Part shown: one piece after another, positions 1 to 64,000 of the stretch
Layout of the letters: every line of letters begins with the position of its first letter
Numbering within the stretch: position 1 is the stretch's first letter
Source: Roseithermus sacchariphilus
GTDB lineage: Bacteria; Bacteroidota; Rhodothermia; Rhodothermales; MEBIC09517
Length of the DNA stretch: 64,000 nt
Direction: 5' to 3'
NCBI GenBank assembly: GCA_003285105.1
Contig: CP030158.1
Span: 1,526,501 to 1,590,500 of the forward strand
Notes under the pieces: model-generated
Database searches by the model: none
Seen by the model: only the letters and a program-made list of their open reading frames with translations
Told to the model about the DNA's origin: nothing
Translations under genes and position numbers: made by a program

Positions 1-1
1 G

Positions 2-1537
2 GCCTGGGACTTCGACCCGGAAGCCTTCGCCCACACGATGCGCATCACCGCCGGGCTGTACGTGGGCGGTGCTCCCTTCGCCGACGCCGGCGACCGCGTC
101 GCTGCGCTGGTAGACGGCGACGTGCGCGGCGTGGCCGAGGTGCAGCGCGTCGTTCCGCAGGATGAGTACGCCGCCTTCCTCACCGTCTACAGCAACGCAT
201 CCGAAGGCGAGACGCTGTCCTTCGTGCTCTTCGACGCGTCGGAGTGCGAGACGCGCTCGATCGCGGAGACGGTCCCCTTCGAGGCCGACGGCACCGTCGG
301 GAGTGCTACGACGCTCCACCCGCTGACCGTGAGCGGGGCCGTGCTTCAGGTCATCGACCTGCTGGCCGGCTGGACGTGGATCTCGCTCGGCGTCGAGGCG
401 ACGGACATGGCTACCGAGACGGTGCTGCGCGGGATGAACCCGGCCGAGGGCAGCCTCGTGAAGGGACAGACGGGCTTCAGCCAGTATGTGTCCGGCGCCG
501 GCTGGGTGGGCTCGCTGGATACCCTTCGCAGCGGGGCGCTCTACAAGATCCAGATAGCCGAGGCCGAGGCGCTGCAGTTCGCCGGCGAGCCGGTACCGGC
601 CTCGGATCGCCCCCTGGCCATCGCGGCGGGGTGGAACTGGATCGGCTATCTCCCCGACGCTTCGCTGACCGTCGACGAGGCGCTGGCTACGCTCGCGCCG
701 ACCGCCGCCGCCGATGATCTGCTCAAAGGACAGTTCGCCTTCGCCAGCCACGACGGTTCCGGCTGGCAGGGCAGTCTGCAGCGGATGCTGCCCGGGGAAG
801 GGTACCTGCTCCAGGCGCAGAACCCCGGCACGCTGACGTATCCGGGCTCCGCCGGCGAGCAGGCCGTCTTTGCCACGCGGATGAGCGCCCGCGCCCTGCT
901 CGGCCAGAGCAGCCCGGACTGGTCGGTCGATGCCGCGCAGTACGAGCACTCCATGACGCTCACCGGGGCGGTCTACCTCGCAGATGGCCGCACGGCGAAT
1001 CCCGACCTGCTGCTCGTCGCCTTCGCGGGGGAGGAGGTGCGCGGCCTGGCCCGGCCAACCTACGTCCTCGGCGGTTGGGTCTACTTCCTCACCCTCTACG
1101 GCACGGCCTCCGACGAAGCCCTCACGTTCCGGGTCTACGACGGCGCCACGGACGCCACGACCGATCTGGAGGGCACCGTGTCCTTCCAGGCCGACGCGAC
1201 GCACGGCACGCCGCGCGACCCCTACGCGCTGCGGGCCGCCACGGCCACCGCGGCGGCGCTCACCGACGTGCCGACGGCCTTCGTCCTGGAAGCCAGCTAC
1301 CCGAACCCGTTCAATCCGCAGACGACGATCCGGTATGCGGTGCGGGAGGCCGGGCCGGTGCGGCTGGAGGTCTTCAATACCCTCGGGCAGCGGGTGGCAG
1401 TGCTCGTCGATGAGGTCAAGCCGGCCGGGTGGCATCAGGCGACCTTCGAGGCCGGCAGCCTGGCCAGCGGTATGTACCTCTACCGCATCGAGGCCGGCGC
1501 CTTCACCGCCGTGCGGCAGATGGTGCTGATGAAGTGA
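2..1537 (+). CDS. T9SS-sorted secreted protein, 5' end outside window
   Basis: The frame is already open at base 2, so the start codon is upstream and only about 511 C-terminal residues are seen. Two copies of a beta-rich module bracket the visible part (roughly residues 1-110 and 305-410, each with an H-[TS]-M-x-[LI]-T opening). Between them lie two tandem modules of about 80 residues with the signature GW[TN]WI[SG] and a later GQ[TF]xF stretch. The last 85 residues are a type IX secretion sorting domain: YPNPFNPQTTIRY, then LGQRV, then GMYLYRI and a basic end. The protein is therefore expected to cross the outer membrane through the Por machinery and be anchored or released at the surface. 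Ligand and function are not recognisable. It is convergent with the barrel protein that follows. Confidence 0.85.
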   Translation, partial: AWDFDPEAFAHTMRITAGLYVGGAPFADAGDRVAALVDGDVRGVAEVQRVVPQDEYAAFLTVYSNASEGETLSFVLFDASECETRSIAETVPFEADGTVGSATTLHPLTVSGAVLQVIDLLAGWTWISLGVEATDMATETVLRGMNPAEGSLVKGQTGFSQYVSGAGWVGSLDTLRSGALYKIQIAEAEALQFAGEPVPASDRPLAIAAGWNWIGYLPDASLTVDEALATLAPTAAADDLLKGQFAFASHDGSGWQGSLQRMLPGEGYLLQAQNPGTLTYPGSAGEQAVFATRMSARALLGQSSPDWSVDAAQYEHSMTLTGAVYLADGRTANPDLLLVAFAGEEVRGLARPTYVLGGWVYFLTLYGTASDEALTFRVYDGATDATTDLEGTVSFQADATHGTPRDPYALRAATATAAALTDVPTAFVLEASYPNPFNPQTTIRYAVREAGPVRLEVFNTLGQRVAVLVDEVKPAGWHQATFEAGSLASGMYLYRIEAGAFTAVRQMVLMK

Positions 1538-1575
1538 GCGGTCAGCCGTCAGCGGTCAGCCGTCAGCGGTCAGCC
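1538..1575. repeat. 14-bp tandem repeat, CAGCC-type
   Basis: Unit GCGGTCAGCCGTCA, two exact copies (1538-1551, 1552-1565) and a 10-base partial copy. It starts on the base after the stop codon of the upstream gene and fills most of the gap between two convergent genes. It belongs to the same low-complexity family seen near 26345, 29303, 60104 and 61105. Confidence 0.9.
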
Positions 1576-1581
1576 AGTCGC

Positions 1582-3612
1582 CTAAAACCGCCAGTCCACC
1601 GTCATCATGAGGTTGGGGATGAGGGTGCGGGAGCCGCGGCGGGCGGCCCGGCGGATGCGGTCGGCGGCGGCCTCGGGCAGGGCACCGTAGAGCCGGTGGT
1701 GGACGCGTTGCAGGTTGAGCCAGCCGTCGAGGCGCAGGCGGGAGCCGCCGGGCATCGGCCAGGCGAGGGCGCAGGTGGGGCCGATCTGTTCGATCCAGGT
1801 GCGTCCCGGCCGGCTGATGCGGCGGTAGAGGATGGCCCCGTCGTCGTCGCGCCGCACGGCGCCGGCCTCGTCCACGGCCGGGTAGCGGACGGAGGTGGCG
1901 CGGTCGAAGTCGCTGCGGATGAAGGCGCGCAGCCCGATCTCGGCGGTGAGCCGCCGCCCGGCGCGGAGGCGCAGCCAGCCGCTGTAGGTGCGCAGCGTGT
2001 CCGACGGGATCTCGGCAAAGGCCTCCCAGAGCAGCCGCCCGAGGCGCAGGTCGCTGAAGCCGCCGTCGGCCAGGAGGCGGACCCCATGCCGCAGGTCCTG
2101 TTCGAGCGCGAACGAGTAGCGCAACTCCCGGGCGGACTGGTCGTTGGGCCGCCGACCGGGCAGCACGAAGTCGTCCACCGTGTAGGTAGCCCGCACCTCC
2201 GAGGTGAGGCGCATGGTCGTCCGAGGCGACGGTGTCCATTGCACCGCCGGGCGGAAGCGCAGCGAGCGCTGCCGGTTGTTCTCCGCGGAGCGCTCGGCCC
2301 GCAGGTACACGGTGTGGTAGAACGTGCCGAGCAGGTGCACGCTCGTCTCCAGCACGGGGCTCCATTGCCAGCGCAGGCCCAGCTGGCCGCTGTGGTAGAC
2401 TTCGTCGCGGTCGTCCGGGTTGATGTCCGGCGTGTCGTGCCGGAGGATGCTGGCCGTTCCGTCGAAGGTGACGGTGAGGCGCTGGAGCGGGATGGTTTGC
2501 AGCCGGGCCAGGAGGGTGAAGGCGCCTTCGTCGTAGTCGGCCTGGCGGAGCAGCGTCGCCTTTTGCGAGGCCTCGGCGGCAGGCAGGTCCGCCCGGTTGC
2601 CGAGCCGGCGCTGTTCGACCTCGGCGCCGGTGCGGGCCGCCAGGCGGGCGTCGAGGCGGGGGGCGGCGTACTGCACGCCCGCCTCGGCCGTCAGGCTGCG
2701 CCGGTCGAAGTCCGTGTCGAAGAACAGCGCCCCCTCGGGCGCCTGCAGGTTGCGGATGACGCGTTCGTTCAGGGCCAGGTCGACCCGGCCGAACAGGCGG
2801 AGGTTGCGGGGCAGGGGCGTCTCCACCGAGAGGGTCGTCAGCAGCGTGTCGCTCGTCGTCGCCTCGATTGTTTCGGAGCGGTTGGAGGTGCCGCGGTTCA
2901 GGAACGAGGTAGCCTGGTAGGCGTCGCGCCGGTAGCCGGCGGCGCGCAGGTCCACGCGCAGGCGGGTCTGTTCGAAGGCCCGTTCGGCCGAGCCCTCCAG
3001 CTCCAGCGCACGGCCGCGCCGGGGGGTGATGAGGTGCCACGTACCGCCCCCCTCTGCCTGGAGCCGATAGCCACCGGGGGCGACCGGCGCGGTCTGCACC
3101 CGCAGTCCGTAGGCCGGGCCGGCGTCCAGGCGCAGCGGCACCGCGCCGTCGGTGTCGGCGGTGGCCACGCCGGGACGGCGGTCCCAGGCAAAGCCCACCG
3201 CGGGTTCGACCCACACGGCCTCGTGGACGTGATAGCGCAGAGCCGCATAGGCTTCCTGGCTGAAGACGCGGCTCAGGCTGAACCAGGAGGTCTGGCCCTG
3301 CAGGCGCGCTTCGACGCGGGTGCCGAGGTCGCGGGCGAGGCGCCAGGTCAGGGCTTCCTCGTCCCGGAAGCTGAGCTGGTCGTCGGCCAGCAGGAAGGCG
3401 TCGGAGCGGAAGCGGTTGGCGAGGGTCAGCCGCCAGCCCGCCACACGCTGCGCCACGGCTACCTCCGAGGCCCATCCGTAGCGATTCACGTCCCGCTCGA
3501 AGCGGGTCGTCAGGGCGACCTGCGCGTGTGCCGGCAGACCCGCCGGCAGGCCCCAGGCCGCCAGCAGCGCCAGCACGATCGCCAGCGGGCTATAGAGGCG
3601 GCCGGCGGACAT
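1582..3612 (-). CDS. predicted outer-membrane beta-barrel protein
   Basis: 676 residues. The chosen start gives a clear signal peptide (basic MSAGR, hydrophobic core, then LPAHAQ as cleavage site); a longer open frame upstream runs into the HIT gene and has no signal-like sequence. The mature part is rich in alternating polar/aromatic strands with many Arg and Thr, and the chain ends in W-R-F, the terminal aromatic typical of barrels inserted by BAM. No plug or TonB box is evident. It follows the HIT gene by 46 bases on the same strand, so the two may be co-transcribed. No family is recognised; a structural barrel or porin-like role is inference. Confidence 0.8.
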   Translation of the reverse strand: MSAGRLYSPLAIVLALLAAWGLPAGLPAHAQVALTTRFERDVNRYGWASEVAVAQRVAGWRLTLANRFRSDAFLLADDQLSFRDEEALTWRLARDLGTRVEARLQGQTSWFSLSRVFSQEAYAALRYHVHEAVWVEPAVGFAWDRRPGVATADTDGAVPLRLDAGPAYGLRVQTAPVAPGGYRLQAEGGGTWHLITPRRGRALELEGSAERAFEQTRLRVDLRAAGYRRDAYQATSFLNRGTSNRSETIEATTSDTLLTTLSVETPLPRNLRLFGRVDLALNERVIRNLQAPEGALFFDTDFDRRSLTAEAGVQYAAPRLDARLAARTGAEVEQRRLGNRADLPAAEASQKATLLRQADYDEGAFTLLARLQTIPLQRLTVTFDGTASILRHDTPDINPDDRDEVYHSGQLGLRWQWSPVLETSVHLLGTFYHTVYLRAERSAENNRQRSLRFRPAVQWTPSPRTTMRLTSEVRATYTVDDFVLPGRRPNDQSARELRYSFALEQDLRHGVRLLADGGFSDLRLGRLLWEAFAEIPSDTLRTYSGWLRLRAGRRLTAEIGLRAFIRSDFDRATSVRYPAVDEAGAVRRDDDGAILYRRISRPGRTWIEQIGPTCALAWPMPGGSRLRLDGWLNLQRVHHRLYGALPEAAADRIRRAARRGSRTLIPNLMMTVDWRF

Positions 3613-3658
3613 CAGGCGGGGCCCCGACCGGTCCGGCGGCCTGCGGCCCGGGTGCGGC

Positions 3659-4003
3659 TCATCCCGGCGGCCATTGCATGGGACGCCCGCCGAGCAGATG
3701 CAGGTGCAGGTGGAAGACCGACTGCCCCGCGGCGGCGCCGCAGTTGAACACCGTCCGGTATCCGCCCGCAATGCCCTCTTGCGCTGCCAGACGCCGGGCC
3801 ACCACGAACAGATGCCCGATCAACGGAGCATCCTCCTCGGTGATGTCGTCGAGCGTCGGGATCGGGCGGCGTGGCACGATCAGGAGGTGCGTCGGAGCCT
3901 GCGGGTTGATGTCCCGGAACGCGATGCACTGGTCGTCCTCGTAGACGATGTCGGCCGGGATCTCCCGGTCCGCGATCTTCTGAAACAGCGTTTTTTCGGC
4001 CAT
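3659..4003 (-). CDS. HIT-family nucleotide hydrolase
   Basis: 114 residues, the usual length of the HINT branch of the histidine-triad family. It carries the catalytic triad motif HLHLHLL near the C-terminus and the N-terminal FxxIxxxEIPADIVYEDD pattern with a later HLLIVPRRPI, both typical of purine-nucleoside phosphoramidase-like HIT proteins. The start MAEKTLFQK fits the family; the open frame extends further upstream only as low-quality sequence. Such proteins hydrolyse AMP-linked phosphoramidates in the cytoplasm. The gene is divergent from the pterin genes across 217 bases and precedes the barrel protein. Confidence 0.93.
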   Translation of the reverse strand: MAEKTLFQKIADREIPADIVYEDDQCIAFRDINPQAPTHLLIVPRRPIPTLDDITEEDAPLIGHLFVVARRLAAQEGIAGGYRTVFNCGAAAGQSVFHLHLHLLGGRPMQWPPG

Positions 4004-4220
4004 CGGGAAAAGAGGGCGGCTGCGGAGCATGAGGGGAGCGACGTCGTGCAGTCTAGTACCGCTCGGGCTCAGGCGCAAGCCGTTCCGGGGGCCGCCGCGG
4101 CCCCGGCGACGTTGTTGTAACCCTCCGCACTCGGGCGGAACGCCGCCTCTGCTGCCGTGTTGTCCTCTTCCGGTCGCCGCAGACAGCCCGCTTGCAGATC
4201 GCCCGTCCCCGAATCCGCCC

Positions 4221-4634
4221 ATGCCCACGGTTTACGTCACCCGCAGGGTGCACTTCAACGCCGCCCACCGCCTGCACAACCCGGCGAAGTCCGACGCCTG
4301 GAATGCCGAGACGTTCGGCCCCTGCAACCACCCGAACTGGCACGGCCACAACTACGTCCTGGAAGTCACCGTGGCGGGCGAGCCCGATCCGGACACGGGC
4401 TACGTGATCGACCTGGGCGACTTGAAGGCGTTGCTGGAGGAGCGCATCCTCCGCAAGGTCGACCACAAGAACCTGAACCTCGACGTCGACTTCTTGCGCG
4501 GGGTGATTCCCTCCACCGAGAACCTCGTCGTCGCCATCTGGAACGAACTGGTCGATGCCCTCCCGCGGGGGCGGCTGCATTGCGTCCGGCTCTACGAGAC
4601 GGAGCGCAACGTCGCCGAATACCGGGGCGAATGA
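4221..4634 (+). CDS. 6-pyruvoyl-tetrahydropterin synthase / QueD family
   Basis: 137 residues. Zinc ligands are His16, His41 and His43 and the catalytic Cys is Cys35; the spacing (19 from first His to Cys, 6 from Cys to HGH) equals that of mammalian PTPS. The C-terminal half (G-E-x-D-P-x-T-G, D-L-K, DHKNL, STEN, KVRLYET-like end) also follows the animal enzyme more closely than classical QueD. The family converts dihydroneopterin triphosphate to 6-pyruvoyl-tetrahydropterin (BH4 route) or to carboxy-tetrahydropterin (queuosine route). It overlaps by ATGA a possible upstream start of the next gene, GTP cyclohydrolase I, its direct upstream enzyme. BH4-type synthesis is inferred from the sequence and from the nearby SDR; QueD activity remains possible. 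Confidence 0.9.
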
Positions 4635-4675
4635 CGCCCCGGCGCGTATTCTGCCGATTCCCGATGAGAGAAGCC

Positions 4676-5353
4676 ATGAAAAACGACACCCTGGAGGCCA
4701 ACGGCGCCCTCACGCCGGCCCACCAAGCAGACGCCCATCACGCAGACGACGAATTCCCGACCTTGTACGAGCGCAAAGACCAGTACGCCGGAGAGGCCAC
4801 GGACGTCATCGCCCGGCGGGTGCGAGACATCCTGGTGACCCTCGGAGAGGATGCCGACCGCGAGGGCCTCGTCAAGACGCCGGAGCGTGTGGCCAGGGCC
4901 TACCAGTTCCTGACGCACGGCTATGCGATGGACCCGCGGGCCATTCTGGAATCGGCGCTGTTCGATGAGGATTACAGCGAGATGATTCTGGTGAAGGACA
5001 TCGAGGTCTACTCGCTGTGCGAGCACCACATGCTGCCGTTTTTCGGCAAGGCGCACGTGGCCTACATCCCGAACGGCAAGATCGTCGGGCTGAGCAAGAT
5101 CCCGCGCGTGGTGGACGTCTTCGCCCGGCGCCTGCAGGTGCAGGAGCGCCTGACCCTTCAGATCCGGGATGCGATCCAGGACGTGCTGAAGCCGCTGGGC
5201 GTGGCCGTCGTGATCGAGGCGCAGCACCTCTGCATGATGATGCGCGGCGCCGAGAAGCAGAACTCGTGGACGACCACCAGCGCCATGAGCGGCGAGTTCA
5301 TGCGGGAATCGACCCGGGCCGAGTTCATGCGGCTCATCCGCCCGCGTGCCTGA
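4676..5353 (+). CDS. folE: GTP cyclohydrolase I
   Basis: 225 residues from this ATG, which has GAGAG a few bases upstream. In-frame ATGs at 4664 and at 4631 (ATGA overlap with the preceding stop, suggesting coupling) are alternatives. Zinc site: Cys115 and His118 in the CEHH motif and Cys186 in HLCMMMRG, the same 71-residue spacing as the E. coli enzyme. It also has the [18 protein letters not shown] segment and the [10 protein letters not shown] segment. It opens GTP to 7,8-dihydroneopterin triphosphate, the common precursor for folate, queuosine and tetrahydropterins. The first 40 residues are a variable extension. Co-directional with the PTPS-like gene. Confidence 0.97.
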
Positions 5354-5392
5354 CGGCCCGGCCGGGCCTCGCGGGGAGCCCCGGTGCGGGGG

Positions 5393-5770
5393 TCAGGACA
5401 TCGCCAGCATCCGCTCCGCCTCGGCGCGCGTGGGGGCGGTGTCCGCCTGGTAGCCGGCTTCGCGGCTGGTGCGGTTGAACTGCATGGAGGCCAGGGCGGA
5501 GTTGCTCACCACCCGGATCACCCGCCCCGGCTTGTAGCGTTGCAGGGCCTTCTGCGCATCGCTGATGTAGGCCACGGCCTCTTGCGAGGCCGGCATGAAG
5601 TGCTGCATCTCCGTGATGACGCCGAAGCCGGGCCGCAGGCGGGCCGCCTCGGCCTTGACCTTCTCGCTGGCCGCTTTGATCTGATCGGCTTTCAGAAAGC
5701 CTTCGAGACGGAGGTAGAGGATGTTTTTCTGGAGGTCGGCGCGAACCTCGTAGGAGCCCTGGTTTACCAT
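5393..5770 (-). CDS. small STAS/SEC14-like protein, unknown function
   Basis: 125 residues starting MVNQGSYEV. The pattern (short strands ILYLRLEGF, a helix beginning with AASEKVKAEA, strand FGVITEM, helix YISDAQKAL, strand VIRVVSN) resembles the alternating alpha/beta order of STAS-like proteins, but no catalytic or phospho-acceptor motif is obvious. It is soluble, with no signal or membrane segment. It lies between folE (convergent, 39 bases away) and the SDR gene (divergent, 112 bases). A role as a small regulatory or ligand-binding protein is a guess. Confidence 0.75.
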   Translation of the reverse strand: MVNQGSYEVRADLQKNILYLRLEGFLKADQIKAASEKVKAEAARLRPGFGVITEMQHFMPASQEAVAYISDAQKALQRYKPGRVIRVVSNSALASMQFNRTSREAGYQADTAPTRAEAERMLAMS

Positions 5771-5882
5771 GGTCACAGGTACGCTGAAGATGAAAGTGGA
5801 CCGTAGCAGGCCCGGGGCCTGACCTCCGGAGAATCGGTGGGACGGGCCTTTTCTTGAGCACGAACGGTACAGATTCGATCGT

Positions 5883-6581
5883 ATGCACGTAATCATCACA
5901 GGGGCCAGCCAGGGCATTGGCCGTGCCATTGCCGAGGCGTTCGCCGCCGAGCCGGCAGCGCGGATCGCCCTGGTGGCCCGCTCCGCCGATAAACTGGCCG
6001 CCGTGGCCGAGGCTTGCCGGGCACGCGGGGCGGCGGCCGAGCCGTTTCCGTGCGACGTCACCGACGAGACGGCGGTCGGTCGTACGGCGGCCGCGATCCA
6101 GGCGTGCTGGGGGGCGCCGGACGTGCTGGTCAACAACGCCGGCCTGTTCCGCCCCGGAGGGCTGCTGGAGGTGGACGCGACGGCGTTCCGGCAGCAGATC
6201 GAGGTGAACCTGACGAGCGCGTTTCTGGTGACGCAGGCCTTCCTGCCGGCCATGCTGGAGGCCGGGCGCGGCCACCTGATCTACATGGCCTCGGTGGCCT
6301 CCATCCGGGCCTACGCCGGCGGAGCGGCCTACTGCGCGGCCAAGCACGGGCTGCTCGGCCTGGCCCGCGTCGTGCGCGAGGAGACCAGGACGCGCGGGCT
6401 GCGGGTGACGACCCTGCTGCCGGGCGCGACCCTTACGCCGAGCTGGGACGGCACCGACCTGCCTGCCTCGCGCTTCATGCCGCCCGAGGACATCGCCCGG
6501 GCCGTGCTCGACGTGGTCCGGCTGAGCGACCGCACGGTCGTCGAGGAAATGGTGCTGCGCCCGCAGGAAGGGGACGTGTGA
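5883..6581 (+). CDS. sepiapterin-reductase-like SDR oxidoreductase
   Basis: 232 residues, classical short-chain dehydrogenase. Cofactor motif TGASQGIG at the N-terminus, NNAG in the core, catalytic Ser137, Tyr150 and Lys154 (YCAAK). The C-terminal end, with MPPEDIA and RTVVEEMVLRP followed by a short acidic tail, recalls the Chlorobium sepiapterin reductase as I remember it. That enzyme reduces 6-pyruvoyl-tetrahydropterin or sepiapterin to a tetrahydrobiopterin. Its position next to GTP cyclohydrolase and a PTPS-like enzyme fits that role. Substrate is inferred; many close SDRs have other ketone substrates. The start has no strong ribosome-binding site. Confidence 0.88.
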   Translation: MHVIITGASQGIGRAIAEAFAAEPAARIALVARSADKLAAVAEACRARGAAAEPFPCDVTDETAVGRTAAAIQACWGAPDVLVNNAGLFRPGGLLEVDATAFRQQIEVNLTSAFLVTQAFLPAMLEAGRGHLIYMASVASIRAYAGGAAYCAAKHGLLGLARVVREETRTRGLRVTTLLPGATLTPSWDGTDLPASRFMPPEDIARAVLDVVRLSDRTVVEEMVLRPQEGDV

Positions 6582-6744
6582 GCGAAGGCCGATGGGGAGC
6601 GGACGGGGCGCGTCCAGAGCCGCCTTCGCCCGCGGCTGGACATCGGGGGCAAAAAGCCGTATCGATGGGGTGAGGGGAACGGGGTGTGCGACGCCGGGCT
6701 GCCTCTCGTCGATCCGCCATCCATGACCAGCCGCCGCCCGTGCC

Positions 6745-7542
6745 ATGCCGCTCTCCCTTTCTGACTCCGTCGGGGCCGGGTGCCCCAACCGCGAGGCCGA
6801 CGTGCGGGCCGTGCAGGCCGCCCTCAAAGAAGCTGCCCGGCTGACGCTCGACGCCCGGCTCGACCCCGGCCCGGTGGACGGCCACTGCGGCGTCGGCACC
6901 GAAGGCGCCATCGAACGCTTCCAGCGCCGCCTCGGCATGCGCCGCCCCGATGTGCGGCTGGACCCCGACGGCACCACGCTCCGCCGCCTCGACGTGCTGC
7001 TCGCCATCGACGGCGTGCCGATGACCTTCCCCTTCACGCACCCCGCTGCGTTTCCCTTCACCGGGCCGGGCGCCGGGATGCGGGCCTTCGGGTCGCGGCG
7101 CTCCGGCGGGCGGCGCGCCCATGCCGGCATCGACCTCTACTTCCCCGACTTCACGCCCATCCTGGCCCTGGCCGACGGCGTCGTCACGCGCGGTCCCTAC
7201 CCGTTCTATCTGCGCACCTTCGCCGTCGAGATCGACCACGGCCCGTTCGTGGCACGGTACGGAGAGATCGCCCCCGAGGAGGCCTGGTTCGTCGAAGCCG
7301 GCGACACCGTGCGGCGCGGCCAGCCGATCGGGCGGGTCGGCATTCTGACGAACAACGACGGCCGCCGGCTCGGCGTGCCGTCGATGATGCTGCACCTGGA
7401 ACTGTACGACAAGACGGAGACGGGCAAGCTCACCCGGGCCGAGGGCACATCCGCCCGGGACGCCTTCGGCGTGCCGTTCTTCCGCCGCCGCGACCTCATC
7501 GACCCGACGGGCTTCCTCCACCGGGCGACGCTGCCGGTGTGA
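6745..7542 (+). CDS. peptidoglycan-binding, M23-like protein with incomplete active site
   Basis: 265 residues. Residues 10-90 look like a PG_binding_1 domain (D-G-x-x-G-x-x-T-x-x-A-I-x-x-F-Q pattern as DGHCGVGTEGAIERFQ). Residues 110-235 follow the M23 (LytM) fold: H-A-G-I-D gives the first two zinc ligands and M-L-H-L-E-L the third. The first His of the usual HxH is Met, and the usual Y-x-H motif reads R-Y-G-E, so two catalytic histidines appear to be absent. The protein may bind rather than cut peptidoglycan. No signal peptide is visible, which is odd for a wall protein. Follows the SDR gene by 163 bases. Confidence 0.8.
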   Translation: MPLSLSDSVGAGCPNREADVRAVQAALKEAARLTLDARLDPGPVDGHCGVGTEGAIERFQRRLGMRRPDVRLDPDGTTLRRLDVLLAIDGVPMTFPFTHPAAFPFTGPGAGMRAFGSRRSGGRRAHAGIDLYFPDFTPILALADGVVTRGPYPFYLRTFAVEIDHGPFVARYGEIAPEEAWFVEAGDTVRRGQPIGRVGILTNNDGRRLGVPSMMLHLELYDKTETGKLTRAEGTSARDAFGVPFFRRRDLIDPTGFLHRATLPV

Positions 7543-7747
7543 GCCGCGCAGCGGCCGTTTTCGCGGACTCCCGCCTGTCTTCTCGGTGGACTTCGCCGTA
7601 CTTTGGGGCGGGCCGTGGCCGGAGGGCGTGCGGGGGATGCACGGCCTCGTACAACCTGCCGGCCCTCTCGTGCGTTATGCCGACTCCGGCCGATCCTGCC
7701 GCCCCGGCGCGGCCGGTGATGTCGTACAAGCCGTTGACTGCCTTCCC

Positions 7748-9085
7748 ATGCCACACACGATCGCCGAATCCCTGTTTCGCACGTTGCTGGATGCCTTCCC
7801 CGCCAGCCGGGCCTATCCCCCTGCGTTTTTCGAACAGGACCCCATGCCGCCGCTGGTCGTGCACTACCTGGAGCGGACGCTGCACGATCGCCTGGAGCGG
7901 GACGTGGCGCACCTGAGCACGGCCCCGGAGGGGTGGTTCGACGAGCAGCACCCCGACGTGCAGGACGCCTACCGCCGGCTCAAGCAAACCCTCCATCGCC
8001 ATGCCCGCATCCCGGCCGGCGTCTGGGCCGATACGCTGCGGGACGCCGTGCGCCGCGTCACGGCCTACCTCGTCGAGCCCGTGCCGACGCTGACGGCGTT
8101 CGTCTTCGAGGAGGGCGACGGCCCGCGCTCGGTGCTGACGATCCTGCACCGGCTCGATTATTTCCACGCGTACACATACCTCCACGAGGCGGTGAAGGCT
8201 TACGTCGAGCACAAAGGCGTTCACGAACTGGAACGGGATCGTTTCGCCGGCATCCTCCGGCACATCGACCGGCAGATGACGCAGGATTACGACCCGGATG
8301 CGTGGGTGGTGTTGCTGCGGCCGCTGTACGACCTCGTCCGGGGCGTGCCCGGTCTGGAGGCCGGTGTGCCGCCGGGGCTGCTGGCCCGGTTCTTTGCCGA
8401 GAAGGGGCAGGCCGAGATGCAGCAGCGGCTGGAAGCGCGGGCGGCGGAGCGGGATACGCCCGTCTCGACCGAGGCGTTGCGGAGCCTGCTGGCCGGCCCG
8501 CCGGCCCCCGCGGCCCCCGCGGCGCCGCCGGACCGGCCGGCCGCGTCGGTTCGGCCCGTTGCCGCGCCGCCGGCCGCGCCGCCGGCCGCGCCGCCGGCCG
8601 CGCCGTCCGTTGCGCCGGAGGCCGGTGGGGCGGTGCCGCTGTGGAAACGATTTCAGCAGCAGGGCTCGTCGGCTGCATCGTCTGCGCCGCCCGCCGCGCC
8701 CCCGCGGGTGGTGCCGGGGGGGCCGCCCGCTGCGCCGGCTCCACCCCGGTGGCAGCAGTTCCAGGGACGCCCCGGCGGCGATCCGCCATCCCGTGCGGCC
8801 GGCCCGGTAGCTTCGCCGGCCGGCGCGCCCCCGCTGGAAGCGCTCGAAGCCACCCTGTTCGGCGACCGTGGCGCCCGGAACCGCGAGCTGTTCGTCAAAC
8901 ACCTCTTCGGCGGATCCCTGGCCGAGTACGAGCGGGTGCTCCGGCGCCTCCAGGCCGCGCCCGACTGGAAGCAGGCCTCGCAGCTCATCGCGCAGGACGT
9001 CTTCCGCAAACAGCAGGTCAACATCTACAGCGAACCGGCCGTGGCCTTCACCGACGCCATCGAAGCCTACTTCCGCCATGCCTGA
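7748..9085 (+). CDS. unknown two-domain protein with Pro/Ala-rich linker
   Basis: 445 residues. Not recognised. Residues 1-245 form an acidic, helix-rich domain (many Tyr, Phe and His; for example [20 protein letters not shown]). Residues 246-360 are a linker rich in Pro and Ala, encoded in part by three copies of a 12-bp unit (8562-8597). Residues 365-445 are a second helical domain starting [12 protein letters not shown] and ending EAYFRHA. Two W-K-R-F-Q / W-Q-Q-F-Q motifs in the linker look like short binding elements. No signal or membrane segment, so cytoplasmic. An in-frame extension upstream has no good start. It lies 134 bases before the carboxyltransferase gene. Confidence 0.8.
8562..8597. 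repeat. 12-bp in-gene tandem repeat
   Basis: Three exact copies of CCGCGCCGCCGG plus a degenerate fourth, coding the P-P-A-A linker of the surrounding gene. The length in codons keeps the frame, so copy number can vary without breaking the gene. Confidence 0.9.
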
Positions 9086-9219
9086 GAGGCCTCCCGGCCC
9101 CGGGTGTGGGCGCCGCCCCTACAGGGCAACCCGGCGTCTGCCTGCGTCCCGCCACCGGCCCGCGCGCGAACTTCGGCCGTACCTCTCGCCCGTTCGTTTC
9201 ACCGACTCCCCCCGCCACC

Positions 9220-10791
<1,572 letters not shown>

Positions 10792-10949
10792 GGCGCCGGA
10801 ACGGCCCCCGGGCTCTGTAAGGGCGGCTTTATCCCGGCCGCCGGCGGCCGATACCATTGTTCCGGTTTTTCCCGGCCCCGGAGCGGACCACGTCTTGCAT
10901 ACGAACGCGGTCGTAGCTATCGTTTTGCCCGTCTCGTTCCGGTCCGTGT

Positions 10950-13247
10950 GTGCATTCCTTCATGTTGCTCCGCTTACCCGCCGTGTCCCGATTCGCTGCC
11001 GTCGTCCTCGTCCTGTTGCTGGTGGCGCCCCCGGCGCGCGCGCAGGATCTGCCGGAGGCCCTTTCCTCCGAAGCCGCCTCCGACGATCTGCCCTTCATCG
11101 AGCCGCTGGATGCGCGTCCGCTGCGGTCGCTGACGTTCGAGCGCCGCATCCGGCGGACCTGGCCGGGGAGCCCGGCGCCGGTCACCTGGGAGATCCATCC
11201 CGTCTCGGACACGCTCACGGAGGCGGGCCTGGTGCAGCGCATCGCCCGGATCTACGACTACCAGGCGCGCCTCCTGCAGGCCGAGGCGCAGCACGACGTG
11301 CAGGAGGCGGAGGCGCTCCTGGAGCGCGCCATGCAGGACCTGGCGACGCTGCTGAAGCAACCCGGCATCATGGAGCGGCCACGCTTCCGTGAGCTGTATC
11401 GCAGCGTCCTGACCGAATACGAGCGGTACTACGGCCCGTCCGACACGCTCGACATCCAGCGCGGTGACATCTACCCGACGCGCGCCGCGCTCTTCGCTGC
11501 GCTGGAGGGGGACGACGATCCGCTGCTCGAAGAGGCTCTCGTGCCGTCGCTGCAGCCGGTCGAAACCGAGATCCCGATGACGATGCACCGGCTCGTGCGC
11601 CAGAGCATCGCCTACCTGCTGCGGTCCCCGGACAAGCACCTCTACCACTGGCTCGGCCGGGCGGAGACGTACTTCCCGATGATCGAGCAGATCCTGGCCG
11701 AGGAGAAGGCCCCGGACGAGCTCAAGTACCTGGCGATGATCGAAAGCGGGCTGAACCCGCAGGCGCGGAGCTGGGCGCGGGCCGTGGGGATGTGGCAGTT
11801 CATGACCTACACCGGCCGCCTCTACGGCCTGGAGGTCAATGCCTGGGTGGACGAGCGGCGGGACCCCGAGAAGGCCACGCGCGCCGCCGCCCGCCACCTG
11901 CGCGACCTGTACGACACCTTCGGCGACTGGCACCTGGCCATCGCGGCGTACAACTGCGGCGCCGGCAACGTCCGCAAGGCCCAGCGGCGCGCACGCGCAC
12001 GGGGGCTCGGCGCCGACTTCTGGAGCATCTATCCCTACCTGCCCCGCGAGACGCGCAACTACGTCCCCATGTTCATCGCGGCGGCGCTGGTGGCCTCCAA
12101 CCCTGCGGCCTTCAACCTCGACCTCGGGCCCGTCCGGCCCGGCCCGCGCTATGCCTACGAGTACGTGCCCGTGCAGGGCATGATCGCCCTCAGCGAGGTG
12201 GCCCGCCTGGCCGGCACGGACCTTACCACCATCCGCGCCCTGAACCCGGAGCTGCGGCGCGACTACCTGCCGCCCAGCGACGGAGTCTACTACGTCCGCA
12301 TCCCGCTGGGCACGTACGGCCGTTTCGCCGCCGGCTACGCCCAGCTGCCGCCGGAGGCCCGGGCCACGGTGTCGGAGCACCGCGTCCGGCGGGGAGAGAC
12401 GCTGGGCGGCATCGCCCGGAAATACGGCGTCTCCGTGGCCGAACTGCGCCGCGCCAACAACATCCGGGGGAGCCTCATCCGCGTCGGGCAGGATCTCATC
12501 GTGCCGGTGCCGCGCTACGACGGGAGCGCCGCCCTGCCCGTGGACCTGGCCGATGCCCGGCCCATCACGGTCCAGTACGGTCCCCGGGCGATCCGGCCCA
12601 TCGCGGTGTCGAGCCCCTCGCCGCTGCCGATGGCGCCGGGTGGCGCCTCGCCGCCGGTGGTCCGGGCCAGCACGCCGCCGGCGCCGGCCGAGCCGCGCCG
12701 CGAGCCGGCCTCCCGCTCCGCCGAGGCCGAAGACGACGAGCCGGCCACCCGCGTCGTCTACCAGATCCGCCGGGGCGATACGCTGGGCGAGATCGCGCAG
12801 AAGTACCGGGTGTCGGTCTCGGACCTGCGGGCGTGGAACAACCTGCGCGGCAACACCATCCGCGCCGGCCAGCGGCTGACGATCTACCTGGACGGCGAGG
12901 CTCCGGACGAACCGGCCGGCGGCGAGCCGGAGCGTGAGATCACCTACCAGGTGCGCCGGGGGGATACGCTGGGCGAGATCGCGCAGAAGTACCGGGTGTC
13001 GGTCTCGGACCTGCGGGCGTGGAACAACCTGCGCGGCAACACCATCCGCGTCGGCCAGCGGCTGACGATCCGGCCGGGCGGCTCGGCGGAGGCGGAACCC
13101 GCTGCCACCACGTACACCGTGCGCTCGGGCGATTCGCTCTACGTCATCGCCCGCCGCTACGGAGTGACCATCAGCGACCTGAAACGCTGGAACAACCTGC
13201 GCTCGAACCGCCTCATGCCCGGGCAACGGCTGGTCATTCGCCCCTGA
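10950..13247 (+). CDS. MltD-like lytic transglycosylase with four LysM domains
   Basis: 765 residues. A signal peptide ends at PPARAQ (start at 10950; ATG at 10962 would also give a signal). The transglycosylase (SLT) domain spans about residues 215-350. The catalytic Glu is in IESGLNP, followed by GMWQFM and AAYNCGAGNV. Then come four LysM domains, near residues 475-520, 600-650, 660-710 and 715-765, each of the form [RG]-x-G-[DE]-[TS]-L-x-x-I-A. LysM 2 and 3 are almost identical at the DNA level. The enzyme cleaves the MurNAc-GlcNAc bond with 1,6-anhydro formation in the periplasm. A canonical terminator follows 24 bases after the stop. Confidence 0.95.
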   Translation: MHSFMLLRLPAVSRFAAVVLVLLLVAPPARAQDLPEALSSEAASDDLPFIEPLDARPLRSLTFERRIRRTWPGSPAPVTWEIHPVSDTLTEAGLVQRIARIYDYQARLLQAEAQHDVQEAEALLERAMQDLATLLKQPGIMERPRFRELYRSVLTEYERYYGPSDTLDIQRGDIYPTRAALFAALEGDDDPLLEEALVPSLQPVETEIPMTMHRLVRQSIAYLLRSPDKHLYHWLGRAETYFPMIEQILAEEKAPDELKYLAMIESGLNPQARSWARAVGMWQFMTYTGRLYGLEVNAWVDERRDPEKATRAAARHLRDLYDTFGDWHLAIAAYNCGAGNVRKAQRRARARGLGADFWSIYPYLPRETRNYVPMFIAAALVASNPAAFNLDLGPVRPGPRYAYEYVPVQGMIALSEVARLAGTDLTTIRALNPELRRDYLPPSDGVYYVRIPLGTYGRFAAGYAQLPPEARATVSEHRVRRGETLGGIARKYGVSVAELRRANNIRGSLIRVGQDLIVPVPRYDGSAALPVDLADARPITVQYGPRAIRPIAVSSPSPLPMAPGGASPPVVRASTPPAPAEPRREPASRSAEAEDDEPATRVVYQIRRGDTLGEIAQKYRVSVSDLRAWNNLRGNTIRAGQRLTIYLDGEAPDEPAGGEPEREITYQVRRGDTLGEIAQKYRVSVSDLRAWNNLRGNTIRVGQRLTIRPGGSAEAEPAATTYTVRSGDSLYVIARRYGVTISDLKRWNNLRSNRLMPGQRLVIRP
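12777..13070. repeat. 108-bp duplicated LysM coding segment
   Basis: 12777-12884 and 12963-13070 are 107/108 identical (only C at 12865 versus T at 13051), including third codon positions, while the other two LysM copies differ at many bases. This indicates a recent duplication or gene conversion within the transglycosylase gene. Confidence 0.95.
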
Positions 13248-13270
13248 TCGCGCCTCGCAGACGGATACGC

Positions 13271-13308
13271 AGCGGGCGGCAGCCAACGGGTTGCCGCCCG
13301 CTTTTTTT
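13271..13308 (+). terminator. rho-independent terminator of the transglycosylase gene
   Basis: An 11-bp stem (AGCGGGCGGCA, 13271-13281, pairing with 13292-13302), a 10-base loop and a run of seven T at 13302-13308. It lies 24 bases after the stop codon. It isolates the LysM gene from the helical/GvpF operon downstream. Confidence 0.93.
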
Positions 13309-13553
13309 GGCGGTCTGGCGTCCGGTAATCTTTTCCACGGGGGAGGGGCCGTGCGGCAACTCTTGCCCGGTGGCCGCGCCGGTGCAGGGCCTGAGGCCGG
13401 CCACGGACGACGTCGCGGCAGGGCGGCGGTCGCCTCCTGTAGGCGAGATGCGCAGCGGGCGAGTTCGGCACCGTCCTTGCCCATCAGGGAGTGCCCGCAG
13501 CCGGTCGGTTGCGCCACCGTCGATGCCTTTCACTACACCATCCGCTGCCGATC

Positions 13554-13742
13554 ATGAACGAGCAGGTCGACCGTCTCATCGAAGATCTCAAAGCCCGCCT
13601 CATCGAGGTGTCCGAGGAGGAGATCGTCCAGATCATCCAGGAGTCGCGTGCCGAGGCGCTGGCCGAGGCCAAAGCCATTCTGAAAGAGCGGGTGCTGCAC
13701 GGCATCCTGGAGCATGCCGTGCACCGGCCCACCGCCGCCTGA
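13554..13742 (+). CDS. small helical protein, first gene of the GvpF/L operon
   Basis: 62 residues, nearly all predicted helix, very acidic in the first half. It aligns without gaps over its whole length to the first 60 residues of the next gene's product (shared ARLIE, EEI/DDI, EALAE, LKERV segments). A shorter part (EARAEALA-x-x-K-x-x-LK) is also found at the N-terminus of the GvpF/L protein. No Cys, no membrane segment, no signal. The gene is 27 bases before the next, on the same strand. It is not GvpA: the hydrophobic beta-strands and conserved GvpA core are absent. A scaffold, oligomerisation or assembly-tag role is inference. Confidence 0.82.
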   Translation: MNEQVDRLIEDLKARLIEVSEEEIVQIIQESRAEALAEAKAILKERVLHGILEHAVHRPTAA

Positions 13743-13769
13743 CCCCGCCCCTGTCTACCGGAGTGTTCC

Positions 13770-14525
13770 ATGCCTGATGCCATTGATCCGTTGCTGGAGG
13801 CCCTGCGGGCCCGGCTGATCGAAGCAGCGTCCGACGACATTGCCCGGACGGTGGAAGAGGCCCGCCGAGAAGCCCTGGCCGAGTGCAAGGCGCTGCTGAA
13901 GGAGCGGGTGTTCCGCGGCGTGTTCGAGTATGCCCGGACCGTGCCGGTGACCCCGGCACCCGGCGCGTCCCCGGCCGGTGCCGGCACCCCGACCGCCGGA
14001 GCGGCCTACCGGGCGGCCCCGGCCTACACGGCCCCGCCCTCGTTCCCCACGGCCGTCGACGCGCGGGACGCCGATCCGGCTTCCGATCCGGCTGCCGATC
14101 CGGCTGCCGATCCGGCTGCCGATCCGGCTGCCGAGGGGCCGGCGCCCGACGCCGCTCTGCCGGCCGATACGGTGTTCGAGCCCGTCCGTCCCGACGACCT
14201 CTCGTGGGACGAGGAGCCGGCGTCCGCCGATCAGCCGGAGGAGGCGGTGCTGGAGGAGCCGGAAGCCGCCGAGCCGGAAGCCGCCGAGCCGGAGGCGCAA
14301 GAGGCCGCCGTCCGGGATGAGGCTGCGGCCCTGGCGGACGAGGTGGCGACGCTGGAGGCGCAGGCCCATGCGCTGGAGGCGAGCACGCAGGAGCTGGACG
14401 AGGCCGACCTGGACCCCGAGATCCTCGAAGAGATCGAGGCGATCCGGCAGCAGATCAGCCGGAACGAGCAGTTGCTGGGGCAACTCAAACCGTTCTTCAG
14501 CGGGCAGGAAGGCGGCCATGCCTGA
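13770..14525 (+). CDS. helical protein with repeat linker and C-terminal coiled coil
   Basis: 251 residues in three parts. Residues 1-58 copy the 62-residue protein just upstream. Residues 59-150 are a disordered Pro/Ala/Asp linker with five copies of the D-P-A-[AS] unit, encoded by a 12-bp tandem repeat. Residues 165-245 are an acidic, Ala/Glu/Leu-rich coiled coil ending PFFSGQEGGHA. Its stop overlaps the start of the GvpF/L gene by 8 bases (ATGCCTGA), so translation is probably coupled. The form suggests a spacer that presents the helical module at one end and a coiled-coil partner at the other. No known family is recognised. Confidence 0.85.
   Translation: MPDAIDPLLEALRARLIEAASDDIARTVEEARREALAECKALLKERVFRGVFEYARTVPVTPAPGASPAGAGTPTAGAAYRAAPAYTAPPSFPTAVDARDADPASDPAADPAADPAADPAAEGPAPDAALPADTVFEPVRPDDLSWDEEPASADQPEEAVLEEPEAAEPEAAEPEAQEAAVRDEAAALADEVATLEAQAHALEASTQELDEADLDPEILEEIEAIRQQISRNEQLLGQLKPFFSGQEGGHA
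14071..14130. repeat. 12-bp tandem repeat, five copies
   Basis: Unit CCGATCCGGCTG (first copy ends TT), positions 14071-14082, 14083-14094, 14095-14106, 14107-14118, 14119-14130. It encodes the repeated D-P-A-A linker of the middle gene of the GvpF/L operon and keeps the frame at any copy number. Confidence 0.92.
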
Positions 14526-15696
14526 GTCGACCGACATCTGGACCGCGGCGGACGTCGACCGGCTGCTGCAGGAGGCGCGGGCCGAGGCGCTGGCGGCGTT
14601 GAAGGCGAGCCTCAAGGCGGCGCTGGTGCCGGCCCTGCTCGAACAGGCGCTCCGCGTGCTCTCCGGCGCCGAACAGCCCGGCGCCGAAAGGCGGGGTGCC
14701 GAACAGCCCGGCGCCGAAAGGCGGGGTGCCGAACAGCCCGGCGCCGAACGGCCCGGGGCCGCGCGTCCCACCCGGATGCCGCTGGCCGCCCGGCTGCCGA
14801 TGCCCCCGGCGCCCTCGCCGGTGCCCTCCCCCGACCCCTCGCCGGCCTTCGGGTACTATGTCTACGGGGTGACGGCCAACGTCCCTCGTCCCCGGTTGCC
14901 CCGGTATGGCATGGACCCGCGCTACCCGCTGGAGGTGCTGCCGCACCGGGCCCTGCAGGCGCTGGTCAGCCGGGTGCCGATGGATCGCTTCGGCGAGGCG
15001 GCCTTGCAGCAGCGCCTGGCCGATCCGGCCTGGCTGAACCAGACGCTCCAGATGCACCACCGCATCCTGCAAGCCCTCCAGACGCAGGGGGTGGTCCTGC
15101 CCATGCGGTTCTGCACCCTCTGTCACGACGAGCAGGGCGTCCGCCGCTTCCTCGATGCGCACTACGACGACTTCGTGCAGACCCTGGGGATGCTGGAGGA
15201 CCGGCAGGAGTGGCGGGTGACCGTCACCTGCGACGAACGCCGGCTGCATCGTGCCCTGATCGCCATGAGCGACCGGGCGCAGGCGCTGCGGGCACGGCTG
15301 AAGGATCAGACGGCCCCCACCGCCCGCTTCCTGCGGAAAAAGCTGAACGAGGTGCTCGCCGACGAAGCCGCATCCTTCCGGCAGTCCTGCGCCGAGCAGA
15401 GCCATCGCCTGCTGGCCGAGGTGGCGGAGGACGCGGCCTTCGAGTCCGGCGTGCTTCCGGGCGAGGTCGTGTGGCAGGGGCGCTACCGGGTGCGCAAGAA
15501 CCGGTGGGAGGTCTTCCGCAATCGCCTCGAACTGATGCAGGCCACCTACGGCGACCTCGGCTTCACCTTCGAACTGACCGGCCCCTGGTCGCTGCGGTAC
15601 GATCCGGTCCGGCACGATACGCTCCGGGAGGACGACGGCGGTTTCGTAGTCCCTGCGGCGGCGTCCGCCGAGCCGATCTGGTGGCGAACGCCTTGA
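14518..15696 (+). CDS. GvpF/GvpL-family protein with helical N-terminal extension
   Basis: 392 residues. Residues 115-385 are a gas-vesicle GvpF/GvpL domain: YYVYGV at its start, then LVSRVP-x-x-x-F-G-E, LADPAWL, HHRILQAL, VVLPMRF-x-T, and EWRVTV. Family members are usually 230-280 residues. Here about 110 extra residues precede the domain: a helix related to the two upstream products (QEARAEALAALK), a repeat AEQPGAERRG (30-bp DNA unit) and a Pro-rich linker. The start overlaps the upstream gene by 8 bases. GvpF/L proteins are accessory/minor shell components that bind GvpA; no gvpA, gvpN, gvpK or gvpJ is in this window. The stop codon TGA is also the left flank of a MITE-like palindrome. Confidence 0.92.
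   Translation: MPESTDIWTAADVDRLLQEARAEALAALKASLKAALVPALLEQALRVLSGAEQPGAERRGAEQPGAERRGAEQPGAERPGAARPTRMPLAARLPMPPAPSPVPSPDPSPAFGYYVYGVTANVPRPRLPRYGMDPRYPLEVLPHRALQALVSRVPMDRFGEAALQQRLADPAWLNQTLQMHHRILQALQTQGVVLPMRFCTLCHDEQGVRRFLDAHYDDFVQTLGMLEDRQEWRVTVTCDERRLHRALIAMSDRAQALRARLKDQTAPTARFLRKKLNEVLADEAASFRQSCAEQSHRLLAEVAEDAAFESGVLPGEVVWQGRYRVRKNRWEVFRNRLELMQATYGDLGFTFELTGPWSLRYDPVRHDTLREDDGGFVVPAAASAEPIWWRTP
14671..14760. repeat. 30-bp tandem repeat in the GvpF/L gene
   Basis: Two exact 30-bp copies (14671-14700 and 14701-14730; GAACAGCCCGG...GTGCC) and a diverged third (14731-14760). It codes AEQPGAERRG-like decapeptides in the linker between the helical module and the GvpF/L domain. Confidence 0.93.
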
Positions 15697-15856
15697 GAGG
15701 CTGTAAAAAATCCATATTCGGGCGAGCGCGTCGATCTGGCGGTCCATTCGGGCTTCTTTTCCGCGTCCGTAGCGCTGCTACGAGCGCGAAAAACGCCCCC
15801 GCCTGTCCGCGCCATCTCACCACGCTCGCCCGCGAATCTGAACTTTACACAGCCTC
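15697..15856. mobile_element. 160-bp palindromic MITE-like element
   Basis: Terminal inverted repeats GAGGCTGT (15697-15704) and ACAGCCTC (15849-15856). The two halves remain similar inward (ATTCG, GGCGAGCG, TGGCG) to a central palindrome CGTAGCGCTGCTACG. TGA occurs immediately outside both ends (15694-15696 and 15857-15859), fitting a 3-bp TNA target duplication as made by the IS1031 group of the IS5 family. No open frame of transposase type is inside, so it would be non-autonomous. The left TGA is the stop codon of the GvpF/L gene. IS family is inference. Confidence 0.7.
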
Positions 15857-15944
15857 TGAGTCCGGCCCCCCGGCTTGCATATCTGCCGTGGCACCGGTTG
15901 CTTGCGTGCGGCCTACGTCCGTCCCGCTCCAGCCGCCGCCTGCC

Positions 15945-16370
15945 ATGATCCGCCGCCTCGACCACCTCGTTCTCACCGTCCGCGACCTCGACGCGACCGT
16001 CAACTTCTACACCCGCGTGCTCGGCTTCGAAGCCCGCACGCTGGGGGAGGGCCGGCGGGCGCTGCACTTCGGGCATCAAAAGATCAACCTCCACGAAGCC
16101 GGCCGCGAGATCGCACCGGCTGCACGGCACCCGACGCCCGGCTCGGCGGATCTCTGCTTCATCACCGATCAGCCGCTGTCCCACGTCCTGCAGCATCTGC
16201 GTGCGGAGCAGGTGCCCATTCTGGACGGCCCCGTCCGCCGCACCGGTGCGCGCGGCCCCATTTTGTCCGTGTATTTCCGCGATCCGGACGGCAACCTGAT
16301 CGAGGTGGCCACCTACCAGCCCGAAGGCGCCACCCCCGGCCGGTTCGAGCAGTACGGTACGCTGGCATAG
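15945..16370 (+). CDS. glyoxalase/bleomycin-resistance (VOC) superfamily protein
   Basis: 141 residues. A single VOC unit pair: DHLVLTVRDLDATVNFY at the N-terminus (first metal ligand His in DH) and VYFRDPDGNLIEVATY at the C-terminus (Glu ligand in LIE), with a central H-F-G-H-Q-K-I-N-L-H segment. This composition resembles the ring-cleavage/fosfomycin-resistance-like VOC branch often named virulence protein or glyoxalase. Substrate is unknown. Soluble, single gene; the MITE-like element lies upstream and a terminator hairpin shared with the sdh operon lies downstream. Confidence 0.92.
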   Translation: MIRRLDHLVLTVRDLDATVNFYTRVLGFEARTLGEGRRALHFGHQKINLHEAGREIAPAARHPTPGSADLCFITDQPLSHVLQHLRAEQVPILDGPVRRTGARGPILSVYFRDPDGNLIEVATYQPEGATPGRFEQYGTLA

Positions 16371-16418
16371 GCACGCCGGCACAGGTACGCCGGCAGCCCG
16401 CCGCGTCAGCCCATCCAC

Positions 16419-16452
16419 AAAAAAACGCCCCGCCCGGGACACGGGCGAGGCG
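16419..16452 (-). terminator. terminator of the sdh operon
   Basis: An 11-bp stem with one mismatch (16426-16436 with 16442-16452), a 5-base loop and seven A at 16419-16425, which read as a T run on the minus strand. It lies 57 bases past the sdhB stop. On the plus strand the hairpin could also slow transcription from the VOC gene, but the T run there is weak. Confidence 0.8.
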
Positions 16453-16509
16453 CTTTCCGGTGCGCAGAGGGACCCCGCCGGAGGCGTTGCCGGCCGCCGG
16501 GTCATGCAC

Positions 16510-17223
16510 TCAATACTGCGCGGTGACGGCTTTGCGCTTGAGGGCAGAGAGCCAGCGCGTGATGTCGATCTCCTTCGGGCAGGCCTGGACGCAGTTGAAG
16601 ATCGTGTAGCATTTCCACAGGCCGTCCTTCGAGTCGACGATGGGGAGGCGCTGGGCGCTGCCGGCATCGCGGGAGTCGAAGGTGTAGCGGTAGGCCTTGA
16701 GCATGGCCGCCGGGCCGAGGTAATCCGGATCGGCCCAGGTGCTGGGGCAGGAGTGCGTGCAGGCGCCGCACATGATGCACTTCGTCGCATCCTCGATGAT
16801 GGCGTGCTCCTCCGGGCTCTGCAGCCGTTCCCGTTCGGGCGGCGGCGTGTCGTTGATGAGCCAGGGCATGACGGCGCGGTATTTCTCGAAGAACCGCGTC
16901 TGGTCGATCACCAGATCCTTGATGACGGGCGAGCCCGGCAGCGGGGCGAAGGAGATCGTATCCCCGTCCCCCTTGACCAGGTCCTGCACCAGCACCGAGC
17001 AGGCCAGCTTGTTCTCTCCGTTGATCTGCATGGCGTCCGAGCCGCAGATGCCGTGGGCGCAGCTCTTGCGGAAGGTCAGCGTGCCGTCGAGGTGCCATTT
17101 GATGTGGAGCAGCAGCGACAGGGCGCTGTCCATCGGCTCGGCCGGCACCTCGTACGTGGCCCAGTAGGGCGGCTTGCCCGATTCCGGGTCGTAGCGGCGG
17201 ACTTTGACGTTGAGCTTCATCAT
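16510..17223 (-). CDS. sdhB: succinate dehydrogenase iron-sulfur subunit
   Basis: 237 residues (start MMKLNVKVRRY; ATG at 17220 is equally possible). All three clusters are visible: [2Fe-2S] as C-A-H-G-I-C-G followed by a Cys in KLACS, [4Fe-4S] as CIMCGACTHSCP, and [3Fe-4S] as CYTIFNCVQACPKEI. It carries electrons from SdhA flavin to quinone. Last gene of gltA-sdhCDAB, 61 bases after sdhA. The open frame upstream of this start has no homology. Confidence 0.97.
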   Translation of the reverse strand: MMKLNVKVRRYDPESGKPPYWATYEVPAEPMDSALSLLLHIKWHLDGTLTFRKSCAHGICGSDAMQINGENKLACSVLVQDLVKGDGDTISFAPLPGSPVIKDLVIDQTRFFEKYRAVMPWLINDTPPPERERLQSPEEHAIIEDATKCIMCGACTHSCPSTWADPDYLGPAAMLKAYRYTFDSRDAGSAQRLPIVDSKDGLWKCYTIFNCVQACPKEIDITRWLSALKRKAVTAQY

Positions 17224-17284
17224 GGAGGGTACAGGTTGTGGGTTACCGGGTGAGGGGGCCTCCCGCACCCCGTAACCTTTTCCC

Positions 17285-19027
17285 TTAATATTTGCGTTCT
17301 TTCGGCTGGAAGCGGGTGATGATGACCTTTTTGTCCCCGAACTCGTAGCCGCCCTGGCCGTCGCTGTAGAACAGGGTGTGTTTGAGCCAGTGCTCGTCGT
17401 CGCGCTGCGGGTAGTCCTCCCGCGAGTGTGCGCCGCGGCTTTCGGTGCGGTACTTCGCGCCTGCCGCGATGGCCTCGGCATAATCGACCATGAAGCCGAT
17501 CTCGACGGCGTCCATCAGCTCGGTGTTGAAGCGCTTGCCCTTGTCGCGCACGACCACCCGACGGGCGCGCTCACGGAGGGCCTTCAGGTCCGCCAGCGCC
17601 TGGGTCAGCGTTTCCTCGTTCCGGAAGACCGATACGTTGTCCATCATCGTCTGCTGCAGGTCCGTGCGGACGGCGACGACCGGTTCGCCCTCGGTGCGGC
17701 TGAGAATCGCGTCGAGCAGGTCCCGTGTCGGTTTCTGCGGATCGTCCGGCAGCAGCGGTTTGGGCTCGTTGCGGCGATCCTGGATCTCCTGGGCCATGCG
17801 GATGCCGGCGCGGCGGCCGAAGACCACGAGGTCCACCAGCGAGTTGGTGCCGAGGCGGTTGGCGCCGTGGACGCTGACGCAGGCACACTCGCCGACGGCG
17901 TAGAGGCCGGGCACCGTCGAGCCCCGCTGGGCGCGCTCCACGCGCCCGTCGTGGTCGGTCGGGATGCCGCCCATGGCATAGTGGCAGGTGGGTGCCACCG
18001 GGATGGGCTGCTTGACGGGGTCGATGCCCATGTAGGTTCGAGAGAAGACGGTGATCTCCGGCAGCTTGTGCAACAGCACGTCCTCGCCCACGTGCGTCAT
18101 GTCCAGGTGGACGTATTCCTTTCCGTTGATGCCGCGTCCCTCACGAATCTCCTTGTAGATGCACTGGCTGACCAGGTCGCGCGGGGCGAGGTCTTTGACT
18201 GTCGGGGCGTAGCGTTCCATGAAGCGCTCGCCCTCGTTGTTGCGCAGGATGCCACCCTCGCCGCGGGCGCCCTCGGTGATGAGGATGCCGAGGCGGTAGA
18301 GGCCCGTCGGGTGGAACTGGACGAACTCCATGTCCTCCAGCGGCAGGCCCTTGCGCAGCACGATGGCCATACCGTCGCCCGTGCCGGCGTGGGCGTTCGA
18401 GGTCGTCTTGAAGGCGCGCCCGTAGCCGCCCGTGGCAAAGCAGACGATCTTGGCGTGGAAGGTGTGGATCTCGCCGGTGAGGATCTCATAGGCGACGACG
18501 CCGCAGGTTTCGCCGTCGGGCGTCATCAGCAGGTCCAGCACCTGGAATTCGTCGTAGAACCGGACGTGGTTCTTGACGCATTGATCGTAGAGCGTGTGCA
18601 GGATCGTGTGCCCGGTGCGGTCGGCGGCGTGGCAGGCGCGGCGGACGGGGGCCTCGCCGAAGTTGCGCGTGTGCCCGCCGAAGCGGCGCTGGGAGATCTT
18701 GCCCTGCTTGTTGCGGCTGAACGGGACGCCGTAGTGCTCCAACTCCACGATGGTGCGCGGGGCATCCTGACACATGATCTCGATGGCGTCCTGATCGCCG
18801 ATGTAGTCGCTGCCCTTGACCGTGTCGAAGGCGTGCCAGAGCCAGTGGTCTTCTTCTTCGTTGCCGAGGGCCGCGCCGATGCCGCCCTGCGCCGCGCCCG
18901 TGTGGGAGCGCAGCGGGTGCAGCTTCGAGACGACGGCCACGTCGGCCCCGCCCTCGCGGGCGTAGAGCGCCGCCATCAGGCCGGCCCCGCCGGCGCCGAC
19001 GATGACGATGTCGTGCGAAAAGGTCAT
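17285..19027 (-). CDS. sdhA: succinate dehydrogenase flavoprotein subunit
   Basis: 580 residues. N-terminal FAD motif [10 protein letters not shown], the covalent-flavin His in [13 protein letters not shown], the active-site HPTG segment (VQFHPTGLY) and the late [19 protein letters not shown] segment are all present. The C-terminus ends in [11 protein letters not shown]. It oxidises succinate to fumarate at the membrane complex; family length and order are normal. Genes for membrane anchors lie just upstream (sdhD 78 bases away, with a 19-bp tandem repeat in the gap). Confidence 0.98.
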
Positions 19028-19061
19028 ATCCCGTGTCGAAGTTCGGTTACAGGGAGCGGAG

Positions 19062-19099
19062 GCGTCGTCCTGGTGCCGGAGCGTCGTCCTGGTGCCGGA
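19062..19099. repeat. 19-bp tandem duplication in the sdhD-sdhA gap
   Basis: GCGTCGTCCTGGTGCCGGA at 19062-19080 is repeated exactly at 19081-19099, between the sdhD stop and the sdhA start on the transcribed strand. It may alter the mRNA segment between the two genes; no function is evident. Confidence 0.93.
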
Positions 19100-19105
19100 G
19101 CGCCG

Positions 19106-19591
19106 TCAGTAGGTCCACCCGGCGGTGATCACCGCGTAGAGCCCGACGACCAGCAGCACCAGGGCCAGGCTCCAGGAGAGGACCCGCGCCACGAGCCGCC
19201 CCATGTCGTTGCGGATGTAGTCCGAGAGGATGTTGTTCAGCCCGTAGAAGCCGTGGTGCAGGGCGAAGATCAGGAAGAGGATGTTGAACCCCTTCCAGAG
19301 CACCGCGTAGACCGGATCGGCCAGGCGGAGCATCACCACGTCGTAGGGCGTCACGGTGGCGTCCGGCCCGAACTTCGCCTTCACCGCCGCGCGGGCCTCG
19401 CTGGAATACTCCGGCAGCACGCCCTGCTCGATCTGTTCGCTCGAGAGCGTCTGTGCGACCACCGTGGCGGTCTGGGCGTCGTAGTGCTGCACCCAGAAAT
19501 GCGTGATGAGCAGGAAGATGAGGAACGTCCCCGTGATCCGGTGCAGGAACCAGTTCAGGGCGTTCGAGCGATTCGTTCCGTAGGTACGCAT
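19106..19591 (-). CDS. sdhD: succinate dehydrogenase membrane anchor subunit
   Basis: 161 residues with three predicted membrane segments (about 14-32, 95-118, 135-158). The first contains the H-R-[IL]-T-G motif (WFLHRITGTFLIFLL). The second begins near FNILFLIFALHHGFYGL, where His residues can ligate haem b. A soluble loop of about 55 residues between the first two helices is longer than in E. coli SdhD. It anchors SdhAB and contributes to the quinone site. It lies 22 bases after sdhC and upstream of sdhA. Confidence 0.9.
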   Translation of the reverse strand: MRTYGTNRSNALNWFLHRITGTFLIFLLITHFWVQHYDAQTATVVAQTLSSEQIEQGVLPEYSSEARAAVKAKFGPDATVTPYDVVMLRLADPVYAVLWKGFNILFLIFALHHGFYGLNNILSDYIRNDMGRLVARVLSWSLALVLLVVGLYAVITAGWTY

Positions 19592-19613
19592 GGGATCGGA
19601 GGGTTGGAGGGCG

Positions 19614-20051
19614 TCAGCCGCCCGTGAAGTACGTGACCACGGCGTAGATCGAGGGGTAGCCGCCGATGACGATGATGGCGGCCGTCACGGCCGCGAGCGT
19701 CCAGAACAGCCGCTTCTGCTTCGGGCTCCACCCCAGAAAGTCGATCAGCACGATGCGCAGGCCGTTGAAGGCATGGTAGGCCACGGCCGCCAGCAACAGA
19801 AACTCTCCGATCTTGAAGATGGGGGCGTGATACCCGGCGATGAGGGCGTTGAAGGCGTCGCGATCGGTCAGGGCCTTCAGGCCCCAGACGTGGAGGATCA
19901 GGTAGATGACGATGGCGATGCCGCTGAGACGGTGCGCCATCCAGGCGAACATGCCCGTGCGGATCTTGTACCGCACGATCCGTGCGTCGTCCTCGTAGAC
20001 CGGAGCCTCCGTCGTCTCCGCCGGCGGGCGTTCGAGGGTTTCGACAGCCAT
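19614..20051 (-). CDS. sdhC: succinate dehydrogenase cytochrome b556 subunit
   Basis: 145 residues from MAVETLERP; an in-frame start 30 bases upstream is possible. Three membrane helices. The family signature H-R-[LI]-[ST]-G lies in the first (WMAHRLSGIAIVIYL) and a haem-ligand candidate His in YLILHVWGLK. AYHAFNGLR in the second is the SdhC-type second motif. The first 40 residues are an acidic, Pro-rich cytoplasmic tail. First sdh gene after gltA, 234 bases downstream of the gltA stop. Confidence 0.92.
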   Translation of the reverse strand: MAVETLERPPAETTEAPVYEDDARIVRYKIRTGMFAWMAHRLSGIAIVIYLILHVWGLKALTDRDAFNALIAGYHAPIFKIGEFLLLAAVAYHAFNGLRIVLIDFLGWSPKQKRLFWTLAAVTAAIIVIGGYPSIYAVVTYFTGG

Positions 20052-20285
20052 AGGAATACCGGGATGGGTGATGCGGGCCAAAACGGTCGGTAATGTAGAA
20101 ACCAGCGGATTCCATTACCATCGTGCCGCGCCAGGTTATCGGAATCTATGCCGAATGTTTCACCTCCGATCCTGCCGGAAGCACGCGTTGTCTGGATTTT
20201 CAGAAAAAAGTGAAAGATCGGCAAGTGCCCCGCGGGACGCCGGGGCATCCGTCAGGGCATCCGTGGGGGCGTCGGGGTGTTGTTT

Positions 20286-21467
20286 TCAGCGTTCGGCGAG
20301 GGGCGTGGCGGTCAGGTCCCGGGGGCCGACGTAGGCGGCGCGGGGGCGTATGAGGCGGTTGTCCTGCCACTGCTCCAGCAGGTGCGCCGTCCAGCCCGTG
20401 ATGCGGCTCATGGCGAAGATCGGGGTGAACAGGTCCGCCGCGATGCCGAGCATGTGATAGACCGGGGCGCTGAAGAAGTCCACGTTCGGGTAGATGCCCT
20501 TCTCGCGGATCATGACCTCCATGATGGCCGTGCTGTAGTCATACCAGCGGCGGGCGTTGCGCTCCTCGCTCAGGTCCTCCACCATCTCGCGGAGGATGGC
20601 CGCCCGCGGGTCCATCGTCTTGTAGACCCGGTGGCCGAAGCCCATGATGCGTTCCTTGCGGGCGAGTTTTTCCCGGACGAAGGCGGCCGGGTCGACGCCG
20701 GACTCGTCGATCTGCCGGAGCATCTTCATCACTTCGATGTTCGCCCCGCCGTGGAGGGGGCCCTTCAGCGCGCCGATGGCGCCGGTGACGGCCGAGTAGA
20801 TGTCCGATAGCGTCGAGCCGATGACGCGGGCGGTGAAGGTGGAGGCGTTGAGGCCGTGGTCGGCGTGGAGGACGAGGCAGGTGTCGAAGGTGCGCTCGGC
20901 GGCCTGGCCCGGCTTCTCGGCGGTGAGCATGTAGAGGAAGTCGTACGCCGTCGAGCCGGACTGGAGCGGGGCGACGGGCTCCTCTCCGCGCCGGATGCGG
21001 TCGTAGGCAGCGATGATCGTCGGGATGCGAGCCGTCAGGCGGATGGCCTTGCGGACGTTGGCCTCGCGGCTCATGTCGTCCGCCTCCGGGTCGACCAGGG
21101 CCAGGGCCGAGACGGCCGTGCGGAGCACCGCCATGGGGTTGGCGTCTCGCGGGATGCGATAGAGCAGCTCGACGATGACCTGCGGCAGCGGCCGCTCGGC
21201 GCGGAGCTGGCGGTTCAGGGCGTCCAGTTCGGCCTGTGTGGGGAGCCGCCCGTGCCAGAGCAGGTGAGCGACTTCTTCGAACGAGGCGTGTTCGGCGAGG
21301 TCTTCAATGCGGTAGCCCCGGTAGATCAGGACACCGGCCTGGCCGTCGATGAACGACAGTTCGGAATCCAGCGCGACGACGCCTTCGAGGCCGCGGTGCT
21401 GGACGGGGGGCGTGGCGGCCGTGGCGCCGTCGCCGGAGGGCGTGGAGGAGGTAGGATGGTCTGCCAT
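20286..21467 (-). CDS. gltA: citrate synthase
   Basis: 393 residues from MADHPTSS. Catalytic segments: ADHGLNAST (His), GPLHGGAN (His) and PNVDFFSAPVY (Asp), plus GFGHRVYKTMDPRA. The length is that of short citrate or 2-methylcitrate synthases. It condenses oxaloacetate with acetyl-CoA. Grouping with sdhCDAB supports citrate rather than methylcitrate synthase, though the propionyl-CoA carboxylase subunit 10 kb away leaves a methylcitrate role open. The N-terminal 25 residues are a low-complexity Ser/Thr/Ala tail. First gene of the minus-strand TCA group. Confidence 0.94.
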   Translation of the reverse strand: MADHPTSSTPSGDGATAATPPVQHRGLEGVVALDSELSFIDGQAGVLIYRGYRIEDLAEHASFEEVAHLLWHGRLPTQAELDALNRQLRAERPLPQVIVELLYRIPRDANPMAVLRTAVSALALVDPEADDMSREANVRKAIRLTARIPTIIAAYDRIRRGEEPVAPLQSGSTAYDFLYMLTAEKPGQAAERTFDTCLVLHADHGLNASTFTARVIGSTLSDIYSAVTGAIGALKGPLHGGANIEVMKMLRQIDESGVDPAAFVREKLARKERIMGFGHRVYKTMDPRAAILREMVEDLSEERNARRWYDYSTAIMEVMIREKGIYPNVDFFSAPVYHMLGIAADLFTPIFAMSRITGWTAHLLEQWQDNRLIRPRAAYVGPRDLTATPLAER

Positions 21468-22242
21468 GGCGGTCGGGATACACATCACGGATCGGGTAAG
21501 GCGAATGCCGTGACGTGCATACGCCCGAGGGGAAGGCGGGTGCCGGGCCGGGCGTCGAAAACGGCGTCGGAACCGATGCCGAAACGGGCGCCGGATCGGG
21601 TACCGGAACGGGCGCCGGATCCGGCCTCTCGGGGCGCGTGCCCCGCCCCGGTGCTTTGCCGGCGTCCGGCGGGATCATTTTGGCCGGGGCGGCGATTTAC
21701 TGAACAAAGCTGTATTCTCCTGTCGCTCCGCACAGCGGAACCCGCGCAGCGGAAGAAGGACCCCGCCCGCAGCGGCGGTGCTCCGTGGCCGGGCTGCCGG
21801 CACCCGGGAGCCGGCGGTTCCGCCTCCCCGTCGCGTCCTCGATGCCCGGCCCCGGGGACGAACGAGGCACACCGCTTGCACAGCCCTTCCTCTGCGGTTG
21901 CCCGCACCGCCTCGTGCTGCGACACCCTTGCTGCAAACGTATTGGCACGGCGGCAGGGACCCGGCAGCTTGCTCGACCGCTGCCCCCTGCGCGTGTGGCC
22001 CCCATGCTCGTTACGACCGTATCGATATTGACCTTCTCGCTTTGCACGCTCGTTCTGAGCGCGATGGCGTTTCGGTGGTTCGGAATCGCTTCGCAGGCGT
22101 CCCGCCCGCGCGGCCCCGAGACGGCCCATGGGGCCGGCACGGGTCTGTTCCCGGCCTTCCGGACGCATCCGCCCGTGCCGGGTCCGGCCGTCGCGCTGCT
22201 CGGATCCGTGCCGCTCGGAATGGACGTGCCCCGACCTATCCT
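21468..22242. other. 775-bp divergent intergenic region (gltA / RNase E-G)
   Basis: No convincing gene. The part near gltA (about 21535-21665) is GC-rich short-period sequence in which ACGGGCGCCGGATC occurs twice. An AT-rich patch at about 21690-21720 (GATTTACTGAACAAAGCTGTATTC) is the likeliest promoter area. The remaining 500 bases are an unusually long leader for the RNase gene; the E. coli rne leader is a known autoregulatory element, so a similar role is possible but no structure is demonstrated. Confidence 0.5.
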
Positions 22243-24288
22243 ATGGCTAAAAAAGAAATTGTCATCAACGCCGACAAGGAGCAGACCCGCATTGCGATCC
22301 TCGAAAACGGGGAACTAGTCGAGCTCTACTTCGAAGACCCTGAGAACGAGCGTACGCTCGGCAACATCTATCTGGGCCGCATTCGGCGCATCATGCCCAG
22401 TATCAAGGCGGCCTTTGTCGACATCGGCCAGAAGCAGGACGCCTTTCTGCACTTTTCGGATCTGGGCGATCATCTTCCGGAGTTGCTGGAATTCCTGGAG
22501 ATGGAGAATCCCGAGGTGGGGCGCCTGGCGCTCCACCCGGATCGGGCGCGGGCCCGCAAGCAACGCCGGCGACCCCGCGGCCAGCGCGGCCGGGCCCGGC
22601 AGGGCGGTGCCCCGGAGTCCGGGGAGGCGGCCGAAGCGACGGCCGAGGCGGCGGACGGCGATGCCGGCGGTGCGGAGGGCGGTGCGGAGGGCGAGGCGGC
22701 CGCAGGGGAGTCGTCCCCCCCACGCCGTGCCACGAAGGCCCAGAGCCGGGGGCGGCGGCGGTCGGCCCAGCGGCCTCATCCCGGCAAGAAAGACCGGGAC
22801 CCGCAGCAGCCGACGGAGGAGGATGCGGAGCCGGTCAGGCGCCCCGAGGAATACCTCAAGCGCGGGCAGCGCATCCTGGTCAAGATCATCAAGGAGCCCA
22901 TCTCCAACAAAGGCAGCCGCGTTTCCACCGACATCTCGCTGGCGGGCCGCTTCCTGGTGCTGGTGCCCTTCGCCCGCTCGGCCGCCGTTTCGAAGAAGAT
23001 CAGCTCCTACAAAGAGCGCCGCCGGCTTCGTGCCCTGGCCAAGAGTCTCCTGCCCGACGGCTTCGGCGTGATCGTGCGTACCGTGGCCGCCGGCAAGAAT
23101 GCCAAGACGCTCGACACCGACCTGCGCCTGTTGCTGGAAAAATGGCGCAAGATCGAGCAGAAGCTCGCCGGCAAGCCCGAGCCCCCGCTGCTAGTCCATG
23201 AGGACGTCAACATGGCGTCTTCGATCATCCGGGATCTGTTCTCCAGCGATTACGACCGCATCCTGGTCGACGACCGCCGGCTCCACCGGAGTATCAAGAG
23301 CTACGTGCAGGCCGTGGCCCCGCAGATGGCAGACGCGGTGCAGTTGCACCAGTCCAAGCAACCCATCTTCGATGCGGTCAAGATCAGCAAGGACGTGGCC
23401 GGGGCGTTCCAGAGCCGGGTGGAGTTGCCTTCCGGCGGGTATCTCTTCATCGAGCGCACCGAGGCCATGCACGTCATCGACGTGAACTCCGGCCGCTCCG
23501 GGCGGGGGATGAACCAGGAGGACAGCTCGCTGAAGGTCAACCTGGAGGCCGCCCGCGTCATTGCCCGCCAGACGCGCCTGCGGGACATCGGCGGGATCAT
23601 CGTGGTGGACTTCATCGATATGCGGTCCGAAAAGAACCGCAAGAAGGTCTACGACGAGCTGAAGAAGGAATTCAAGAAGGACCGGGCCGTCACGAAGTTG
23701 CTTCCGATGAGTGACTTCGGGCTGATCCAGATCACACGGCAGCGCCTGCGTCCCAGCATCACCACCACGTTCTCGCCGCCCAACGGGATCGGGCAGGACA
23801 GCGACGAGGGAGAGGCGGGGGGAGACGGCAAGAATCCCGCGGCCCGGGCGGCGGCGCAGAAGGCCTCGACCAGCGCCGAGGCGGGGGCGGAGGCTCGGCC
23901 GGCTCCCCCGGTCCGGGCGGAGCGAGCGCCCCGGCCCGAGGCGATGCTCGAGGCGCTGGACGACTGGATCGCGCGCTACAGGGCACAGGGGCATCGCCGG
24001 GCCGTCACCCTGCAGGTGCATCCCTTCACGGCGGCGTTCCTCAACCGCCGCGTACCGAACTATCCCACCCGGTGGTTCATGAAGCACCTCGTGCGCATCC
24101 GCCTGGAGACGGATGAGACGATGGCGCCCGGTGCCTATCGGTTCCTGGATCCCCGCTCCGGCCGGCCCATCACGCTGCCCGGCGACGAGCCCGAGCCGCC
24201 ACGCAAGAGTCGGCAGCGATCGTCGCGGCGCGGACGAGGCGGCTCGCGTTCGAAGGACAAGGCGAACGCGCAGACGCGCTCCGAATGA
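22243..24288 (+). CDS. rng: RNase E/G family ribonuclease
   Basis: 681 residues. The N-terminal S1 domain (NIYLGRIRRIMPSIKAAFVDIG) is interrupted after about residue 77 by some 125 residues of basic/acidic low-complexity sequence. It resumes at PEEYLKRGQRILVKIIKEP. The DNase I-like catalytic domain has the metal Asp residues in HVIDVNSG and VDFIDM, and QITRQRLRPS at its end. The Cys pair of the zinc link (CPxC) that joins monomers in E. coli RNase E is not present. A second low-complexity stretch (about 510-560) precedes a small C-terminal domain, and the tail is Arg/Ser-rich. Role: rRNA maturation and mRNA decay. The stop overlaps the next start by ATGA. Confidence 0.93.
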   Translation: MAKKEIVINADKEQTRIAILENGELVELYFEDPENERTLGNIYLGRIRRIMPSIKAAFVDIGQKQDAFLHFSDLGDHLPELLEFLEMENPEVGRLALHPDRARARKQRRRPRGQRGRARQGGAPESGEAAEATAEAADGDAGGAEGGAEGEAAAGESSPPRRATKAQSRGRRRSAQRPHPGKKDRDPQQPTEEDAEPVRRPEEYLKRGQRILVKIIKEPISNKGSRVSTDISLAGRFLVLVPFARSAAVSKKISSYKERRRLRALAKSLLPDGFGVIVRTVAAGKNAKTLDTDLRLLLEKWRKIEQKLAGKPEPPLLVHEDVNMASSIIRDLFSSDYDRILVDDRRLHRSIKSYVQAVAPQMADAVQLHQSKQPIFDAVKISKDVAGAFQSRVELPSGGYLFIERTEAMHVIDVNSGRSGRGMNQEDSSLKVNLEAARVIARQTRLRDIGGIIVVDFIDMRSEKNRKKVYDELKKEFKKDRAVTKLLPMSDFGLIQITRQRLRPSITTTFSPPNGIGQDSDEGEAGGDGKNPAARAAAQKASTSAEAGAEARPAPPVRAERAPRPEAMLEALDDWIARYRAQGHRRAVTLQVHPFTAAFLNRRVPNYPTRWFMKHLVRIRLETDETMAPGAYRFLDPRSGRPITLPGDEPEPPRKSRQRSSRRGRGGSRSKDKANAQTRSE

Positions 24289-25091
24289 TCGGCTCCTCGC
24301 ACGTCGACCCTGCTCGGACCGCGCTGCGATGCCTCCGGGCCGTCCTGCTCGCGCTGGTGCTGGGCCTGCTGCCCGGGGCGGTCGCGAGCCGGGCCCAGCC
24401 CTCGCCGATGATGGAGCGGCTGCGCCAGACGCAGGCGCTGGCCCTCGGCCTCCAGTTCATCGATTTCGCCTACGACGGGGCCTCGGAGCCGGACGTGCTG
24501 TTCGACTTTCGCAACCCGGCCTTCGGCCTGGCCTACCACCGCTCGAACATCGCGGGCACCGTGGCGCTGGGCTTCCAGGAGGGCGACGGCACCGCGCGCA
24601 GGCCGGACCTGCGGCTGTTCGACGCGGCGCTGATGACCTGGGGCGAGTGGGTGCCGCTGGACCGGCTGGCCCGCCCGCGGGTGCAGGCCTTCGTCCCCGT
24701 CGTCCTGCACAGCACCTACCGCCGCGTCGACGAGCGCAACACGGAGGACGGCTTCGAGAACACCTACGCGGTGACGGTCCTCGGGCTCGGGGCCGGGGCC
24801 GGCCTGCACGCCCGGCCGACGCGCCGCGCCGTGCTCAGCGTGCAGGCCACGCCGGCCTTTGGCATGGCGACACGCGCCTTCGATAGCGGGCTGGGGTCGT
24901 CCTGGCTCGTCAACGTCGAGGCGGGGGTGCTCGTCGGCCCGGTGGCCGGCCGCTTCGGGCTGGTGCTGGGCTATCGATACCGACGGCAGGTGTGGAACGT
25001 GGGGGCGTCCGGCCTCCTGGAGGGCGTGGCCGACGACCTGTTCGACTACCGCGGCCGGTATCACCTCGTCCGCCTCGGGCTAACGTGGTGA
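24285..25091 (+). CDS. predicted outer-membrane beta-barrel protein
   Basis: 268 residues. The start overlaps the RNase stop (ATGA). A signal peptide is visible (hydrophobic core LLALVLGLLPGAVA, cleavage near SRAQ). The mature part has about ten amphipathic strands (VLFDFRNPAFGLAY, TYAVTVLGLG, GLVLGYRYRR) and ends with L-G-L-T-W, a terminal aromatic. This is typical of a small barrel of 8-12 strands. No enzymatic motif is recognised. Coupling to an RNase gene looks like an operon accident of gene order rather than a shared task. Confidence 0.78.
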   Translation: MIGSSHVDPARTALRCLRAVLLALVLGLLPGAVASRAQPSPMMERLRQTQALALGLQFIDFAYDGASEPDVLFDFRNPAFGLAYHRSNIAGTVALGFQEGDGTARRPDLRLFDAALMTWGEWVPLDRLARPRVQAFVPVVLHSTYRRVDERNTEDGFENTYAVTVLGLGAGAGLHARPTRRAVLSVQATPAFGMATRAFDSGLGSSWLVNVEAGVLVGPVAGRFGLVLGYRYRRQVWNVGASGLLEGVADDLFDYRGRYHLVRLGLTW

Positions 25092-25197
25092 CGGCTCGGC
25101 TCGCGGATCCCCCGGCGGCGTCGCCCGGTTTAGACGAAGCGCGCCCGATCCGGCCGCGCATGACCCGACGTTCCATCGGCATCTGTTGCTTGCACCG

Positions 25198-25497
25198 GTG
25201 AAGACGCAGCACATCATCAGAGAACTGGAAGAGGCGGCCCGGCAACTGGGCTGGGCGGTGCGTACCGAGCGGGGCTCGTTCCAGGGCGGGCGCTGCATCG
25301 TCAACGGCGAGCCCCTGATCATGCTGAACCGGTATCACCCCCCGGAACGCCACCTCGCCGTGCTCGCCGAAAGCCTGCGCGATCTCCCGGTCGACACGGT
25401 CTATCTGAAGCCGGCCGTCCGGGCCGCCCTGGAAGCGGCCTGGCGCGACCGCGACCGGGCCGCCGCGGGGGTCGAGGCGGAGGTCGAGGATGAGTGA
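25198..25497 (+). CDS. small conserved-looking protein, unknown function
   Basis: 99 residues from GTG (VKTQHIIREL); TTG at 25186 is an alternative. It has a helix (IIRELEEAARQLGW), strands VRTERG, GRCIVNG and LIMLNR, then a helix with ERHLAVLAESL and a late PAVRAALEAAW helix. No Cys pair, no membrane segment. It overlaps the MBL-fold gene by 8 bases (ATGAGTGA), which implies translational coupling and perhaps a shared process. I do not recognise a family. Confidence 0.75.
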   Translation: MKTQHIIRELEEAARQLGWAVRTERGSFQGGRCIVNGEPLIMLNRYHPPERHLAVLAESLRDLPVDTVYLKPAVRAALEAAWRDRDRAAAGVEAEVEDE

Positions 25498-26290
25498 GGC
25501 GTCCCGCATGCGGGTGACGCTGCTCGGCACGGGTACATCGACCGGGGTGCCCGTCATCGGCTGCACGTGTGAGGTGTGTACCTCGGCTGACCGCCGCGAC
25601 CACCGTACGCGCAGCTCTTGCTACGTGGAAGCCGGCGGGCTGGGGATCGTCATCGATACCGGCCCCGACTTCCGGGGGCAGGCGCTCCGCGAACGCCTCA
25701 CCCGCGTCGATGCCGTCCTCTTCACTCATCACCACTTCGACCACGTCGTCGGCCTGGACGACCTGCGGCCGTTCTTCTTTGCCAACCGCCGGCCGATGCC
25801 CTGTTACGCCCGTGCCAACACCGCGTCGGTGCTCGTCGCGATGTTCGGCTACATCTTTCAGGACGGCAGCTACCCCGGTGTGGCCCGGCTGGAGATGCAC
25901 GCGGTCGACGGGCCCTTTGCCGTGCCGGACCGCTACGGCAACCGCCCTCCGGTGCCGGTGCAACCCGTCGAGGTATACCACGGCGACCTGCCGATGTACG
26001 GCTATCGCATCGGGCGGTTTGCCTACCTGACCGACACCAGCGCCATCCCGGAGGCGAGCTTCGCGCTGCTGCACGACCTGGACGTCCTCGTGCTCGATGC
26101 GCTGCGCCCCGAGCCGCACCGCACCCACTTCTCCATCGACCAGGCCGTGGCCGTCGCCGAGCGCATCGGGGCGCGGCAAACCTACTTCGTCCACATGAGC
26201 CACAACGTCCTCCACGCCGAAGCCGATGCGCGCCTGCCCGCGGGTATGGCGCTCGGCTACGACGGGCTGACGTTCGAATGCCGGCGGTGA
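25490..26290 (+). CDS. metallo-beta-lactamase fold hydrolase (PhnP-like)
   Basis: 266 residues. N-terminal LLGTGTSTGVPVIGCTCEVC carries two structural Cys pairs as in PhnP. The zinc motif is FTHHHFDHVVG (HxHxDH type with an extra His); later ligands are in YLTDTS (Asp) and FVHMSHN (His). The family includes phosphoribosyl cyclic phosphodiesterases and lipoate-related hydrolases; the exact substrate here is unknown. No phosphonate genes are nearby, so PhnP function is not implied. Coupled to the small gene just upstream. Confidence 0.92.
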   Translation: MSEASRMRVTLLGTGTSTGVPVIGCTCEVCTSADRRDHRTRSSCYVEAGGLGIVIDTGPDFRGQALRERLTRVDAVLFTHHHFDHVVGLDDLRPFFFANRRPMPCYARANTASVLVAMFGYIFQDGSYPGVARLEMHAVDGPFAVPDRYGNRPPVPVQPVEVYHGDLPMYGYRIGRFAYLTDTSAIPEASFALLHDLDVLVLDALRPEPHRTHFSIDQAVAVAERIGARQTYFVHMSHNVLHAEADARLPAGMALGYDGLTFECRR

Positions 26291-26344
26291 GGGTGTGGGA
26301 GCATGGAGAGGGTGGGGAGATGGAGGCGGCGCGGCAGTGGAGGC

Positions 26345-26382
26345 GAGCCCGCCGCCCACAGCCGACAGCCCACAGCCGATAA
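26345..26382. repeat. CAGCC-type low-complexity repeat
   Basis: A short intergenic stretch with CCCACAGCCGACAGCCCACAGCC, related in period and sequence to the repeats at 1538, 29303, 60104 and 61105. It lies between the MBL gene and aroQ. Confidence 0.65.
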
Positions 26383-26460
26383 ACAAGTGTCCGGCGAAGG
26401 CGATATCTTGGCCCACATGCCGTTCCCCCTCTCCCTCCTGAACCCGTTGCCCTTGCTCTC

Positions 26461-26886
26461 GTGACACTGCTCATCCTCAACGGCCCGAATCTGAACCTGC
26501 TCGGCACCCGGGAGCCCGAGACGTACGGCCATGCGACGCTGGCGGACCTGGAAGCCGAGTTGCGTGAGGCCTTCCCGGAGGTGAATCTGGTCTTTTATCA
26601 GAGCAACCATGAAGGGGCGCTGATCGACCGGCTGCACGAGGCGGCGCGGGAGGGCGTCGCGGGCGTCGTGTTCAACCCGGGTGCCTACACCCACACCTCC
26701 ATCGCGCTGCGCGATGCCATCGCCGGGACGGGGCTGCGGGTGGTGGAGGTCCACCTCTCGAACGTGCACGCCCGGGAGCCTTTCCGGCACGTGTCGATGC
26801 TGGCGCCCGTCTGTGCCGGGCAGATCGTCGGCCTCGGGCGGGCCGGTTATCATCTGGCCGTGCGCTACCTGGCCTCGCTCCGCTGA
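26461..26886 (+). CDS. aroQ: 3-dehydroquinate dehydratase, type II
   Basis: 141 residues from a GTG start. It has NGPNLNLLGTREP at the N-terminus, FYQSNHEG with the catalytic region, NPGAYTHTS, and VEVHLSN-x-x-x-R-E-x-F-R-H. All match the dodecameric type II enzyme, which makes 3-dehydroshikimate in aromatic amino-acid synthesis. Length is normal. No other shikimate gene is in the window. A short box TATCTTGG (26404-26411) lies about 50 bases upstream and may be the promoter's -7 element. Confidence 0.97.
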   Translation: MTLLILNGPNLNLLGTREPETYGHATLADLEAELREAFPEVNLVFYQSNHEGALIDRLHEAAREGVAGVVFNPGAYTHTSIALRDAIAGTGLRVVEVHLSNVHAREPFRHVSMLAPVCAGQIVGLGRAGYHLAVRYLASLR

Positions 26887-26904
26887 CGCCTTCCCCGGCG
26901 CGCC

Positions 26905-28677
26905 GTGTCTGCCTTGCCTTCCGCTCCGTCCTCGTCTTCTGCGCCCGACCCGGACGCTCCGGCACCACGGCCGGGGGCGGCGGTGACGATCGCCGGGGGC
27001 ATCCTGGCCAGCCGCCTGGTCGGGTTCCTGCGCGACATGGCGGTGGCCTATTTCTTCGGCGTCGGACCGCACGCGGACGTCTGGCGGACGGCCCTGCGGA
27101 TGCCCAACGTGTTGCAGAACCTGCTGGGCGAGGGGACGATCTCGGCCTCGTTCATCCCGGTCTACAGCCGGTTCCTGGCCGAGGGCCGGAGGGAGCAGGC
27201 CGGGGCGTTTGCGGGGGCGGTGCTGGGGTTGCTGCTGGCGCTCGTCTCGGCGGCCGTGGTGGCGGGCATGCTGGCGGCGCCCTACCTCGTGGCGCTGCTG
27301 ACGCCGGGCTTCGTGACGGACGCGGGGACGAACCTGCCTCCGGGCGTCGGGGCGCTGGCCGACCTGCTGCGGGGGTTGCCGGGGAGCGAGACGCCCGCCG
27401 GAGGGGTCGACCGCTACGCCCTGGCCGTCCGCGCCGTGCGGCTGGTCTTTCCGATGACGGGTGTGCTCGTCCTGTTCGCCTGGGCGCTGGGCGTGCTCAA
27501 CAGCCACCGCCGCTTCTTCCTCTCCTATTTCGCGCCGGTGCTGTGGAACGTGTCGATCCTCGCCGCCCTGTTCGGCGCGGCTTTCCTGTGGCTGGAGGAT
27601 CCGCTGGGCATCGAGCGCCTGTCCGACGTGCCGCCCGACACCCTGACGCGGCTGTTGTTCGCGGCGTTCACGGGGGCGCTCGTCGGCGGCGTGCTCCAGT
27701 TGCTGCTGCCCCTGCCGCAGGTCTTCCGGTTGCTGCGCGGCTTCCGGCTGTCCGTGTCGATGCGGGTGGAGGGCGTGCGCGAGGCGCTGCGGGCGTTCGG
27801 GCCGGTGGTGGCGGGCCGCGGGGTCTACCAGATCTCGACGTACGTGGATCTGTTCCTGGCCTCGCTGCTGGCGGCGGGTGCGCTGGCGGCGCTCGGCTTC
27901 GCGCAGGTGCTTTACCTCCTGCCCATCAGCCTGTTCGGGATGTCTGTGGCGGCGTCGGAGTTGCCGGAGCTGTCGCGTCTGCGGCCGGAGGAGGTGGAGA
28001 CGTTCCTGGCGCGGCTACACCGTTCGCTGCGGCAGATCCTGTTTCTGGTGATGCCGACGGTGGTGGGCTACCTCGGCCTGGGGCTGTTGATCGTGGAGGC
28101 GCTGTTCCGGCGAGGGAGCTTCGGCGCGGGGGATAGCTGGCTGGTCTACCTCGTGCTGGGCGGCTACACCCTGGGCCTGCCGGCCACCACCGTCTCGCGG
28201 TTGCTGCAGAACGCCTTCTACGCCGTCGGCGATACGCGGACGCCGGCGCGGATCGCCGTCTGGCGCGTGGCGGCCTCGACGGCCGTGGCGCTGCCCTTGA
28301 TGTTCTGGCTGGACGGGTGGGCCGTGGCGGACCTCGTCGGCCCGGCGGCGGGCGCGGACCGGTTGTATCTGGGCGCCGTGGGGCTGGCCCTGGGGGCCAG
28401 CGTCGGGGCCTGGGTGGAGCTGGTGCGGTTGCGCCGGGCGCTGCGGCGGCGGCTGGCGGCGTTCGAGGTGCCGTGGCGCGCGGCGGGACGGATGAGTGCG
28501 CTGGCCGCCGGCCTGCTCATGCCGGCCCTCGGCCTCTGGTGGGGGCTCGCCGGAGGGGCACCGCCGCTCCTGGCCGCGCTGGCGCTCGGCGTCTACGGCG
28601 TCGGCTACCTCGCCCTGGCACACCGCCTCGGCTGGGACGAAGCCGCCGCCTGGACGGGACGGCTGCGGCGGCGCTGA
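26905..28677 (+). CDS. murJ: lipid II flippase MurJ
   Basis: 590 residues from GTG, 18 bases after aroQ. About 14 membrane helices. Family landmarks: SRLVGFLRDMAVAYFFG near residue 35, NVLQNLLGEGTISASFIPVYS at about 70, and a central YQISTYVDLFLASLL. The N-terminal 25 residues are a Ser/Pro/Ala tail. It flips lipid-linked peptidoglycan precursor across the inner membrane. A loop of about 30 residues between helices 3 and 4 (GTNLPPGVGALADLL) is longer than usual. Confidence 0.96.
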   Translation: MSALPSAPSSSSAPDPDAPAPRPGAAVTIAGGILASRLVGFLRDMAVAYFFGVGPHADVWRTALRMPNVLQNLLGEGTISASFIPVYSRFLAEGRREQAGAFAGAVLGLLLALVSAAVVAGMLAAPYLVALLTPGFVTDAGTNLPPGVGALADLLRGLPGSETPAGGVDRYALAVRAVRLVFPMTGVLVLFAWALGVLNSHRRFFLSYFAPVLWNVSILAALFGAAFLWLEDPLGIERLSDVPPDTLTRLLFAAFTGALVGGVLQLLLPLPQVFRLLRGFRLSVSMRVEGVREALRAFGPVVAGRGVYQISTYVDLFLASLLAAGALAALGFAQVLYLLPISLFGMSVAASELPELSRLRPEEVETFLARLHRSLRQILFLVMPTVVGYLGLGLLIVEALFRRGSFGAGDSWLVYLVLGGYTLGLPATTVSRLLQNAFYAVGDTRTPARIAVWRVAASTAVALPLMFWLDGWAVADLVGPAAGADRLYLGAVGLALGASVGAWVELVRLRRALRRRLAAFEVPWRAAGRMSALAAGLLMPALGLWWGLAGGAPPLLAALALGVYGVGYLALAHRLGWDEAAAWTGRLRRR

Positions 28678-28789
28678 CGAGGCCGGCGCACCGCGTGCGC
28701 GCGGGTGGGCTTCGGGGTACTTCTGGCGAAACCCGTACCGGAGCGGGCCGTTCGTGCGACATCCCGCGTACCTGCCTTCCCCTTCCTCC

Positions 28790-29296
28790 ATGGCCAACTA
28801 CCAGGGACATCTGGCCGGCGCCAGCGTCTTTTACGCCGTCTACCTGGCCGGGCTGGCGTGGGTCTTCTCCGTCGACGCCGCCTACACCCGCTTCACCCTG
28901 CTGGAGCTGACGGCCTACCCGCTGGCGCTCTTCGGCCTCTGCCTGATGTTCGGGCTCTGGCCGGACGTAGACACGAACTCGAAGGGCCAGAACCTCTTCT
29001 ACACCATCTTCTTCCTGGTCGACGTCATCCTGATCGTCACGCGGCACTTCGAGGAGGCCGCCTACCTGGGCCTGTTCGCCATCCTGCCGGTGCTCGGCAA
29101 GCACCGGGGCTGGACGCACACCTGGTGGGCGATGCTGCTCATCCCCTCGCCCCTGCTGATCCTCCCCTACCTGTTCTTCCCCGAACGCCCGCTCTGGGGA
29201 TTGCCGTTCTACGGGGCGGCGGTGGTCGGCTACTTCAGCCATCTCTTCATGGACGGCCTCGTTCTTCGGCTCAAACGCCGCCGCCGTACGGTGTGA
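28790..29296 (+). CDS. YdjM-like membrane-bound metal-dependent hydrolase
   Basis: 168 residues with about five membrane helices. Potential metal ligands are spaced as in the PF04307 family: His near the N-terminus (YQGHLAG), PDVDTNS, a middle H-R-G-W-T-H motif, and SHLFMDG at the C-terminus. E. coli YdjM of this family is a LexA-regulated inner-membrane protein of unclear substrate. 112 bases after murJ, same direction. The start is preceded by no strong Shine-Dalgarno. Confidence 0.85.
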   Translation: MANYQGHLAGASVFYAVYLAGLAWVFSVDAAYTRFTLLELTAYPLALFGLCLMFGLWPDVDTNSKGQNLFYTIFFLVDVILIVTRHFEEAAYLGLFAILPVLGKHRGWTHTWWAMLLIPSPLLILPYLFFPERPLWGLPFYGAAVVGYFSHLFMDGLVLRLKRRRRTV

Positions 29297-29302
29297 GGGC
29301 CG

Positions 29303-29361
29303 CCAGCTTTCAGCCCGCAGCCGTCAGCCCGCAGCCAGAAGCCCCAGCCGTCAGCCCGCAG
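29303..29361. repeat. CAGCC-type low-complexity repeat
   Basis: CAGCCCGCAGCCGTCAGCCCGCAGCC and a second CCGTCAGCCCGCAGC fill the gap between two convergent genes. Same family as at 1538, 60104 and 61105. Confidence 0.85.
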
Positions 29362-29670
29362 CTATTCGACCTTGCTGATCTCCACGACCTGCAGGTGGGC
29401 GAAGGGCTGGCCGTTCCAGTCGGCGCGGTGGACGTGGCCGGTGACGCGGAAGCGACCCGGGGCCTGGGACGCCACGGACGCCTCCCCCGCGCCTTCGAAC
29501 CGGAGGACGTAGCTGTTGTGCTGGTCGGTGTCCAGCACGAGCGCCGTGAAGGGGGCGTGACCGCGCATGGTGACCCGACCCTCGACGGTGATCGGCGGTT
29601 CGGGCAGGCGGGTGGATGCGCAGCCGCCGAGCAGCAGGCCGCTGAGCAGGAGCAGGGGCAGACGAATCAT
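29362..29670 (-). CDS. small lipoprotein
   Basis: 102 residues with a lipoprotein signal (LLLLSGLLLGGC, lipobox LLGGC, Cys17). The mature part is a small beta-rich domain (VEGRVTMRGHAPFTALVLDT, FRVTGHVHRADWNG), perhaps an OB-like fold. Expected in the periplasmic or outer-membrane leaflet. It is divergent from the T9SS protein that follows. No family name is supported. Confidence 0.85.
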   Translation of the reverse strand: MIRLPLLLLSGLLLGGCASTRLPEPPITVEGRVTMRGHAPFTALVLDTDQHNSYVLRFEGAGEASVASQAPGRFRVTGHVHRADWNGQPFAHLQVVEISKVE

Positions 29671-29814
29671 GGCGCCGTGGAGGAAGGCGGTGGTGGCCGG
29701 TGCGGATGCCTACGACCGACCTGCCGCCGCGATCCCGCCCGAGCGGGGGAACCCGGGGCATGTTTTTTGTTTTCCCCTCCCGTTCAGCCTTTCCTTTGCC
29801 ATGCCGGTGTCGTC

Positions 29815-32181
29815 ATGATCCGTCTGCTCGTTGCTGCGCTCGTGCTGGGGACCGGGGTGGGAACGGCCGGGGCGCAGGGGCTGGCGCCGCAGGCCGTGCC
29901 GCCCGCCGCCGACCCGCCCGCCGCCGACCCGCCCGTCATCCACATCACCGACCGGCTGCTGCGCGGGCCCGAGGCGCAGGCTGCGCTGGCGGCCTTCGAG
30001 CCGCGGACGAGCCGGTCCGCCGTACGGCTTCAGCAGGCCCCGGCCACGACGTACCGGCTCGGCCAGACGCAGACGTTCAAGGTGCGCAACCTCGGCGCCT
30101 CGTCGACGCAGTTCGACCAGATCGAGTTCACGCTGAAGGCGCAGACGCCACTGATGCGGCTCTGGGTGGAGACGGCCGAACTGGACGGCCGCGTGCGCGA
30201 CGAGGACGTGGAGGCGCTCCGGCGGGCTCTGGGAGAGCAGACCCCGGAAGGCTCCGTCGACCCGGACGCCGGCATCATTGCCAACAACCACGACACGTTC
30301 GGCCAGCCGCCGAACGTGGACGGCGACGGGGTCCTGGACGTGCTGCTGCTCGACATCCGCGACGGCCGCAGCGCCGGTGAAGGGTACGTCGCCGGCTTCG
30401 TCGACCCGCTCGACCTCTCTTCGGCCGGCAACAACCGCGACGTGCTCTACCTCGACACCCGGCCGGGGCTGGTGGACGACGACGGCAACCGCCGCGGCAC
30501 GGCCGGCATCGAGGCCACCGCGGCACACGAATACCAGCACCTCATCCGCCTGGCCTATGACCGCGACGAGACGACGTTCGTGGACGAGGGATTGTCCGAA
30601 TGGGCGGAACTGCTCAATGGCTATCCCGGCCGCAGCATCACGTACCTCGCCGAACCCGACCGCTACAACGTGGCGCTCTTCCGGTGGTCCAGCGACGGCA
30701 GCGAGGTGCTGGACGATTACCAGCGGGCCGGGCTCTTCACGACGTACCTGGCCGAGCGCATCGGCCGGGCGGCCACGGGGGGTATCACGCAGGATCCGGC
30801 CAATGGCATGACGGGCTACCGCAATGCCCTCGTCGATGCCGGGGCCGGCGTCACCATCGAGGAGGTCCTGTCCGACTTCCACGTCGCCAACCTCGTCAAC
30901 GACCCCCTTGCCCATCCATACCGGTACGTCACGCCTCAGCGCACCGGCGTCCGGGCTGCCGGCACCGCCGTGGCCGACGGCCGCACCGGCACCACGGAAA
31001 CGCCTCGCACCGAGCTGGACGTCCAGAGCGGAGCCGTCCGGTATCTGACCTGGACCTTCGTGGACGATTTCACCCTGACGATGGACGTCCCGCCGAGCGT
31101 CGACGGGGACCTTGCCACCGCCGCGGAGCGCCGGGCGCGCCTGCGGGTGCGCGCCATCCTGGAGCGGGAGGGCGCGGTCGACGTGCGCGACGTGACGCTC
31201 GGCGCGGCCGCGCAGACCTTTGCCGGCTCCTTCGACCGGGTGACGCTGGCCGTCACCCACATCGACCCGAACAGCCGCACCACCCGCATCGCTTATGAGG
31301 CGGCCTGGACCAACGCCTCGGCCTTCCGCGTCGAGCCGGTGGCCTACGACGACGGGATGGCGGACACCTACGCGCTGGTCAACGGCACCGGGGCCGGCTA
31401 TGCCACGCGCTTCGTCGTCCCGGAGGGCGCGCTCCTGGGCACCGTCCGCCTGCCCATGTACTACCTCAACGAGTTCGGCGACGACCCGCCGGACACGGCG
31501 CAGCGCGACTTCAACCTGACCCTCTGGGACGCCGCCCCGGACGGCACGCCGGGCACGATCCTGTTCAGCACGCTCATCACCGATCCGCGTCCGACCTCGG
31601 ACGTCTTCACCAACGAGACGCAGACGCGGTTTCTGGAGGTGGACCTGACCGACGATCTGGCCGGCGTGACGCTGCCGGAGGTCCTCTACGTCGGTGCGCG
31701 CAACGACGGCGACGATTCCAACTACATCGTCTACAGCGCCTCCGACTACACCGCGGAGAACGTGTCGTATCTGCTGGATGCTTTCGGGACCTGGACGGCG
31801 GCCTGGGACGTCACGTTCACCAACGGCAGCAGCCTGCAGGATCGTGTGATCCCGGTTCGGGTGGAGTTCCTGATTCCCCGCACCGCCGTGCCCGTGGAGG
31901 CGGGGCCAGAGCTGCCGCGGGTGGCCGTGTTGCATCCGAACTATCCGAATCCCTTCAACCCCCGGACCACCATCCGTTTCGATCTGCCCGAGGCGGCGGT
32001 GGTGAGGCTGGCGGTGTATGACCTGCTCGGCCGCCCCGTGGCCACGCTCCTCGACGGCCTGACGCCGGCCGGCTCCCACACGGTGACCGTCGACGCCCGC
32101 CGGTGGGCCAGCGGCGTGTACCTCTACGTGCTCGATACCGGCACGCAGCGCCTCACCCGCCGGATGCTGTTGCTGAAGTGA
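29815..32181 (+). CDS. secreted T9SS metalloprotease-like protein
   Basis: 788 residues. Signal peptide ends GTAGAQ. A Pro/Ala/Asp repeat linker (PPAADPPAADPP) precedes the catalytic region. Zinc motif A-H-E-Y-Q-H is followed by VDEGLSEWAE, where a Glu about 20 residues on could be the third ligand of a gluzincin. A D-x-D-G-D-G motif (NVDGDGVLDVLLLD) suggests calcium binding. The middle part is beta-sandwich-like. The last 85 residues are a T9SS sorting domain (NYPNPFNPRTTIRF, LLGRPV, GVYLYVLDTG). The protease class is inferred from HExxH plus the downstream Glu, in the style of M6/M30-like secreted enzymes. Confidence 0.87.
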   Translation: MIRLLVAALVLGTGVGTAGAQGLAPQAVPPAADPPAADPPVIHITDRLLRGPEAQAALAAFEPRTSRSAVRLQQAPATTYRLGQTQTFKVRNLGASSTQFDQIEFTLKAQTPLMRLWVETAELDGRVRDEDVEALRRALGEQTPEGSVDPDAGIIANNHDTFGQPPNVDGDGVLDVLLLDIRDGRSAGEGYVAGFVDPLDLSSAGNNRDVLYLDTRPGLVDDDGNRRGTAGIEATAAHEYQHLIRLAYDRDETTFVDEGLSEWAELLNGYPGRSITYLAEPDRYNVALFRWSSDGSEVLDDYQRAGLFTTYLAERIGRAATGGITQDPANGMTGYRNALVDAGAGVTIEEVLSDFHVANLVNDPLAHPYRYVTPQRTGVRAAGTAVADGRTGTTETPRTELDVQSGAVRYLTWTFVDDFTLTMDVPPSVDGDLATAAERRARLRVRAILEREGAVDVRDVTLGAAAQTFAGSFDRVTLAVTHIDPNSRTTRIAYEAAWTNASAFRVEPVAYDDGMADTYALVNGTGAGYATRFVVPEGALLGTVRLPMYYLNEFGDDPPDTAQRDFNLTLWDAAPDGTPGTILFSTLITDPRPTSDVFTNETQTRFLEVDLTDDLAGVTLPEVLYVGARNDGDDSNYIVYSASDYTAENVSYLLDAFGTWTAAWDVTFTNGSSLQDRVIPVRVEFLIPRTAVPVEAGPELPRVAVLHPNYPNPFNPRTTIRFDLPEAAVVRLAVYDLLGRPVATLLDGLTPAGSHTVTVDARRWASGVYLYVLDTGTQRLTRRMLLLK

Positions 32182-32275
32182 TCGGCGCGCCTCGGGCGGC
32201 CGCCCGGCTTGGGATGACGGGGTGGGATGCGTACCTTTCTCCCCGCTCCGACCCTCCACATCCCACGCTCCACCT

Positions 32276-32695
32276 ATGGGCCGAATCATTGCCACGGGGG
32301 AGACGCCGGCCAAACGGCGGCACGCACACATGCGCTCCTGTGCCGAGGTCCTGCGCCTGCTGGCGCAGCGCTCCGGCTTCGACGACGAGGCGCGTGACAT
32401 GACGGCGTTCCTCGTCTTCAACCTGCGCGGCATCTACGAGACGATCGAGGAAAGTGCCCGGGCCTGGGACGACCGGGACTACTGGCGCAAGGCTGAGGCG
32501 CTGCGGGAGACGTGGCGCTGGAGCCGCACCGCCGCCGACGAGCTGGAGGCCCTCATCCTGGCCGACCGCTGGAGCGCGGTGCCGCCGCTCCTGCTCGATC
32601 TGGTGCCGCGCTTCAACGGCATCACCGTCAACGCCATCACCCGCGATGCCGACTGGTGGTGCGGCGCGCTGCGTGCGCTGCGCCGACGCCGCTGA
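32276..32695 (+). CDS. small helical protein, unknown
   Basis: 139 residues from MGRIIATGETP; a start further upstream is possible but reads through low-quality sequence. Mostly helix: CAEVLRLLAQRSGF, DMTAFLVFNLRGIYETIEE, YWRKAEALRETWRW, ALRALRRRR at the end. Trp-rich and charged, with no signal or membrane segment. I do not recognise a family. It lies between the T9SS protein and yqgE with no clear operon link. Confidence 0.75.
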   Translation: MGRIIATGETPAKRRHAHMRSCAEVLRLLAQRSGFDDEARDMTAFLVFNLRGIYETIEESARAWDDRDYWRKAEALRETWRWSRTAADELEALILADRWSAVPPLLLDLVPRFNGITVNAITRDADWWCGALRALRRRR

Positions 32696-32811
32696 GGCGT
32701 GTTTTTTGCGCGAATTTCGGATCGCGCGGGGTCGGCCTCCTGCGCGGTTCCCCGCCATCCCGGATCTTGTCGGGGTTCCGCTGCATCCGGTCCCTGCTGC
32801 CCGCTTCCCCG

Positions 32812-33375
32812 ATGGATCACGCTGACATCACCCCCGCCCCCGGCGTCCTGCTGATCGCGCCGCCGCTGCTCGCCGACCCGAACTTCCGGCGGAGCGTGGT
32901 GCTGCTGTGTGAGCATGGCGAGGACGGCAGCTTCGGCCTGATCCTCAACCGCCCGATGACGATCCAGCCCGCCGAGGTGCTCGACGACTTCTACGGCTAT
33001 GACGAGCCGCTCTCGCTCGGCGGCCCCGTCGAGCCGAACACGCTGCACTACCTCCACCGGCACGGTGACGTCATCCCCGGTGCCATCCGGGTCTTCGACG
33101 GGGTCTACTGGGGCGGCGACTTCGAGGCCGTCCGCACCCTGACGGCCTCCGGAGGGGCCTCCACCGGCGACCTGCGCTTTTTCCTGGGCTATGCCGGCTG
33201 GTCGCCCGGCCAGCTCGACGCCGAGATCGACGCAGGGGGCTGGTTCCTCGCCCGGGCCCGCGAGGCCGCCATCTTCCCCCGGGACCCCGACCGCCTCTGG
33301 CGGGACGTCCTCCGCAGCATGGGTCGGGAGTATGCGCTCCTGGCCAACTTCCCGGATGATCCGCGGATGAACTGA
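32812..33375 (+). CDS. YqgE/AlgH family protein
   Basis: 187 residues. Family hallmarks: PGVLLIAPPLLADPNFRRSVVLLCEH, GLILNRP, LGGPVEPNTLHYLH, then FFLGYAGWSPGQLD near the C-terminus. UPF0301 proteins are small cytoplasmic proteins of unclear function; AlgH influences alginate and other gene expression in Pseudomonas. The length is normal. The final segment reads DVLRSMGREYALLANFP. Confidence 0.95.
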   Translation: MDHADITPAPGVLLIAPPLLADPNFRRSVVLLCEHGEDGSFGLILNRPMTIQPAEVLDDFYGYDEPLSLGGPVEPNTLHYLHRHGDVIPGAIRVFDGVYWGGDFEAVRTLTASGGASTGDLRFFLGYAGWSPGQLDAEIDAGGWFLARAREAAIFPRDPDRLWRDVLRSMGREYALLANFPDDPRMN

Positions 33376-33456
33376 GAAGCGGCGGCCCGGTGGCCGCTCC
33401 CGACCCCCGGCGCTACCCCGTCCCGTTTGCCGATTCGCCCCGACTCGCCCCCACCC

Positions 33457-34848
33457 ATGCCGGCTTCTGCCTCCTGGATGCGCCCCGACCAGACGGCGCT
33501 GTTCACCGACCTGTACCAGCTCACCATGTTGCAGGCCTACGTGCGCGAGGGGATGCACGAGGAGGCGGTCTTCGACCTGTTCGTGCGGCGCCTCAAACAC
33601 CGCAACTACCTCCTCGCCTGTGGCCTGGATACGGTGCTGGAGTTCCTCGAAACGCTCCGCTTCTCCGACGAAGCGCTCGGCTACCTGGCCTCGCTGGATC
33701 TCTTCCGGCCCGACTTCCTCGACTTCCTGGCCGATTTCCGCTTCACGGGCTCGGTCTATGCCCTCCGGGAAGGCACCCCCTTCTTCCCGGACGAGCCCGT
33801 CCTGCAGGTCGTCGCGCCCATCGGGCAGGCGCAACTGGTCGAGACGTTCCTGCTCAATCAGATCACCTTCCAGACCGGGATAGCCTCCAAGGCGAGCCGG
33901 GTGGTCCACGCCGCGCAGGGACGCCCCGTGGCGGATTTCGGGATGCGCCGGATGCACGGGGTGGATGCGCCGCTGAAGGCGGCCCGTGCCTACTACATCG
34001 CCGGCATTGCCAGCACCTCCAACCTGCTCGCCGGGCACCTCTACGGGCTGAAGGTGACGGGGACCATGGCCCACAGCTACATCGAGGCGCATGACCACGA
34101 GGCCGACGCCTTCCGGGCGTTCGCCGAGCTGTATCCCGGCACGACGCTCCTGGTCGACACCTACGACACCCTCGACGGCGTGCGGCGGGTGGTCGACCTG
34201 GTCCGGACCCACGGCCTGAGGGTCGGCGCCATCCGGCTGGACTCGGGCGATCTGGACACGCTGGCGCGGCAGGCCCGGCAGATCCTCGACGAGGCCGGCC
34301 TCGCCGACGTCCGGATCTTCGCCAGCGGCAGCCTCGACGAGCACCGGATCGCCCGGTTGCTGGCGCAGGGCATCCCGATCGATGCCTTCGGCGTCGGTAC
34401 GCGGATGGGGACGATGGCGGATGCGCCGTACCTGGACACGGCCTACAAGCTCAGCGCCTATGCCGGCACCCCCCGCATGAAGCTGTCCGCCCAGAAGTCG
34501 AACCTGCCCGGCCGCAAGCAGGTCTACCGCCTCAGGGATGCTTCCGGCCTTGCCGTGCAGGACGTCATCGCCACGGCCGACGAGGCCCACGAGGGCGAGC
34601 CGCTGCTGGAGTGCGTCATGCGCGACGGCGTCCGCACCGAGGCCGGCCGGCGCTCGCTGGACGAGGCCCGCGCGCACGCGCAGGACGAGTTGCAGCGCCT
34701 GCCGGAACGCCTCCGCGCGCTGGACCCCGCCGATCCGCCCTACCCCGTCGTCTTGAGCGAGGCCCTCCAGGCCCGGCTGGACCAGACACGCCACCGTCTG
34801 GAAAACGGGGCGGGACCGGCGAACGAGGCGGTCAACGCACCGCGCTGA
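33457..34848 (+). CDS. pncB: nicotinate phosphoribosyltransferase
   Basis: 463 residues from MPASASWMRPDQ; an upstream TTG start at 33427 is weaker. Landmarks: LFTDLYQLTMLQAY, FVRRLKHRNYLLACGLD, FETFLLNQITFQTGIASKASR-like middle (with variation), DFGMRRMHG, GTMAHSYI, and the phosphoribosyl-binding GAIRLDSGDL with GVGTRMGTM. It converts nicotinate and PRPP to nicotinate mononucleotide (Preiss-Handler route). Its last 17 bases overlap the converging HlyD gene. Confidence 0.96.
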   Translation: MPASASWMRPDQTALFTDLYQLTMLQAYVREGMHEEAVFDLFVRRLKHRNYLLACGLDTVLEFLETLRFSDEALGYLASLDLFRPDFLDFLADFRFTGSVYALREGTPFFPDEPVLQVVAPIGQAQLVETFLLNQITFQTGIASKASRVVHAAQGRPVADFGMRRMHGVDAPLKAARAYYIAGIASTSNLLAGHLYGLKVTGTMAHSYIEAHDHEADAFRAFAELYPGTTLLVDTYDTLDGVRRVVDLVRTHGLRVGAIRLDSGDLDTLARQARQILDEAGLADVRIFASGSLDEHRIARLLAQGIPIDAFGVGTRMGTMADAPYLDTAYKLSAYAGTPRMKLSAQKSNLPGRKQVYRLRDASGLAVQDVIATADEAHEGEPLLECVMRDGVRTEAGRRSLDEARAHAQDELQRLPERLRALDPADPPYPVVLSEALQARLDQTRHRLENGAGPANEAVNAPR

Positions 34849-36121
34849 AGTAGACCCGCCGGACGTTCTCGAACACGTAGCCGAAGAAGCTCTTGCGTTC
34901 GAGCTCGACGGCCAGCTCGCCCGTCATGCCGACGCTGAGGTACGGCGCCAGGCGGCCGGCATCGGTGATGGCGACCTCGAAGGGGTAGCGCCCGTCCGTG
35001 TCCGGCGTGACGCTGAGCGCCTGGATGCGCCCCTCGACGACGCCCCACTCGTAGTGCGGGAAGGTGGCGACCTTGAGGATGACGGGGTCGTCCACGTCGA
35101 TGAAGCCGATGCGTTGCGGCGAGATGCTGGCCTGGGCGTAGAGGGCGGTAGCGGAGGGGAGCGTCTTGTAGAGCAGGCTGCCGGCGGGCAGTTCGCGGCC
35201 CACCTCGGCCACGAAGGAGAGGGTGCCGGCCGCCGGCGCCTTCACGATGAGGCCGTCCGGCGCCACCTCGAAGGGGCCGTAGGTGCGCAGCAGCGCCTGC
35301 CGGGCCTGCTCCTCCTCGAGGGCGTAGCTCTGGGCCAGCCGCTGCATCTCATGCTCCACCTCGGCCCGCTGCCGGGCCGCGATGGCGGCATTCAGCGAGG
35401 CCTGGGTGATCTGCGCGTCCAGGTCGGCCACCTCCTTGCGGCGCGCTTCGATGAGCAGCGCCAGGTCGGCCTCGGCCACGATGCGGGCCTCCTCGGCCTC
35501 GCGGAACTGCTCGCGCGAGATGAACTGCCGCTCGACGAGCTGGCGCTCGCGCTCGTAGCGATCCCGGGCCTGCTCGGCCAGGCGGGTGAGCTTGTCCCGC
35601 TGCTGCACGAACAGCCGCCATCCGGCCCGTTTCTGTTCCTCGTAGGCGGCGATGGCCTCGCGGTACCGATCCTCCTCCAGTTGCAGCGTCTCGATCTGGG
35701 CCTGATAGACGGCCTGCTCGGTCGTCTCGAAGAGCCGGCGGCGCTGCCGGGCGGCTTCGTAGGCCTCCACGGCACGCACCACCTCGGGCGCGTTGATCTT
35801 GACCAGCGGCGCCCCGGCCTCCAGCACCGAGCCGACCTCGGCGTAGCGTTCCAGCACGAAAACGGGGTAGGAGAACTGCCGTACCTGCTCCTGCTGCGTG
35901 CCTTTCAGCACGAAGGCTTCCTGGTAATACCGGGGGATGCGAATGGCCGATCCGAGCAGCACGAAGAGCGCCGTCAGACCCACGCCGGCATAGACGAGCA
36001 GCCGTAGCGCGCTCGTGCGCACGTCGGCCAGCGGCACGTCGTCCTCGTGGTAGAGGTCGTCGATCTGGATCGGTTCCAGCATGGCGCCGGCCGAGCCGGG
36101 CTCGAAGCGGGATGTCTCCAT
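34832..36121 (-). CDS. HlyD-family membrane fusion protein
   Basis: 429 residues. One membrane helix near 40-65 (LVYAGVGLTALFVLLGSA). Then a first half-lipoyl region (FVLERYAEVGSVLEAGAPLVKIN), a long alpha-helical hairpin of about 190 residues (acidic/basic coiled coil, REQFREAEEARI), the returning lipoyl half (IVKAPAAGTLSFVAEVG) and a beta-barrel domain. The hairpin is longer than in RND adaptors and fits type I secretion. It would link the C39 ABC exporter to an outer-membrane channel. A TnpB element lies between its start and that exporter gene. Confidence 0.9.
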   Translation of the reverse strand: METSRFEPGSAGAMLEPIQIDDLYHEDDVPLADVRTSALRLLVYAGVGLTALFVLLGSAIRIPRYYQEAFVLKGTQQEQVRQFSYPVFVLERYAEVGSVLEAGAPLVKINAPEVVRAVEAYEAARQRRRLFETTEQAVYQAQIETLQLEEDRYREAIAAYEEQKRAGWRLFVQQRDKLTRLAEQARDRYERERQLVERQFISREQFREAEEARIVAEADLALLIEARRKEVADLDAQITQASLNAAIAARQRAEVEHEMQRLAQSYALEEEQARQALLRTYGPFEVAPDGLIVKAPAAGTLSFVAEVGRELPAGSLLYKTLPSATALYAQASISPQRIGFIDVDDPVILKVATFPHYEWGVVEGRIQALSVTPDTDGRYPFEVAITDAGRLAPYLSVGMTGELAVELERKSFFGYVFENVRRVYFSAVR

Positions 36122-36344
36122 GGCATCGGTGTCCAGGGCAGGGGACGGACGCAGGCCGGAGGGCGAAGGTCGGCAGGGAACCCGTGTCGGCCCGTCGACC
36201 GTCCGGCTCCGTCCACGTCAGAGAAAAAGGTCAGGGTTAGCAAAGGCAAGGAGCCTCTCGTCTTTCAGGCGGGAGAGGAATGGCCCCTTGTTCTCGGCGA
36301 TGTGACACAGGGCTGACATCCCTGCCGCGGTATGTTTGCGAACG

Positions 36345-37517
36345 ATGGATGCCTTCCGAATCATCTCCTGCCCCATCGAGGCCACACCCGAGCAGGCCGC
36401 CAGGATCGAAGCCACGCTTCGATCCTTCGCTCGCGCCTGCAACTACGTCGCCCTGCGTGGCAAGCAGGAGAAGGTGAGTGCGAAGCGGAAACTGCAGAAG
36501 CTCTGCTACTACGACGTGCGCGAGCGCTTCGGCCTCTCGGCCAATCTCGCCATTGCCGCTATCCAGCGCGTGAGCGTGGCGGTGAAGACGTCGGGGACCC
36601 GCGAGGTGTCGTTCCGCCCCAAGAGCGCCGACTACGACGCCCGCACGTTCTCCTTCCGGGAGCGCGACTGGAGCGTGAGCCTCACGCTTCTCGGCGGTCG
36701 CGAGCGGTTCCCCCTGAGGATAGGGACCTGGCAGAGGGATGCCCTCACCGGCACGGAGCCCAGGAGCGCTGTGCTCTGCAAGAAGTCGAACGGTCGGTAC
36801 TACGTGGACATTCGGCTGCGGCGAGAGCAGCCGCCGAAGCAGGAGGGTGCCGGCACGCTCGGCGTGGACATGGGCGTGAAGAACATCGCGGTCACATCCA
36901 CGGGCACCATCTACAGCAGCGAGGCGCTGAACGCCTACAGACTGGAGCGGCACCGGGTCCGCAAGTCCCTCCAGTCCAAGGCCGCGAAGGGCACGCGGAG
37001 CAGTACCCGGCGCAATTGTCGGAAAGCCCTTGCACGCTTGTCGGGTAAGGAGCGCAGGCGCTGCAAAGAGGAGAACCACGTCATCAGCCGCCGCATCGTC
37101 CGCGAGGCGAAGGCCGGCGGGCTCACCATCGTGCTCGAGGACCTCACCGGTATCCGGGACAGGACGAACCAGCGTTTGCGCCGGAGCCAGCGGGGATTGC
37201 ACAACCGGTGGTCTTTCCACCAGCTCCGGCAGTTCATCGAGTACAAGGCGGCGGATGCCGGTGTGCCGGTGATAGTCATCGACCCCCGGTACACGAGCCA
37301 GACGTGCGCCCGCTGCTACTGCATCGGGAAGCGGCGTGGCGACTCCTTCCATTGTCCAAACTGCGGTCATAACGATCACAGCGACAAGAACGCTGCGAAG
37401 GTTATTGCCGCAGTCGGGGGCGCCATGAGCCGTCCTGAACGATCTGCTGTGTACTGTGTCTGGCACGGTGCTGAAGGCAAGGTCGAAATCTCCCGTCTTC
37501 AGACGGGGGAAGCTTAA
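36345..37517 (+). CDS. tnpB: TnpB, RNA-guided endonuclease of IS605/IS1341 type
   Basis: 390 residues from ATG; an upstream TTG at 36336 is less likely. An intact RuvC triad is seen: Asp175 in GVDMGVKN, Glu265 in VLEDLTG and Asp347 in HSDKNAA. The zinc-ribbon pairs are C321/C324 and C337/C340. The N-terminus (SCPIEATPEQAARIEATL, FARACNY) fits the WED/REC part of TnpB. The DNA is visibly less GC-rich than its neighbours, fitting transfer. TnpB proteins cut DNA next to a short motif, guided by an RNA made from the element's right end. The stop overlaps the exporter's stop by 3 bases (tail-to-tail). Confidence 0.93.
   Translation: MDAFRIISCPIEATPEQAARIEATLRSFARACNYVALRGKQEKVSAKRKLQKLCYYDVRERFGLSANLAIAAIQRVSVAVKTSGTREVSFRPKSADYDARTFSFRERDWSVSLTLLGGRERFPLRIGTWQRDALTGTEPRSAVLCKKSNGRYYVDIRLRREQPPKQEGAGTLGVDMGVKNIAVTSTGTIYSSEALNAYRLERHRVRKSLQSKAAKGTRSSTRRNCRKALARLSGKERRRCKEENHVISRRIVREAKAGGLTIVLEDLTGIRDRTNQRLRRSQRGLHNRWSFHQLRQFIEYKAADAGVPVIVIDPRYTSQTCARCYCIGKRRGDSFHCPNCGHNDHSDKNAAKVIAAVGGAMSRPERSAVYCVWHGAEGKVEISRLQTGEA
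37400..37517 (+). ncRNA. putative omega/reRNA scaffold at the tnpB 3' end
   Basis: In this family the guide RNA scaffold overlaps the end of tnpB and its last hairpin lies at the element right end. Here the hairpin at 37492-37507 and the following GGGGAAGCTTAA match that layout. The guide part would be whatever sequence flanks the right end, here the antisense of the exporter gene from about 37518. The 5' limit is arbitrary. Confidence 0.45.
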
Positions 37518-39712
37518 AAGTTCAGGTACGTCTGCATCAGCGAATAGTAGAGGCCTTCGCGCTGGAGGAGGTCCTCGTGCCGGCCGTCCTCCACGATCCG
37601 ACCCCGGTCCATGACCAGGATGCGGTCGGCGTCGCGGACGGTGCGGAGGCGGTGGGCGATGGAGAGGATGGTCTTGCCGGCGAAGTGGGTTTCAACGTTT
37701 CGCATCACCAGGCGTTCGGCTTCCGGGTCGAGGGCGCTGGAGGCTTCGTCGAGGATGATGACGTCCGGGTCGGCCAGGAAGAGGCGGGCGAAAGCGATCT
37801 TGAGGCGTTGCCCGCCCGAGAGCGCGCTGCCGCTCTCGCCGATCATGGTGTTGTAGCCCAGGTAGAGCTGCTGCACGTCCTCGTGGAGCCCGGCCAGCTC
37901 GGCCGCGCGCACGATGTCGTCCATCGACGCCTCGGGGTTGCCGTAGCGGATGTTGTCCTTGAAGGTGCCGTCGAAGAGGTGGACCTGCTGCGGGACCATG
38001 GCGACCGTCCGGCGGAGCGCCCGGGGGTGCAGGCGACGCAGTTCCACCCCGCCGAGGGTGATCGTCCCGTCGTAGTCGTGGTACAGACCGGCCAGCAGCT
38101 TGGCCAGGGTCGTCTTGCCCGACCCGTTACGGCCGATGAGGGCCACCCGCTCGCCCGGCTCGATCGTCAGGTCGATGCCCTGCAGGATCGGGCGGTCGGG
38201 AGCCTGCGGGTAGGCGAAGTGGAGGTTCGTCAGCACCAGCGGGCCGGGCGGCACCTGCGTGTGCTGCTCCAGCAGGTCGGCCGTCTCGGGCTCCTCCATG
38301 AATACGTCGTTGAGCCGTTCGTAGGTGATGGCCAGTTCCGTCACCAGGAACCACAGGCCCGAGACGTTGTCGAGCGCCGTCATGGCCAGGGTAAAGATGG
38401 CGATGAAGGCCACGTACTGCCCGATCGTCATCGCCCCGGTGAAGGTCAGGTAGGCCCCGATCCAGTAGATGCCCACCTGGCTGAGGAAGAAGGCGCTCTT
38501 GAGCAGCGATTGCAGCCCGATGTGGGTCTGCTCCGTCTCCAGCACCTTGTTCAGCGCGCGTTTGTAGCGGTTCTTCCACTCCTGCAGCTTCAGCCGCTCC
38601 AGCCCCAGCAGCTTCACCGTCTGGATGCCCAGCAGCGTGTCCAGGAAGCTGCCCATCGTCTTCAGGTTCTCTGCGAAGATCTTGTTCTCCAGCCGCTTCA
38701 GCCGCGGGGTGAAGAAGATCGTGACGAGGACGACGAACCCGATGAACGCCGCGGCGATCACGGCCAGCAGCAGGTTGTAGAAAAAGAAGATGATCAGGGC
38801 GTTGACGACGAACAGCAGGTCGATGAACGCCTGCAGGATCGACGGCGAGAAGGCGTTGCGGACCTTGAGGTTCTCCTGGAAGCGGTTGATGAAGTCTTCG
38901 CGCTTGTAGGCGTCGAAGTAGCGCTGCGGCAGCGAGATGAGATGGCGGAAGAACTGGCTGAAGAAGTCCAGCTCGAAGCGCACCTTGAACTGGGTCAGCA
39001 GCAGGTTGCGGACGTAGGTGAGCAGGATCTGCGTGAGCAGGACGAGCACCATCCCGCCGAGGATGGCATAGAGCAGCGTGCGGTCCTGGTAGACGAGGGC
39101 CTTGTCTAGGATGACCTGGGTGAAGAACGGCAGCGCCAGGGCCAGCAGTTGCAGGACGAAGCTGGCCAGGAGGATCTCGCCCAGGACGGCCCGGAAGGGC
39201 CGCAGCAGGGCCAGGTAGAACCGGGAGCGGAGGGTACGCTGGCGCTCGCGCTGCGCGGCGATCAGGTCGTCGACGTCGGGGTTGTCGTGCACCGCCGGGG
39301 TGGGCTCCAGCGTCAGCACGATGCCGTTCCAGCGGCTCTCGAAGTCCGCACGCGCCAGCCGGTCCCGGCCGTAGGCGGGGTCCACGATGCCGACGTGGTC
39401 GGCGCCGACCGATTCGATGACGACGAAGTGGTTGCCCTCGTAATGGGCGATGCAGGGCAGCGGCAGCTCCCGGAGCTGGTCGTAGCCGAGTTCGTAGCCG
39501 TCGGCCGTGAAGCCGAAGGTCTCGGCCAGCTCGCTCAGCGTGAACAGGTCCGTGCCTTCGGCGCTGACGTGCCCCAGCCGCCGCAGCGTGGGCTGCAGGT
39601 TGTAGAGCCCGTGGTACTTCAGGATCATCGCCAGGCACGTCGTCCCGCACTCGGTCATGTCCCGTTGCAGGAGGACGGGGACCGTACGCTGTTTGCGGAG
39701 AAACCCGAGCAT
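37514..39712 (-). CDS. C39-peptidase-containing ABC exporter (PCAT type)
   Basis: 732 residues from ATG 39712 (a TTG two codons upstream is weaker). N-terminal C39 peptidase: catalytic Cys22 in D-M-T-E-C-G-T-T-C, His95 in GNHFVVIES and Asp111 in VDP, all intact. Six-helix transmembrane domain about 155-440. ATPase domain: GRNGSGKTTL near 525, LSGGQ near 629, then DEASSALD. These proteins cleave double-glycine leaders and export the peptide with a HlyD adaptor and an outer-membrane channel. The last codon before the stop is Phe; the TAA stop reads from bases shared with the TnpB element's right end, so the original C-terminus may have been a few residues longer. Confidence 0.95.
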   Translation of the reverse strand: MLGFLRKQRTVPVLLQRDMTECGTTCLAMILKYHGLYNLQPTLRRLGHVSAEGTDLFTLSELAETFGFTADGYELGYDQLRELPLPCIAHYEGNHFVVIESVGADHVGIVDPAYGRDRLARADFESRWNGIVLTLEPTPAVHDNPDVDDLIAAQRERQRTLRSRFYLALLRPFRAVLGEILLASFVLQLLALALPFFTQVILDKALVYQDRTLLYAILGGMVLVLLTQILLTYVRNLLLTQFKVRFELDFFSQFFRHLISLPQRYFDAYKREDFINRFQENLKVRNAFSPSILQAFIDLLFVVNALIIFFFYNLLLAVIAAAFIGFVVLVTIFFTPRLKRLENKIFAENLKTMGSFLDTLLGIQTVKLLGLERLKLQEWKNRYKRALNKVLETEQTHIGLQSLLKSAFFLSQVGIYWIGAYLTFTGAMTIGQYVAFIAIFTLAMTALDNVSGLWFLVTELAITYERLNDVFMEEPETADLLEQHTQVPPGPLVLTNLHFAYPQAPDRPILQGIDLTIEPGERVALIGRNGSGKTTLAKLLAGLYHDYDGTITLGGVELRRLHPRALRRTVAMVPQQVHLFDGTFKDNIRYGNPEASMDDIVRAAELAGLHEDVQQLYLGYNTMIGESGSALSGGQRLKIAFARLFLADPDVIILDEASSALDPEAERLVMRNVETHFAGKTILSIAHRLRTVRDADRILVMDRGRIVEDGRHEDLLQREGLYYSLMQTYLNF

Positions 39713-39815
39713 GGGCAAGGAAGAGACGCGCAGACCGGTGGGGAACGTCGGGGCGCCTGAAAATACGGTGGGCGGTGCGGAATTGCGCCACCGCTGCCGG
39801 CTGTTCGGGGGCGCG

Positions 39816-39998
39816 TCAGCTCAGCAGCCAGTCCAACACCTTGAGCAGCGGCCAGATCAGCAGCAGCGCGAACAGGATGGCGGCCGTTTTGAGGCTGGAT
39901 TTCTGCCGGGGAATCTCATAGCCGCAGTACGGGCACGTCTCGGCATCGGCCGGGATCTCCAGGGCGCAGGAGGGGCACTCGGTGGTGGCGTCAGGCAT
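39816..39998 (-). CDS. small zinc-ribbon membrane protein
   Basis: 60 residues. Two Cys pairs (CPSC and CPYCGYEIP) make a zinc ribbon at the N-terminus, followed by a basic stretch (RQKSSLK) and one membrane helix (AAILFALLLIWPLL). This small topology occurs in many Bacteroidota. It lies 103 bases upstream of the C39 exporter on the same strand and may be its operon leader. Function is unknown; binding of nucleic acid or a peptide at the membrane is only a guess. Confidence 0.82.
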   Translation of the reverse strand: MPDATTECPSCALEIPADAETCPYCGYEIPRQKSSLKTAAILFALLLIWPLLKVLDWLLS

Positions 39999-40134
39999 GG
40001 CGGGGCAGGTCGTTCGGGGGCGAAGGACGGTAGGATGCGGGGGCGGGGGAGGGTGCGAAAGATCGGAAAAATGAGTACCCTGCGGGGTGGCCCGTCCGGG
40101 GTCGTCTGCCGCTGTGTCCTTCGTTGATCGGCTC

Positions 40135-40734
40135 ATGTCTTCCCCGCCCGAATCCGTGACGCTGTTGCTGGAGCGCCTGCGCGACGGCGACGAGGCCGCC
40201 CTCGAGCGGCTGGTGCCGTTGCTCTACGACGAACTGCGCCGCCTGGCACGGGTCCACCTCCAGCACGAGCGCTCCGGGCACACCCTCAGCCCGACGGCGC
40301 TCGTCAACGAGGCCTATCTCAAGCTGGTCGATCAGCGCCAGCTCCGGGCCGAGGATCGCCATCAGTTCTTCGCCATCGCCAGCACGACGATGCGCCGCAT
40401 CCTGGTCGATTACGCGCGGGCCCGGAAGCGGCAGAAGCGCGGGGGCGGCGTGCGGCCGATCCCGCTGGAGGAGGTCGAGGCCTTCCTCACCGACCGCGAG
40501 GCGGACGAGGTGATTGCGCTGGACGAGGCGCTGCAACGCCTGGCTGCCGTGAACCCGCGCGGGAGCCAGGTGGTGCAGTACCGCTTCTACAGCGGCCTGA
40601 CGCTCGACGAGATCGGGGTCGTCATGGGGCTGTCGCGCAAGACGGTGCAGCGGGCCTGGGTCGCGGCCCGGGCCTGGCTGCGGGCCCACGTCGGGGAGGC
40701 GCTGGGTGGGGAGGCCCTCGACGACGCCCCGTGA
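40135..40734 (+). CDS. ECF-type sigma factor (TIGR02999/PF07638 group)
   Basis: 199 residues. Region 2 shows LVPLLYDELRRLARVHL, then SPTALVNEAYLKLV and FFAIASTTMRRILVDYAR, the marks of this Rhodothermales/Planctomycetes-rich group. Region 4 has LDEIGVVMGLSRKTVQRAWVAARAWLR. It would direct RNA polymerase to specific promoters. No anti-sigma or kinase gene is adjacent, unlike the second such factor at 57008. It is divergent from the zinc-ribbon/exporter genes. Confidence 0.95.
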   Translation: MSSPPESVTLLLERLRDGDEAALERLVPLLYDELRRLARVHLQHERSGHTLSPTALVNEAYLKLVDQRQLRAEDRHQFFAIASTTMRRILVDYARARKRQKRGGGVRPIPLEEVEAFLTDREADEVIALDEALQRLAAVNPRGSQVVQYRFYSGLTLDEIGVVMGLSRKTVQRAWVAARAWLRAHVGEALGGEALDDAP

Positions 40735-40735
40735 C

Positions 40736-40773
40736 GGACCGGCGCCCCGCGACGCACCGGCTGCGGCCGGTCC
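40736..40773. terminator. hairpin between convergent genes
   Basis: An 8-bp GGACCGGC/GCCGGTCC stem at 40736-40743 and 40766-40773, right after the sigma-factor stop and before the end of the converging small gene. There is no T run, so termination is only possible. Confidence 0.35.
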
Positions 40774-40775
40774 GG

Positions 40776-40976
40776 CTACAGCTGCGCCGCCAGCTCGTCG
40801 GTCAGCCGCTTCAGGGCCTGCTCGTCGTAGGCGTCGGCGTCGACGGTGCCCGGGGCCTTCGGGAGGACGTCCCGCGGCGGCGGGGGGAAGGCCGGCGCGT
40901 GCAGCTTCCGGACGACGTAGGCGGCCACGCCGGTGGCGACGGCCGAGATGAACAGGGCTCTGAGGATCTTGCCCAT
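40776..40976 (-). CDS. small membrane-anchored protein
   Basis: 66 residues: one N-terminal membrane helix (ILRALFISAVATGVAAYVV), then a Pro-rich soluble tail with DEQALKRLTDELAAQL at the end, which is probably helical. No catalytic motif. It converges on the ECF sigma gene. Function unknown. Confidence 0.75.
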   Translation of the reverse strand: MGKILRALFISAVATGVAAYVVRKLHAPAFPPPPRDVLPKAPGTVDADAYDEQALKRLTDELAAQL

Positions 40977-41129
40977 GGTGCCGGGTATGCAGAGGGTCGA
41001 TGGGGGTGCGGACGAAGCGTGAGAACGCGGCGCCGCCCCGCATGGTCCCGGCGGCCGGGGGCACTCCGGCCGCCGGCGTGCGTACACGGAGCGCCGGCCC
41101 CTTTTCCCCGAAGGTCCCCCCGCGTGCCC

Positions 41130-41342
41130 ATGCAGATCGATCGGTGTTACTGCTTCCAGCAGACCTTTGCGGCGCTCCGGGCGCTGGCCCGGGCGCACGG
41201 TGTGCAGGACCTCCAGGGCCTGCAGCAACACGTCGACGTCGGCCTCCGCTGCGGCCTCTGCCATCCCTACATCCGGCGGATGCTGCGAACCGGGGAAACC
41301 GTCTTCCACACGATCCTCACCGAGGCGGACGAGCCGGCATGA
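41130..41342 (+). CDS. BFD-like [2Fe-2S] ferredoxin
   Basis: 70 residues with the C-x-C ... C-x-x-C layout of bacterioferritin-associated ferredoxins (CYC near residue 6 and CGLC near 43). The family carries a [2Fe-2S] cluster and, in Bfd, helps release iron from bacterioferritin. No bacterioferritin gene is nearby. It lies 46 bases before the PIG-L deacetylase gene on the same strand. Confidence 0.85.
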   Translation: MQIDRCYCFQQTFAALRALARAHGVQDLQGLQQHVDVGLRCGLCHPYIRRMLRTGETVFHTILTEADEPA

Positions 41343-41388
41343 CGCCCGGTGCGATCCGCGGACGCGTCCGGCGCGGAGGCGCCCGGCC

Positions 41389-42147
41389 ATGGCCCGTATC
41401 CTCTACGTCTTCCCGCATCCCGATGACGAGTCCTTCGGCCCCGGGCCGGGGATGGCCCGGCAGCGGCGGTGCGGCCACGAGGTCTTCCTGCTCACGCTGA
41501 CCCGGGGCGAGGCCACCCGGGAACGCGCCCGCTACGGCTACACGAAGGCCGAGATGGGGGCCGTGCGCTACCGGGAGATGCAGGCCGTGGCCGAGGTTCT
41601 CGACCTGACGGACCTGACGGTGCTCGACTTCCCCGACGGGGCGCTGGCGGAACTGGACCCGCGGGTGCTGGAGGCGGCGGTGCAGCAGCACGTCGAGCGC
41701 GTCCGCCCGCACGTCGTCGTGACCTACCCGGTGCACGGCATCAGCGGCCACCCGGATCACCTCGTCACCCACGCCGTCGTCAAGCGGGTGTACTGCGAAC
41801 GCCGGGCCCATGAGGCCTCCCTGCGGCGGCTGGCGTTCTTCACGCTCTTCGAAGACGGCGACCCCGAAGGCGGTGGCCCCGGCCGTCCGGCGCACCTGCG
41901 GGGATCGCCGCGCGAGGCCATCGACTGCATCGTGCCCGTCGGCGAGGCCGACCGGCAGCAGGGCGAGGCGGCGCTGGCCTGCTACGTGACGTACCAGGCC
42001 GTCGTGCAGGCGCACGACCCGCTGGCGCAGGTGGCCGGCGGCATCCCCTTCGAGCTCTTCCAGGAGCACCCCCGCCCGCGCCTCCGGGATCTCTGTGAAG
42101 GCCTGGAGGATAACCCCGCCCGGCCCGCTGCCAGCACGGCCCCTTAA
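41389..42147 (+). CDS. PIG-L family N-acetylglucosamine deacetylase-like protein
   Basis: 252 residues. The zinc motif is P-H-P-D-D-E near residue 10 (FPHPDDESFG), with the third ligand in SGHPDH. A ribosome-binding site GGAGG is 10 bases upstream of ATG. The family deacetylates GlcNAc-like or acyl-amino sugars (MshB, BshB, PIG-L). No bacillithiol or mycothiol partner is next to it, so the substrate is open. The last 40 residues are charged and not conserved. Confidence 0.93.
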   Translation: MARILYVFPHPDDESFGPGPGMARQRRCGHEVFLLTLTRGEATRERARYGYTKAEMGAVRYREMQAVAEVLDLTDLTVLDFPDGALAELDPRVLEAAVQQHVERVRPHVVVTYPVHGISGHPDHLVTHAVVKRVYCERRAHEASLRRLAFFTLFEDGDPEGGGPGRPAHLRGSPREAIDCIVPVGEADRQQGEAALACYVTYQAVVQAHDPLAQVAGGIPFELFQEHPRPRLRDLCEGLEDNPARPAASTAP

Positions 42148-42176
42148 CGATTCGGTAATCGCCGTTGCCGGCCGTC

Positions 42177-42214
42177 ATCGTACCTTTTCGCGCAAATCGT
42201 ACCTTTTCGCGCAA
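42177..42214. promoter_or_regulatory. 19-bp tandem repeat upstream of the response regulator
   Basis: ATCGTACCTTTTCGCGCAA at 42177-42195 is repeated exactly at 42196-42214, 76 bases before the response-regulator ATG. The two copies are head-to-tail without a spacer. Each contains TACCTTTT, which resembles a Bacteroidota -7 box. They could be operator half-sites for the PhoB-like protein itself or a duplicated promoter. Confidence 0.55.
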
Positions 42215-42289
42215 AATGCCCGTTCGTGCGCACGACGCCCCCGGTGCACGAACCGATGAAGTCCGTTGCAACACCTGGCTGATTCGTTC

Positions 42290-43012
42290 ATGGTTGCCTC
42301 CCCCGCCACCGACCCCGACGCCCCGCTCGTCCTGATCGTCGACGACGAAGAGGACATCGTGGATCTGTTGCAGTACAACCTGGAGCGGGAAGGCTTTGCC
42401 ACGCTCGTGGCCCGCAACGGGGCCGAGGCGCTGGAGCAGGCCGAGGCCGAGCGGCCCAATCTCATCATCCTCGACATCATGATGCCCGTGATGGACGGCA
42501 TCGAGGTGTGCCGCCGGCTGCGCCAGGACGCCCGCCTCCGCACCACGCCGATCCTCATGCTGACCGCGCTGGGGGAGGAGGAGGACCACGTCCGGGGCCT
42601 CGAAACCGGTGCCGACATCTACCTGGCCAAGCCCATCTCCGTGCCGATCCTGCTGAGCCAGGTCCGGGCGCTGCTGCGAGGCGCACGCCGCCACGAAACC
42701 CCGCCGGACCTGCTCAAGATCCTCGACCTGGAGGTCGACCGGGATCGCTACCTCGTCTACCGGGAGGAGGGCGGAGAGCGCGTCTCGATCCGGTTTCCGC
42801 GCAAGGAGTTCGAACTGCTCTACTTCCTCGCGGCGCATCCCGGCAAGGTCTTCACCCGGCAGGAGCTGCTCGATCAGGTCTGGGGACGCGACGTGTACGT
42901 GGTGGACCGGACGGTGGACGTGCACGTGCGCAAGATCCGGGAGAAGCTCGGCAGCGAGTACATCGAAACCGTCAAGGGGGTCGGCTACAAGTTTCGCGAG
43001 CGGGCGCTGTAG
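42290..43012 (+). CDS. PhoB/OmpR-family response regulator
   Basis: 240 residues from ATG; TTG 24 bases upstream is weaker. Receiver domain with acidic pocket (VDDEED), phospho-acceptor Asp62 in LDIMMP and Lys in LAKPI. The C-terminal winged-helix DNA-binding domain has FPRKEFELLYFLA, VWGRD and VDRTVDVHVRKIREKLG with VKGVGYKF. The histidine kinase follows after 108 bases. The pair may respond to phosphate or to envelope stress; the sequence does not decide. Confidence 0.95.
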   Translation: MVASPATDPDAPLVLIVDDEEDIVDLLQYNLEREGFATLVARNGAEALEQAEAERPNLIILDIMMPVMDGIEVCRRLRQDARLRTTPILMLTALGEEEDHVRGLETGADIYLAKPISVPILLSQVRALLRGARRHETPPDLLKILDLEVDRDRYLVYREEGGERVSIRFPRKEFELLYFLAAHPGKVFTRQELLDQVWGRDVYVVDRTVDVHVRKIREKLGSEYIETVKGVGYKFRERAL

Positions 43013-43120
43013 CGCCGGCACCGCGCCCCGAACGCGGCCGGGGCTGCCGCGTTGCATTCCGTCGTCCCGCTACCCCGTCGTCTCGCGCCCCGGTCGTCCC
43101 GGTCCTTGCTCCGGCCCTGC

Positions 43121-44200
43121 ATGAAGCTGCCCTCGATCCACCGCGCTCGCCCCGGGTTGCACGCGCTCTCGTTCAAGCTGGCGGTGGCCGTGACGCTGGC
43201 CGCCGCCGTGCCGGCCTTCGCTGCCTGGTCATGGTACGCCGTCCCGGCGGCGGCGGCGGCGGCCGGGGTGGCCGGCCTCGGGCTGGTGACCTATGCCGTG
43301 GCCTACGGGCTCCTGGCCCGGCGGCTGGAGCTGGCCTATTCGATCCTGAAGCAGATCCGCCGGCATCAGTTCGACAACCTGAATCTGGCCCGCCTCCCGC
43401 ACGGCGACGAGCTCAACGCGCTCATCTGGCAGGTCTACCGCACCGGGCAGGCCCTGGAGAAGGAGATCCGCGAGATGAAGAAGATGGAGAACTACCGGCG
43501 CGAGTTCATCGGCAACGTCTCGCACGAACTCAAGACGCCCATCTTCGCCATCCAGGGCTTTGCCGAGACGCTGCTCGACGGCGCGCTGGAGGATGAGCGC
43601 GTCAATCGGGCCTTCCTCCAGAAGATCCTCCACAACACGGGCCGGCTGGCCAACCTGGTGCGGGATCTCTCCGAGATCTCGAAGATCGAGACGGGCGAGC
43701 TGGAGATGGTCCGCAAGCCGTTCGACCTGCGGCGCGTCGTGCGGGAGGTCGTCGAGTCGATGGAGCACATGGCGGCGGCGAAAGACGTCGCGCTCCGGGC
43801 GAGCCTGCCGGAGACGCTGCCGCGGGTCATGGGTGACCGGGAGCGGATCCAGCAGGTGCTGATCAACCTGGTGGACAACGCGATCAAGTACAACAACGCC
43901 GGCGGACACGTGGAGGTGACCGCCCGCGTGCGGCCGGACGGCGAGGTCGAGATCGCCGTGGTCGACGACGGAATCGGCATTGCCCCGCAGCACATCCCAC
44001 GCCTGACCGAGCGGTTCTACCGCGTCGACAAGAGCCGCTCGCGCCGGCAGGGGGGCACGGGGCTCGGGCTGGCCATCGTCAAACACATCATCGGCGCCCA
44101 CGACCGCCGCCTCCTGATCGAAAGCCGCCCCGGCCGCGGGTCCACCTTCGCCTTCACCCTCGAAGCCGCCCCGCCGGCATCGGACGGCGAACGCGGCTGA
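43121..44200 (+). CDS. PhoR-like sensor histidine kinase
   Basis: 359 residues. Two membrane helices at about 20-75, with only a short loop between them, so no large external sensor domain. HisKA motif SHELKTP with phospho-His135, then the N, G1 and G2 boxes ([31 protein letters not shown]). It pairs with the upstream response regulator. The C-terminal end [11 protein letters not shown] is followed at once by a 12-bp minisatellite. Lack of a sensor domain suggests membrane or partner-protein sensing. Confidence 0.95.
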
Positions 44201-44211
44201 GCACGAGGGCA

Positions 44212-44324
44212 GCGCCCGGAACGCCGCCCGGAACGCCGCCCGGAACGCCGCCCGGAACGCCGCCCGGAACGCCGCCCGGAACGCCGCCCGGAACGCCGCC
44301 CGGAACGCCGCCCGGAACGCCGCC
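44212..44324. repeat. 12-bp minisatellite, eight exact copies
   Basis: Unit ACGCCGCCCGGA, exact from 44221 to 44316 (8 copies), with partial copies on both sides (44212-44220 and 44317-44324). It fills the gap between the histidine kinase and the MarR gene. It is 4 codons in any frame. Expect length differences between strains. Confidence 0.97.
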
Positions 44325-44385
44325 TCCGCTGTGGCCGTTGAAAGCTGTTGCGACAAATAACAGCCCGGCCGGTGCCGCACGCTTC

Positions 44386-44850
44386 ATGAAACTATCGGAT
44401 CTCATCCAGCAGACCCGTTTCGCTTCTCCGGCTCAGGAGGCGATGCTCAACATCATGGTGACCAGTTCGTGGCTCACGAGCGAACTAACCGGGGCCATGG
44501 CGCCCTTCGGCATCACGCCGGCCCAGTACAACGTCCTGCGCATCCTGCGGGGCAGCCACCCGCGCAAGCTCACCTGCACGGACATCAGCCGGCGCCTGCT
44601 GGACCGTACGCCGGACGTGACCCGGCTGCTGAACCGGCTCGAACGCAGCCGCCTGATCCACCGCGCCCGCGCCGACCACGACCGGCGCGTGGTGGAGGTC
44701 GGCATCACGGGGGAAGGGCTGGCGCTGCTGGAACGGGTGGACCCCGTGGTGGCCGACGTGCAGGCCCGCATCGCCCGGCACCTCTCGCCCGAGGAGCACC
44801 GGCAACTGAGCGCCTTTCTGGAACGCCTCCGCACCGATCAGGTGGCCTGA
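44386..44850 (+). CDS. MarR-family transcriptional regulator
   Basis: 154 residues from ATG 44386. Winged helix: [42 protein letters not shown] (recognition helix) and the wing [12 protein letters not shown]. The MarR order (dimer helices at both ends) is complete. It follows the minisatellite. Targets could include its own promoter or the transporter downstream. Confidence 0.95.
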
Positions 44851-44998
44851 TCCCCGGGCGCCTGACCCTCGGGGGGCTGATCCGTCGCCGGGCCGCGCGC
44901 CGTGTGAAAAGGAGGTATGCCCCGCCGGCTGGCGTGCTCATTCCTCCCGCCCGACCCGTATCTTCGGGCGTCCTCGCTGCCTCCCCTTGCCCCCTGCC

Positions 44999-45754
44999 AT
45001 GCTGCGCGACGCGTACGTCCTGAGCCGGCCCCAGAAGCTGTTCGTCGTCTGCTCGGCGGTGTTCCTCACGGCGCTCGTCGTCGCCGAGGCGACGGCCAGC
45101 AAGTTCTTCACGGCCTTCGAGCTGCCCGTTCACGTCACCATCCTCGGCACCGAGTTCACGGCGGTCGTGATGACGGCCGGGGTGATCGCCTTTCCGATCA
45201 CGTTCATAGTCACCGACCTGATGAACGAGTATTTCGGGAAGGCGGGGATCCGCTTCGTGACGCTGGTGGGGATGGGGATGATCGTCTTCGAGTTCGCCTT
45301 GCTGCAGATCGCCATGGCGGTCCCCACCGCTCCGATCTCGCCCGTACCGGACGAGGCCTTCGACGCCGTCTTCGGGGCGACGGGGCGCGTCATCTTCGGC
45401 AGCCTGACGGCCTACCTCGTCGGCCAGCTGGCGGACATCACGCTGTTCCACTGGCTGCGCGGACTGACGCGGGGGAAGCACCTCTGGCTCCGGGCCACCG
45501 GCTCGACCTTCGGCTCGCAGTTCCTCGACACGTTCATCGTGCTCGTGGTGGCCTTCGCCGGGCAACTCGCCTTCGCCGACATCGTGGCGATCACGCTGTT
45601 CAACTACAGCTATAAGTTCCTCATCGCCGTCCTCATCACGCCGCTCATCTACCTGGCGCACTGGGTGATGGATCGGTATCTGGGCCGGGAGCTGGCCGAG
45701 GAGCTGATCCACCAGGCCGAGCAGGGAGACGCCTCCCCGGGCACCTCCGTCTAG
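44999..45754 (+). CDS. YhhQ/VUT-family queuosine-precursor transporter
   Basis: 251 residues, about six membrane helices. Family features: FVVCSAVFLTALVVAEATASKFF, FPITFIVTDLMNEYFGK, FGSLTAYLVGQ and FGSQFLDTFIV. YhhQ proteins import queuine or preQ1/preQ0. It is separated from the MarR gene by 148 bases; a TATCTTCG box at 44959-44966 is a promoter candidate. The PTPS-like gene at 4221 could then be part of queuosine synthesis, which is an alternative to the BH4 reading. Confidence 0.92.
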   Translation: MLRDAYVLSRPQKLFVVCSAVFLTALVVAEATASKFFTAFELPVHVTILGTEFTAVVMTAGVIAFPITFIVTDLMNEYFGKAGIRFVTLVGMGMIVFEFALLQIAMAVPTAPISPVPDEAFDAVFGATGRVIFGSLTAYLVGQLADITLFHWLRGLTRGKHLWLRATGSTFGSQFLDTFIVLVVAFAGQLAFADIVAITLFNYSYKFLIAVLITPLIYLAHWVMDRYLGRELAEELIHQAEQGDASPGTSV

Positions 45755-45875
45755 CCTCCGCCGCACGCCTCCGCCGGGCACCGCCGGCCGCTTCCGCCGG
45801 GTGGATCCGGGGTCCGGGCACAGCGCTTGCCCGATGCCCGGTATCCGATGAAGTGACCAACGGAGGGTGCGCGCG

Positions 45876-46274
45876 ATGATTCGTTTCTTCCTGTTTGGGC
45901 TGGTCCTCGTTACGATAGGAATCGTGCTGCACGAAACCCGCCCGGGCCTGCGCGACTTTCGTGCGGAGCTGGACGACCGGTTCCTGAGCGTCAAGGCCGA
46001 TCCGGCCGTGCTCGACCGGGTGGTGGGCCGGCATCCGCTGGATCAGCTCGTGACGACCCTGACGCCCTGGGAGGCGGTGGCGCAGACGCGCGTGGAAGAC
46101 TACCGGCTCTTCCTGGTCTTCACGACGCGCTACCAGACGCCGACCGGTCCGCGGCAGGTGAAGACGCTGGGGCTGGCCGGATCGTTCTTCACGCTGCCGG
46201 ACCGCGCCGCCCTCGTGGCCGAGTCCCGGAAGGCTACCGGAACAGGCGGGCGAGCACGTTCAGCACGATGGTGA
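45876..46274 (+). CDS. small membrane-associated protein (DUF4359-like, tentative)
   Basis: 132 residues with an N-terminal hydrophobic helix (MIRFFLFGLVLVTIGIVL) and a soluble tail. GGAGG lies 9 bases upstream of this ATG. A conserved-looking part (W-E-A-V-x-x-x-x-x-x-D-Y-R-L-F-L-V-F-T-T) resembles the second half of DUF4359-type proteins as I recall them. The last 41 bases overlap the converging DUF2905 gene. Function unknown. Confidence 0.75.
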   Translation: MIRFFLFGLVLVTIGIVLHETRPGLRDFRAELDDRFLSVKADPAVLDRVVGRHPLDQLVTTLTPWEAVAQTRVEDYRLFLVFTTRYQTPTGPRQVKTLGLAGSFFTLPDRAALVAESRKATGTGGRARSARW

Positions 46275-46482
46275 GGACCAGGCTGAGGAGCAGCATCGTG
46301 CCCAGCGGGGCATAGATGCGGGTGTTGCCGCGCTCCCAGCGGATGTCTCCCGGCAGGTGGCCCAGCCACGATCCGATGCCGGGGAGCCGGTGGGCGAGCA
46401 GCAGCAGGCCGCCGGCCACCACCAGGAGCAGCCCGAGGGCGAGCAGCCAGCGGCCGAGGAGGGTCATCGGGTCGTCCGGCAT
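46234..46482 (-). CDS. DUF2905 membrane protein
   Basis: 82 residues, two membrane helices. The central motif GHLPGDIRWERGNTRIYAPLG and the second helix LLSLVLTIVLN match DUF2905, a widespread small membrane protein without a known job. It lies 45 bases after the aminotransferase gene on the same strand. Confidence 0.93.
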   Translation of the reverse strand: MPDDPMTLLGRWLLALGLLLVVAGGLLLLAHRLPGIGSWLGHLPGDIRWERGNTRIYAPLGTMLLLSLVLTIVLNVLARLFR

Positions 46483-46527
46483 GGGGCGGTCGGGGGGTGC
46501 GGTGTGTCGGGGAACGCGGCGATGCGC

Positions 46528-47457
46528 TCAGCCCTCCGTGGCGGCGGGGGCCGGCACGGGCGTGAGCCAGCCGTGCGGGTCGTTGCCGCGGCGGATGACG
46601 TCGAAGAAGGCCTCCTGCAACTCCGCCGTGATCGGGCCGCGCGTGCCCTGCCCGATCCGGTGGTGATCGACGGAGCGGATCGGGGTGATCTCGGCGGCGG
46701 TGCCGGTGAAGAACAACTCGTCGGCCAGGTAGAGGGCCTCGCGCGGGAGGCGGGTTTCCTCCACCGTGAAGCCGCGCTCGCGGGCCAGCGTGATGACGGC
46801 GTCCCGCGTGATGCCGGGGAGGATGGAGAGGGACGTCGGGGCCGTGTAGAGCGTGCCGTTGCGGACGAGGAAGAGGTTCTCCCCGCTGCCCTCGGCCACG
46901 TAGCCGTCCACGTTCAGCATGATGCCCTCGGTGAAGCCGTTGAGCACGGCGTCCATCTTCACGAGCGAGGCGTTGAGGTAGTTGCCGCCGGCCTTGGCGA
47001 GCGCCGGGAAGGTGTTGGGCGCCATGCGGTTCCACGAGGCCACCTGCACGTCGACGCCCTGCTCCAGCGCCTCGGCGCCCAGGTAGGCGCCCCACTCCCA
47101 CACGGCGATCACGGTCTCGACGGTGTTCTTCAGCGGGTTGACGCCCATCGACCCCATGCCGCGAAAGACGACCGGCCGGATGTAGCACGACGTCAGGCCG
47201 CTGTGGGCGATCGTCTCGAGCGTGGCGCGCTCCAGTTCATCGAGCGTGTAGGGGATCTCCATGCGGTAGATCCGCGCCGAGTCGATCAGGCGTTGCAGGT
47301 GCTCGCGAAGGCGAAACACGGCCGAGCCGCGCTCGGTGCGGTAGCAGCGGATGCCCTCGAACACCGAAGAGCCATAGTGGACGACGTGAGACAGGACGTG
47401 GATTTTGGCGTCTTCGTAGGGGACGAGCGTGCCGTTGAACCAGATGTCGTGTTGCAT
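46528..47457 (-). CDS. ilvE: branched-chain amino-acid aminotransferase
   Basis: 309 residues from MQHDIWFNG. Fold-type IV PLP enzyme: [13 protein letters not shown] at the N-terminus, YIRPVVFRG, the PLP-Lys region [12 protein letters not shown], then [10 protein letters not shown] and [10 protein letters not shown]. The length is normal. It transfers the amino group to the branched-chain keto acids. A longer open frame upstream is the neighbouring glycosyltransferase in another frame. Confidence 0.96.
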
Positions 47458-47642
47458 GGGTGCGGAGTTCGGAAACCGGAGGGAAGAGCCGGGGGGGTGC
47501 GAAAAAACGAGTGCAGAAAATACGGCGGCTACGGGGAAAGGTTCGAAGGGCCAGGGCCGGCCGGGCGTGTGTGTTCCTGCACGGCCCTCGTGTTCCTGCA
47601 CGGCCCTCGCCGTCCTGCGTCGCCCCGTCGGCGGTCCGGTGT

Positions 47643-48374
47643 TCATCCTTCGGCCCGGGAGGGGGCGGCGGTGCTCGAACGCGTCCGCCAGGCGTATTTC
47701 GCGATCGTCCAGAGGATCTTGGCACCGGCCCGTACGGTGCCGCTGACGGTGCCGGTGACCTTCGAGACGCCGACGCGGCGGCGGTAGGAGACGGGCACCT
47801 CGGTGCAGCGCAGCCCCGCCAGCGTGGCCTTGATCTGCATCTCGATGGTCCATCCGAAGGTGGTGTCCTGCATGTCGAGCGCGAGCAGGTCCTCGAAGCG
47901 GATGGCCCGGAAGGGGCCGAGGTCGGTGAAGTCGGCCTTCCAGATCCAGCGCATCAGGGTGCAGGCCAGGCGGTTGCCGAGGATGGCCTGGGGCAGCATG
48001 GCCCCGCGCTCCCGCCGCCCCCGCATCCGCGAGCCGATGACGAAGTCGGCTTCGCCACGCAGGATGGGCTCGACGAGCCGGGGCATCTCCTCGGGGTGGT
48101 CGCTGTAGTCCCCGTCGAGGAAGACGACGAGGTCGGGCCGGCGGGTGCGGGCGTAGGCGATGCCGCGGAGGCAGGCCCAGCCGTAGCCGCGCCGGGGCTC
48201 GGCGAGCACCGTGGCCCCGGCGGCCCGGGCGTTGGCCTCGGTCTCGTCCGTCGAGGCGTTGTTGACCACGACGACCTCGTCGACGAGCCCGGCCGGGATG
48301 TCTCCGACGACGTGGCCGATGGCCCGGGCCTCGTTGAAGGCGGGGATGATGACGAGGATCCGGGGGGCGGGCAT
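47643..48374 (-). CDS. family 2 glycosyltransferase
   Basis: 243 residues from [19 protein letters not shown] signature: [17 protein letters not shown], the D-x-D-like [12 protein letters not shown], and FVIGSRMRG. The C-terminal part has [12 protein letters not shown] and [11 protein letters not shown], as in dolichyl/undecaprenyl-phosphate-sugar synthases. There is no clear membrane anchor, so it is probably the soluble type. Substrate unknown. It lies 185 bases upstream of ilvE on the same strand. Confidence 0.93.
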
Positions 48375-48493
48375 AGCGGGGCGTGGGTCGGTGGGGCGGG
48401 GCCGGAAGGGCCTGACCCGCGCCGTCGCGGCCGGTTCCGGAACCCGTGCCGGTGCGGCGAATTTCCACGTCTGCACGCCACGCTCCCCCGGGT

Positions 48494-48754
48494 ATGTCCA
48501 TGAGTCGCCGCCGCCGGATCGTCCTCATCCTCGCCGCCCTCTTCCTGGGCCTGCTCCTCGTCGACGCGCTGGGCGTGTTCGACGACAGCCCGTACATGGA
48601 GGTGCCGCACGGCAACCACATCCACTACGTCCCCCGGGATCGCAACCCGGACGTGCCGATCGGCTCGTTCCCCACATCCCCGCCCGGACCGTGCGAGCGC
48701 ATCACCCCGGAGGGCCGCCTGGTGGACATCCCGGACTGCCGGCCGGGCTCCTAG
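48494..48754 (+). CDS. small membrane-anchored protein
   Basis: 86 residues with an N-terminal helix ([19 protein letters not shown]) and a short Pro-rich outer tail with two Cys (GPCERI, DCRPGS), which may pair. Divergent from the glycosyltransferase, and its stop overlaps that of the GNAT gene by four bases (CTAG). Not recognised. Confidence 0.75.
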
Positions 48755-49251
48755 GGGGCTCCGTCTGCCGAGCCGAGCCGGGTGAGGGCGTCCCCGCTGA
48801 GGCGCATCGTCGTCCAGTCGTCCATGGGCCGGGCACCGATGCGGCGGTAGAACGCGAGGGCCGGCTCGTTCCAGTCGAGCACGGCCCAGTCGAGCCGCTG
48901 CGCACCGCGTTCCACGGCGAGCCGGGCCACGCGCTGCAGCAGCGCGAAGCCGACGCCCCGGCCCCGGTAGTCCGGTTCCACGTAGAGGTCTTCCAGGTAG
49001 AGCCCCCAGTTGGTCAGGAACGTCGAGTAGGCGGGAAAGACGAGGGCGAAGCCGATGGCGCGGCCGGTGCCGGCCTCCTCGGCCAGCAGCGCCTCGACCC
49101 GCGGCTGTGCGTCGGCGGCGAGGTGGGCCCGCAGCCGCTCGGCCTCGGGCCTGGACGCGTGTGCGAGCCGTTCGTACGCCGCCAGGGCGTTGATCAGCCG
49201 GACCAGCGTGTCGGCGTCGTCCGGCGTGGCCGGGCGGATGGTGAAGGACAT
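48751..49251 (-). CDS. GNAT-family N-acetyltransferase
   Basis: 166 residues. Order of motifs: TIRPATPDDADTLVRLI at the start, YLEDLYVEPDYRGRGVGFALL (acetyl-CoA loop R-G-x-G-x-G/A), and WAVLDWNEPALAFYRRIGA near the end. This form is close to diamine or spermidine N-acetyltransferase-like GNATs, but substrate is unknown. The stop overlaps that of the small gene. Confidence 0.94.
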   Translation of the reverse strand: MSFTIRPATPDDADTLVRLINALAAYERLAHASRPEAERLRAHLAADAQPRVEALLAEEAGTGRAIGFALVFPAYSTFLTNWGLYLEDLYVEPDYRGRGVGFALLQRVARLAVERGAQRLDWAVLDWNEPALAFYRRIGARPMDDWTTMRLSGDALTRLGSADGAP

Positions 49252-49290
49252 GGTCGGAGGGGGGAAGGTCGGAGGGGGGAAGGTCGAAGG
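49252..49290. repeat. 15-bp tandem repeat before the GNAT start
   Basis: GGTCGGAGGGGGGAA twice exactly (49252-49266, 49267-49281), then a partial copy. It abuts the GNAT start codon, so it lies in that gene's leader. Confidence 0.88.
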
Positions 49291-51375
49291 AGGCGGTGCG
49301 TACGCCCGGGCATCCCGCGCGTCCCTCATCGCAGCACGACGACGGGATGGGTGAGGGCCTGGTCCGGGGTGGCCAGGTGGAGGGTGTAGAGGCCGGGGGG
49401 GACGGCAGGGAGCGCCAGCGGGAGGGTGGCCGGGCCGGCGGGCAGGGCCGCCTCGTGCAGGACGGCGCGGGTCCGCCCCAGCGCGTCGACGAGCGTCAGG
49501 CGCACCGGCTGCGGGCGAGGCAGATCCAGGCGCACGGTGAGCGTCCGGCGGGTCGGGTTCGGGAAGACGGCTCCGAGGCGGAAGCCGGCGGGGCGTCCGG
49601 GTGTCGCGTCGAGCCGGGTGGCCACCACCGGGTCGTTGCGCAGCAGCGCCCGGTCCGGGTCGAACACGACGTCGGTGGGGCGGGCAGCCACGGAGACGGT
49701 GTAGCGCTGGGTGCGCCGGTCGTTGAGCACCGTGACGCGCTCCGGCCCGGCCTCGGTCTGGATCGACAGCGTGACCGGCATCGTGAAGACCTCCACGTTC
49801 GAGGCCGGCGGCGTCTGGGTCTGGGCGACGTCGATGGTCACCTCGTAGCCGGACGGCGTCGCCGTGGCGGACCAGGCGACGTCGTACGCCGGGTAGCCGG
49901 TGCCCTCGGTCACCCATTGCCGGAAGAAGGCCGAGAGGTCCTGCCCGGATACCGCCTCGGCGATCCGCTGGAAGTCTGCGGTGGCGGCGGTGCCGAACCG
50001 CAGGGCCGGGTCGGCGGCGTAGGTCTGGAGGGTGCGGCGGAAGGCGTCCTCGCCGATCACGTGGCGAAGCATGTGCAGCACCATGCCGCCTCTGGCATAG
50101 ACCCGGCGGTTGTCGAAGAGCGTGTAGACGTTCAGCGTGTCGGTGACGAGGAGGGTGCCGGGGGCGTGGCGGGCGCGGTTCCAGTAGATGTCGAAGATCG
50201 GCTCGTAGGCATAGGCGTCCGGGCGGGCTTCGTAGTAGAGCAGCTCGGCGTAGGTGGCAAAGCCCTCGTTCAGCCAGAGGTGCGGCCAGGAGGCCGGCGT
50301 GATGAGGTCGCCGAACCACTGGTGTGCCAGCTCGTGCACGACCAGCCCGATCCAGCTGCTGCCCATGGAACTCATCGTCTGGTGCTCCATGCCGCCGCTG
50401 TAGGTGAAGTGGGCGTGGCCGTACTTCTCTTCGGGAAACGGGTAGGGGCCGAACCAGTCTTCGAGGACGGGCAGGACGTCGGTCACCCGTTGCCAGCCGG
50501 GGAGCACGCCCGAGCCGGGGTAGGCATAGTGGAGGATGGGCAGGGCGAGCGGGCCGTAGCGGGCGGCGAGGCTGTCCGGGCGGGTGTAGGTCTGTTCGAG
50601 GACCTCGTAGGGGCCGGCGGCGAAGAAGACGAGATAGGTGGCGATGGGATAGCGCGAGCGCCAGTCGAACGTCGTGCGGCCGTCGCGGTCCGTGTGCTCG
50701 CCGATCAGCAGGCCGTTCGAGCCGACGCGCAGGCCCGGGGGCACCGTCACCGTCACGCGCACGGAGTCCGCCTTGTCCGACGGGTGATCCTTGCAGGGCC
50801 ACCAGGCGCGGGCGCCGTAGGGCTGGCTCAGCGTCCAGACGACCGGCTGGTCGCGGCCGAGGGCGTCGAAGGTGAAGGTGCCCAGGCCGTCCTGCACCGG
50901 CACGCCCTGGTAGGCCACGTCCAGCGCCACCGTCTCGCCGGGCGGCACGCCGGCCGGCAGGGTAATGCGGAGCACGTCGCCGTCGTGGGTGAAGGCGAGC
51001 GGTGCGCCGTCCGGGGTGCGGACGGCCGTGACCTGCATGGCCGCGTCCAGGTCCAGCGCCAGCACGTCCAGCGGCGTGCCGCGGGCGCGGCCGACGACGC
51101 GCGTCGAGCCGGTGAGGTAGGCCGGGTCGGTCGACACGTCGAGCGTGAGGTGGTAGTACGTCGCATCGAAGTTCGGGCTGGCCCGGGAGGGCCGGTGGGG
51201 TTCGTGCGGCCGGTGGGCGAGGGCGGCCCGCGTCGCGCGGGCGCAGGCCGCCGCCCCGTCCGGGGCCACGAGCGGCCCGGCCTGCCCGAAGGCGGCGCCG
51301 GCCAGGAGCAACCCGGCGAGCAGCCCCGCGAGCAGCCCCGCAAGCAACCCCGGCAGGCTTCGGCGCGCGAGCGAC

Positions 51376-52914
<1,539 letters not shown>

Positions 52915-53122
52915 ACTGCCTCGGGGTCATGGGGAGGACGTGAGGTCTATGCACGCGAGCCCGCAGGGGCTGTTCCCCCGTGACGGTCCCCCTCGCCCGG
53001 TGTCGGAAAGGCCGGAGGTCCGGGGCAAAAGCGCTCGCGTGGCCCGCCCGGGTGGGGAGGAACCTGTCCGGCGGTGTCTCGTCCGTGAGGGAGCTTCGTC
53101 GTATCGCATCGACCCCGCTGAG

Positions 53123-53518
53123 ATGGATTCATACGGATGGATGTGGGTGGCCCTCCAGGCGGCTCCGGCGACGGCCGGGGCCGGCCCGTCGGTGCCGGCC
53201 GGGCTGTGGGTGGCGCTGGGCGGCAGCCTGCTGGCGGTGCTGGTGCTGCTGGTGCTGTGGGTGCGGGCCTGGCAGGCGAGGCGTCGGCTGGAGCGTGAGG
53301 CCCGGGTGTTGCACCACGAACTCGTCGCCCAGCGCGCCGAGGCCACCGCCCGGATCAACAAGCTGGAGCGGGCCCTGCGGCAGGCCGTCGAGGACCCGGA
53401 GGCCGTGCGGCAGCGGCTGGAGGACCTGCTGCCCACCGCTCCCTACGTGCCGCCCCCGGCCTCTCCGTCCGTCCACCCGCTCCCCCCGCCCGTCCATCCG
53501 CCCCCTCCCGACGCATGA
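53123..53518 (+). CDS. membrane-anchored coiled-coil protein
   Basis: 131 residues. One membrane helix (ALGGSLLAVLVLLVLWV), then a basic coiled coil (RRRLEREARVLHHELVAQRAEATARINKLERALRQA), then a Pro-rich tail. It ends with ATGA overlap to the DUF2726-like gene, so the two are probably translated together. Role unknown, perhaps positioning of the partner at the membrane. Confidence 0.8.
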   Translation: MDSYGWMWVALQAAPATAGAGPSVPAGLWVALGGSLLAVLVLLVLWVRAWQARRRLEREARVLHHELVAQRAEATARINKLERALRQAVEDPEAVRQRLEDLLPTAPYVPPPASPSVHPLPPPVHPPPPDA

Positions 53519-54363
53519 CCGCCCCGGTGCCGCCCGACCATGAGGTCGTCTATCGCCTGCTGCAGGACCGGCAATGGGCGGCGCTGCTGGACTTCGTCTA
53601 CCGCCACCGGGCCACGATCCCGTCCGACCCGCTGCTGGCGCAGGCGGTGACGACCTTCGTGGCCACCTTCCAGGCGGTGCTGCCGGCGGAGGAGCCGGCC
53701 CTGGGCGACGAGCTGGAGCGCCTCTTTCTGCTGCACACGGGCGGATTCTTCCGGTTGCCGGAGGCGTTCTTCGGAGAGGTCGTGGCCGCCCTCGTGCGCC
53801 GGCATGCCGGGCAGCCCGAGCGCGCCGTCGGCTACGCCCGCCACGCGCCGGCGCATCCGGTCTGTGCCGCCGTGCTGGAAGCCCATGGGCCGCCCCTGCC
53901 GGTCCCGCACGAGCACGGCGACGCCATCGAGTGGCGCGTGCAACCGGCCGCTCCGGCCGAGGCGGCCGTCACCAGCCTGTTCCGCTCCGCCCAGGAGCGC
54001 GACTTCTTCCTGGCGGCGCGGGAGGTCTTTGCCGCGTACCTGCCCTACCCGAACGTGGCCCTGGCCGCCGTGCTCGACTACGACCGCCTGCATGACCGCC
54101 TTTCCCCCGCCGAGCGCCGCTATTTCTTCAGCGGGCGGGTGGATCTGGTGGTGTTCGACCAGCACGACGATTACCGCCCGCGCTACTTCTTCGAACTGGA
54201 CAGCCCGTTGCACGACGAGGAGGCCCGGCGCCGGCGGGACCGCCACAAGGAGCGCATCCTGGCGCTGGCCGGTCAGACGCTCCACCGCATTCGCCACCAC
54301 GGCCGCCGTACGGGTCCGGCCGACTTCGTGCCGCTGTTGCGAGCCGTTGCGGCGTCGCGATGA
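53515..54363 (+). CDS. DUF2726-like putative nuclease-fold protein
   Basis: 282 residues. The first 150 are helical and of unknown kind. The C-terminal 130 show S-x-x-E-R-x-F, PNVALAAVLD, RVDLVVFD, then F-F-E-L-D-S-P-L-H-D and KERILALAGQTLHRI. This is the order of DUF2726 domains, in which a strand-Asp and the E-L-D/E motif resemble the restriction-endonuclease-like core. Catalysis is not shown. Coupled by ATGA to the membrane coiled-coil protein. It converges on the kinase gene six bases away. Confidence 0.8.
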   Translation: MTAPVPPDHEVVYRLLQDRQWAALLDFVYRHRATIPSDPLLAQAVTTFVATFQAVLPAEEPALGDELERLFLLHTGGFFRLPEAFFGEVVAALVRRHAGQPERAVGYARHAPAHPVCAAVLEAHGPPLPVPHEHGDAIEWRVQPAAPAEAAVTSLFRSAQERDFFLAAREVFAAYLPYPNVALAAVLDYDRLHDRLSPAERRYFFSGRVDLVVFDQHDDYRPRYFFELDSPLHDEEARRRRDRHKERILALAGQTLHRIRHHGRRTGPADFVPLLRAVAASR

Positions 54364-54369
54364 GGGGGG

Positions 54370-57000
54370 CTACGGCGTTTCGGGTAGCAGGGCCCGGTAG
54401 GTCAGGGCGAGGTCGTGGCGCCCCTCGGCTTCATAGAGTGCGATGACGTCCTGAATGGTGGGTTGATGATCCGGGCCCAGCGGAGCGGCGGATTGCAGCA
54501 CGGCCAGGCTGCGGGCGCGCAGCGCCGCGGCGTCGTCCGTCTGGCCGAGGGCTTCCCGGCAGGCCGCCAGCAGGCTCTGCGCCCGGGCCGTCCACACGTG
54601 CTCCGGCCCGAGGCCGTCGTGCCAGATGGCGACGGCTTCGCGGGCATAGGGCTCGGCGCCGGCAATGTCGCCGCCGCGGAGGTAGGCCTTGGCCACGGCC
54701 AGGAGGGCCCCTCCGATGCGCCAGTGTCCCGGTGGATAGGCTTCCCGCATCAGGGTAAGGCGGTGCTCCAGGAGCGTCCGGGTTTCGTCGTAACGCTGTT
54801 GCAGAGACAGCACGCTGGCCAGGTTCTGCAGGAGGAGGAGCGAGTGCGGATGCGTTTCGCCGTAGACGCGCCGGGTGATGTCCAGGGCCTGGCGATAGGC
54901 GTCTTCGGCTTCGGCATAGCGCTCCTGCAGGCGCAGCACGTAGCCGAGGTTGTTCCAGGTCGGTGCCAGCGTTTCTGCCTGCTCTCCGTGCCGGGCGATC
55001 TTGCGGGCGATCACCTCGCGGTACGTGGATTCGGCCTCGGCGAGCTTGTTCTGGGCGCGTTGCACGTAGGCGAGCACTTCGAGCGCGTACAGCAGGCGCT
55101 GCTCGTCCGGCTCCGGTTGCCGGCGGAGCGTCTCCAGGGCCTCGCGCACCAGCACTTCCGCCGAGTCCGGGTGCCCGACGTCGCGCAGCACCTCCGCATA
55201 GGTCACCTGCGTGCTCGTCAGGCGCGGGTCGTCCGGCCCGTAATGGAGGCGGTAGCGGGTCACGACCTCACGCAGGAGCGGCAGGGCCTGCTCGGCGTTC
55301 CGCTGATCGCGATAGGTCAGGGCCAGGTCGTAGAGGGCTTCGGCCGCGTCCGGGCTCGTCGGCCCCTGCAGGGTTTCGAACAGGGTGGCGGCCTGCCGCA
55401 GGAGGTCCTGGGCGTCCTCGTACTGTCCCCGGATGCGCTGTACCCGGCCGATGACGTGCAGCAGGCGTGCCTGCTCGGCGGGCTGATCGGCCAGGTCGGT
55501 GCGTACGCGAGCGGCGCCGCGTTCCAGGACGTCCTCTACGGTCACCACCTCGCCGTCGCGTTCCTCCGGGTTGGCTTCGGCAAAGACGTTGATGAGGAAG
55601 TCGGTGATCTGCGCGTTTTTCTCGGCCTCGATGCGGGCCAGGCGGGTGGACTGCTCGGCATCCCGGCGGGCCTGGGTGAGGTGGAGGGCATAGACCGTGC
55701 TCAGGGCGATGAGGAGTAGCAGCGCGGCGGTGGCCACCAGCACAGGCCGGCGATGGCGCTGTACGAACTTGCGGAGGCGGTAGCGCGTGGTTCCCCGGCG
55801 GGCCTGAACGGGTTCGTAGCGGAGGTAACGGCGGAGGTCCTCGGCCAGCGCCTCGGCCGAGGCATAGCGTGCCCCCGGCTCCTTGCGAAGCGCCTTCAGG
55901 ACGATGGCGTCGAGGTCGCCCCGCAGGCGGTGCGGGGGTACCGGTGCGGGCGCCGGCGCAGACACCGGTGCAGACGCCGGGGCCTCGCCGGGTGTCGCCG
56001 TCCGGGTGCGTTCGGCGGTTTCGCTGGGTGGCGGCGGGGCGTCCTCACAGATGGCCTGCTGCACCAGGTACGGGGACGTCGTATCCGTGGTGAAGGGGCG
56101 GTGCCCCGTCAGCACCTCGTAGAGCAGCACGCCCAGCTGGTAGATGTCCGTCGCCGTCGTGATCGGACCGCCGCGGATCTGCTCCGGGGCGGCGTAAGAA
56201 GGCGTCATCCAGCGCTCGCCCGTCCGGGTCAGCAGGCCCTCGCTCTCCGGGTCGGCGCTTTCGTCGAGCACCTTGGCAATGCCGAAGTCGAGCAGCTTGA
56301 CCCGGGCTTCGTTCGAACCGGTGGTATGGGTGACGAGGATGTTGGAGGGTTTCAGGTCCCGGTGGACGACGAGGTTCTGGTGGGCGGCGTGGACCGCCTC
56401 GCAGACGGCCAGCATGAGGTGCAGGCGCTCTTCCAGCGGCAGCCCGTGTTCGCGGCAGTAGACGTCGATCGGTTGGCCGTCGACGTATTCCATGACGAAG
56501 AAGGGGTGGCCGGCGGACGTCACGCCGCCGTCGAGCAGGCGGGCGATGCCGGGATGGTCGAGCCGGGCCAGCACCTGCCGTTCCTGGACGAAGCGCCGGC
56601 GGATGCGCCCGGCGGTGCGATCCGGCGGGAGCAGCTTCAGGGCGACCTGATGGTCGAAGTGGCCGTCGTCTCGCCGGGCCAGGTAGACGGCTCCCATGCC
56701 GCCGCGTCCGAGGAGCCGGATGAGGCGGTACGGACCGATGCGTGCGCCGACGTCTGCGGCATCCGGGTGGTCGGCATCCGGCTCGGGCAGCACCCCGGCA
56801 ACGAGGTCGGCGGCCTGGCCGTCGAGGAAGGCGGGGGCCTCGTCGGCGGCGGCCAGCAGGGCGGCCACCTCGGCCCGCAGGGCGTCGTCGCCGGCGCAGG
56901 CGGCCTCCAGGAAGACGGCGCGCTCGTGCGGCGGGCGGTCCAGCGCCGCATCCATCAGGGCCGATATGCGCGCCCAGGTCGGTCGGTCATAGGGTGCCAT
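54370..57000 (-). CDS. PknB-type Ser/Thr kinase with TPR domain
   Basis: 876 residues from ATG 57000; a GTG at 57039 inside the sigma gene is an alternative. The short AAGGAG before ATG is only two bases from it. Kinase domain at about 100-390: GRGGMGAVYLA, VALKLL (Lys), HRDLKPSN, DFGIAK, and SYAAPEQI. A Pro/Ala linker lies inside the C-lobe. One membrane helix near 425-450 (VLVATAALLLLIAL). Then about 400 residues of TPR repeats. It phosphorylates proteins at the inner membrane and uses TPRs for partners. The gene follows the ECF sigma factor by seven bases. Confidence 0.95.
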   Translation of the reverse strand: MAPYDRPTWARISALMDAALDRPPHERAVFLEAACAGDDALRAEVAALLAAADEAPAFLDGQAADLVAGVLPEPDADHPDAADVGARIGPYRLIRLLGRGGMGAVYLARRDDGHFDHQVALKLLPPDRTAGRIRRRFVQERQVLARLDHPGIARLLDGGVTSAGHPFFVMEYVDGQPIDVYCREHGLPLEERLHLMLAVCEAVHAAHQNLVVHRDLKPSNILVTHTTGSNEARVKLLDFGIAKVLDESADPESEGLLTRTGERWMTPSYAAPEQIRGGPITTATDIYQLGVLLYEVLTGHRPFTTDTTSPYLVQQAICEDAPPPPSETAERTRTATPGEAPASAPVSAPAPAPVPPHRLRGDLDAIVLKALRKEPGARYASAEALAEDLRRYLRYEPVQARRGTTRYRLRKFVQRHRRPVLVATAALLLLIALSTVYALHLTQARRDAEQSTRLARIEAEKNAQITDFLINVFAEANPEERDGEVVTVEDVLERGAARVRTDLADQPAEQARLLHVIGRVQRIRGQYEDAQDLLRQAATLFETLQGPTSPDAAEALYDLALTYRDQRNAEQALPLLREVVTRYRLHYGPDDPRLTSTQVTYAEVLRDVGHPDSAEVLVREALETLRRQPEPDEQRLLYALEVLAYVQRAQNKLAEAESTYREVIARKIARHGEQAETLAPTWNNLGYVLRLQERYAEAEDAYRQALDITRRVYGETHPHSLLLLQNLASVLSLQQRYDETRTLLEHRLTLMREAYPPGHWRIGGALLAVAKAYLRGGDIAGAEPYAREAVAIWHDGLGPEHVWTARAQSLLAACREALGQTDDAAALRARSLAVLQSAAPLGPDHQPTIQDVIALYEAEGRHDLALTYRALLPETP

Positions 57001-57007
57001 GGCTCCT

Positions 57008-57583
57008 TCAGCGGTTCGGCGGGTCCGGGTCGTAGGCACGCAGTTCGCGGGTCAGCCAGGCCTTCGCCTTGATCCAGTCCCGGCGCACGGTGCGGACGGA
57101 GACGCCCAGCTTGTCGGCGATCTCCTGCTGCGAGAGGCCGGCGAAGAAGTGGTATTCGACCACCTGCACCAGGCGCTCGTCCAACTCGCCGAGGCGGTTG
57201 AGCGCCTCGTCCAGATCCAGCAGGAGTTCCAGGCGAGCGGCCGGCTGCGCCAGCGCTTCTTCCAGCGTCACCCGCTGCCAGTCTCCCCCCCGCCGCTGGG
57301 CCCGGTGCCGGCGGGCGTAGTCGACCAGGATGAACCGCATGGCCCGGGCCGAGACGGCGAAGAAGTGGACGCGGTCTTCGTAGGTGACCTGGGCGTGCTG
57401 GACGAGCTTCAGGTAGGCCTCGTGGACCAGCGCCGTCGTGTTGAGGGTTTCGTGGACCCGCATCCGGCGCAGTTGCCGGTGGGCGATCCGGTGCAGGTGG
57501 TCATAGACCAGCGGTAGTAACTGATCGCCGGCGTTGGTATCTCCTTCCCTGGCCGCCACTAACAGCTGCGTTACATCGGACAT
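57008..57583 (-). CDS. ECF-type sigma factor (TIGR02999/PF07638 group)
   Basis: 191 residues. Region 2: LLPLVYDHLHRIAHRQL, NTTALVHEAYLKLV and FFAVSARAMRFILVDYAR. Region 4: SQQEIADKLGVSVRTVRRDWIKAKAWL. It resembles the factor at 40135 in every block. Close linkage with a Ser/Thr kinase-TPR gene is the known pattern for this group, in which the kinase may control the sigma factor. Operon with the kinase. Confidence 0.95.
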   Translation of the reverse strand: MSDVTQLLVAAREGDTNAGDQLLPLVYDHLHRIAHRQLRRMRVHETLNTTALVHEAYLKLVQHAQVTYEDRVHFFAVSARAMRFILVDYARRHRAQRRGGDWQRVTLEEALAQPAARLELLLDLDEALNRLGELDERLVQVVEYHFFAGLSQQEIADKLGVSVRTVRRDWIKAKAWLTRELRAYDPDPPNR

Positions 57584-57998
57584 GGACGGTTAATGTCTGG
57601 GTCGTGTTTGCTTTTCGGAGCGAGGGGTGAGGGGACGTGTTGTGCGGTCGGGGTGACGCAGGCCCGGGCATGCCGTGGGTGGGTGGTGCGCGATCCAGAT
57701 ACCACCCGTTCCTGGATCAACTTAACAGATGGCGGCCACAATAGCTTCCTCCCGGCTTTCTCCGAGGGACCGCCTGCCCTCCGTCTGGAGGTACGAGACG
57801 ACCGGAGACGATGCCCAATGCCGGGCCCACCGGGTGTTATCTTCCTGAGAAGCCCGGCCCGCCTGCCCGGGGTGGCTGGCGTCTGGGCATGCGGATCTGT
57901 TTCTTGGGAGCAGCGCCCGGCGCGGGAGCCGTCTGGTCGGTGTCCGCGCGTCGTCCGGCGCCTCGTCTCGTGTTCATCATCCAACCCCTGTAGCTGCT
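57584..57998. other. 415-bp divergent intergenic region
   Basis: Between the ECF sigma factor and the OsmC gene. No convincing reading frame. Contains an AT-richer patch near 57715-57735 (CAACTTAACAGATGG) and a TATCTTCC box at about 57839; both are weak promoter candidates. No RNA gene is recognised. Confidence 0.5.
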
Positions 57999-58430
57999 AT
58001 GAAACGCACCGCCACCGCCCTCTGGAAGGGCAACGGCCCGGACGGAACGGGCACCCTCACCACACAGAGCGGCGTCCTCAAGGATCAGCCGTATTCCGCC
58101 CGGCTGCGGTTCCAGAACGAAGACGGAAAGGCCGGGACCAACCCGGAGGAGTTGATCGCCGCCGCGCACGCGGGATGCTTTGCCATGGCCCTCAGCTTCC
58201 AGCTGACCAACGCCGGCTTTACGCCGGAGGCGCTGCACGTGGACGCGGCCGTCACGCTGGAGAAGACCGACGGCGGCTTCGCCATCCCGGCGGTCCACCT
58301 CACGCTGAAGGCCACGGTGCCGGGCGTCGACGAGAAGACGTTCCACGAGCTGGCGAACGTCGCCAAGGAGAACTGCCCGGTCTCGAAGGTCCTGAATGCG
58401 GACATCACGCTGGATGCCACGCTGGCCTGA
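57999..58430 (+). CDS. OsmC/Ohr-family peroxidase-like protein
   Basis: 143 residues. The two redox Cys are present in AHAGCFAMAL and ENCPVSKVL, and the Arg/Glu region (NPEELIAAAHAG) fits. The length and the two Cys match OsmC more than Ohr. These small dimers reduce organic hydroperoxides. A 13-bp hairpin follows 20 bases past the stop. No regulator is adjacent. Confidence 0.95.
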   Translation: MKRTATALWKGNGPDGTGTLTTQSGVLKDQPYSARLRFQNEDGKAGTNPEELIAAAHAGCFAMALSFQLTNAGFTPEALHVDAAVTLEKTDGGFAIPAVHLTLKATVPGVDEKTFHELANVAKENCPVSKVLNADITLDATLA

Positions 58431-58449
58431 GACGTCGGCTTTCGGATGA

Positions 58450-58484
58450 CCGCCGCCCCGAGTTGGTTCGGCTCGGGGCGGCGG
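58450..58484. terminator. strong hairpin between convergent genes
   Basis: A perfect 13-bp stem CCGCCGCCCCGAG (58450-58462) with 58472-58484 and a 9-base loop. It has no T run on either side, so it could act as a bidirectional rho-independent or rho-assisted stop between osmC and the peptidase gene. Confidence 0.6.
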
Positions 58485-58517
58485 CCGTTCGGGGCTGCCG
58501 CTCCCGGGGGCTGCCGC

Positions 58518-60023
58518 TCAGTATTTCGCCGGCTGGCGGGCGGCCTCGACGGCGCGGCGGATGAACTGGCGCAGGTGCTCGTTGGACGTCGCCAGGTCCT
58601 CTTCGCGCAGGTACATCATGTGCCCGCTGCGGTAGCCCTCGAAGGCCAGGCGGTCCCGCAGCTTGCCGCTCGGGTCCAGGTTCCACATGGTGAACTTGGC
58701 CGAGAAGTAGTCGGTGGCCCCGTCGAAGTAGCCGACCTGGAAGAGCACGTGGAGGAACGGGTTCTGCGCCATGGCCTGGCGCAGGTTCTCGCCGGTCTGG
58801 TCGCCGTCGTTGTTCCAGGGGTGGACGGGGCCGAAGATGTTGTACTGGAGGTCCGTTTTGAAGCCGAGTTCTTCGCGGAGGTAGTGGTTGATGGCGGGCG
58901 TGAAGGCGTGGTTCCAGGAGGTCAGCTCGGGCGGGTAGTCGTACCGCTCGCCGCCGTCGGTGCGGTCGATGCCCCGGTAGCGCGAATCCAGGCGGCCGAT
59001 GGTGTAGCCTTCGTCGCGGAGGAGCTCCTTCCAGAAGGCCGAGACGGGCACGGCCAGGTTGTAGTCCAGCACGAAGTCGGCCGAGAGGCCCGAGAGGCGG
59101 GCCACCTCTTCGGCGATGCGCTGTTTCCGGTCCTCTTCGAGGAAGCCGCCGTAGGCCAGGGCGGGCAGGTATTCCTCGATGGTGAAGCGCTCGGCCACAG
59201 GGAGCAGATCGTCCAGGTCCATCGCCTGGAGGTCGGGCGGGAGCTTACCGTGGTACCAGGCGGCGGCGGTGTAGTAGGGCAGCTTCAGCACCTCCGAGCG
59301 GGCGCGCAGGGTCGGGGGTTCGAGGCCGAGGCCGGTGGGCGAGACGAGGATGACGCCGTTGAGGTACATCCAGTGGCGGTCCTGGAGTGCGCCGGCCAGG
59401 CCCGAGACGCGCGTGGTGCCGTAGCTCTCGCCGATGAGGAACTTGGGCGAGGTCCAGTAGCCGTGGCGAGAGACCCAGGCATCGATCCAGTCGGCCAGGT
59501 AGGCCACGTCCTCGTTCACGCCGAAGAACTGCGCGCGGTCGGCCTCGCCGAGGATGCGGGAGAAGCCGGTGTTGACGGGGTCGACGTAGACGATGTCGGC
59601 CACGTCGAGGACGGAGTGCGGGTTGTCGCGTATGCCGTAGGGCTGGATGGGGAAGCCCTCGGGGTCGATGAGGAGCTGCTTGGGGCCGGTGTAGCCCAGG
59701 TGCATCCAGACCGAGGCCGAGCCGGGGCCGCCGTTGAAGGAGATGAGGAGCGGCCGCTGCGACCGGTCGGCCACGTCGGTGCGTTCGTAGTGCGTGTAGA
59801 ACAGCGCGGCGATGGGCTGGCCGTCGTCGTTCCAGACGGGCATGGTGCCGACGGTGGCGCGGTAGGGCACGCGCTGCCCCCGGATGGTGACCTCGTGCGT
59901 GCTGCTGATGGTGGTGTCGGGCGGCAGGTGCCGCTCCTGGGCGTGGACGGGCGCGATGAGCAGGAGCACCAGCACGCCTAGGACGGCGGCCGGGCGACGG
60001 CAGCGGGAGCGCGGAGTGAACAT
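58518..60023 (-). CDS. serine carboxypeptidase (S10 family), secreted
   Basis: 501 residues from MFTPRSRCRR, which gives a signal peptide (core LGVLVLLLIAPVHAQ). The oxyanion segment NGGPGSAS, the catalytic Ser in GESYG, and the His in GHMMY are present; the Asp is probably in YFDGATD. S10 enzymes release C-terminal residues at acidic pH. Expected in the periplasm. A longer open frame upstream lacks a signal. Confidence 0.93.
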   Translation of the reverse strand: MFTPRSRCRRPAAVLGVLVLLLIAPVHAQERHLPPDTTISSTHEVTIRGQRVPYRATVGTMPVWNDDGQPIAALFYTHYERTDVADRSQRPLLISFNGGPGSASVWMHLGYTGPKQLLIDPEGFPIQPYGIRDNPHSVLDVADIVYVDPVNTGFSRILGEADRAQFFGVNEDVAYLADWIDAWVSRHGYWTSPKFLIGESYGTTRVSGLAGALQDRHWMYLNGVILVSPTGLGLEPPTLRARSEVLKLPYYTAAAWYHGKLPPDLQAMDLDDLLPVAERFTIEEYLPALAYGGFLEEDRKQRIAEEVARLSGLSADFVLDYNLAVPVSAFWKELLRDEGYTIGRLDSRYRGIDRTDGGERYDYPPELTSWNHAFTPAINHYLREELGFKTDLQYNIFGPVHPWNNDGDQTGENLRQAMAQNPFLHVLFQVGYFDGATDYFSAKFTMWNLDPSGKLRDRLAFEGYRSGHMMYLREEDLATSNEHLRQFIRRAVEAARQPAKY

Positions 60024-60103
60024 CGGAGAGCGCAGTATCGGGCCGGTGGATTGAACGGTGGCAGGAAAAGTACCGAACACCCCTGCCCGAGGCAACCGGG
60101 CGG

Positions 60104-60148
60104 CGGGCTGATGGCTAATGGCTACGGGCTGACGGCTGCTGGCTGATC
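60104..60148. repeat. CAGCC-type low-complexity repeat
   Basis: GGGCTGATGGCTAATGGCTACGGGCTGACGGCTGCTGGCTGATCC: the same family as at 1538 and 61105, on the opposite strand. It lies between two divergent genes. Confidence 0.85.
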
Positions 60149-60205
60149 CCGCCGGCTCGTTGTATACTGTGGGGTGTCCGTTTCTTTCCGCATCCTGGTT
60201 TCGTC

Positions 60206-61084
60206 ATGCAGCGCCGCGCCTTTCTTCGCCTGGCCACCGGCACCGCCCTGGGCAGCCTCGGGCTGCTCGGAGCCGGCTGTGCCGACACCGAATCGCCCCG
60301 TGAACCGGCCGCCTCGGCGGCCGCCGGCTCTCGAACGTTGCCGCACATCGGCGTGCAGCTCTACACCCTCCGCCGCCTGATGCAGCAGGACTTCGACGGC
60401 GTGCTGCGGCAGGTGGCCGAGATCGGCTACGACCAGGTCGAGTTCGCCGGCTACTACGACCGCACCCCCGACGCCGTGAAGGCGCTGCTCGATGAGGTGG
60501 GGCTCACGGCGCCGGCCGTCCACGTGGGCCTGCCCGCGCTGCGGCAGAACCTCGCCGGCGTCCTCGATGCCGCCGAGGTCATCGGCCACCGGTACGTCGT
60601 GTGCCCGTGGCTGGCCGAAGAGGACCGCACGCCGGAGGGCTACCGCACGCTGGCCGCCGACCTCAACCGCTTTGGCGAGGCCTGTGCCGCACGCGGCCTG
60701 CGCATGGCCTACCACAACCATGACTTCGAGTTCGAACCGATCGACGGGAAGCCGGCTTTCGATCGGCTCCTGGAGCAAACGGACCCGGAACTGGTCGATA
60801 TCGAACTCGACCTGTTCTGGACGGTCAAGGCCGGGCAGGACCCGCTCGTGTACTTCGAGCGCTATCCGGGCCGCTTCACGCTGTGCCACGTCAAGGACAT
60901 GGCCGGGATCAACGGCGAGCAGCGCATGGTGGCCGTCGGCCAGGGCGAGATCGACTTCGCCCGGATCTTCGCCGCCTCCGAGCAGGCCGGGCTGGCCTAC
61001 TACTTCGTTGAGCACGACAACCCGGACGATCCGCTCGAATCCATCCGTACGAGCTATCAGTACCTCAGCCAGTTGACGTTCTGA
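60206..61084 (+). CDS. Tat-exported sugar isomerase/epimerase-like lipoprotein
   Basis: 292 residues. Twin-arginine start (QRRAFLRLATG) and lipobox LGAGC (Cys25). The rest is a TIM barrel of the AP endonuclease-2/xylose isomerase-like class: GVQLYTLR, VEFAGYY, YHNHDFEFEP, DIELDLFW, CHVKDM, and FVEHDNP. Metal ligands are Glu in VEFAG, His in YHNH, Asp in IELDLFW and Glu in VEHD. Such proteins isomerise or epimerise sugars in the periplasm; the substrate is unknown. No Tat gene is in the window. Confidence 0.92.
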   Translation: MQRRAFLRLATGTALGSLGLLGAGCADTESPREPAASAAAGSRTLPHIGVQLYTLRRLMQQDFDGVLRQVAEIGYDQVEFAGYYDRTPDAVKALLDEVGLTAPAVHVGLPALRQNLAGVLDAAEVIGHRYVVCPWLAEEDRTPEGYRTLAADLNRFGEACAARGLRMAYHNHDFEFEPIDGKPAFDRLLEQTDPELVDIELDLFWTVKAGQDPLVYFERYPGRFTLCHVKDMAGINGEQRMVAVGQGEIDFARIFAASEQAGLAYYFVEHDNPDDPLESIRTSYQYLSQLTF

Positions 61085-61104
61085 CACGACGGCATCCCCC
61101 TGTG

Positions 61105-61270
61105 CGGCTGCCAGCCGTCAGCCCGCAGCCAGCAGCCGGCAGCCGGCAGTCCCCAGCCGGCAGTCCCCAGCCAGCAGCCCGCAGCCCTCAGCCAGCAGCG
61201 GACGGCTGCACGGCAAGCACCATCGTGTCAAACCAGAATGCTGATCGCTGACCGCTGACCGCTGAAAGCC
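61105..61270. repeat. CAGCC-type repeat tract
   Basis: 61105-61199 is composed of CAGCC, CAGCCGGCAGTCCC and CCGCAGCC elements, and 61239-61270 has GCTGATCGCTGACCGCTGACCGCTGA. The longest copy of the dispersed family in this window. It fills most of the 229-base gap between the isomerase and aminotransferase genes. Confidence 0.88.
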
Positions 61271-61313
61271 AGCGCGCCGGCCGCCCGTACTGCCGACCCG
61301 ACGCCGTGATGCC

Positions 61314-62825
61314 ATGAAGCCTGCATCGACTTCGCTTCCGACCCCCGCCGTTCCGGCCTCGCTGGAGGCCCACTTCGAGCCGTTCCGCCGGGGCATCATC
61401 GGGTACGACGCCACCTTCGAGACGCCCTACGGCCGCCGGCGCCTCGTCTATGCGGACTGGATCGCCAGCGGGCGGCTCTATGCGCCCATCGAGCGCCGCA
61501 TCACCGAGGTCTTCGGCCCCATGGTGGGCAACACCCACTCCGAGAGCAGCGTCACCGGCACGACGATGACGCGGGCCTACCACCATGCCCGGCAACTCAT
61601 CAAACGCCACGTCAACGCCGGCCCGGACGACGTCATCATCACCGCGGCCACCGGCATGACGGGCGTCGTCAACAAGCTCCAGCGGATCCTCGGGCTGCGC
61701 CTGCCCGAGCGCTTCCACGACCGCATCGCCCTGCGCGACGAGGAGCGGCCCGTCGTCTTCATCACCCACATGGAGCACCACTCCAACCAGACCTCCTGGC
61801 TGGAGACCATCGCCGACGTGGTCCAGCTTCCCGCGAACGACGAGGGACTGGTGGACCTCGATCACATGCACGAGATGCTGGCGCGCTACGCCGACCGGCC
61901 GCTCAAGATCGGCTCGTTCACCAGCGCCTCGAACGTCACCGGCATCCACACGCCCTACCACCGGATGGCGCGCATCATGCACGAGCACGACGGCTACTGC
62001 TTCGTGGACTTCGCCGCCTCGGCGCCGTACATCGACATCGACATGCACCCGCCCGATCCGATGGAGAAGCTGGACGCCATCTTCTTCTCCCCGCACAAGT
62101 TCCTCGGCGGACCCGGCGCGTGCGGCGTGCTCGTCTTCGACCGGGCACTTTACCACAACCGCGTGCCGGACAACCCCGGCGGCGGCACGGTGATGTGGAC
62201 CAACCCCTGGGGCGAGCACAGCTACATCCCGGACATCGAGCTGCGGGAAGACGGCGGCACGCCCGGCTTCCTCCAGGCCATCCGCGCCGCGCTGGCGATC
62301 CAGGTCAAGGAGCAGATGGGCGTCGAGGCGATGCGGGCGCGGGAGGAAGAACTGCTGGCCGAGGCGTTCCCGCGCCTCCGGGCCATCCCCGGCGTGCACC
62401 TCCTGGCCGACGCCATCGAGGACCGGCTCGGCATCCTCTCGTTCTACGTGGAGAACCTGCATTACAACCTCGTCGTGCGTCTGCTCAACGACCGCTACGG
62501 CATCCAGGTGCGCGGCGGCTGCTCGTGCGCCGGCACTTACGGCCACTTCCTCCTGCACGTGGACCGCGCCATGTCGCACGCCATCACCGAACGCATCGAC
62601 CGGGGCGACCTCTCGCTGAAGCCGGGCTGGGTCCGCCTCTCCCTGCACCCGACGATGACCGACGCCGAGCTCGACTTCGTGCTCACCGCCATCGCCGAGG
62701 TCGTCGAGCACGGGGAGGTCTGGGGGCGGGACTACCGCTACGACCCGCATACCAACGAGTTCATCCATCGCACCGCCCCCGCCGAGCCGGACGTGCGGCG
62801 GTGGTTCTTCTCGCCGGAGCCGTAG
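61314..62825 (+). CDS. class V aminotransferase / cysteine-desulfurase-like protein
   Basis: 503 residues, about 100 more than SufS. PLP-Lys motif SPHKFLGG, the early YADWIASGRLY and GNTHSESS, the metal/cofactor His in MEHHSN, DFAASAPY (Asp), and a Cys-rich turn R-G-G-C-S-C-A-G near the C-terminus where the desulfurase Cys lies. The extra length is mostly an N-terminal tail and a C-terminal end (YRYDPHTNEF). Whether it is a desulfurase, a selenocysteine lyase or another aminotransferase V enzyme is not decided. No Suf or Isc genes are adjacent. Confidence 0.9.
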   Translation: MKPASTSLPTPAVPASLEAHFEPFRRGIIGYDATFETPYGRRRLVYADWIASGRLYAPIERRITEVFGPMVGNTHSESSVTGTTMTRAYHHARQLIKRHVNAGPDDVIITAATGMTGVVNKLQRILGLRLPERFHDRIALRDEERPVVFITHMEHHSNQTSWLETIADVVQLPANDEGLVDLDHMHEMLARYADRPLKIGSFTSASNVTGIHTPYHRMARIMHEHDGYCFVDFAASAPYIDIDMHPPDPMEKLDAIFFSPHKFLGGPGACGVLVFDRALYHNRVPDNPGGGTVMWTNPWGEHSYIPDIELREDGGTPGFLQAIRAALAIQVKEQMGVEAMRAREEELLAEAFPRLRAIPGVHLLADAIEDRLGILSFYVENLHYNLVVRLLNDRYGIQVRGGCSCAGTYGHFLLHVDRAMSHAITERIDRGDLSLKPGWVRLSLHPTMTDAELDFVLTAIAEVVEHGEVWGRDYRYDPHTNEFIHRTAPAEPDVRRWFFSPEP

Positions 62826-62858
62826 CCGCCGGAAGCCGCGCCGCCGATGCCCCTCATG

Positions 62859-62896
62859 AAACAGGGCCCCCCGACCGAAGCCGGGGAGCCCTGTTT
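62859..62896. terminator. bidirectional terminator-like hairpin
   Basis: AAACAGGGCCCCCCG (62859-62873) pairs with CCGGGGAGCCCTGTTT (62881-62896) with one mismatch. The arms end in A3 and T3, so it can act for both converging genes, although the U run is short. Confidence 0.7.
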
Positions 62897-62958
62897 GCGG
62901 GCCGGCGCCTGGGGCCGGGTCAACCCCGGCGTTCAGGTGGTCGCAGCGGGTGGCGGCG

Positions 62959-64000
62959 TCACTTCAGCAGCGTCATCACCCGCGTCTGGCGTCCGCTCGG
63001 CGTTTCGAGCGTGTAGAGGTACGTGCCGCTGCCGACGAGCGCCCCCGCGTCGTTGCGGCTGTCCCACTCGACGCGGTACAGGCCGGCCGGCTGGGTTTCG
63101 CCGTGGACGAGCGTGCGCACGAGCTGGCCCATCACGTTGTAGATCCTCAGCGTGACCGGCTCGGCGGTCGGCAGCGTGTACTCGATCGTCGTCGTCGGGT
63201 TGAACGGGTTGGGGTAGTTCTGCCGGAGGGCGAAGGCCTGCGGCGTCTCGTCGATCGGCTCGATGGGAGTGGCCATGCCGGTGTACTCGACGATCATGAT
63301 GAGGGCCTGGCCCTCGTCCGAGGCGTAGAGGTTCGTGAGCACGACTTCGTTGTAGCCGTCGCCGTCGAGGTCGTCCGTGATGCGCATCGGGTAGTAGCGT
63401 TCGACGCTGCCGCCCTCGCTGTTGACGAGGATGGACCAGGTGTAGCTGGTCGAGTCGGCCGGGTTGCCCGTGCCGTTGTATTCGATGCGGGAGACCTTCT
63501 CGCTCGTGCCGTGGCTGGCAACGATGTCCAGCAGCCCGTCGCCGTCGAGGTCGCCAATGTGGCCGCCCCGGGCCCGGGCCGTTTCGTCGAACGTGCCGAC
63601 GACGGCGAACGCCTCGCCGGTCAGCGTGGAGACGTCGTCCAGGTCGTCCAGGAAGTAGAGCTTGCCGTCGGTGAGCGGGTAGATCAGCTCGAGCCGTTCG
63701 TCCCCGTCGATGTCGTGGAACAGGAAGTCGTGGCTGTTGAAGGAGCCGGGGTCATCCGCTTCGATGTAGTTGTTGATCTCGGCCTGGAGGGCGTAGGTGT
63801 CCGGGCCGGTGGCCTCGAAAACGGCCAGGCTGAACTGGTCCCACGTGTTGACCCAGATCTCGTTGCGGCCGTCGTTGTCGAAGTCGGCCACGTCCACGTC
63901 ATAGACGCCGCCGCCGCCGAGGACGTCCTCGCCCGCCTCGAACTCGATGGTGAAGGTGGCGAAGGCATCGAGCCCGGCATCGGGGGCGATGACGACGAGC
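62959..64000 (-). CDS. FG-GAP/VCBS secreted T9SS protein, 5' end outside window
   Basis: The frame is open to the window edge, so the start lies beyond 64000; about 346 residues are seen. FG-GAP/VCBS repeats with calcium-type D-x-D-x-D-G motifs: ADFDNDGRNEIW, GDLDGDGLLDIV, DDLDGDGYNEVV. The last 80 residues are a T9SS sorting domain (NYPNPFNPTTTIEY, VMGQLV, GTYLYTLET). Such proteins are beta-propeller adhesins or sensors. An apparent start inside the frame is a GTG (Val) codon and not a real start. Confidence 0.9.
   Translation of the reverse strand, partial: LVVIAPDAGLDAFATFTIEFEAGEDVLGGGGVYDVDVADFDNDGRNEIWVNTWDQFSLAVFEATGPDTYALQAEINNYIEADDPGSFNSHDFLFHDIDGDERLELIYPLTDGKLYFLDDLDDVSTLTGEAFAVVGTFDETARARGGHIGDLDGDGLLDIVASHGTSEKVSRIEYNGTGNPADSTSYTWSILVNSEGGSVERYYPMRITDDLDGDGYNEVVLTNLYASDEGQALIMIVEYTGMATPIEPIDETPQAFALRQNYPNPFNPTTTIEYTLPTAEPVTLRIYNVMGQLVRTLVHGETQPAGLYRVEWDSRNDAGALVGSGTYLYTLETPSGRQTRVMTLLK

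Follow-up and report, generated by a model that had tools for sequence, protein, structure and literature searches.

A three-gene operon of Roseithermus sacchariphilus, in which one helical module recurs and the last gene carries a domain of the gas-vesicle proteins GvpF and GvpL, raises the question of what such a protein does where the shell protein GvpA appears to be missing. A sequence-only reading of the window, the whole 64,000-nucleotide stretch of DNA that was analysed, had pictured a self-assembling or cargo-scaffold system re-using the GvpF/L fold. Gvps other than GvpA have been studied as parts of gas vesicles, and a search of the literature returned nothing on a GvpL without GvpA, nor on gas vesicles in Rhodothermus.

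A helix module shared by three genes

The three open reading frames lie on the + strand and have the common helix that had been described for them. Gene 1 (13554..13742) encodes the module as a stand-alone protein of 62 residues (module profile E 9.6e-26). Gene 2 (13770..14525, 251 residues) begins with a copy of the module (residues 1-58, 13770..13943, +; E 2.9e-23), continues with a linker rich in Pro, Ala, Asp and Glu, and ends in a coiled coil, of which the segment from residue 214 to 245 (14409..14504, +) is conserved in the related families f2 and f11 and in GvpL proteins of Chloroflexota. Gene 3 (14518..15696, 392 residues) consists of a module helix (residues 10-48, 14545..14661, +), a linker and a GvpL-type GvpL_GvpF domain (residues 112-357, 14851..15588, +). 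The true start of gene 3 is at 14518, and the reported overlap of eight bases between genes 2 and 3 is present at 14518-14525.

The 62-residue protein had been said to align without gaps to the start of the 251-residue protein, and it does so with 29 of 59 residues identical. The BLOSUM62 score was 147, compared with -39 ± 16 for shuffled sequences and 31 for the best of 20,000 shuffles. The shortened copy proposed for the start of gene 3 also held, with 15-16 of 38 residues matching and a score of 65 (shuffles 15.5 ± 7.0, highest 51). In its own genome this copy was found at E 4.5e-13 by the module profile, which includes the sequence itself. Profile comparison with GvpA, J, S, K, G, N, F, R, T and U gave a probability of 3% or less in each case, so that kinship of the module to these proteins was rejected, and no role for such a module in GvpL was found in the papers searched.

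Between the upstream lytic transglycosylase gene mltD (10950-13247) and the three genes lies a strong intrinsic terminator (13271..13302, +; a stem of 14 bp, 11 of them G-C pairs, followed by a run of T), and the triad is therefore probably its own transcription unit. Among plasmids, a match was found for the downstream VOC gene only. Positions 15696-15857 are occupied by a MITE-like element that begins at the gene 3 stop codon and has imperfect terminal inverted repeats of 36 nt; a full copy, 98% identical, is located at G000:C1:271010-271176, and there are partial copies elsewhere. The linkers of genes 2 and 3 owe part of their length to coding minisatellites with 12-bp and 15-bp units, at 14070-14134 and 14663-14767.

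A GvpL domain in a genome without GvpA

Residues 112-357 of gene 3 match PF06386 with an E of 5.2e-48 and 164.6 bits, the gathering cut-off being 23.6. In the AlphaFold model, computed with 37 relatives, most of this domain has a pLDDT above 90, residues 10-48 form one helix (pLDDT about 77-91 by 10-residue block), and the linker, modelled at low confidence, is probably disordered. The best Foldseek matches of the model are crystal structures of GvpF (6l5d, E 5e-11; 4qsg, E 2e-10). By sequence the protein sides with GvpL: it scored 131.9 bits on a GvpL profile as against 54.0 on a GvpF profile, each made from 52 proteins (52 pairs) assigned by gene order. With the same profiles the Rhodothermales members of the group and the one-chain relatives in Chloroflexota were likewise GvpL-like. 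The window domain falls on the GvpL side of a tree with support of 93/91, the deep GvpL branches of that tree being unresolved. The cut-off of the NCBIfam GvpL equivalog NF045778 was missed (54.9 versus 200 bits). Most residues that are invariant in the canonical proteins are retained. The assignment to GvpF/L thus stands and can be narrowed, since these comparisons place the domain with GvpL and not with GvpF.

The genome is a single contig of 4.81 Mb, 99.98% complete, and has one PF06386 gene. Across this complete genome GvpA (PF00741, the Pfam family to which GvpJ also belongs) gave no match above the cut-off, GvpK (PF05121) reached a best E of 0.59, below the cut-off, and GvpN (TIGR02640) gave general AAA-type matches only, the best at 40.9 bits against a cut-off of 266.8; 14 control genomes also yielded only sub-cut-off matches in the GvpN search. 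The lack of gvpA, gvpN and gvpK reported for the 64 kb therefore extends to the whole genome, no gvpA/gvpN cluster was found elsewhere in it, and the view that this is not a normal gas vesicle system is borne out.

PF06386 was found in 56 of 394 genomes of the phylum, 20 of them in the order of the window. The sequence-only reading had asked whether GvpF/L-containing genomes of Rhodothermota also lack gvpA, and this is so for 19 of these 20; GvpA occurs in G305 only. The GvpF/L type of the window is carried by eighteen Rhodothermales genomes, its own included, and none of the 18 has GvpA. In the tree, where f2 is represented by two sequences, the clade of the remaining members of the order includes neither the GvpF/L proteins of G305 nor the single one of G384. 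The G305 locus (L049) is the only one sampled in the order with a GvpA-containing gas-vesicle cluster, and no module was found in the G305 genome. Elsewhere in the phylum, other lone and weakly matching GvpF/L proteins occur at loci L051-L054 (G014, G337, G251 and G172), GvpA not being detected; each has an N-terminal extension, partly helical-looking, and a linker, and they form a separate long-branch group.

These data bear on the idea that gas vesicles are still made, with a shell protein that is undetected or highly diverged. GvpL belongs to gas-vesicle assembly and the module occurs in real gas-vesicle clusters, as described below, which is what this idea would lead one to expect. However, GvpA is strongly conserved, the search that failed here succeeds in G305 and in a further 36 genomes of the phylum, and GvpK and GvpN are absent too, so a hidden gas vesicle is very improbable.

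Relatives with separate modules, repeat arrays and single chains

The relatives within the order are of two kinds. Group A, comprising the window and families f2 and f11, has separate module genes, and the module profile found modules in the window genome, in all seven f2 genomes and in three f11 genomes. In f2 there are two genes, one encoding module, linker and coiled coil and the next module and GvpL; f11 has two stand-alone modules, a module-linker-coiled coil gene and a GvpL with half a module. The gene 2 orthologues of both families keep the three-part layout. Conservation in relatives, on which the sequence-only reading had made its proposal depend, was thus found, modules and a GvpF/L gene being kept as a set in f2 and f11. 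In all four loci compared, the group A site lies between mltD and the succinate dehydrogenase genes sdhB/sdhA. A single window protein used as query gave no matches among the named relatives, and the alignment of all groups was nowhere conserved enough to be used for scanning.

In group B, one long chain (open frames of about 680-1900 residues) has 44-residue helical repeats, 2 to 13 of which were detected, ending in the same GvpL domain. Its members are families f4, f5 and f9 and named metagenome assemblies of Rhodothermales, together with an f56 genome that belongs here by its N-terminal part, and they form one clade at a conserved site other than that of group A. The clade uniting A and B has moderate support (81). 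The spacing was exactly 44 residues in 111 repeat spacings. Pfam matched only PF06386 in these proteins, with no GvpC repeat at E 0.1, and AlphaFold modelled an array at a pLDDT of about 47, too low for the model to be interpreted. The conserved neighbours, named by eye, are pruA, a LolC/E-like permease, a peroxiredoxin, MoaD, MoaE and PurC; they look like housekeeping genes, give no functional hint and point to no client.

The module of group A and the repeat of group B appear to be kin. In a search of 16,831 open reading frames with a profile of the terminal repeat, made from group B alone, the group A modules ranked next after the group B proteins (E 2e-5 to 0.04), and the first unrelated match had an E of 0.86. 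The module and the terminal repeats were aligned by hhalign with a probability of 86% (E 5.6e-6). The profile of the N-cap repeat did not detect group A, and an N-terminal piece of the f56 array matches both the module (E 9.5e-6) and the N-cap profile (E 9.8e-8). By these profile comparisons the module and the terminal repeat of the group B arrays are related.

Such arrays invite the reading that the modules polymerise into a filament, a sheet or the coat of a granule, a self-assembling scaffold or shell that the GvpL domain would chaperone or nucleate. The tandem repetition of the modules, up to at least a dozen per chain, is consistent with it, as is the hydrophobic period of 11/3 residues in the group B repeats, a value that is partly forced by the repeat length of 44. 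Against it, the modules are highly charged with modest hydrophobic moments, and the encapsulin shell gene (PF04454) is absent from the window genome. A polymerising scaffold is on balance a doubtful reading, to be kept in mind.

The relatives in Chloroflexota bear on the origin of the operon. A module-like N-terminus on GvpL was first met in one gas-vesicle locus of Anaerolineae, and among 396 genomes of that class three strong further matches were obtained (L181, L182 and L183); weaker matches were examined and discarded as unrelated repeat proteins. All three clusters contain PF00741 (GvpA-family) proteins, GvpK and other GvpF/L genes, and GvpG was seen in two. The GvpL of these clusters is a single chain of about 450 residues, made up of module, linker, coiled coil and GvpL domain. 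A module profile made from Rhodothermales only finds the three proteins at E 1e-17, 7e-13 and 9e-10; the coiled-coil profile of group A finds L182 (E 5.6e-7) and L181 (E 6e-3), and the third coiled coil is recognisable by eye only. Within GvpL, the window domain is nearest to these three proteins by tree path. One further gene of these clusters encodes a CDC48-type double AAA ATPase (L183 6512-8791, -; a similar open reading frame is at L182 1899-4421), which perhaps stands in for GvpN there.

Because the same module and coiled coil sit on GvpL in real gas-vesicle clusters of Chloroflexota, the genes of the operon derive from a GvpL of the gas-vesicle type. Judged by their sequences, genes 2 and 3 correspond to the two halves of a Chloroflexota-type GvpL, and the operon is a split, GvpA-less GvpL, not a scaffold of other descent that took over the fold; here the sequence-only reading, in which the fold was merely re-used in an unrelated setting, has to be given up. 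Either splitting of the gene in the operon or fusion in Chloroflexota may have occurred.

Proposed function and comparison with known systems

The dN/dS ratios of both group A genes in f2 are mostly 0.06-0.16 and at most 0.25, and for this reason the two genes are considered to be under purifying selection and in use. The same values speak against a decaying, at present functionless remnant of a lost gas-vesicle cluster. That GvpL alone is left, and that a few conserved residues near the C-terminus are missing from the window copy, is what decay might produce. However, several families keep the genes at two stable positions, and the long group B frames remain open with a strict period, so that a remnant is decidedly unlikely. 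Rather, since GvpL is kept under selection in relatives though the shell protein is absent, part of the machinery for building an organelle has probably been put to a different use.

The preferred reading, to which we assign a probability of roughly 0.6, is that the operon is an orphan GvpL assembly hub, without GvpA and divided over three genes, that was exapted to that different use. The GvpL of Halobacterium attracts every other accessory Gvp, and GvpA is bound by GvpF alone (PMC7688916); a truncated GvpA helix is still bound by GvpF (PMC11445434). In the orphan hub, 1) the GvpL of the gas-vesicle system would have been retained without the shell protein, 2) it would have been divided over three short genes, each keeping a copy of the N-terminal helix module, 3) the module and the GvpL domain would join the three proteins in one complex, as the one-chain relatives and the translational overlap suggest, 4) the module helices would pack together or be bound by the GvpL domain, in a manner similar to the gathering of small accessory Gvps by GvpL, and 5) the complex would organise something other than a gas vesicle. 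In group B a single chain, bearing all the helices, would serve the same end. It can also be suggested, tentatively, that a GvpA-free assembly exists in Rhodothermota in which helical modules of 44 residues, whether joined in a giant chain or present as separate subunits, are organised by the GvpL domain into a non-gas cellular structure derived from gas-vesicle machinery.

That GvpL is conserved and selected where no shell protein exists points to a separable activity of the assembly machinery. A system cut to two or three short genes could reveal what GvpL does alone. The one-chain relatives in Chloroflexota predict which of the proteins bind, and they tie the helix module to the GvpL of real gas vesicles.

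Three known systems can be set beside the operon. The structurally known members of the PF06386 family, GvpF of 6l5d and 4qsg, have in common with gene 3 the fold and most of the invariant residues; the window protein differs in its GvpL-like sequence, in its N-terminal helix module and linker, and in being encoded by a genome without the shell protein. GvpC, which is located on the gas-vesicle surface and consists of 33-residue helical repeats, resembles the group B arrays by analogy only, both being tandem helical repeats with a length that is a multiple of 11, whereas the group B repeat has 44 residues. The Chloroflexota GvpL proteins share with the operon the helix module, the coiled coil and the GvpL-type domain, but there these parts are one chain within gas-vesicle clusters, whereas in the window they are separate genes of a genome that has no GvpA.

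What the first reader, a model, noticed from the sequence alone, without database searches (positions are those of the whole stretch)
34832..39712. TnpB element splits a C39-ABC / HlyD export unit
The C39 exporter and the HlyD adaptor both lie on the minus strand and belong together functionally, yet tnpB on the plus strand lies between them. The exporter TAA stop (37514-37516) is shared with the tnpB TAA (37515-37517) within TTAA, so the element's right end gave the exporter its final stop. HlyD expression may now need a new promoter. The RuvC triad of TnpB is complete, so the enzyme may be active.
Basis: partly seen in the sequence, partly recalled or inferred. Interest (0 to 1): 0.62.

Follow-up and report, generated by a model that had tools for sequence, protein, structure and literature searches.

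The report
Jumping gene silently replaces stop codon
A small mobile element carrying an RNA-guided nuclease gene has landed exactly in the stop codon of a peptide-exporter gene, separating it from its partner gene without changing the exporter protein: an ordinary type of element in a neatly silent position.

Summary
A C39-ABC exporter (37514-39718, minus) and an HlyD adaptor (34832-36121, minus) flank a plus-strand tnpB; both stops share TTAA at 37514-37517. A second, 95% identical genomic copy defines a 1,296-bp tnpB-only (IS1341-type) element, 36222-37517, preceded by TCAG. Four related genomes hold the exporter-HlyD pair uninterrupted, so the element does split a conserved pair. It did not change the exporter: the nearest relative ends at the same residue, and joined flanks give AAC TTC TGA where the element now gives AAC TTT TAA. 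The same silent C-TGA to T-TAA swap fits copy 2 (FecR gene), and a right-end relic abuts a deacetylase stop. NNC/NNT are always synonymous, so such insertions never alter the protein. About 28% of tolerated TCAG sites in the window are such stops, so target preference plus purifying selection can explain two or three cases; active stop-codon targeting is not shown, and a sister right-end type in another genome is not at convincing stops (0 of 3). No Y1 transposase was found. A new member of a known kind with a tidy insertion logic; HlyD expression and TnpB activity remain untested.

The parts
37514..39718 (-). C39-peptidase ABC exporter (734 aa from TTG; ATG at 39712)
   Evidence: 69% identical to G028 exporter over residues 8-734
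34832..36121 (-). HlyD-type periplasmic adaptor, partner of the exporter
   Evidence: orthologue downstream of the exporter in G028
36222..37517 (+). IS1341-type (tnpB-only IS200/IS605-like) element, 1,296 bp
   Evidence: 95% identity with copy 2 ends at these borders
36345..37517 (+). tnpB, RNA-guided nuclease gene (390 aa), RuvC D175/E265/D347, zinc-finger cysteines
36218..36221 (+). TCAG retained at the left flank: inferred target site / TAM; its complement holds the C-TGA of the original exporter end
   Evidence: shared by both copies; joined flanks restore the stop; inference from two sites
36254..36278 (+). left-end hairpin CCTCTCGTC..GGCGGGAGAGG
   Evidence: sequence, both copies; fold of the region
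37489..37510 (+). right-end hairpin TCTCCCGTC-TTCA-GACGGGGGA
   Evidence: fold; pattern repeated in the genome
37400..37517 (+). predicted reRNA scaffold overlapping the tnpB 3' end
   Evidence: fold z -3.0, 0 of 200 shuffles as stable; position by analogy with ISDra2 (PMC8612924)
37514..37517 (+). TTAA right terminus: holds the exporter stop (37514-37516, minus) and the tnpB stop (37515-37517, plus)
37518..37533 (+). predicted 16-nt guide: antisense to the last exporter codons
   Evidence: inference from ISDra2 reRNA layout
36331..36338 (+). TATGTTTG, Bacteroidota-like -7 box (consensus recalled) upstream of tnpB
   Evidence: conserved in copy 2
36122..36217 (-). 96-nt original spacer between exporter stop and HlyD ATG

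Best explanation
A tnpB-only, IS1341-type element of the IS200/IS605 kind inserted 3' of a TCAG tetranucleotide whose complement was the last base of the final exporter codon plus its TGA stop (NNC TGA). The element ends in TTAA, so the opposite strand now reads NNT TAA: the final residue is unchanged, translation still stops, and only the path to HlyD is interrupted by 1.3 kb of antisense element. The element is kept where it does no protein damage. TnpB with an RNA from the right end would be guided by the exporter's last codons and would cut the empty allele (TCAG next to the guide match) but not the occupied one (TTAA there). Shown: borders, second copy, intact pairs in relatives, restored stop on joining flanks, catalytic residues in place. 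Inferred: TCAG as TAM, reRNA production, cutting, effect on HlyD.
For: Copy 2 at G000:C1:4702144-4703451 is 95% identical exactly over the element; both are 1,296 bp between TCAG and the right flank. Joined flanks restore AAC TTC TGA (exporter) and AGC CCC TGA then 15 nt then the receptor ATG (FecR / TonB-receptor pair). The G028 exporter ends at the same residue with TTC TGA and carries TCAG unoccupied at that point. Uninterrupted exporter-HlyD in G028, G105, G106, G107. The right-end relic at a deacetylase stop reads TAT TGA; the five orthologues printed read TAC TGA with TCAG and an aligned flank; 20 of 30 loci (own included) stop right after that residue. dN/dS about 0.21 between the tnpB copies over 370 codons.
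Against: Only two full copies, so the TCAG border is inferred from two sites; TCA with a TTA end would fit the stop equally. No strain pair with and without the element at the same site is known; the nearest empty site is 69% identical in protein. No Y1 transposase was found, so present mobility is doubtful. FecR homologues vary at the C-terminus: 8 of 29 (own included) end exactly there.
Confidence: 0.83

Rival explanations
1. The element truncated or extended the exporter, and the present stop and C-terminus are a product of the insertion.
For: The TAA letters do lie within the element's right end.
Against: The G028 exporter ends at the aligned residue, and flanks joined without the element give a TGA at the same place.
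Confidence: 0.05
2. The element actively seeks stop codons, or its two ends have evolved so that occupancy of C-TGA stops is silent, as a survival strategy.
For: 2 of 2 full copies and the one right-end relic in this genome abut a convergent stop with the same reading phase.
Against: 19 of 67 tolerated TCAG sites in the window (28%) are such stops, so 2 of 2 has chance 8% and 3 of 3 about 2% under preference plus purifying selection alone (crude gene calls). Three right ends of a near-identical sequence in G019 are not at convincing gene stops (0 of 3).
Confidence: 0.12
3. tnpB and its right-end RNA have been taken over as a regulator of the exporter-HlyD pair (antisense or guided).
For: The predicted guide is antisense to the exporter 3' end; tnpB is under purifying selection.
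Against: Catalytic residues are in place, unlike catalytically dead TnpB-derived regulators (recalled); copy 2 sits in an unrelated pair; no RNA evidence.
Confidence: 0.05

Closest known systems
IS1341-type elements (tnpB only, IS200/IS605 family)
   Same: About 1.3 kb, single tnpB, left and right ends with hairpins, tnpB ending at the right end, few copies per genome (PMC9956272 passages: more than half of its IS1341 elements are 1252-1393 bp).
   Different: TCAG / TTAA border pair inferred here; both full copies lie in a stop codon of a convergent gene.
ISDra2 (IS200/IS605, TTGAT target) and its TnpB
   Same: Insertion 3' of a short target that stays at the left flank, no target duplication; RNA guide read from the right flank (PMC8612924 passages).
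   Different: ISDra2 has tnpA and TTGAT; here no TnpA and TCAG inferred; phmmer to the chain 8bf8_A (TnpB, also 8ex9/8exa) E 2.5e-9, that this chain is ISDra2's is recalled.
Peptidase-containing ABC exporter with HlyD adaptor (NHLM / type I kind)
   Same: C39, membrane and ATPase domains followed by an HlyD gene.
   Different: Best NCBIfam model TIGR03796 scores 530 bits, under its cut-off of 853; no leader-peptide gene found nearby (simple scan).

Membership tests
IS200/IS605, IS1341 group | TnpB with RuvC D/E/D and zinc finger | tested here: met
IS200/IS605, IS1341 group | tnpB the only gene between the ends | tested here: met
   borders by copy 2, one long coding-strand ORF between them
IS200/IS605, IS1341 group | subterminal hairpins at both ends, no target duplication | tested here: met
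IS200/IS605, IS1341 group | insertion 3' of a fixed short target kept at the left end | tested here: inconclusive
   TCAG in 2 of 2 copies; too few sites
IS605 proper (with TnpA) | Y1 transposase gene | tested here: not met
   PF01797: no match in the whole genome at E 0.001, 1 candidate scored
RNA-guided nuclease TnpB | right-end RNA and guided cutting next to a TAM | not testable with these tools
   fold of the right end z -3.0 is only suggestive; no Rfam match
C39-ABC exporter with HlyD | conserved adjacency exporter then HlyD | tested here: met
   G028, G105, G106, G107, 4 of the 6 related exporter loci fetched; G018 and G048 have another large ORF there instead

The most novel reading that the evidence does not exclude
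The element's two ends form a matched pair (TCAG left behind, TTAA or TCAA brought in) such that landing in any C-TGA stop of a convergent gene is always protein-silent (NNC TGA to NNT TAA/TGA), and this makes stop codons its preferred long-term home, with the TnpB guide then reading the gene's last codons to defend or spread that address.
Probability: 0.13. Interest if true: 0.5.

Novelty: new member of a known kind. Interest (0 to 1): 0.3.

Why it matters
It shows how a small RNA-guided-nuclease element can enter an operon-like gene pair without touching either protein, and gives a simple, testable rule: the genetic code makes a TCAG-to-TTAA swap silent at NNC-TGA stops. It also corrects the idea that the exporter's end was changed by the insertion.

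Tried and rejected
HlyD peptide scan of genome contigs found no relative (84 stretches, none confirmed); the TnpB scan found only 3 relatives at 37-46% with other right ends. A plasmid search gave 33 records, all under 60% identity. The TnpB phylum sample gave no other member: 1 of 394 genomes, the own one, at E 1e-85; in the order 6 of 114 at E 1e-30, own included, the other five at 40-46%. Ends of those loci were printed and belong to other right-end types, so they say nothing about this family's sites. In one search the script picked the wrong open frame for several loci (for example L057, L053, L059, L063, L055); those rows were not used.

First border model (target TCA, element ending TTA, host A next; TCAA census, 2 of 20 tolerated sites) was replaced by TCAG/TTAA, because three G019 right ends keep the final A with G, C or T next. 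Both models restore the same stop.

Active stop-codon targeting: considered, not shown (see rivals). Promoter/terminator scan of 36050-37700: 0 promoter-like sites; 1 terminator-like, shuffles 1.1. Rfam: nothing. Leader-peptide scan around the exporter: one unlikely hit inside another gene. The third TnpB of the genome (L001) is another family (about 30% identity over half its length). No structure was predicted; sequence sufficed.

In the held library, searches (listings seen) and passages of PMC8612924, PMC7290912 and PMC9956272 showed no report of stop-codon-silent insertion of such elements; subscription papers are mostly not held, so this is weak.

Full report
What is there. The window lies at G000:C1:1526501-1590500 of a 4.81-Mb, one-contig genome. 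On the minus strand are a C39-peptidase ABC exporter (37514-39718) and an HlyD adaptor (34832-36121); on the plus strand between them is tnpB (domains). The exporter stop (complement of 37514-37516) and the tnpB stop (37515-37517) share TTAA.

Element borders. A DNA search of the own genome with 36122-37560 gave the window itself, one other near-full copy (95% over query 90-1396) and a 34-base right-end match. Alignment of the two copies shows that similarity begins about ...TCAGAGAAAAAGG and stops at ...GCTTAA. Taking TCAG as the retained target, both elements are 1,296 bp: 36222-37517 here and L008:5157-6452 for copy 2. Both ends carry a hairpin with a CTCYCGTCTT..CGGG core. The right end with the tnpB 3' part folds better than all 200 shuffles (z -3.0), as expected of a right-end RNA scaffold, though Rfam has no match. 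The final A of TTAA is taken as element-derived because three right ends in G019 that share 26 of 29 letters with this one all end in TCAA and are followed by G, C and T.

Does it split a real unit? Yes. In G028, the only order member with a close exporter (69% identity, residues 8-734), the HlyD gene starts 44 nt after the exporter stop. In G105, G106 and G107 (exporters 30-31% identical) an HlyD_3 protein starts 7-9 nt after the exporter stop. In G018 and G048, the other two exporter loci fetched, another large ORF follows instead. HlyD itself was found at E 0.001 in 4 of 114 order genomes, own included. Here the gap is 1,392 nt, and would be 96 nt without the element. Both genes are intact open frames with strong third-position GC bias, so no decay is visible.

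Was the exporter changed? No. The G028 exporter ends ...LMQNYLAF* (TTC TGA) and this one ...LMQTYLNF* (TTT TAA). Joining the flanks outside the element gives, on the minus strand...TAC CTG AAC TTC TGA CGT. Hence the insertion replaced C TGA by T TAA. NNC and NNT always encode the same residue and TGA and TAA both stop, so the protein is untouched.

The same at the other sites. Copy 2 lies between a FecR gene and a TonB-receptor-like gene on the minus strand; joined flanks give AGC CCC TGA, then 15 nt, then the receptor ATG, a tight pair; today it reads AGC CCT TAA. FecR homologues end at varied distances: 8 of 29 examined (own included) stop exactly there, the rest 1 to 9 residues later save two odd rows. 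The right-end relic (L010) abuts the stop of a histone-deacetylase-family gene, reading TAT TGA. Of 30 loci examined (own included; 38 genomes matched), 20 stop directly after the same residue and 10 do not; in the five orthologues printed the end is TAC TGA with TCAG and the aligned flank TACCAGTA. Thus all three right ends of this family found in the genome abut a convergent stop in the same phase.

Is that more than chance? With crude gene calls (49 genes) the window has 351 TCAG sites on both strands: 284 inside coding, 48 not inside, 19 at stops of opposite-strand genes. Stops are thus 28% of tolerated sites; two of two has chance 8%, three of three 2.3%. TGA preceded by C is the commonest gene end here (19 of 49). 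So insertion at TCAG with loss of harmful insertions is nearly enough. Against a general stop-codon habit: the three G019 right ends of almost the same sequence, two of them with a TnpB only 25-28% identical, show no convincing gene stop (0 of 3); two of them do touch an antisense open frame of 150 and 93 codons that I judged by eye not to be genes.

Is TnpB alive? The RuvC residues and zinc-finger cysteines are in place. Between the copies, over 370 codons, about 33 synonymous and 23 nonsynonymous changes give dN/dS near 0.21, which suggests selection on the protein. Copy 2 has one G less in its right-end hairpin, which shifts only its last residues. No Y1 transposase is encoded in the genome by PF01797, so movement may have ended or needed a helper.

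How it would work. By analogy with ISDra2, where TnpB binds an RNA from the right end whose last 16 or so bases come from the flank, and cuts next to the transposition target motif (PMC8612924, passages seen), this TnpB would be guided by 37518 onward, the antisense of the exporter's last codons, and would cut an exporter allele lacking the element (TCAG before the guide match) but not the occupied one (TTAA before it). This is inference. G028 keeps TCAG at the same place but its guide stretch differs, so cutting across species there is unlikely.

Verdict. An IS1341-type element, a new member of a known kind, seamlessly placed in a stop codon.

Noticed in passing
L045:5997-6728 (G028): The G028 HlyD orthologue is only 243 aa: it lacks the middle coiled-coil part (about residues 112-285 of the window HlyD), yet both flanking parts match in one frame.
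   Followed up: partly
L142, L143, L144 (G019): Three right ends nearly identical to this family's, two with a TnpB only 25-28% identical to the window's and one apparently without tnpB: right ends shared by distant TnpB types suggest a common mobilising transposase.
   Followed up: partly
window 36726-36749 and L008 (copy 2): Differences between the two tnpB copies are clustered (codons 128-135, 168-169, 221-223), as if by gene conversion from a further copy.
   Followed up: no
L010:3791-3824: Right-end relic without tnpB at the end of a histone-deacetylase-family gene, possibly kept as a hairpin at its 3' end.
   Followed up: partly
L001 (G000:C1:3103434-3103637): A third, distant TnpB (398-aa open frame) in the genome with a different right end.
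   Followed up: partly
window 44154-44405: Minus-strand frame with a run of [10 protein letters not shown]-type repeats: a short tandem repeat in or beside a gene end.
   Followed up: no
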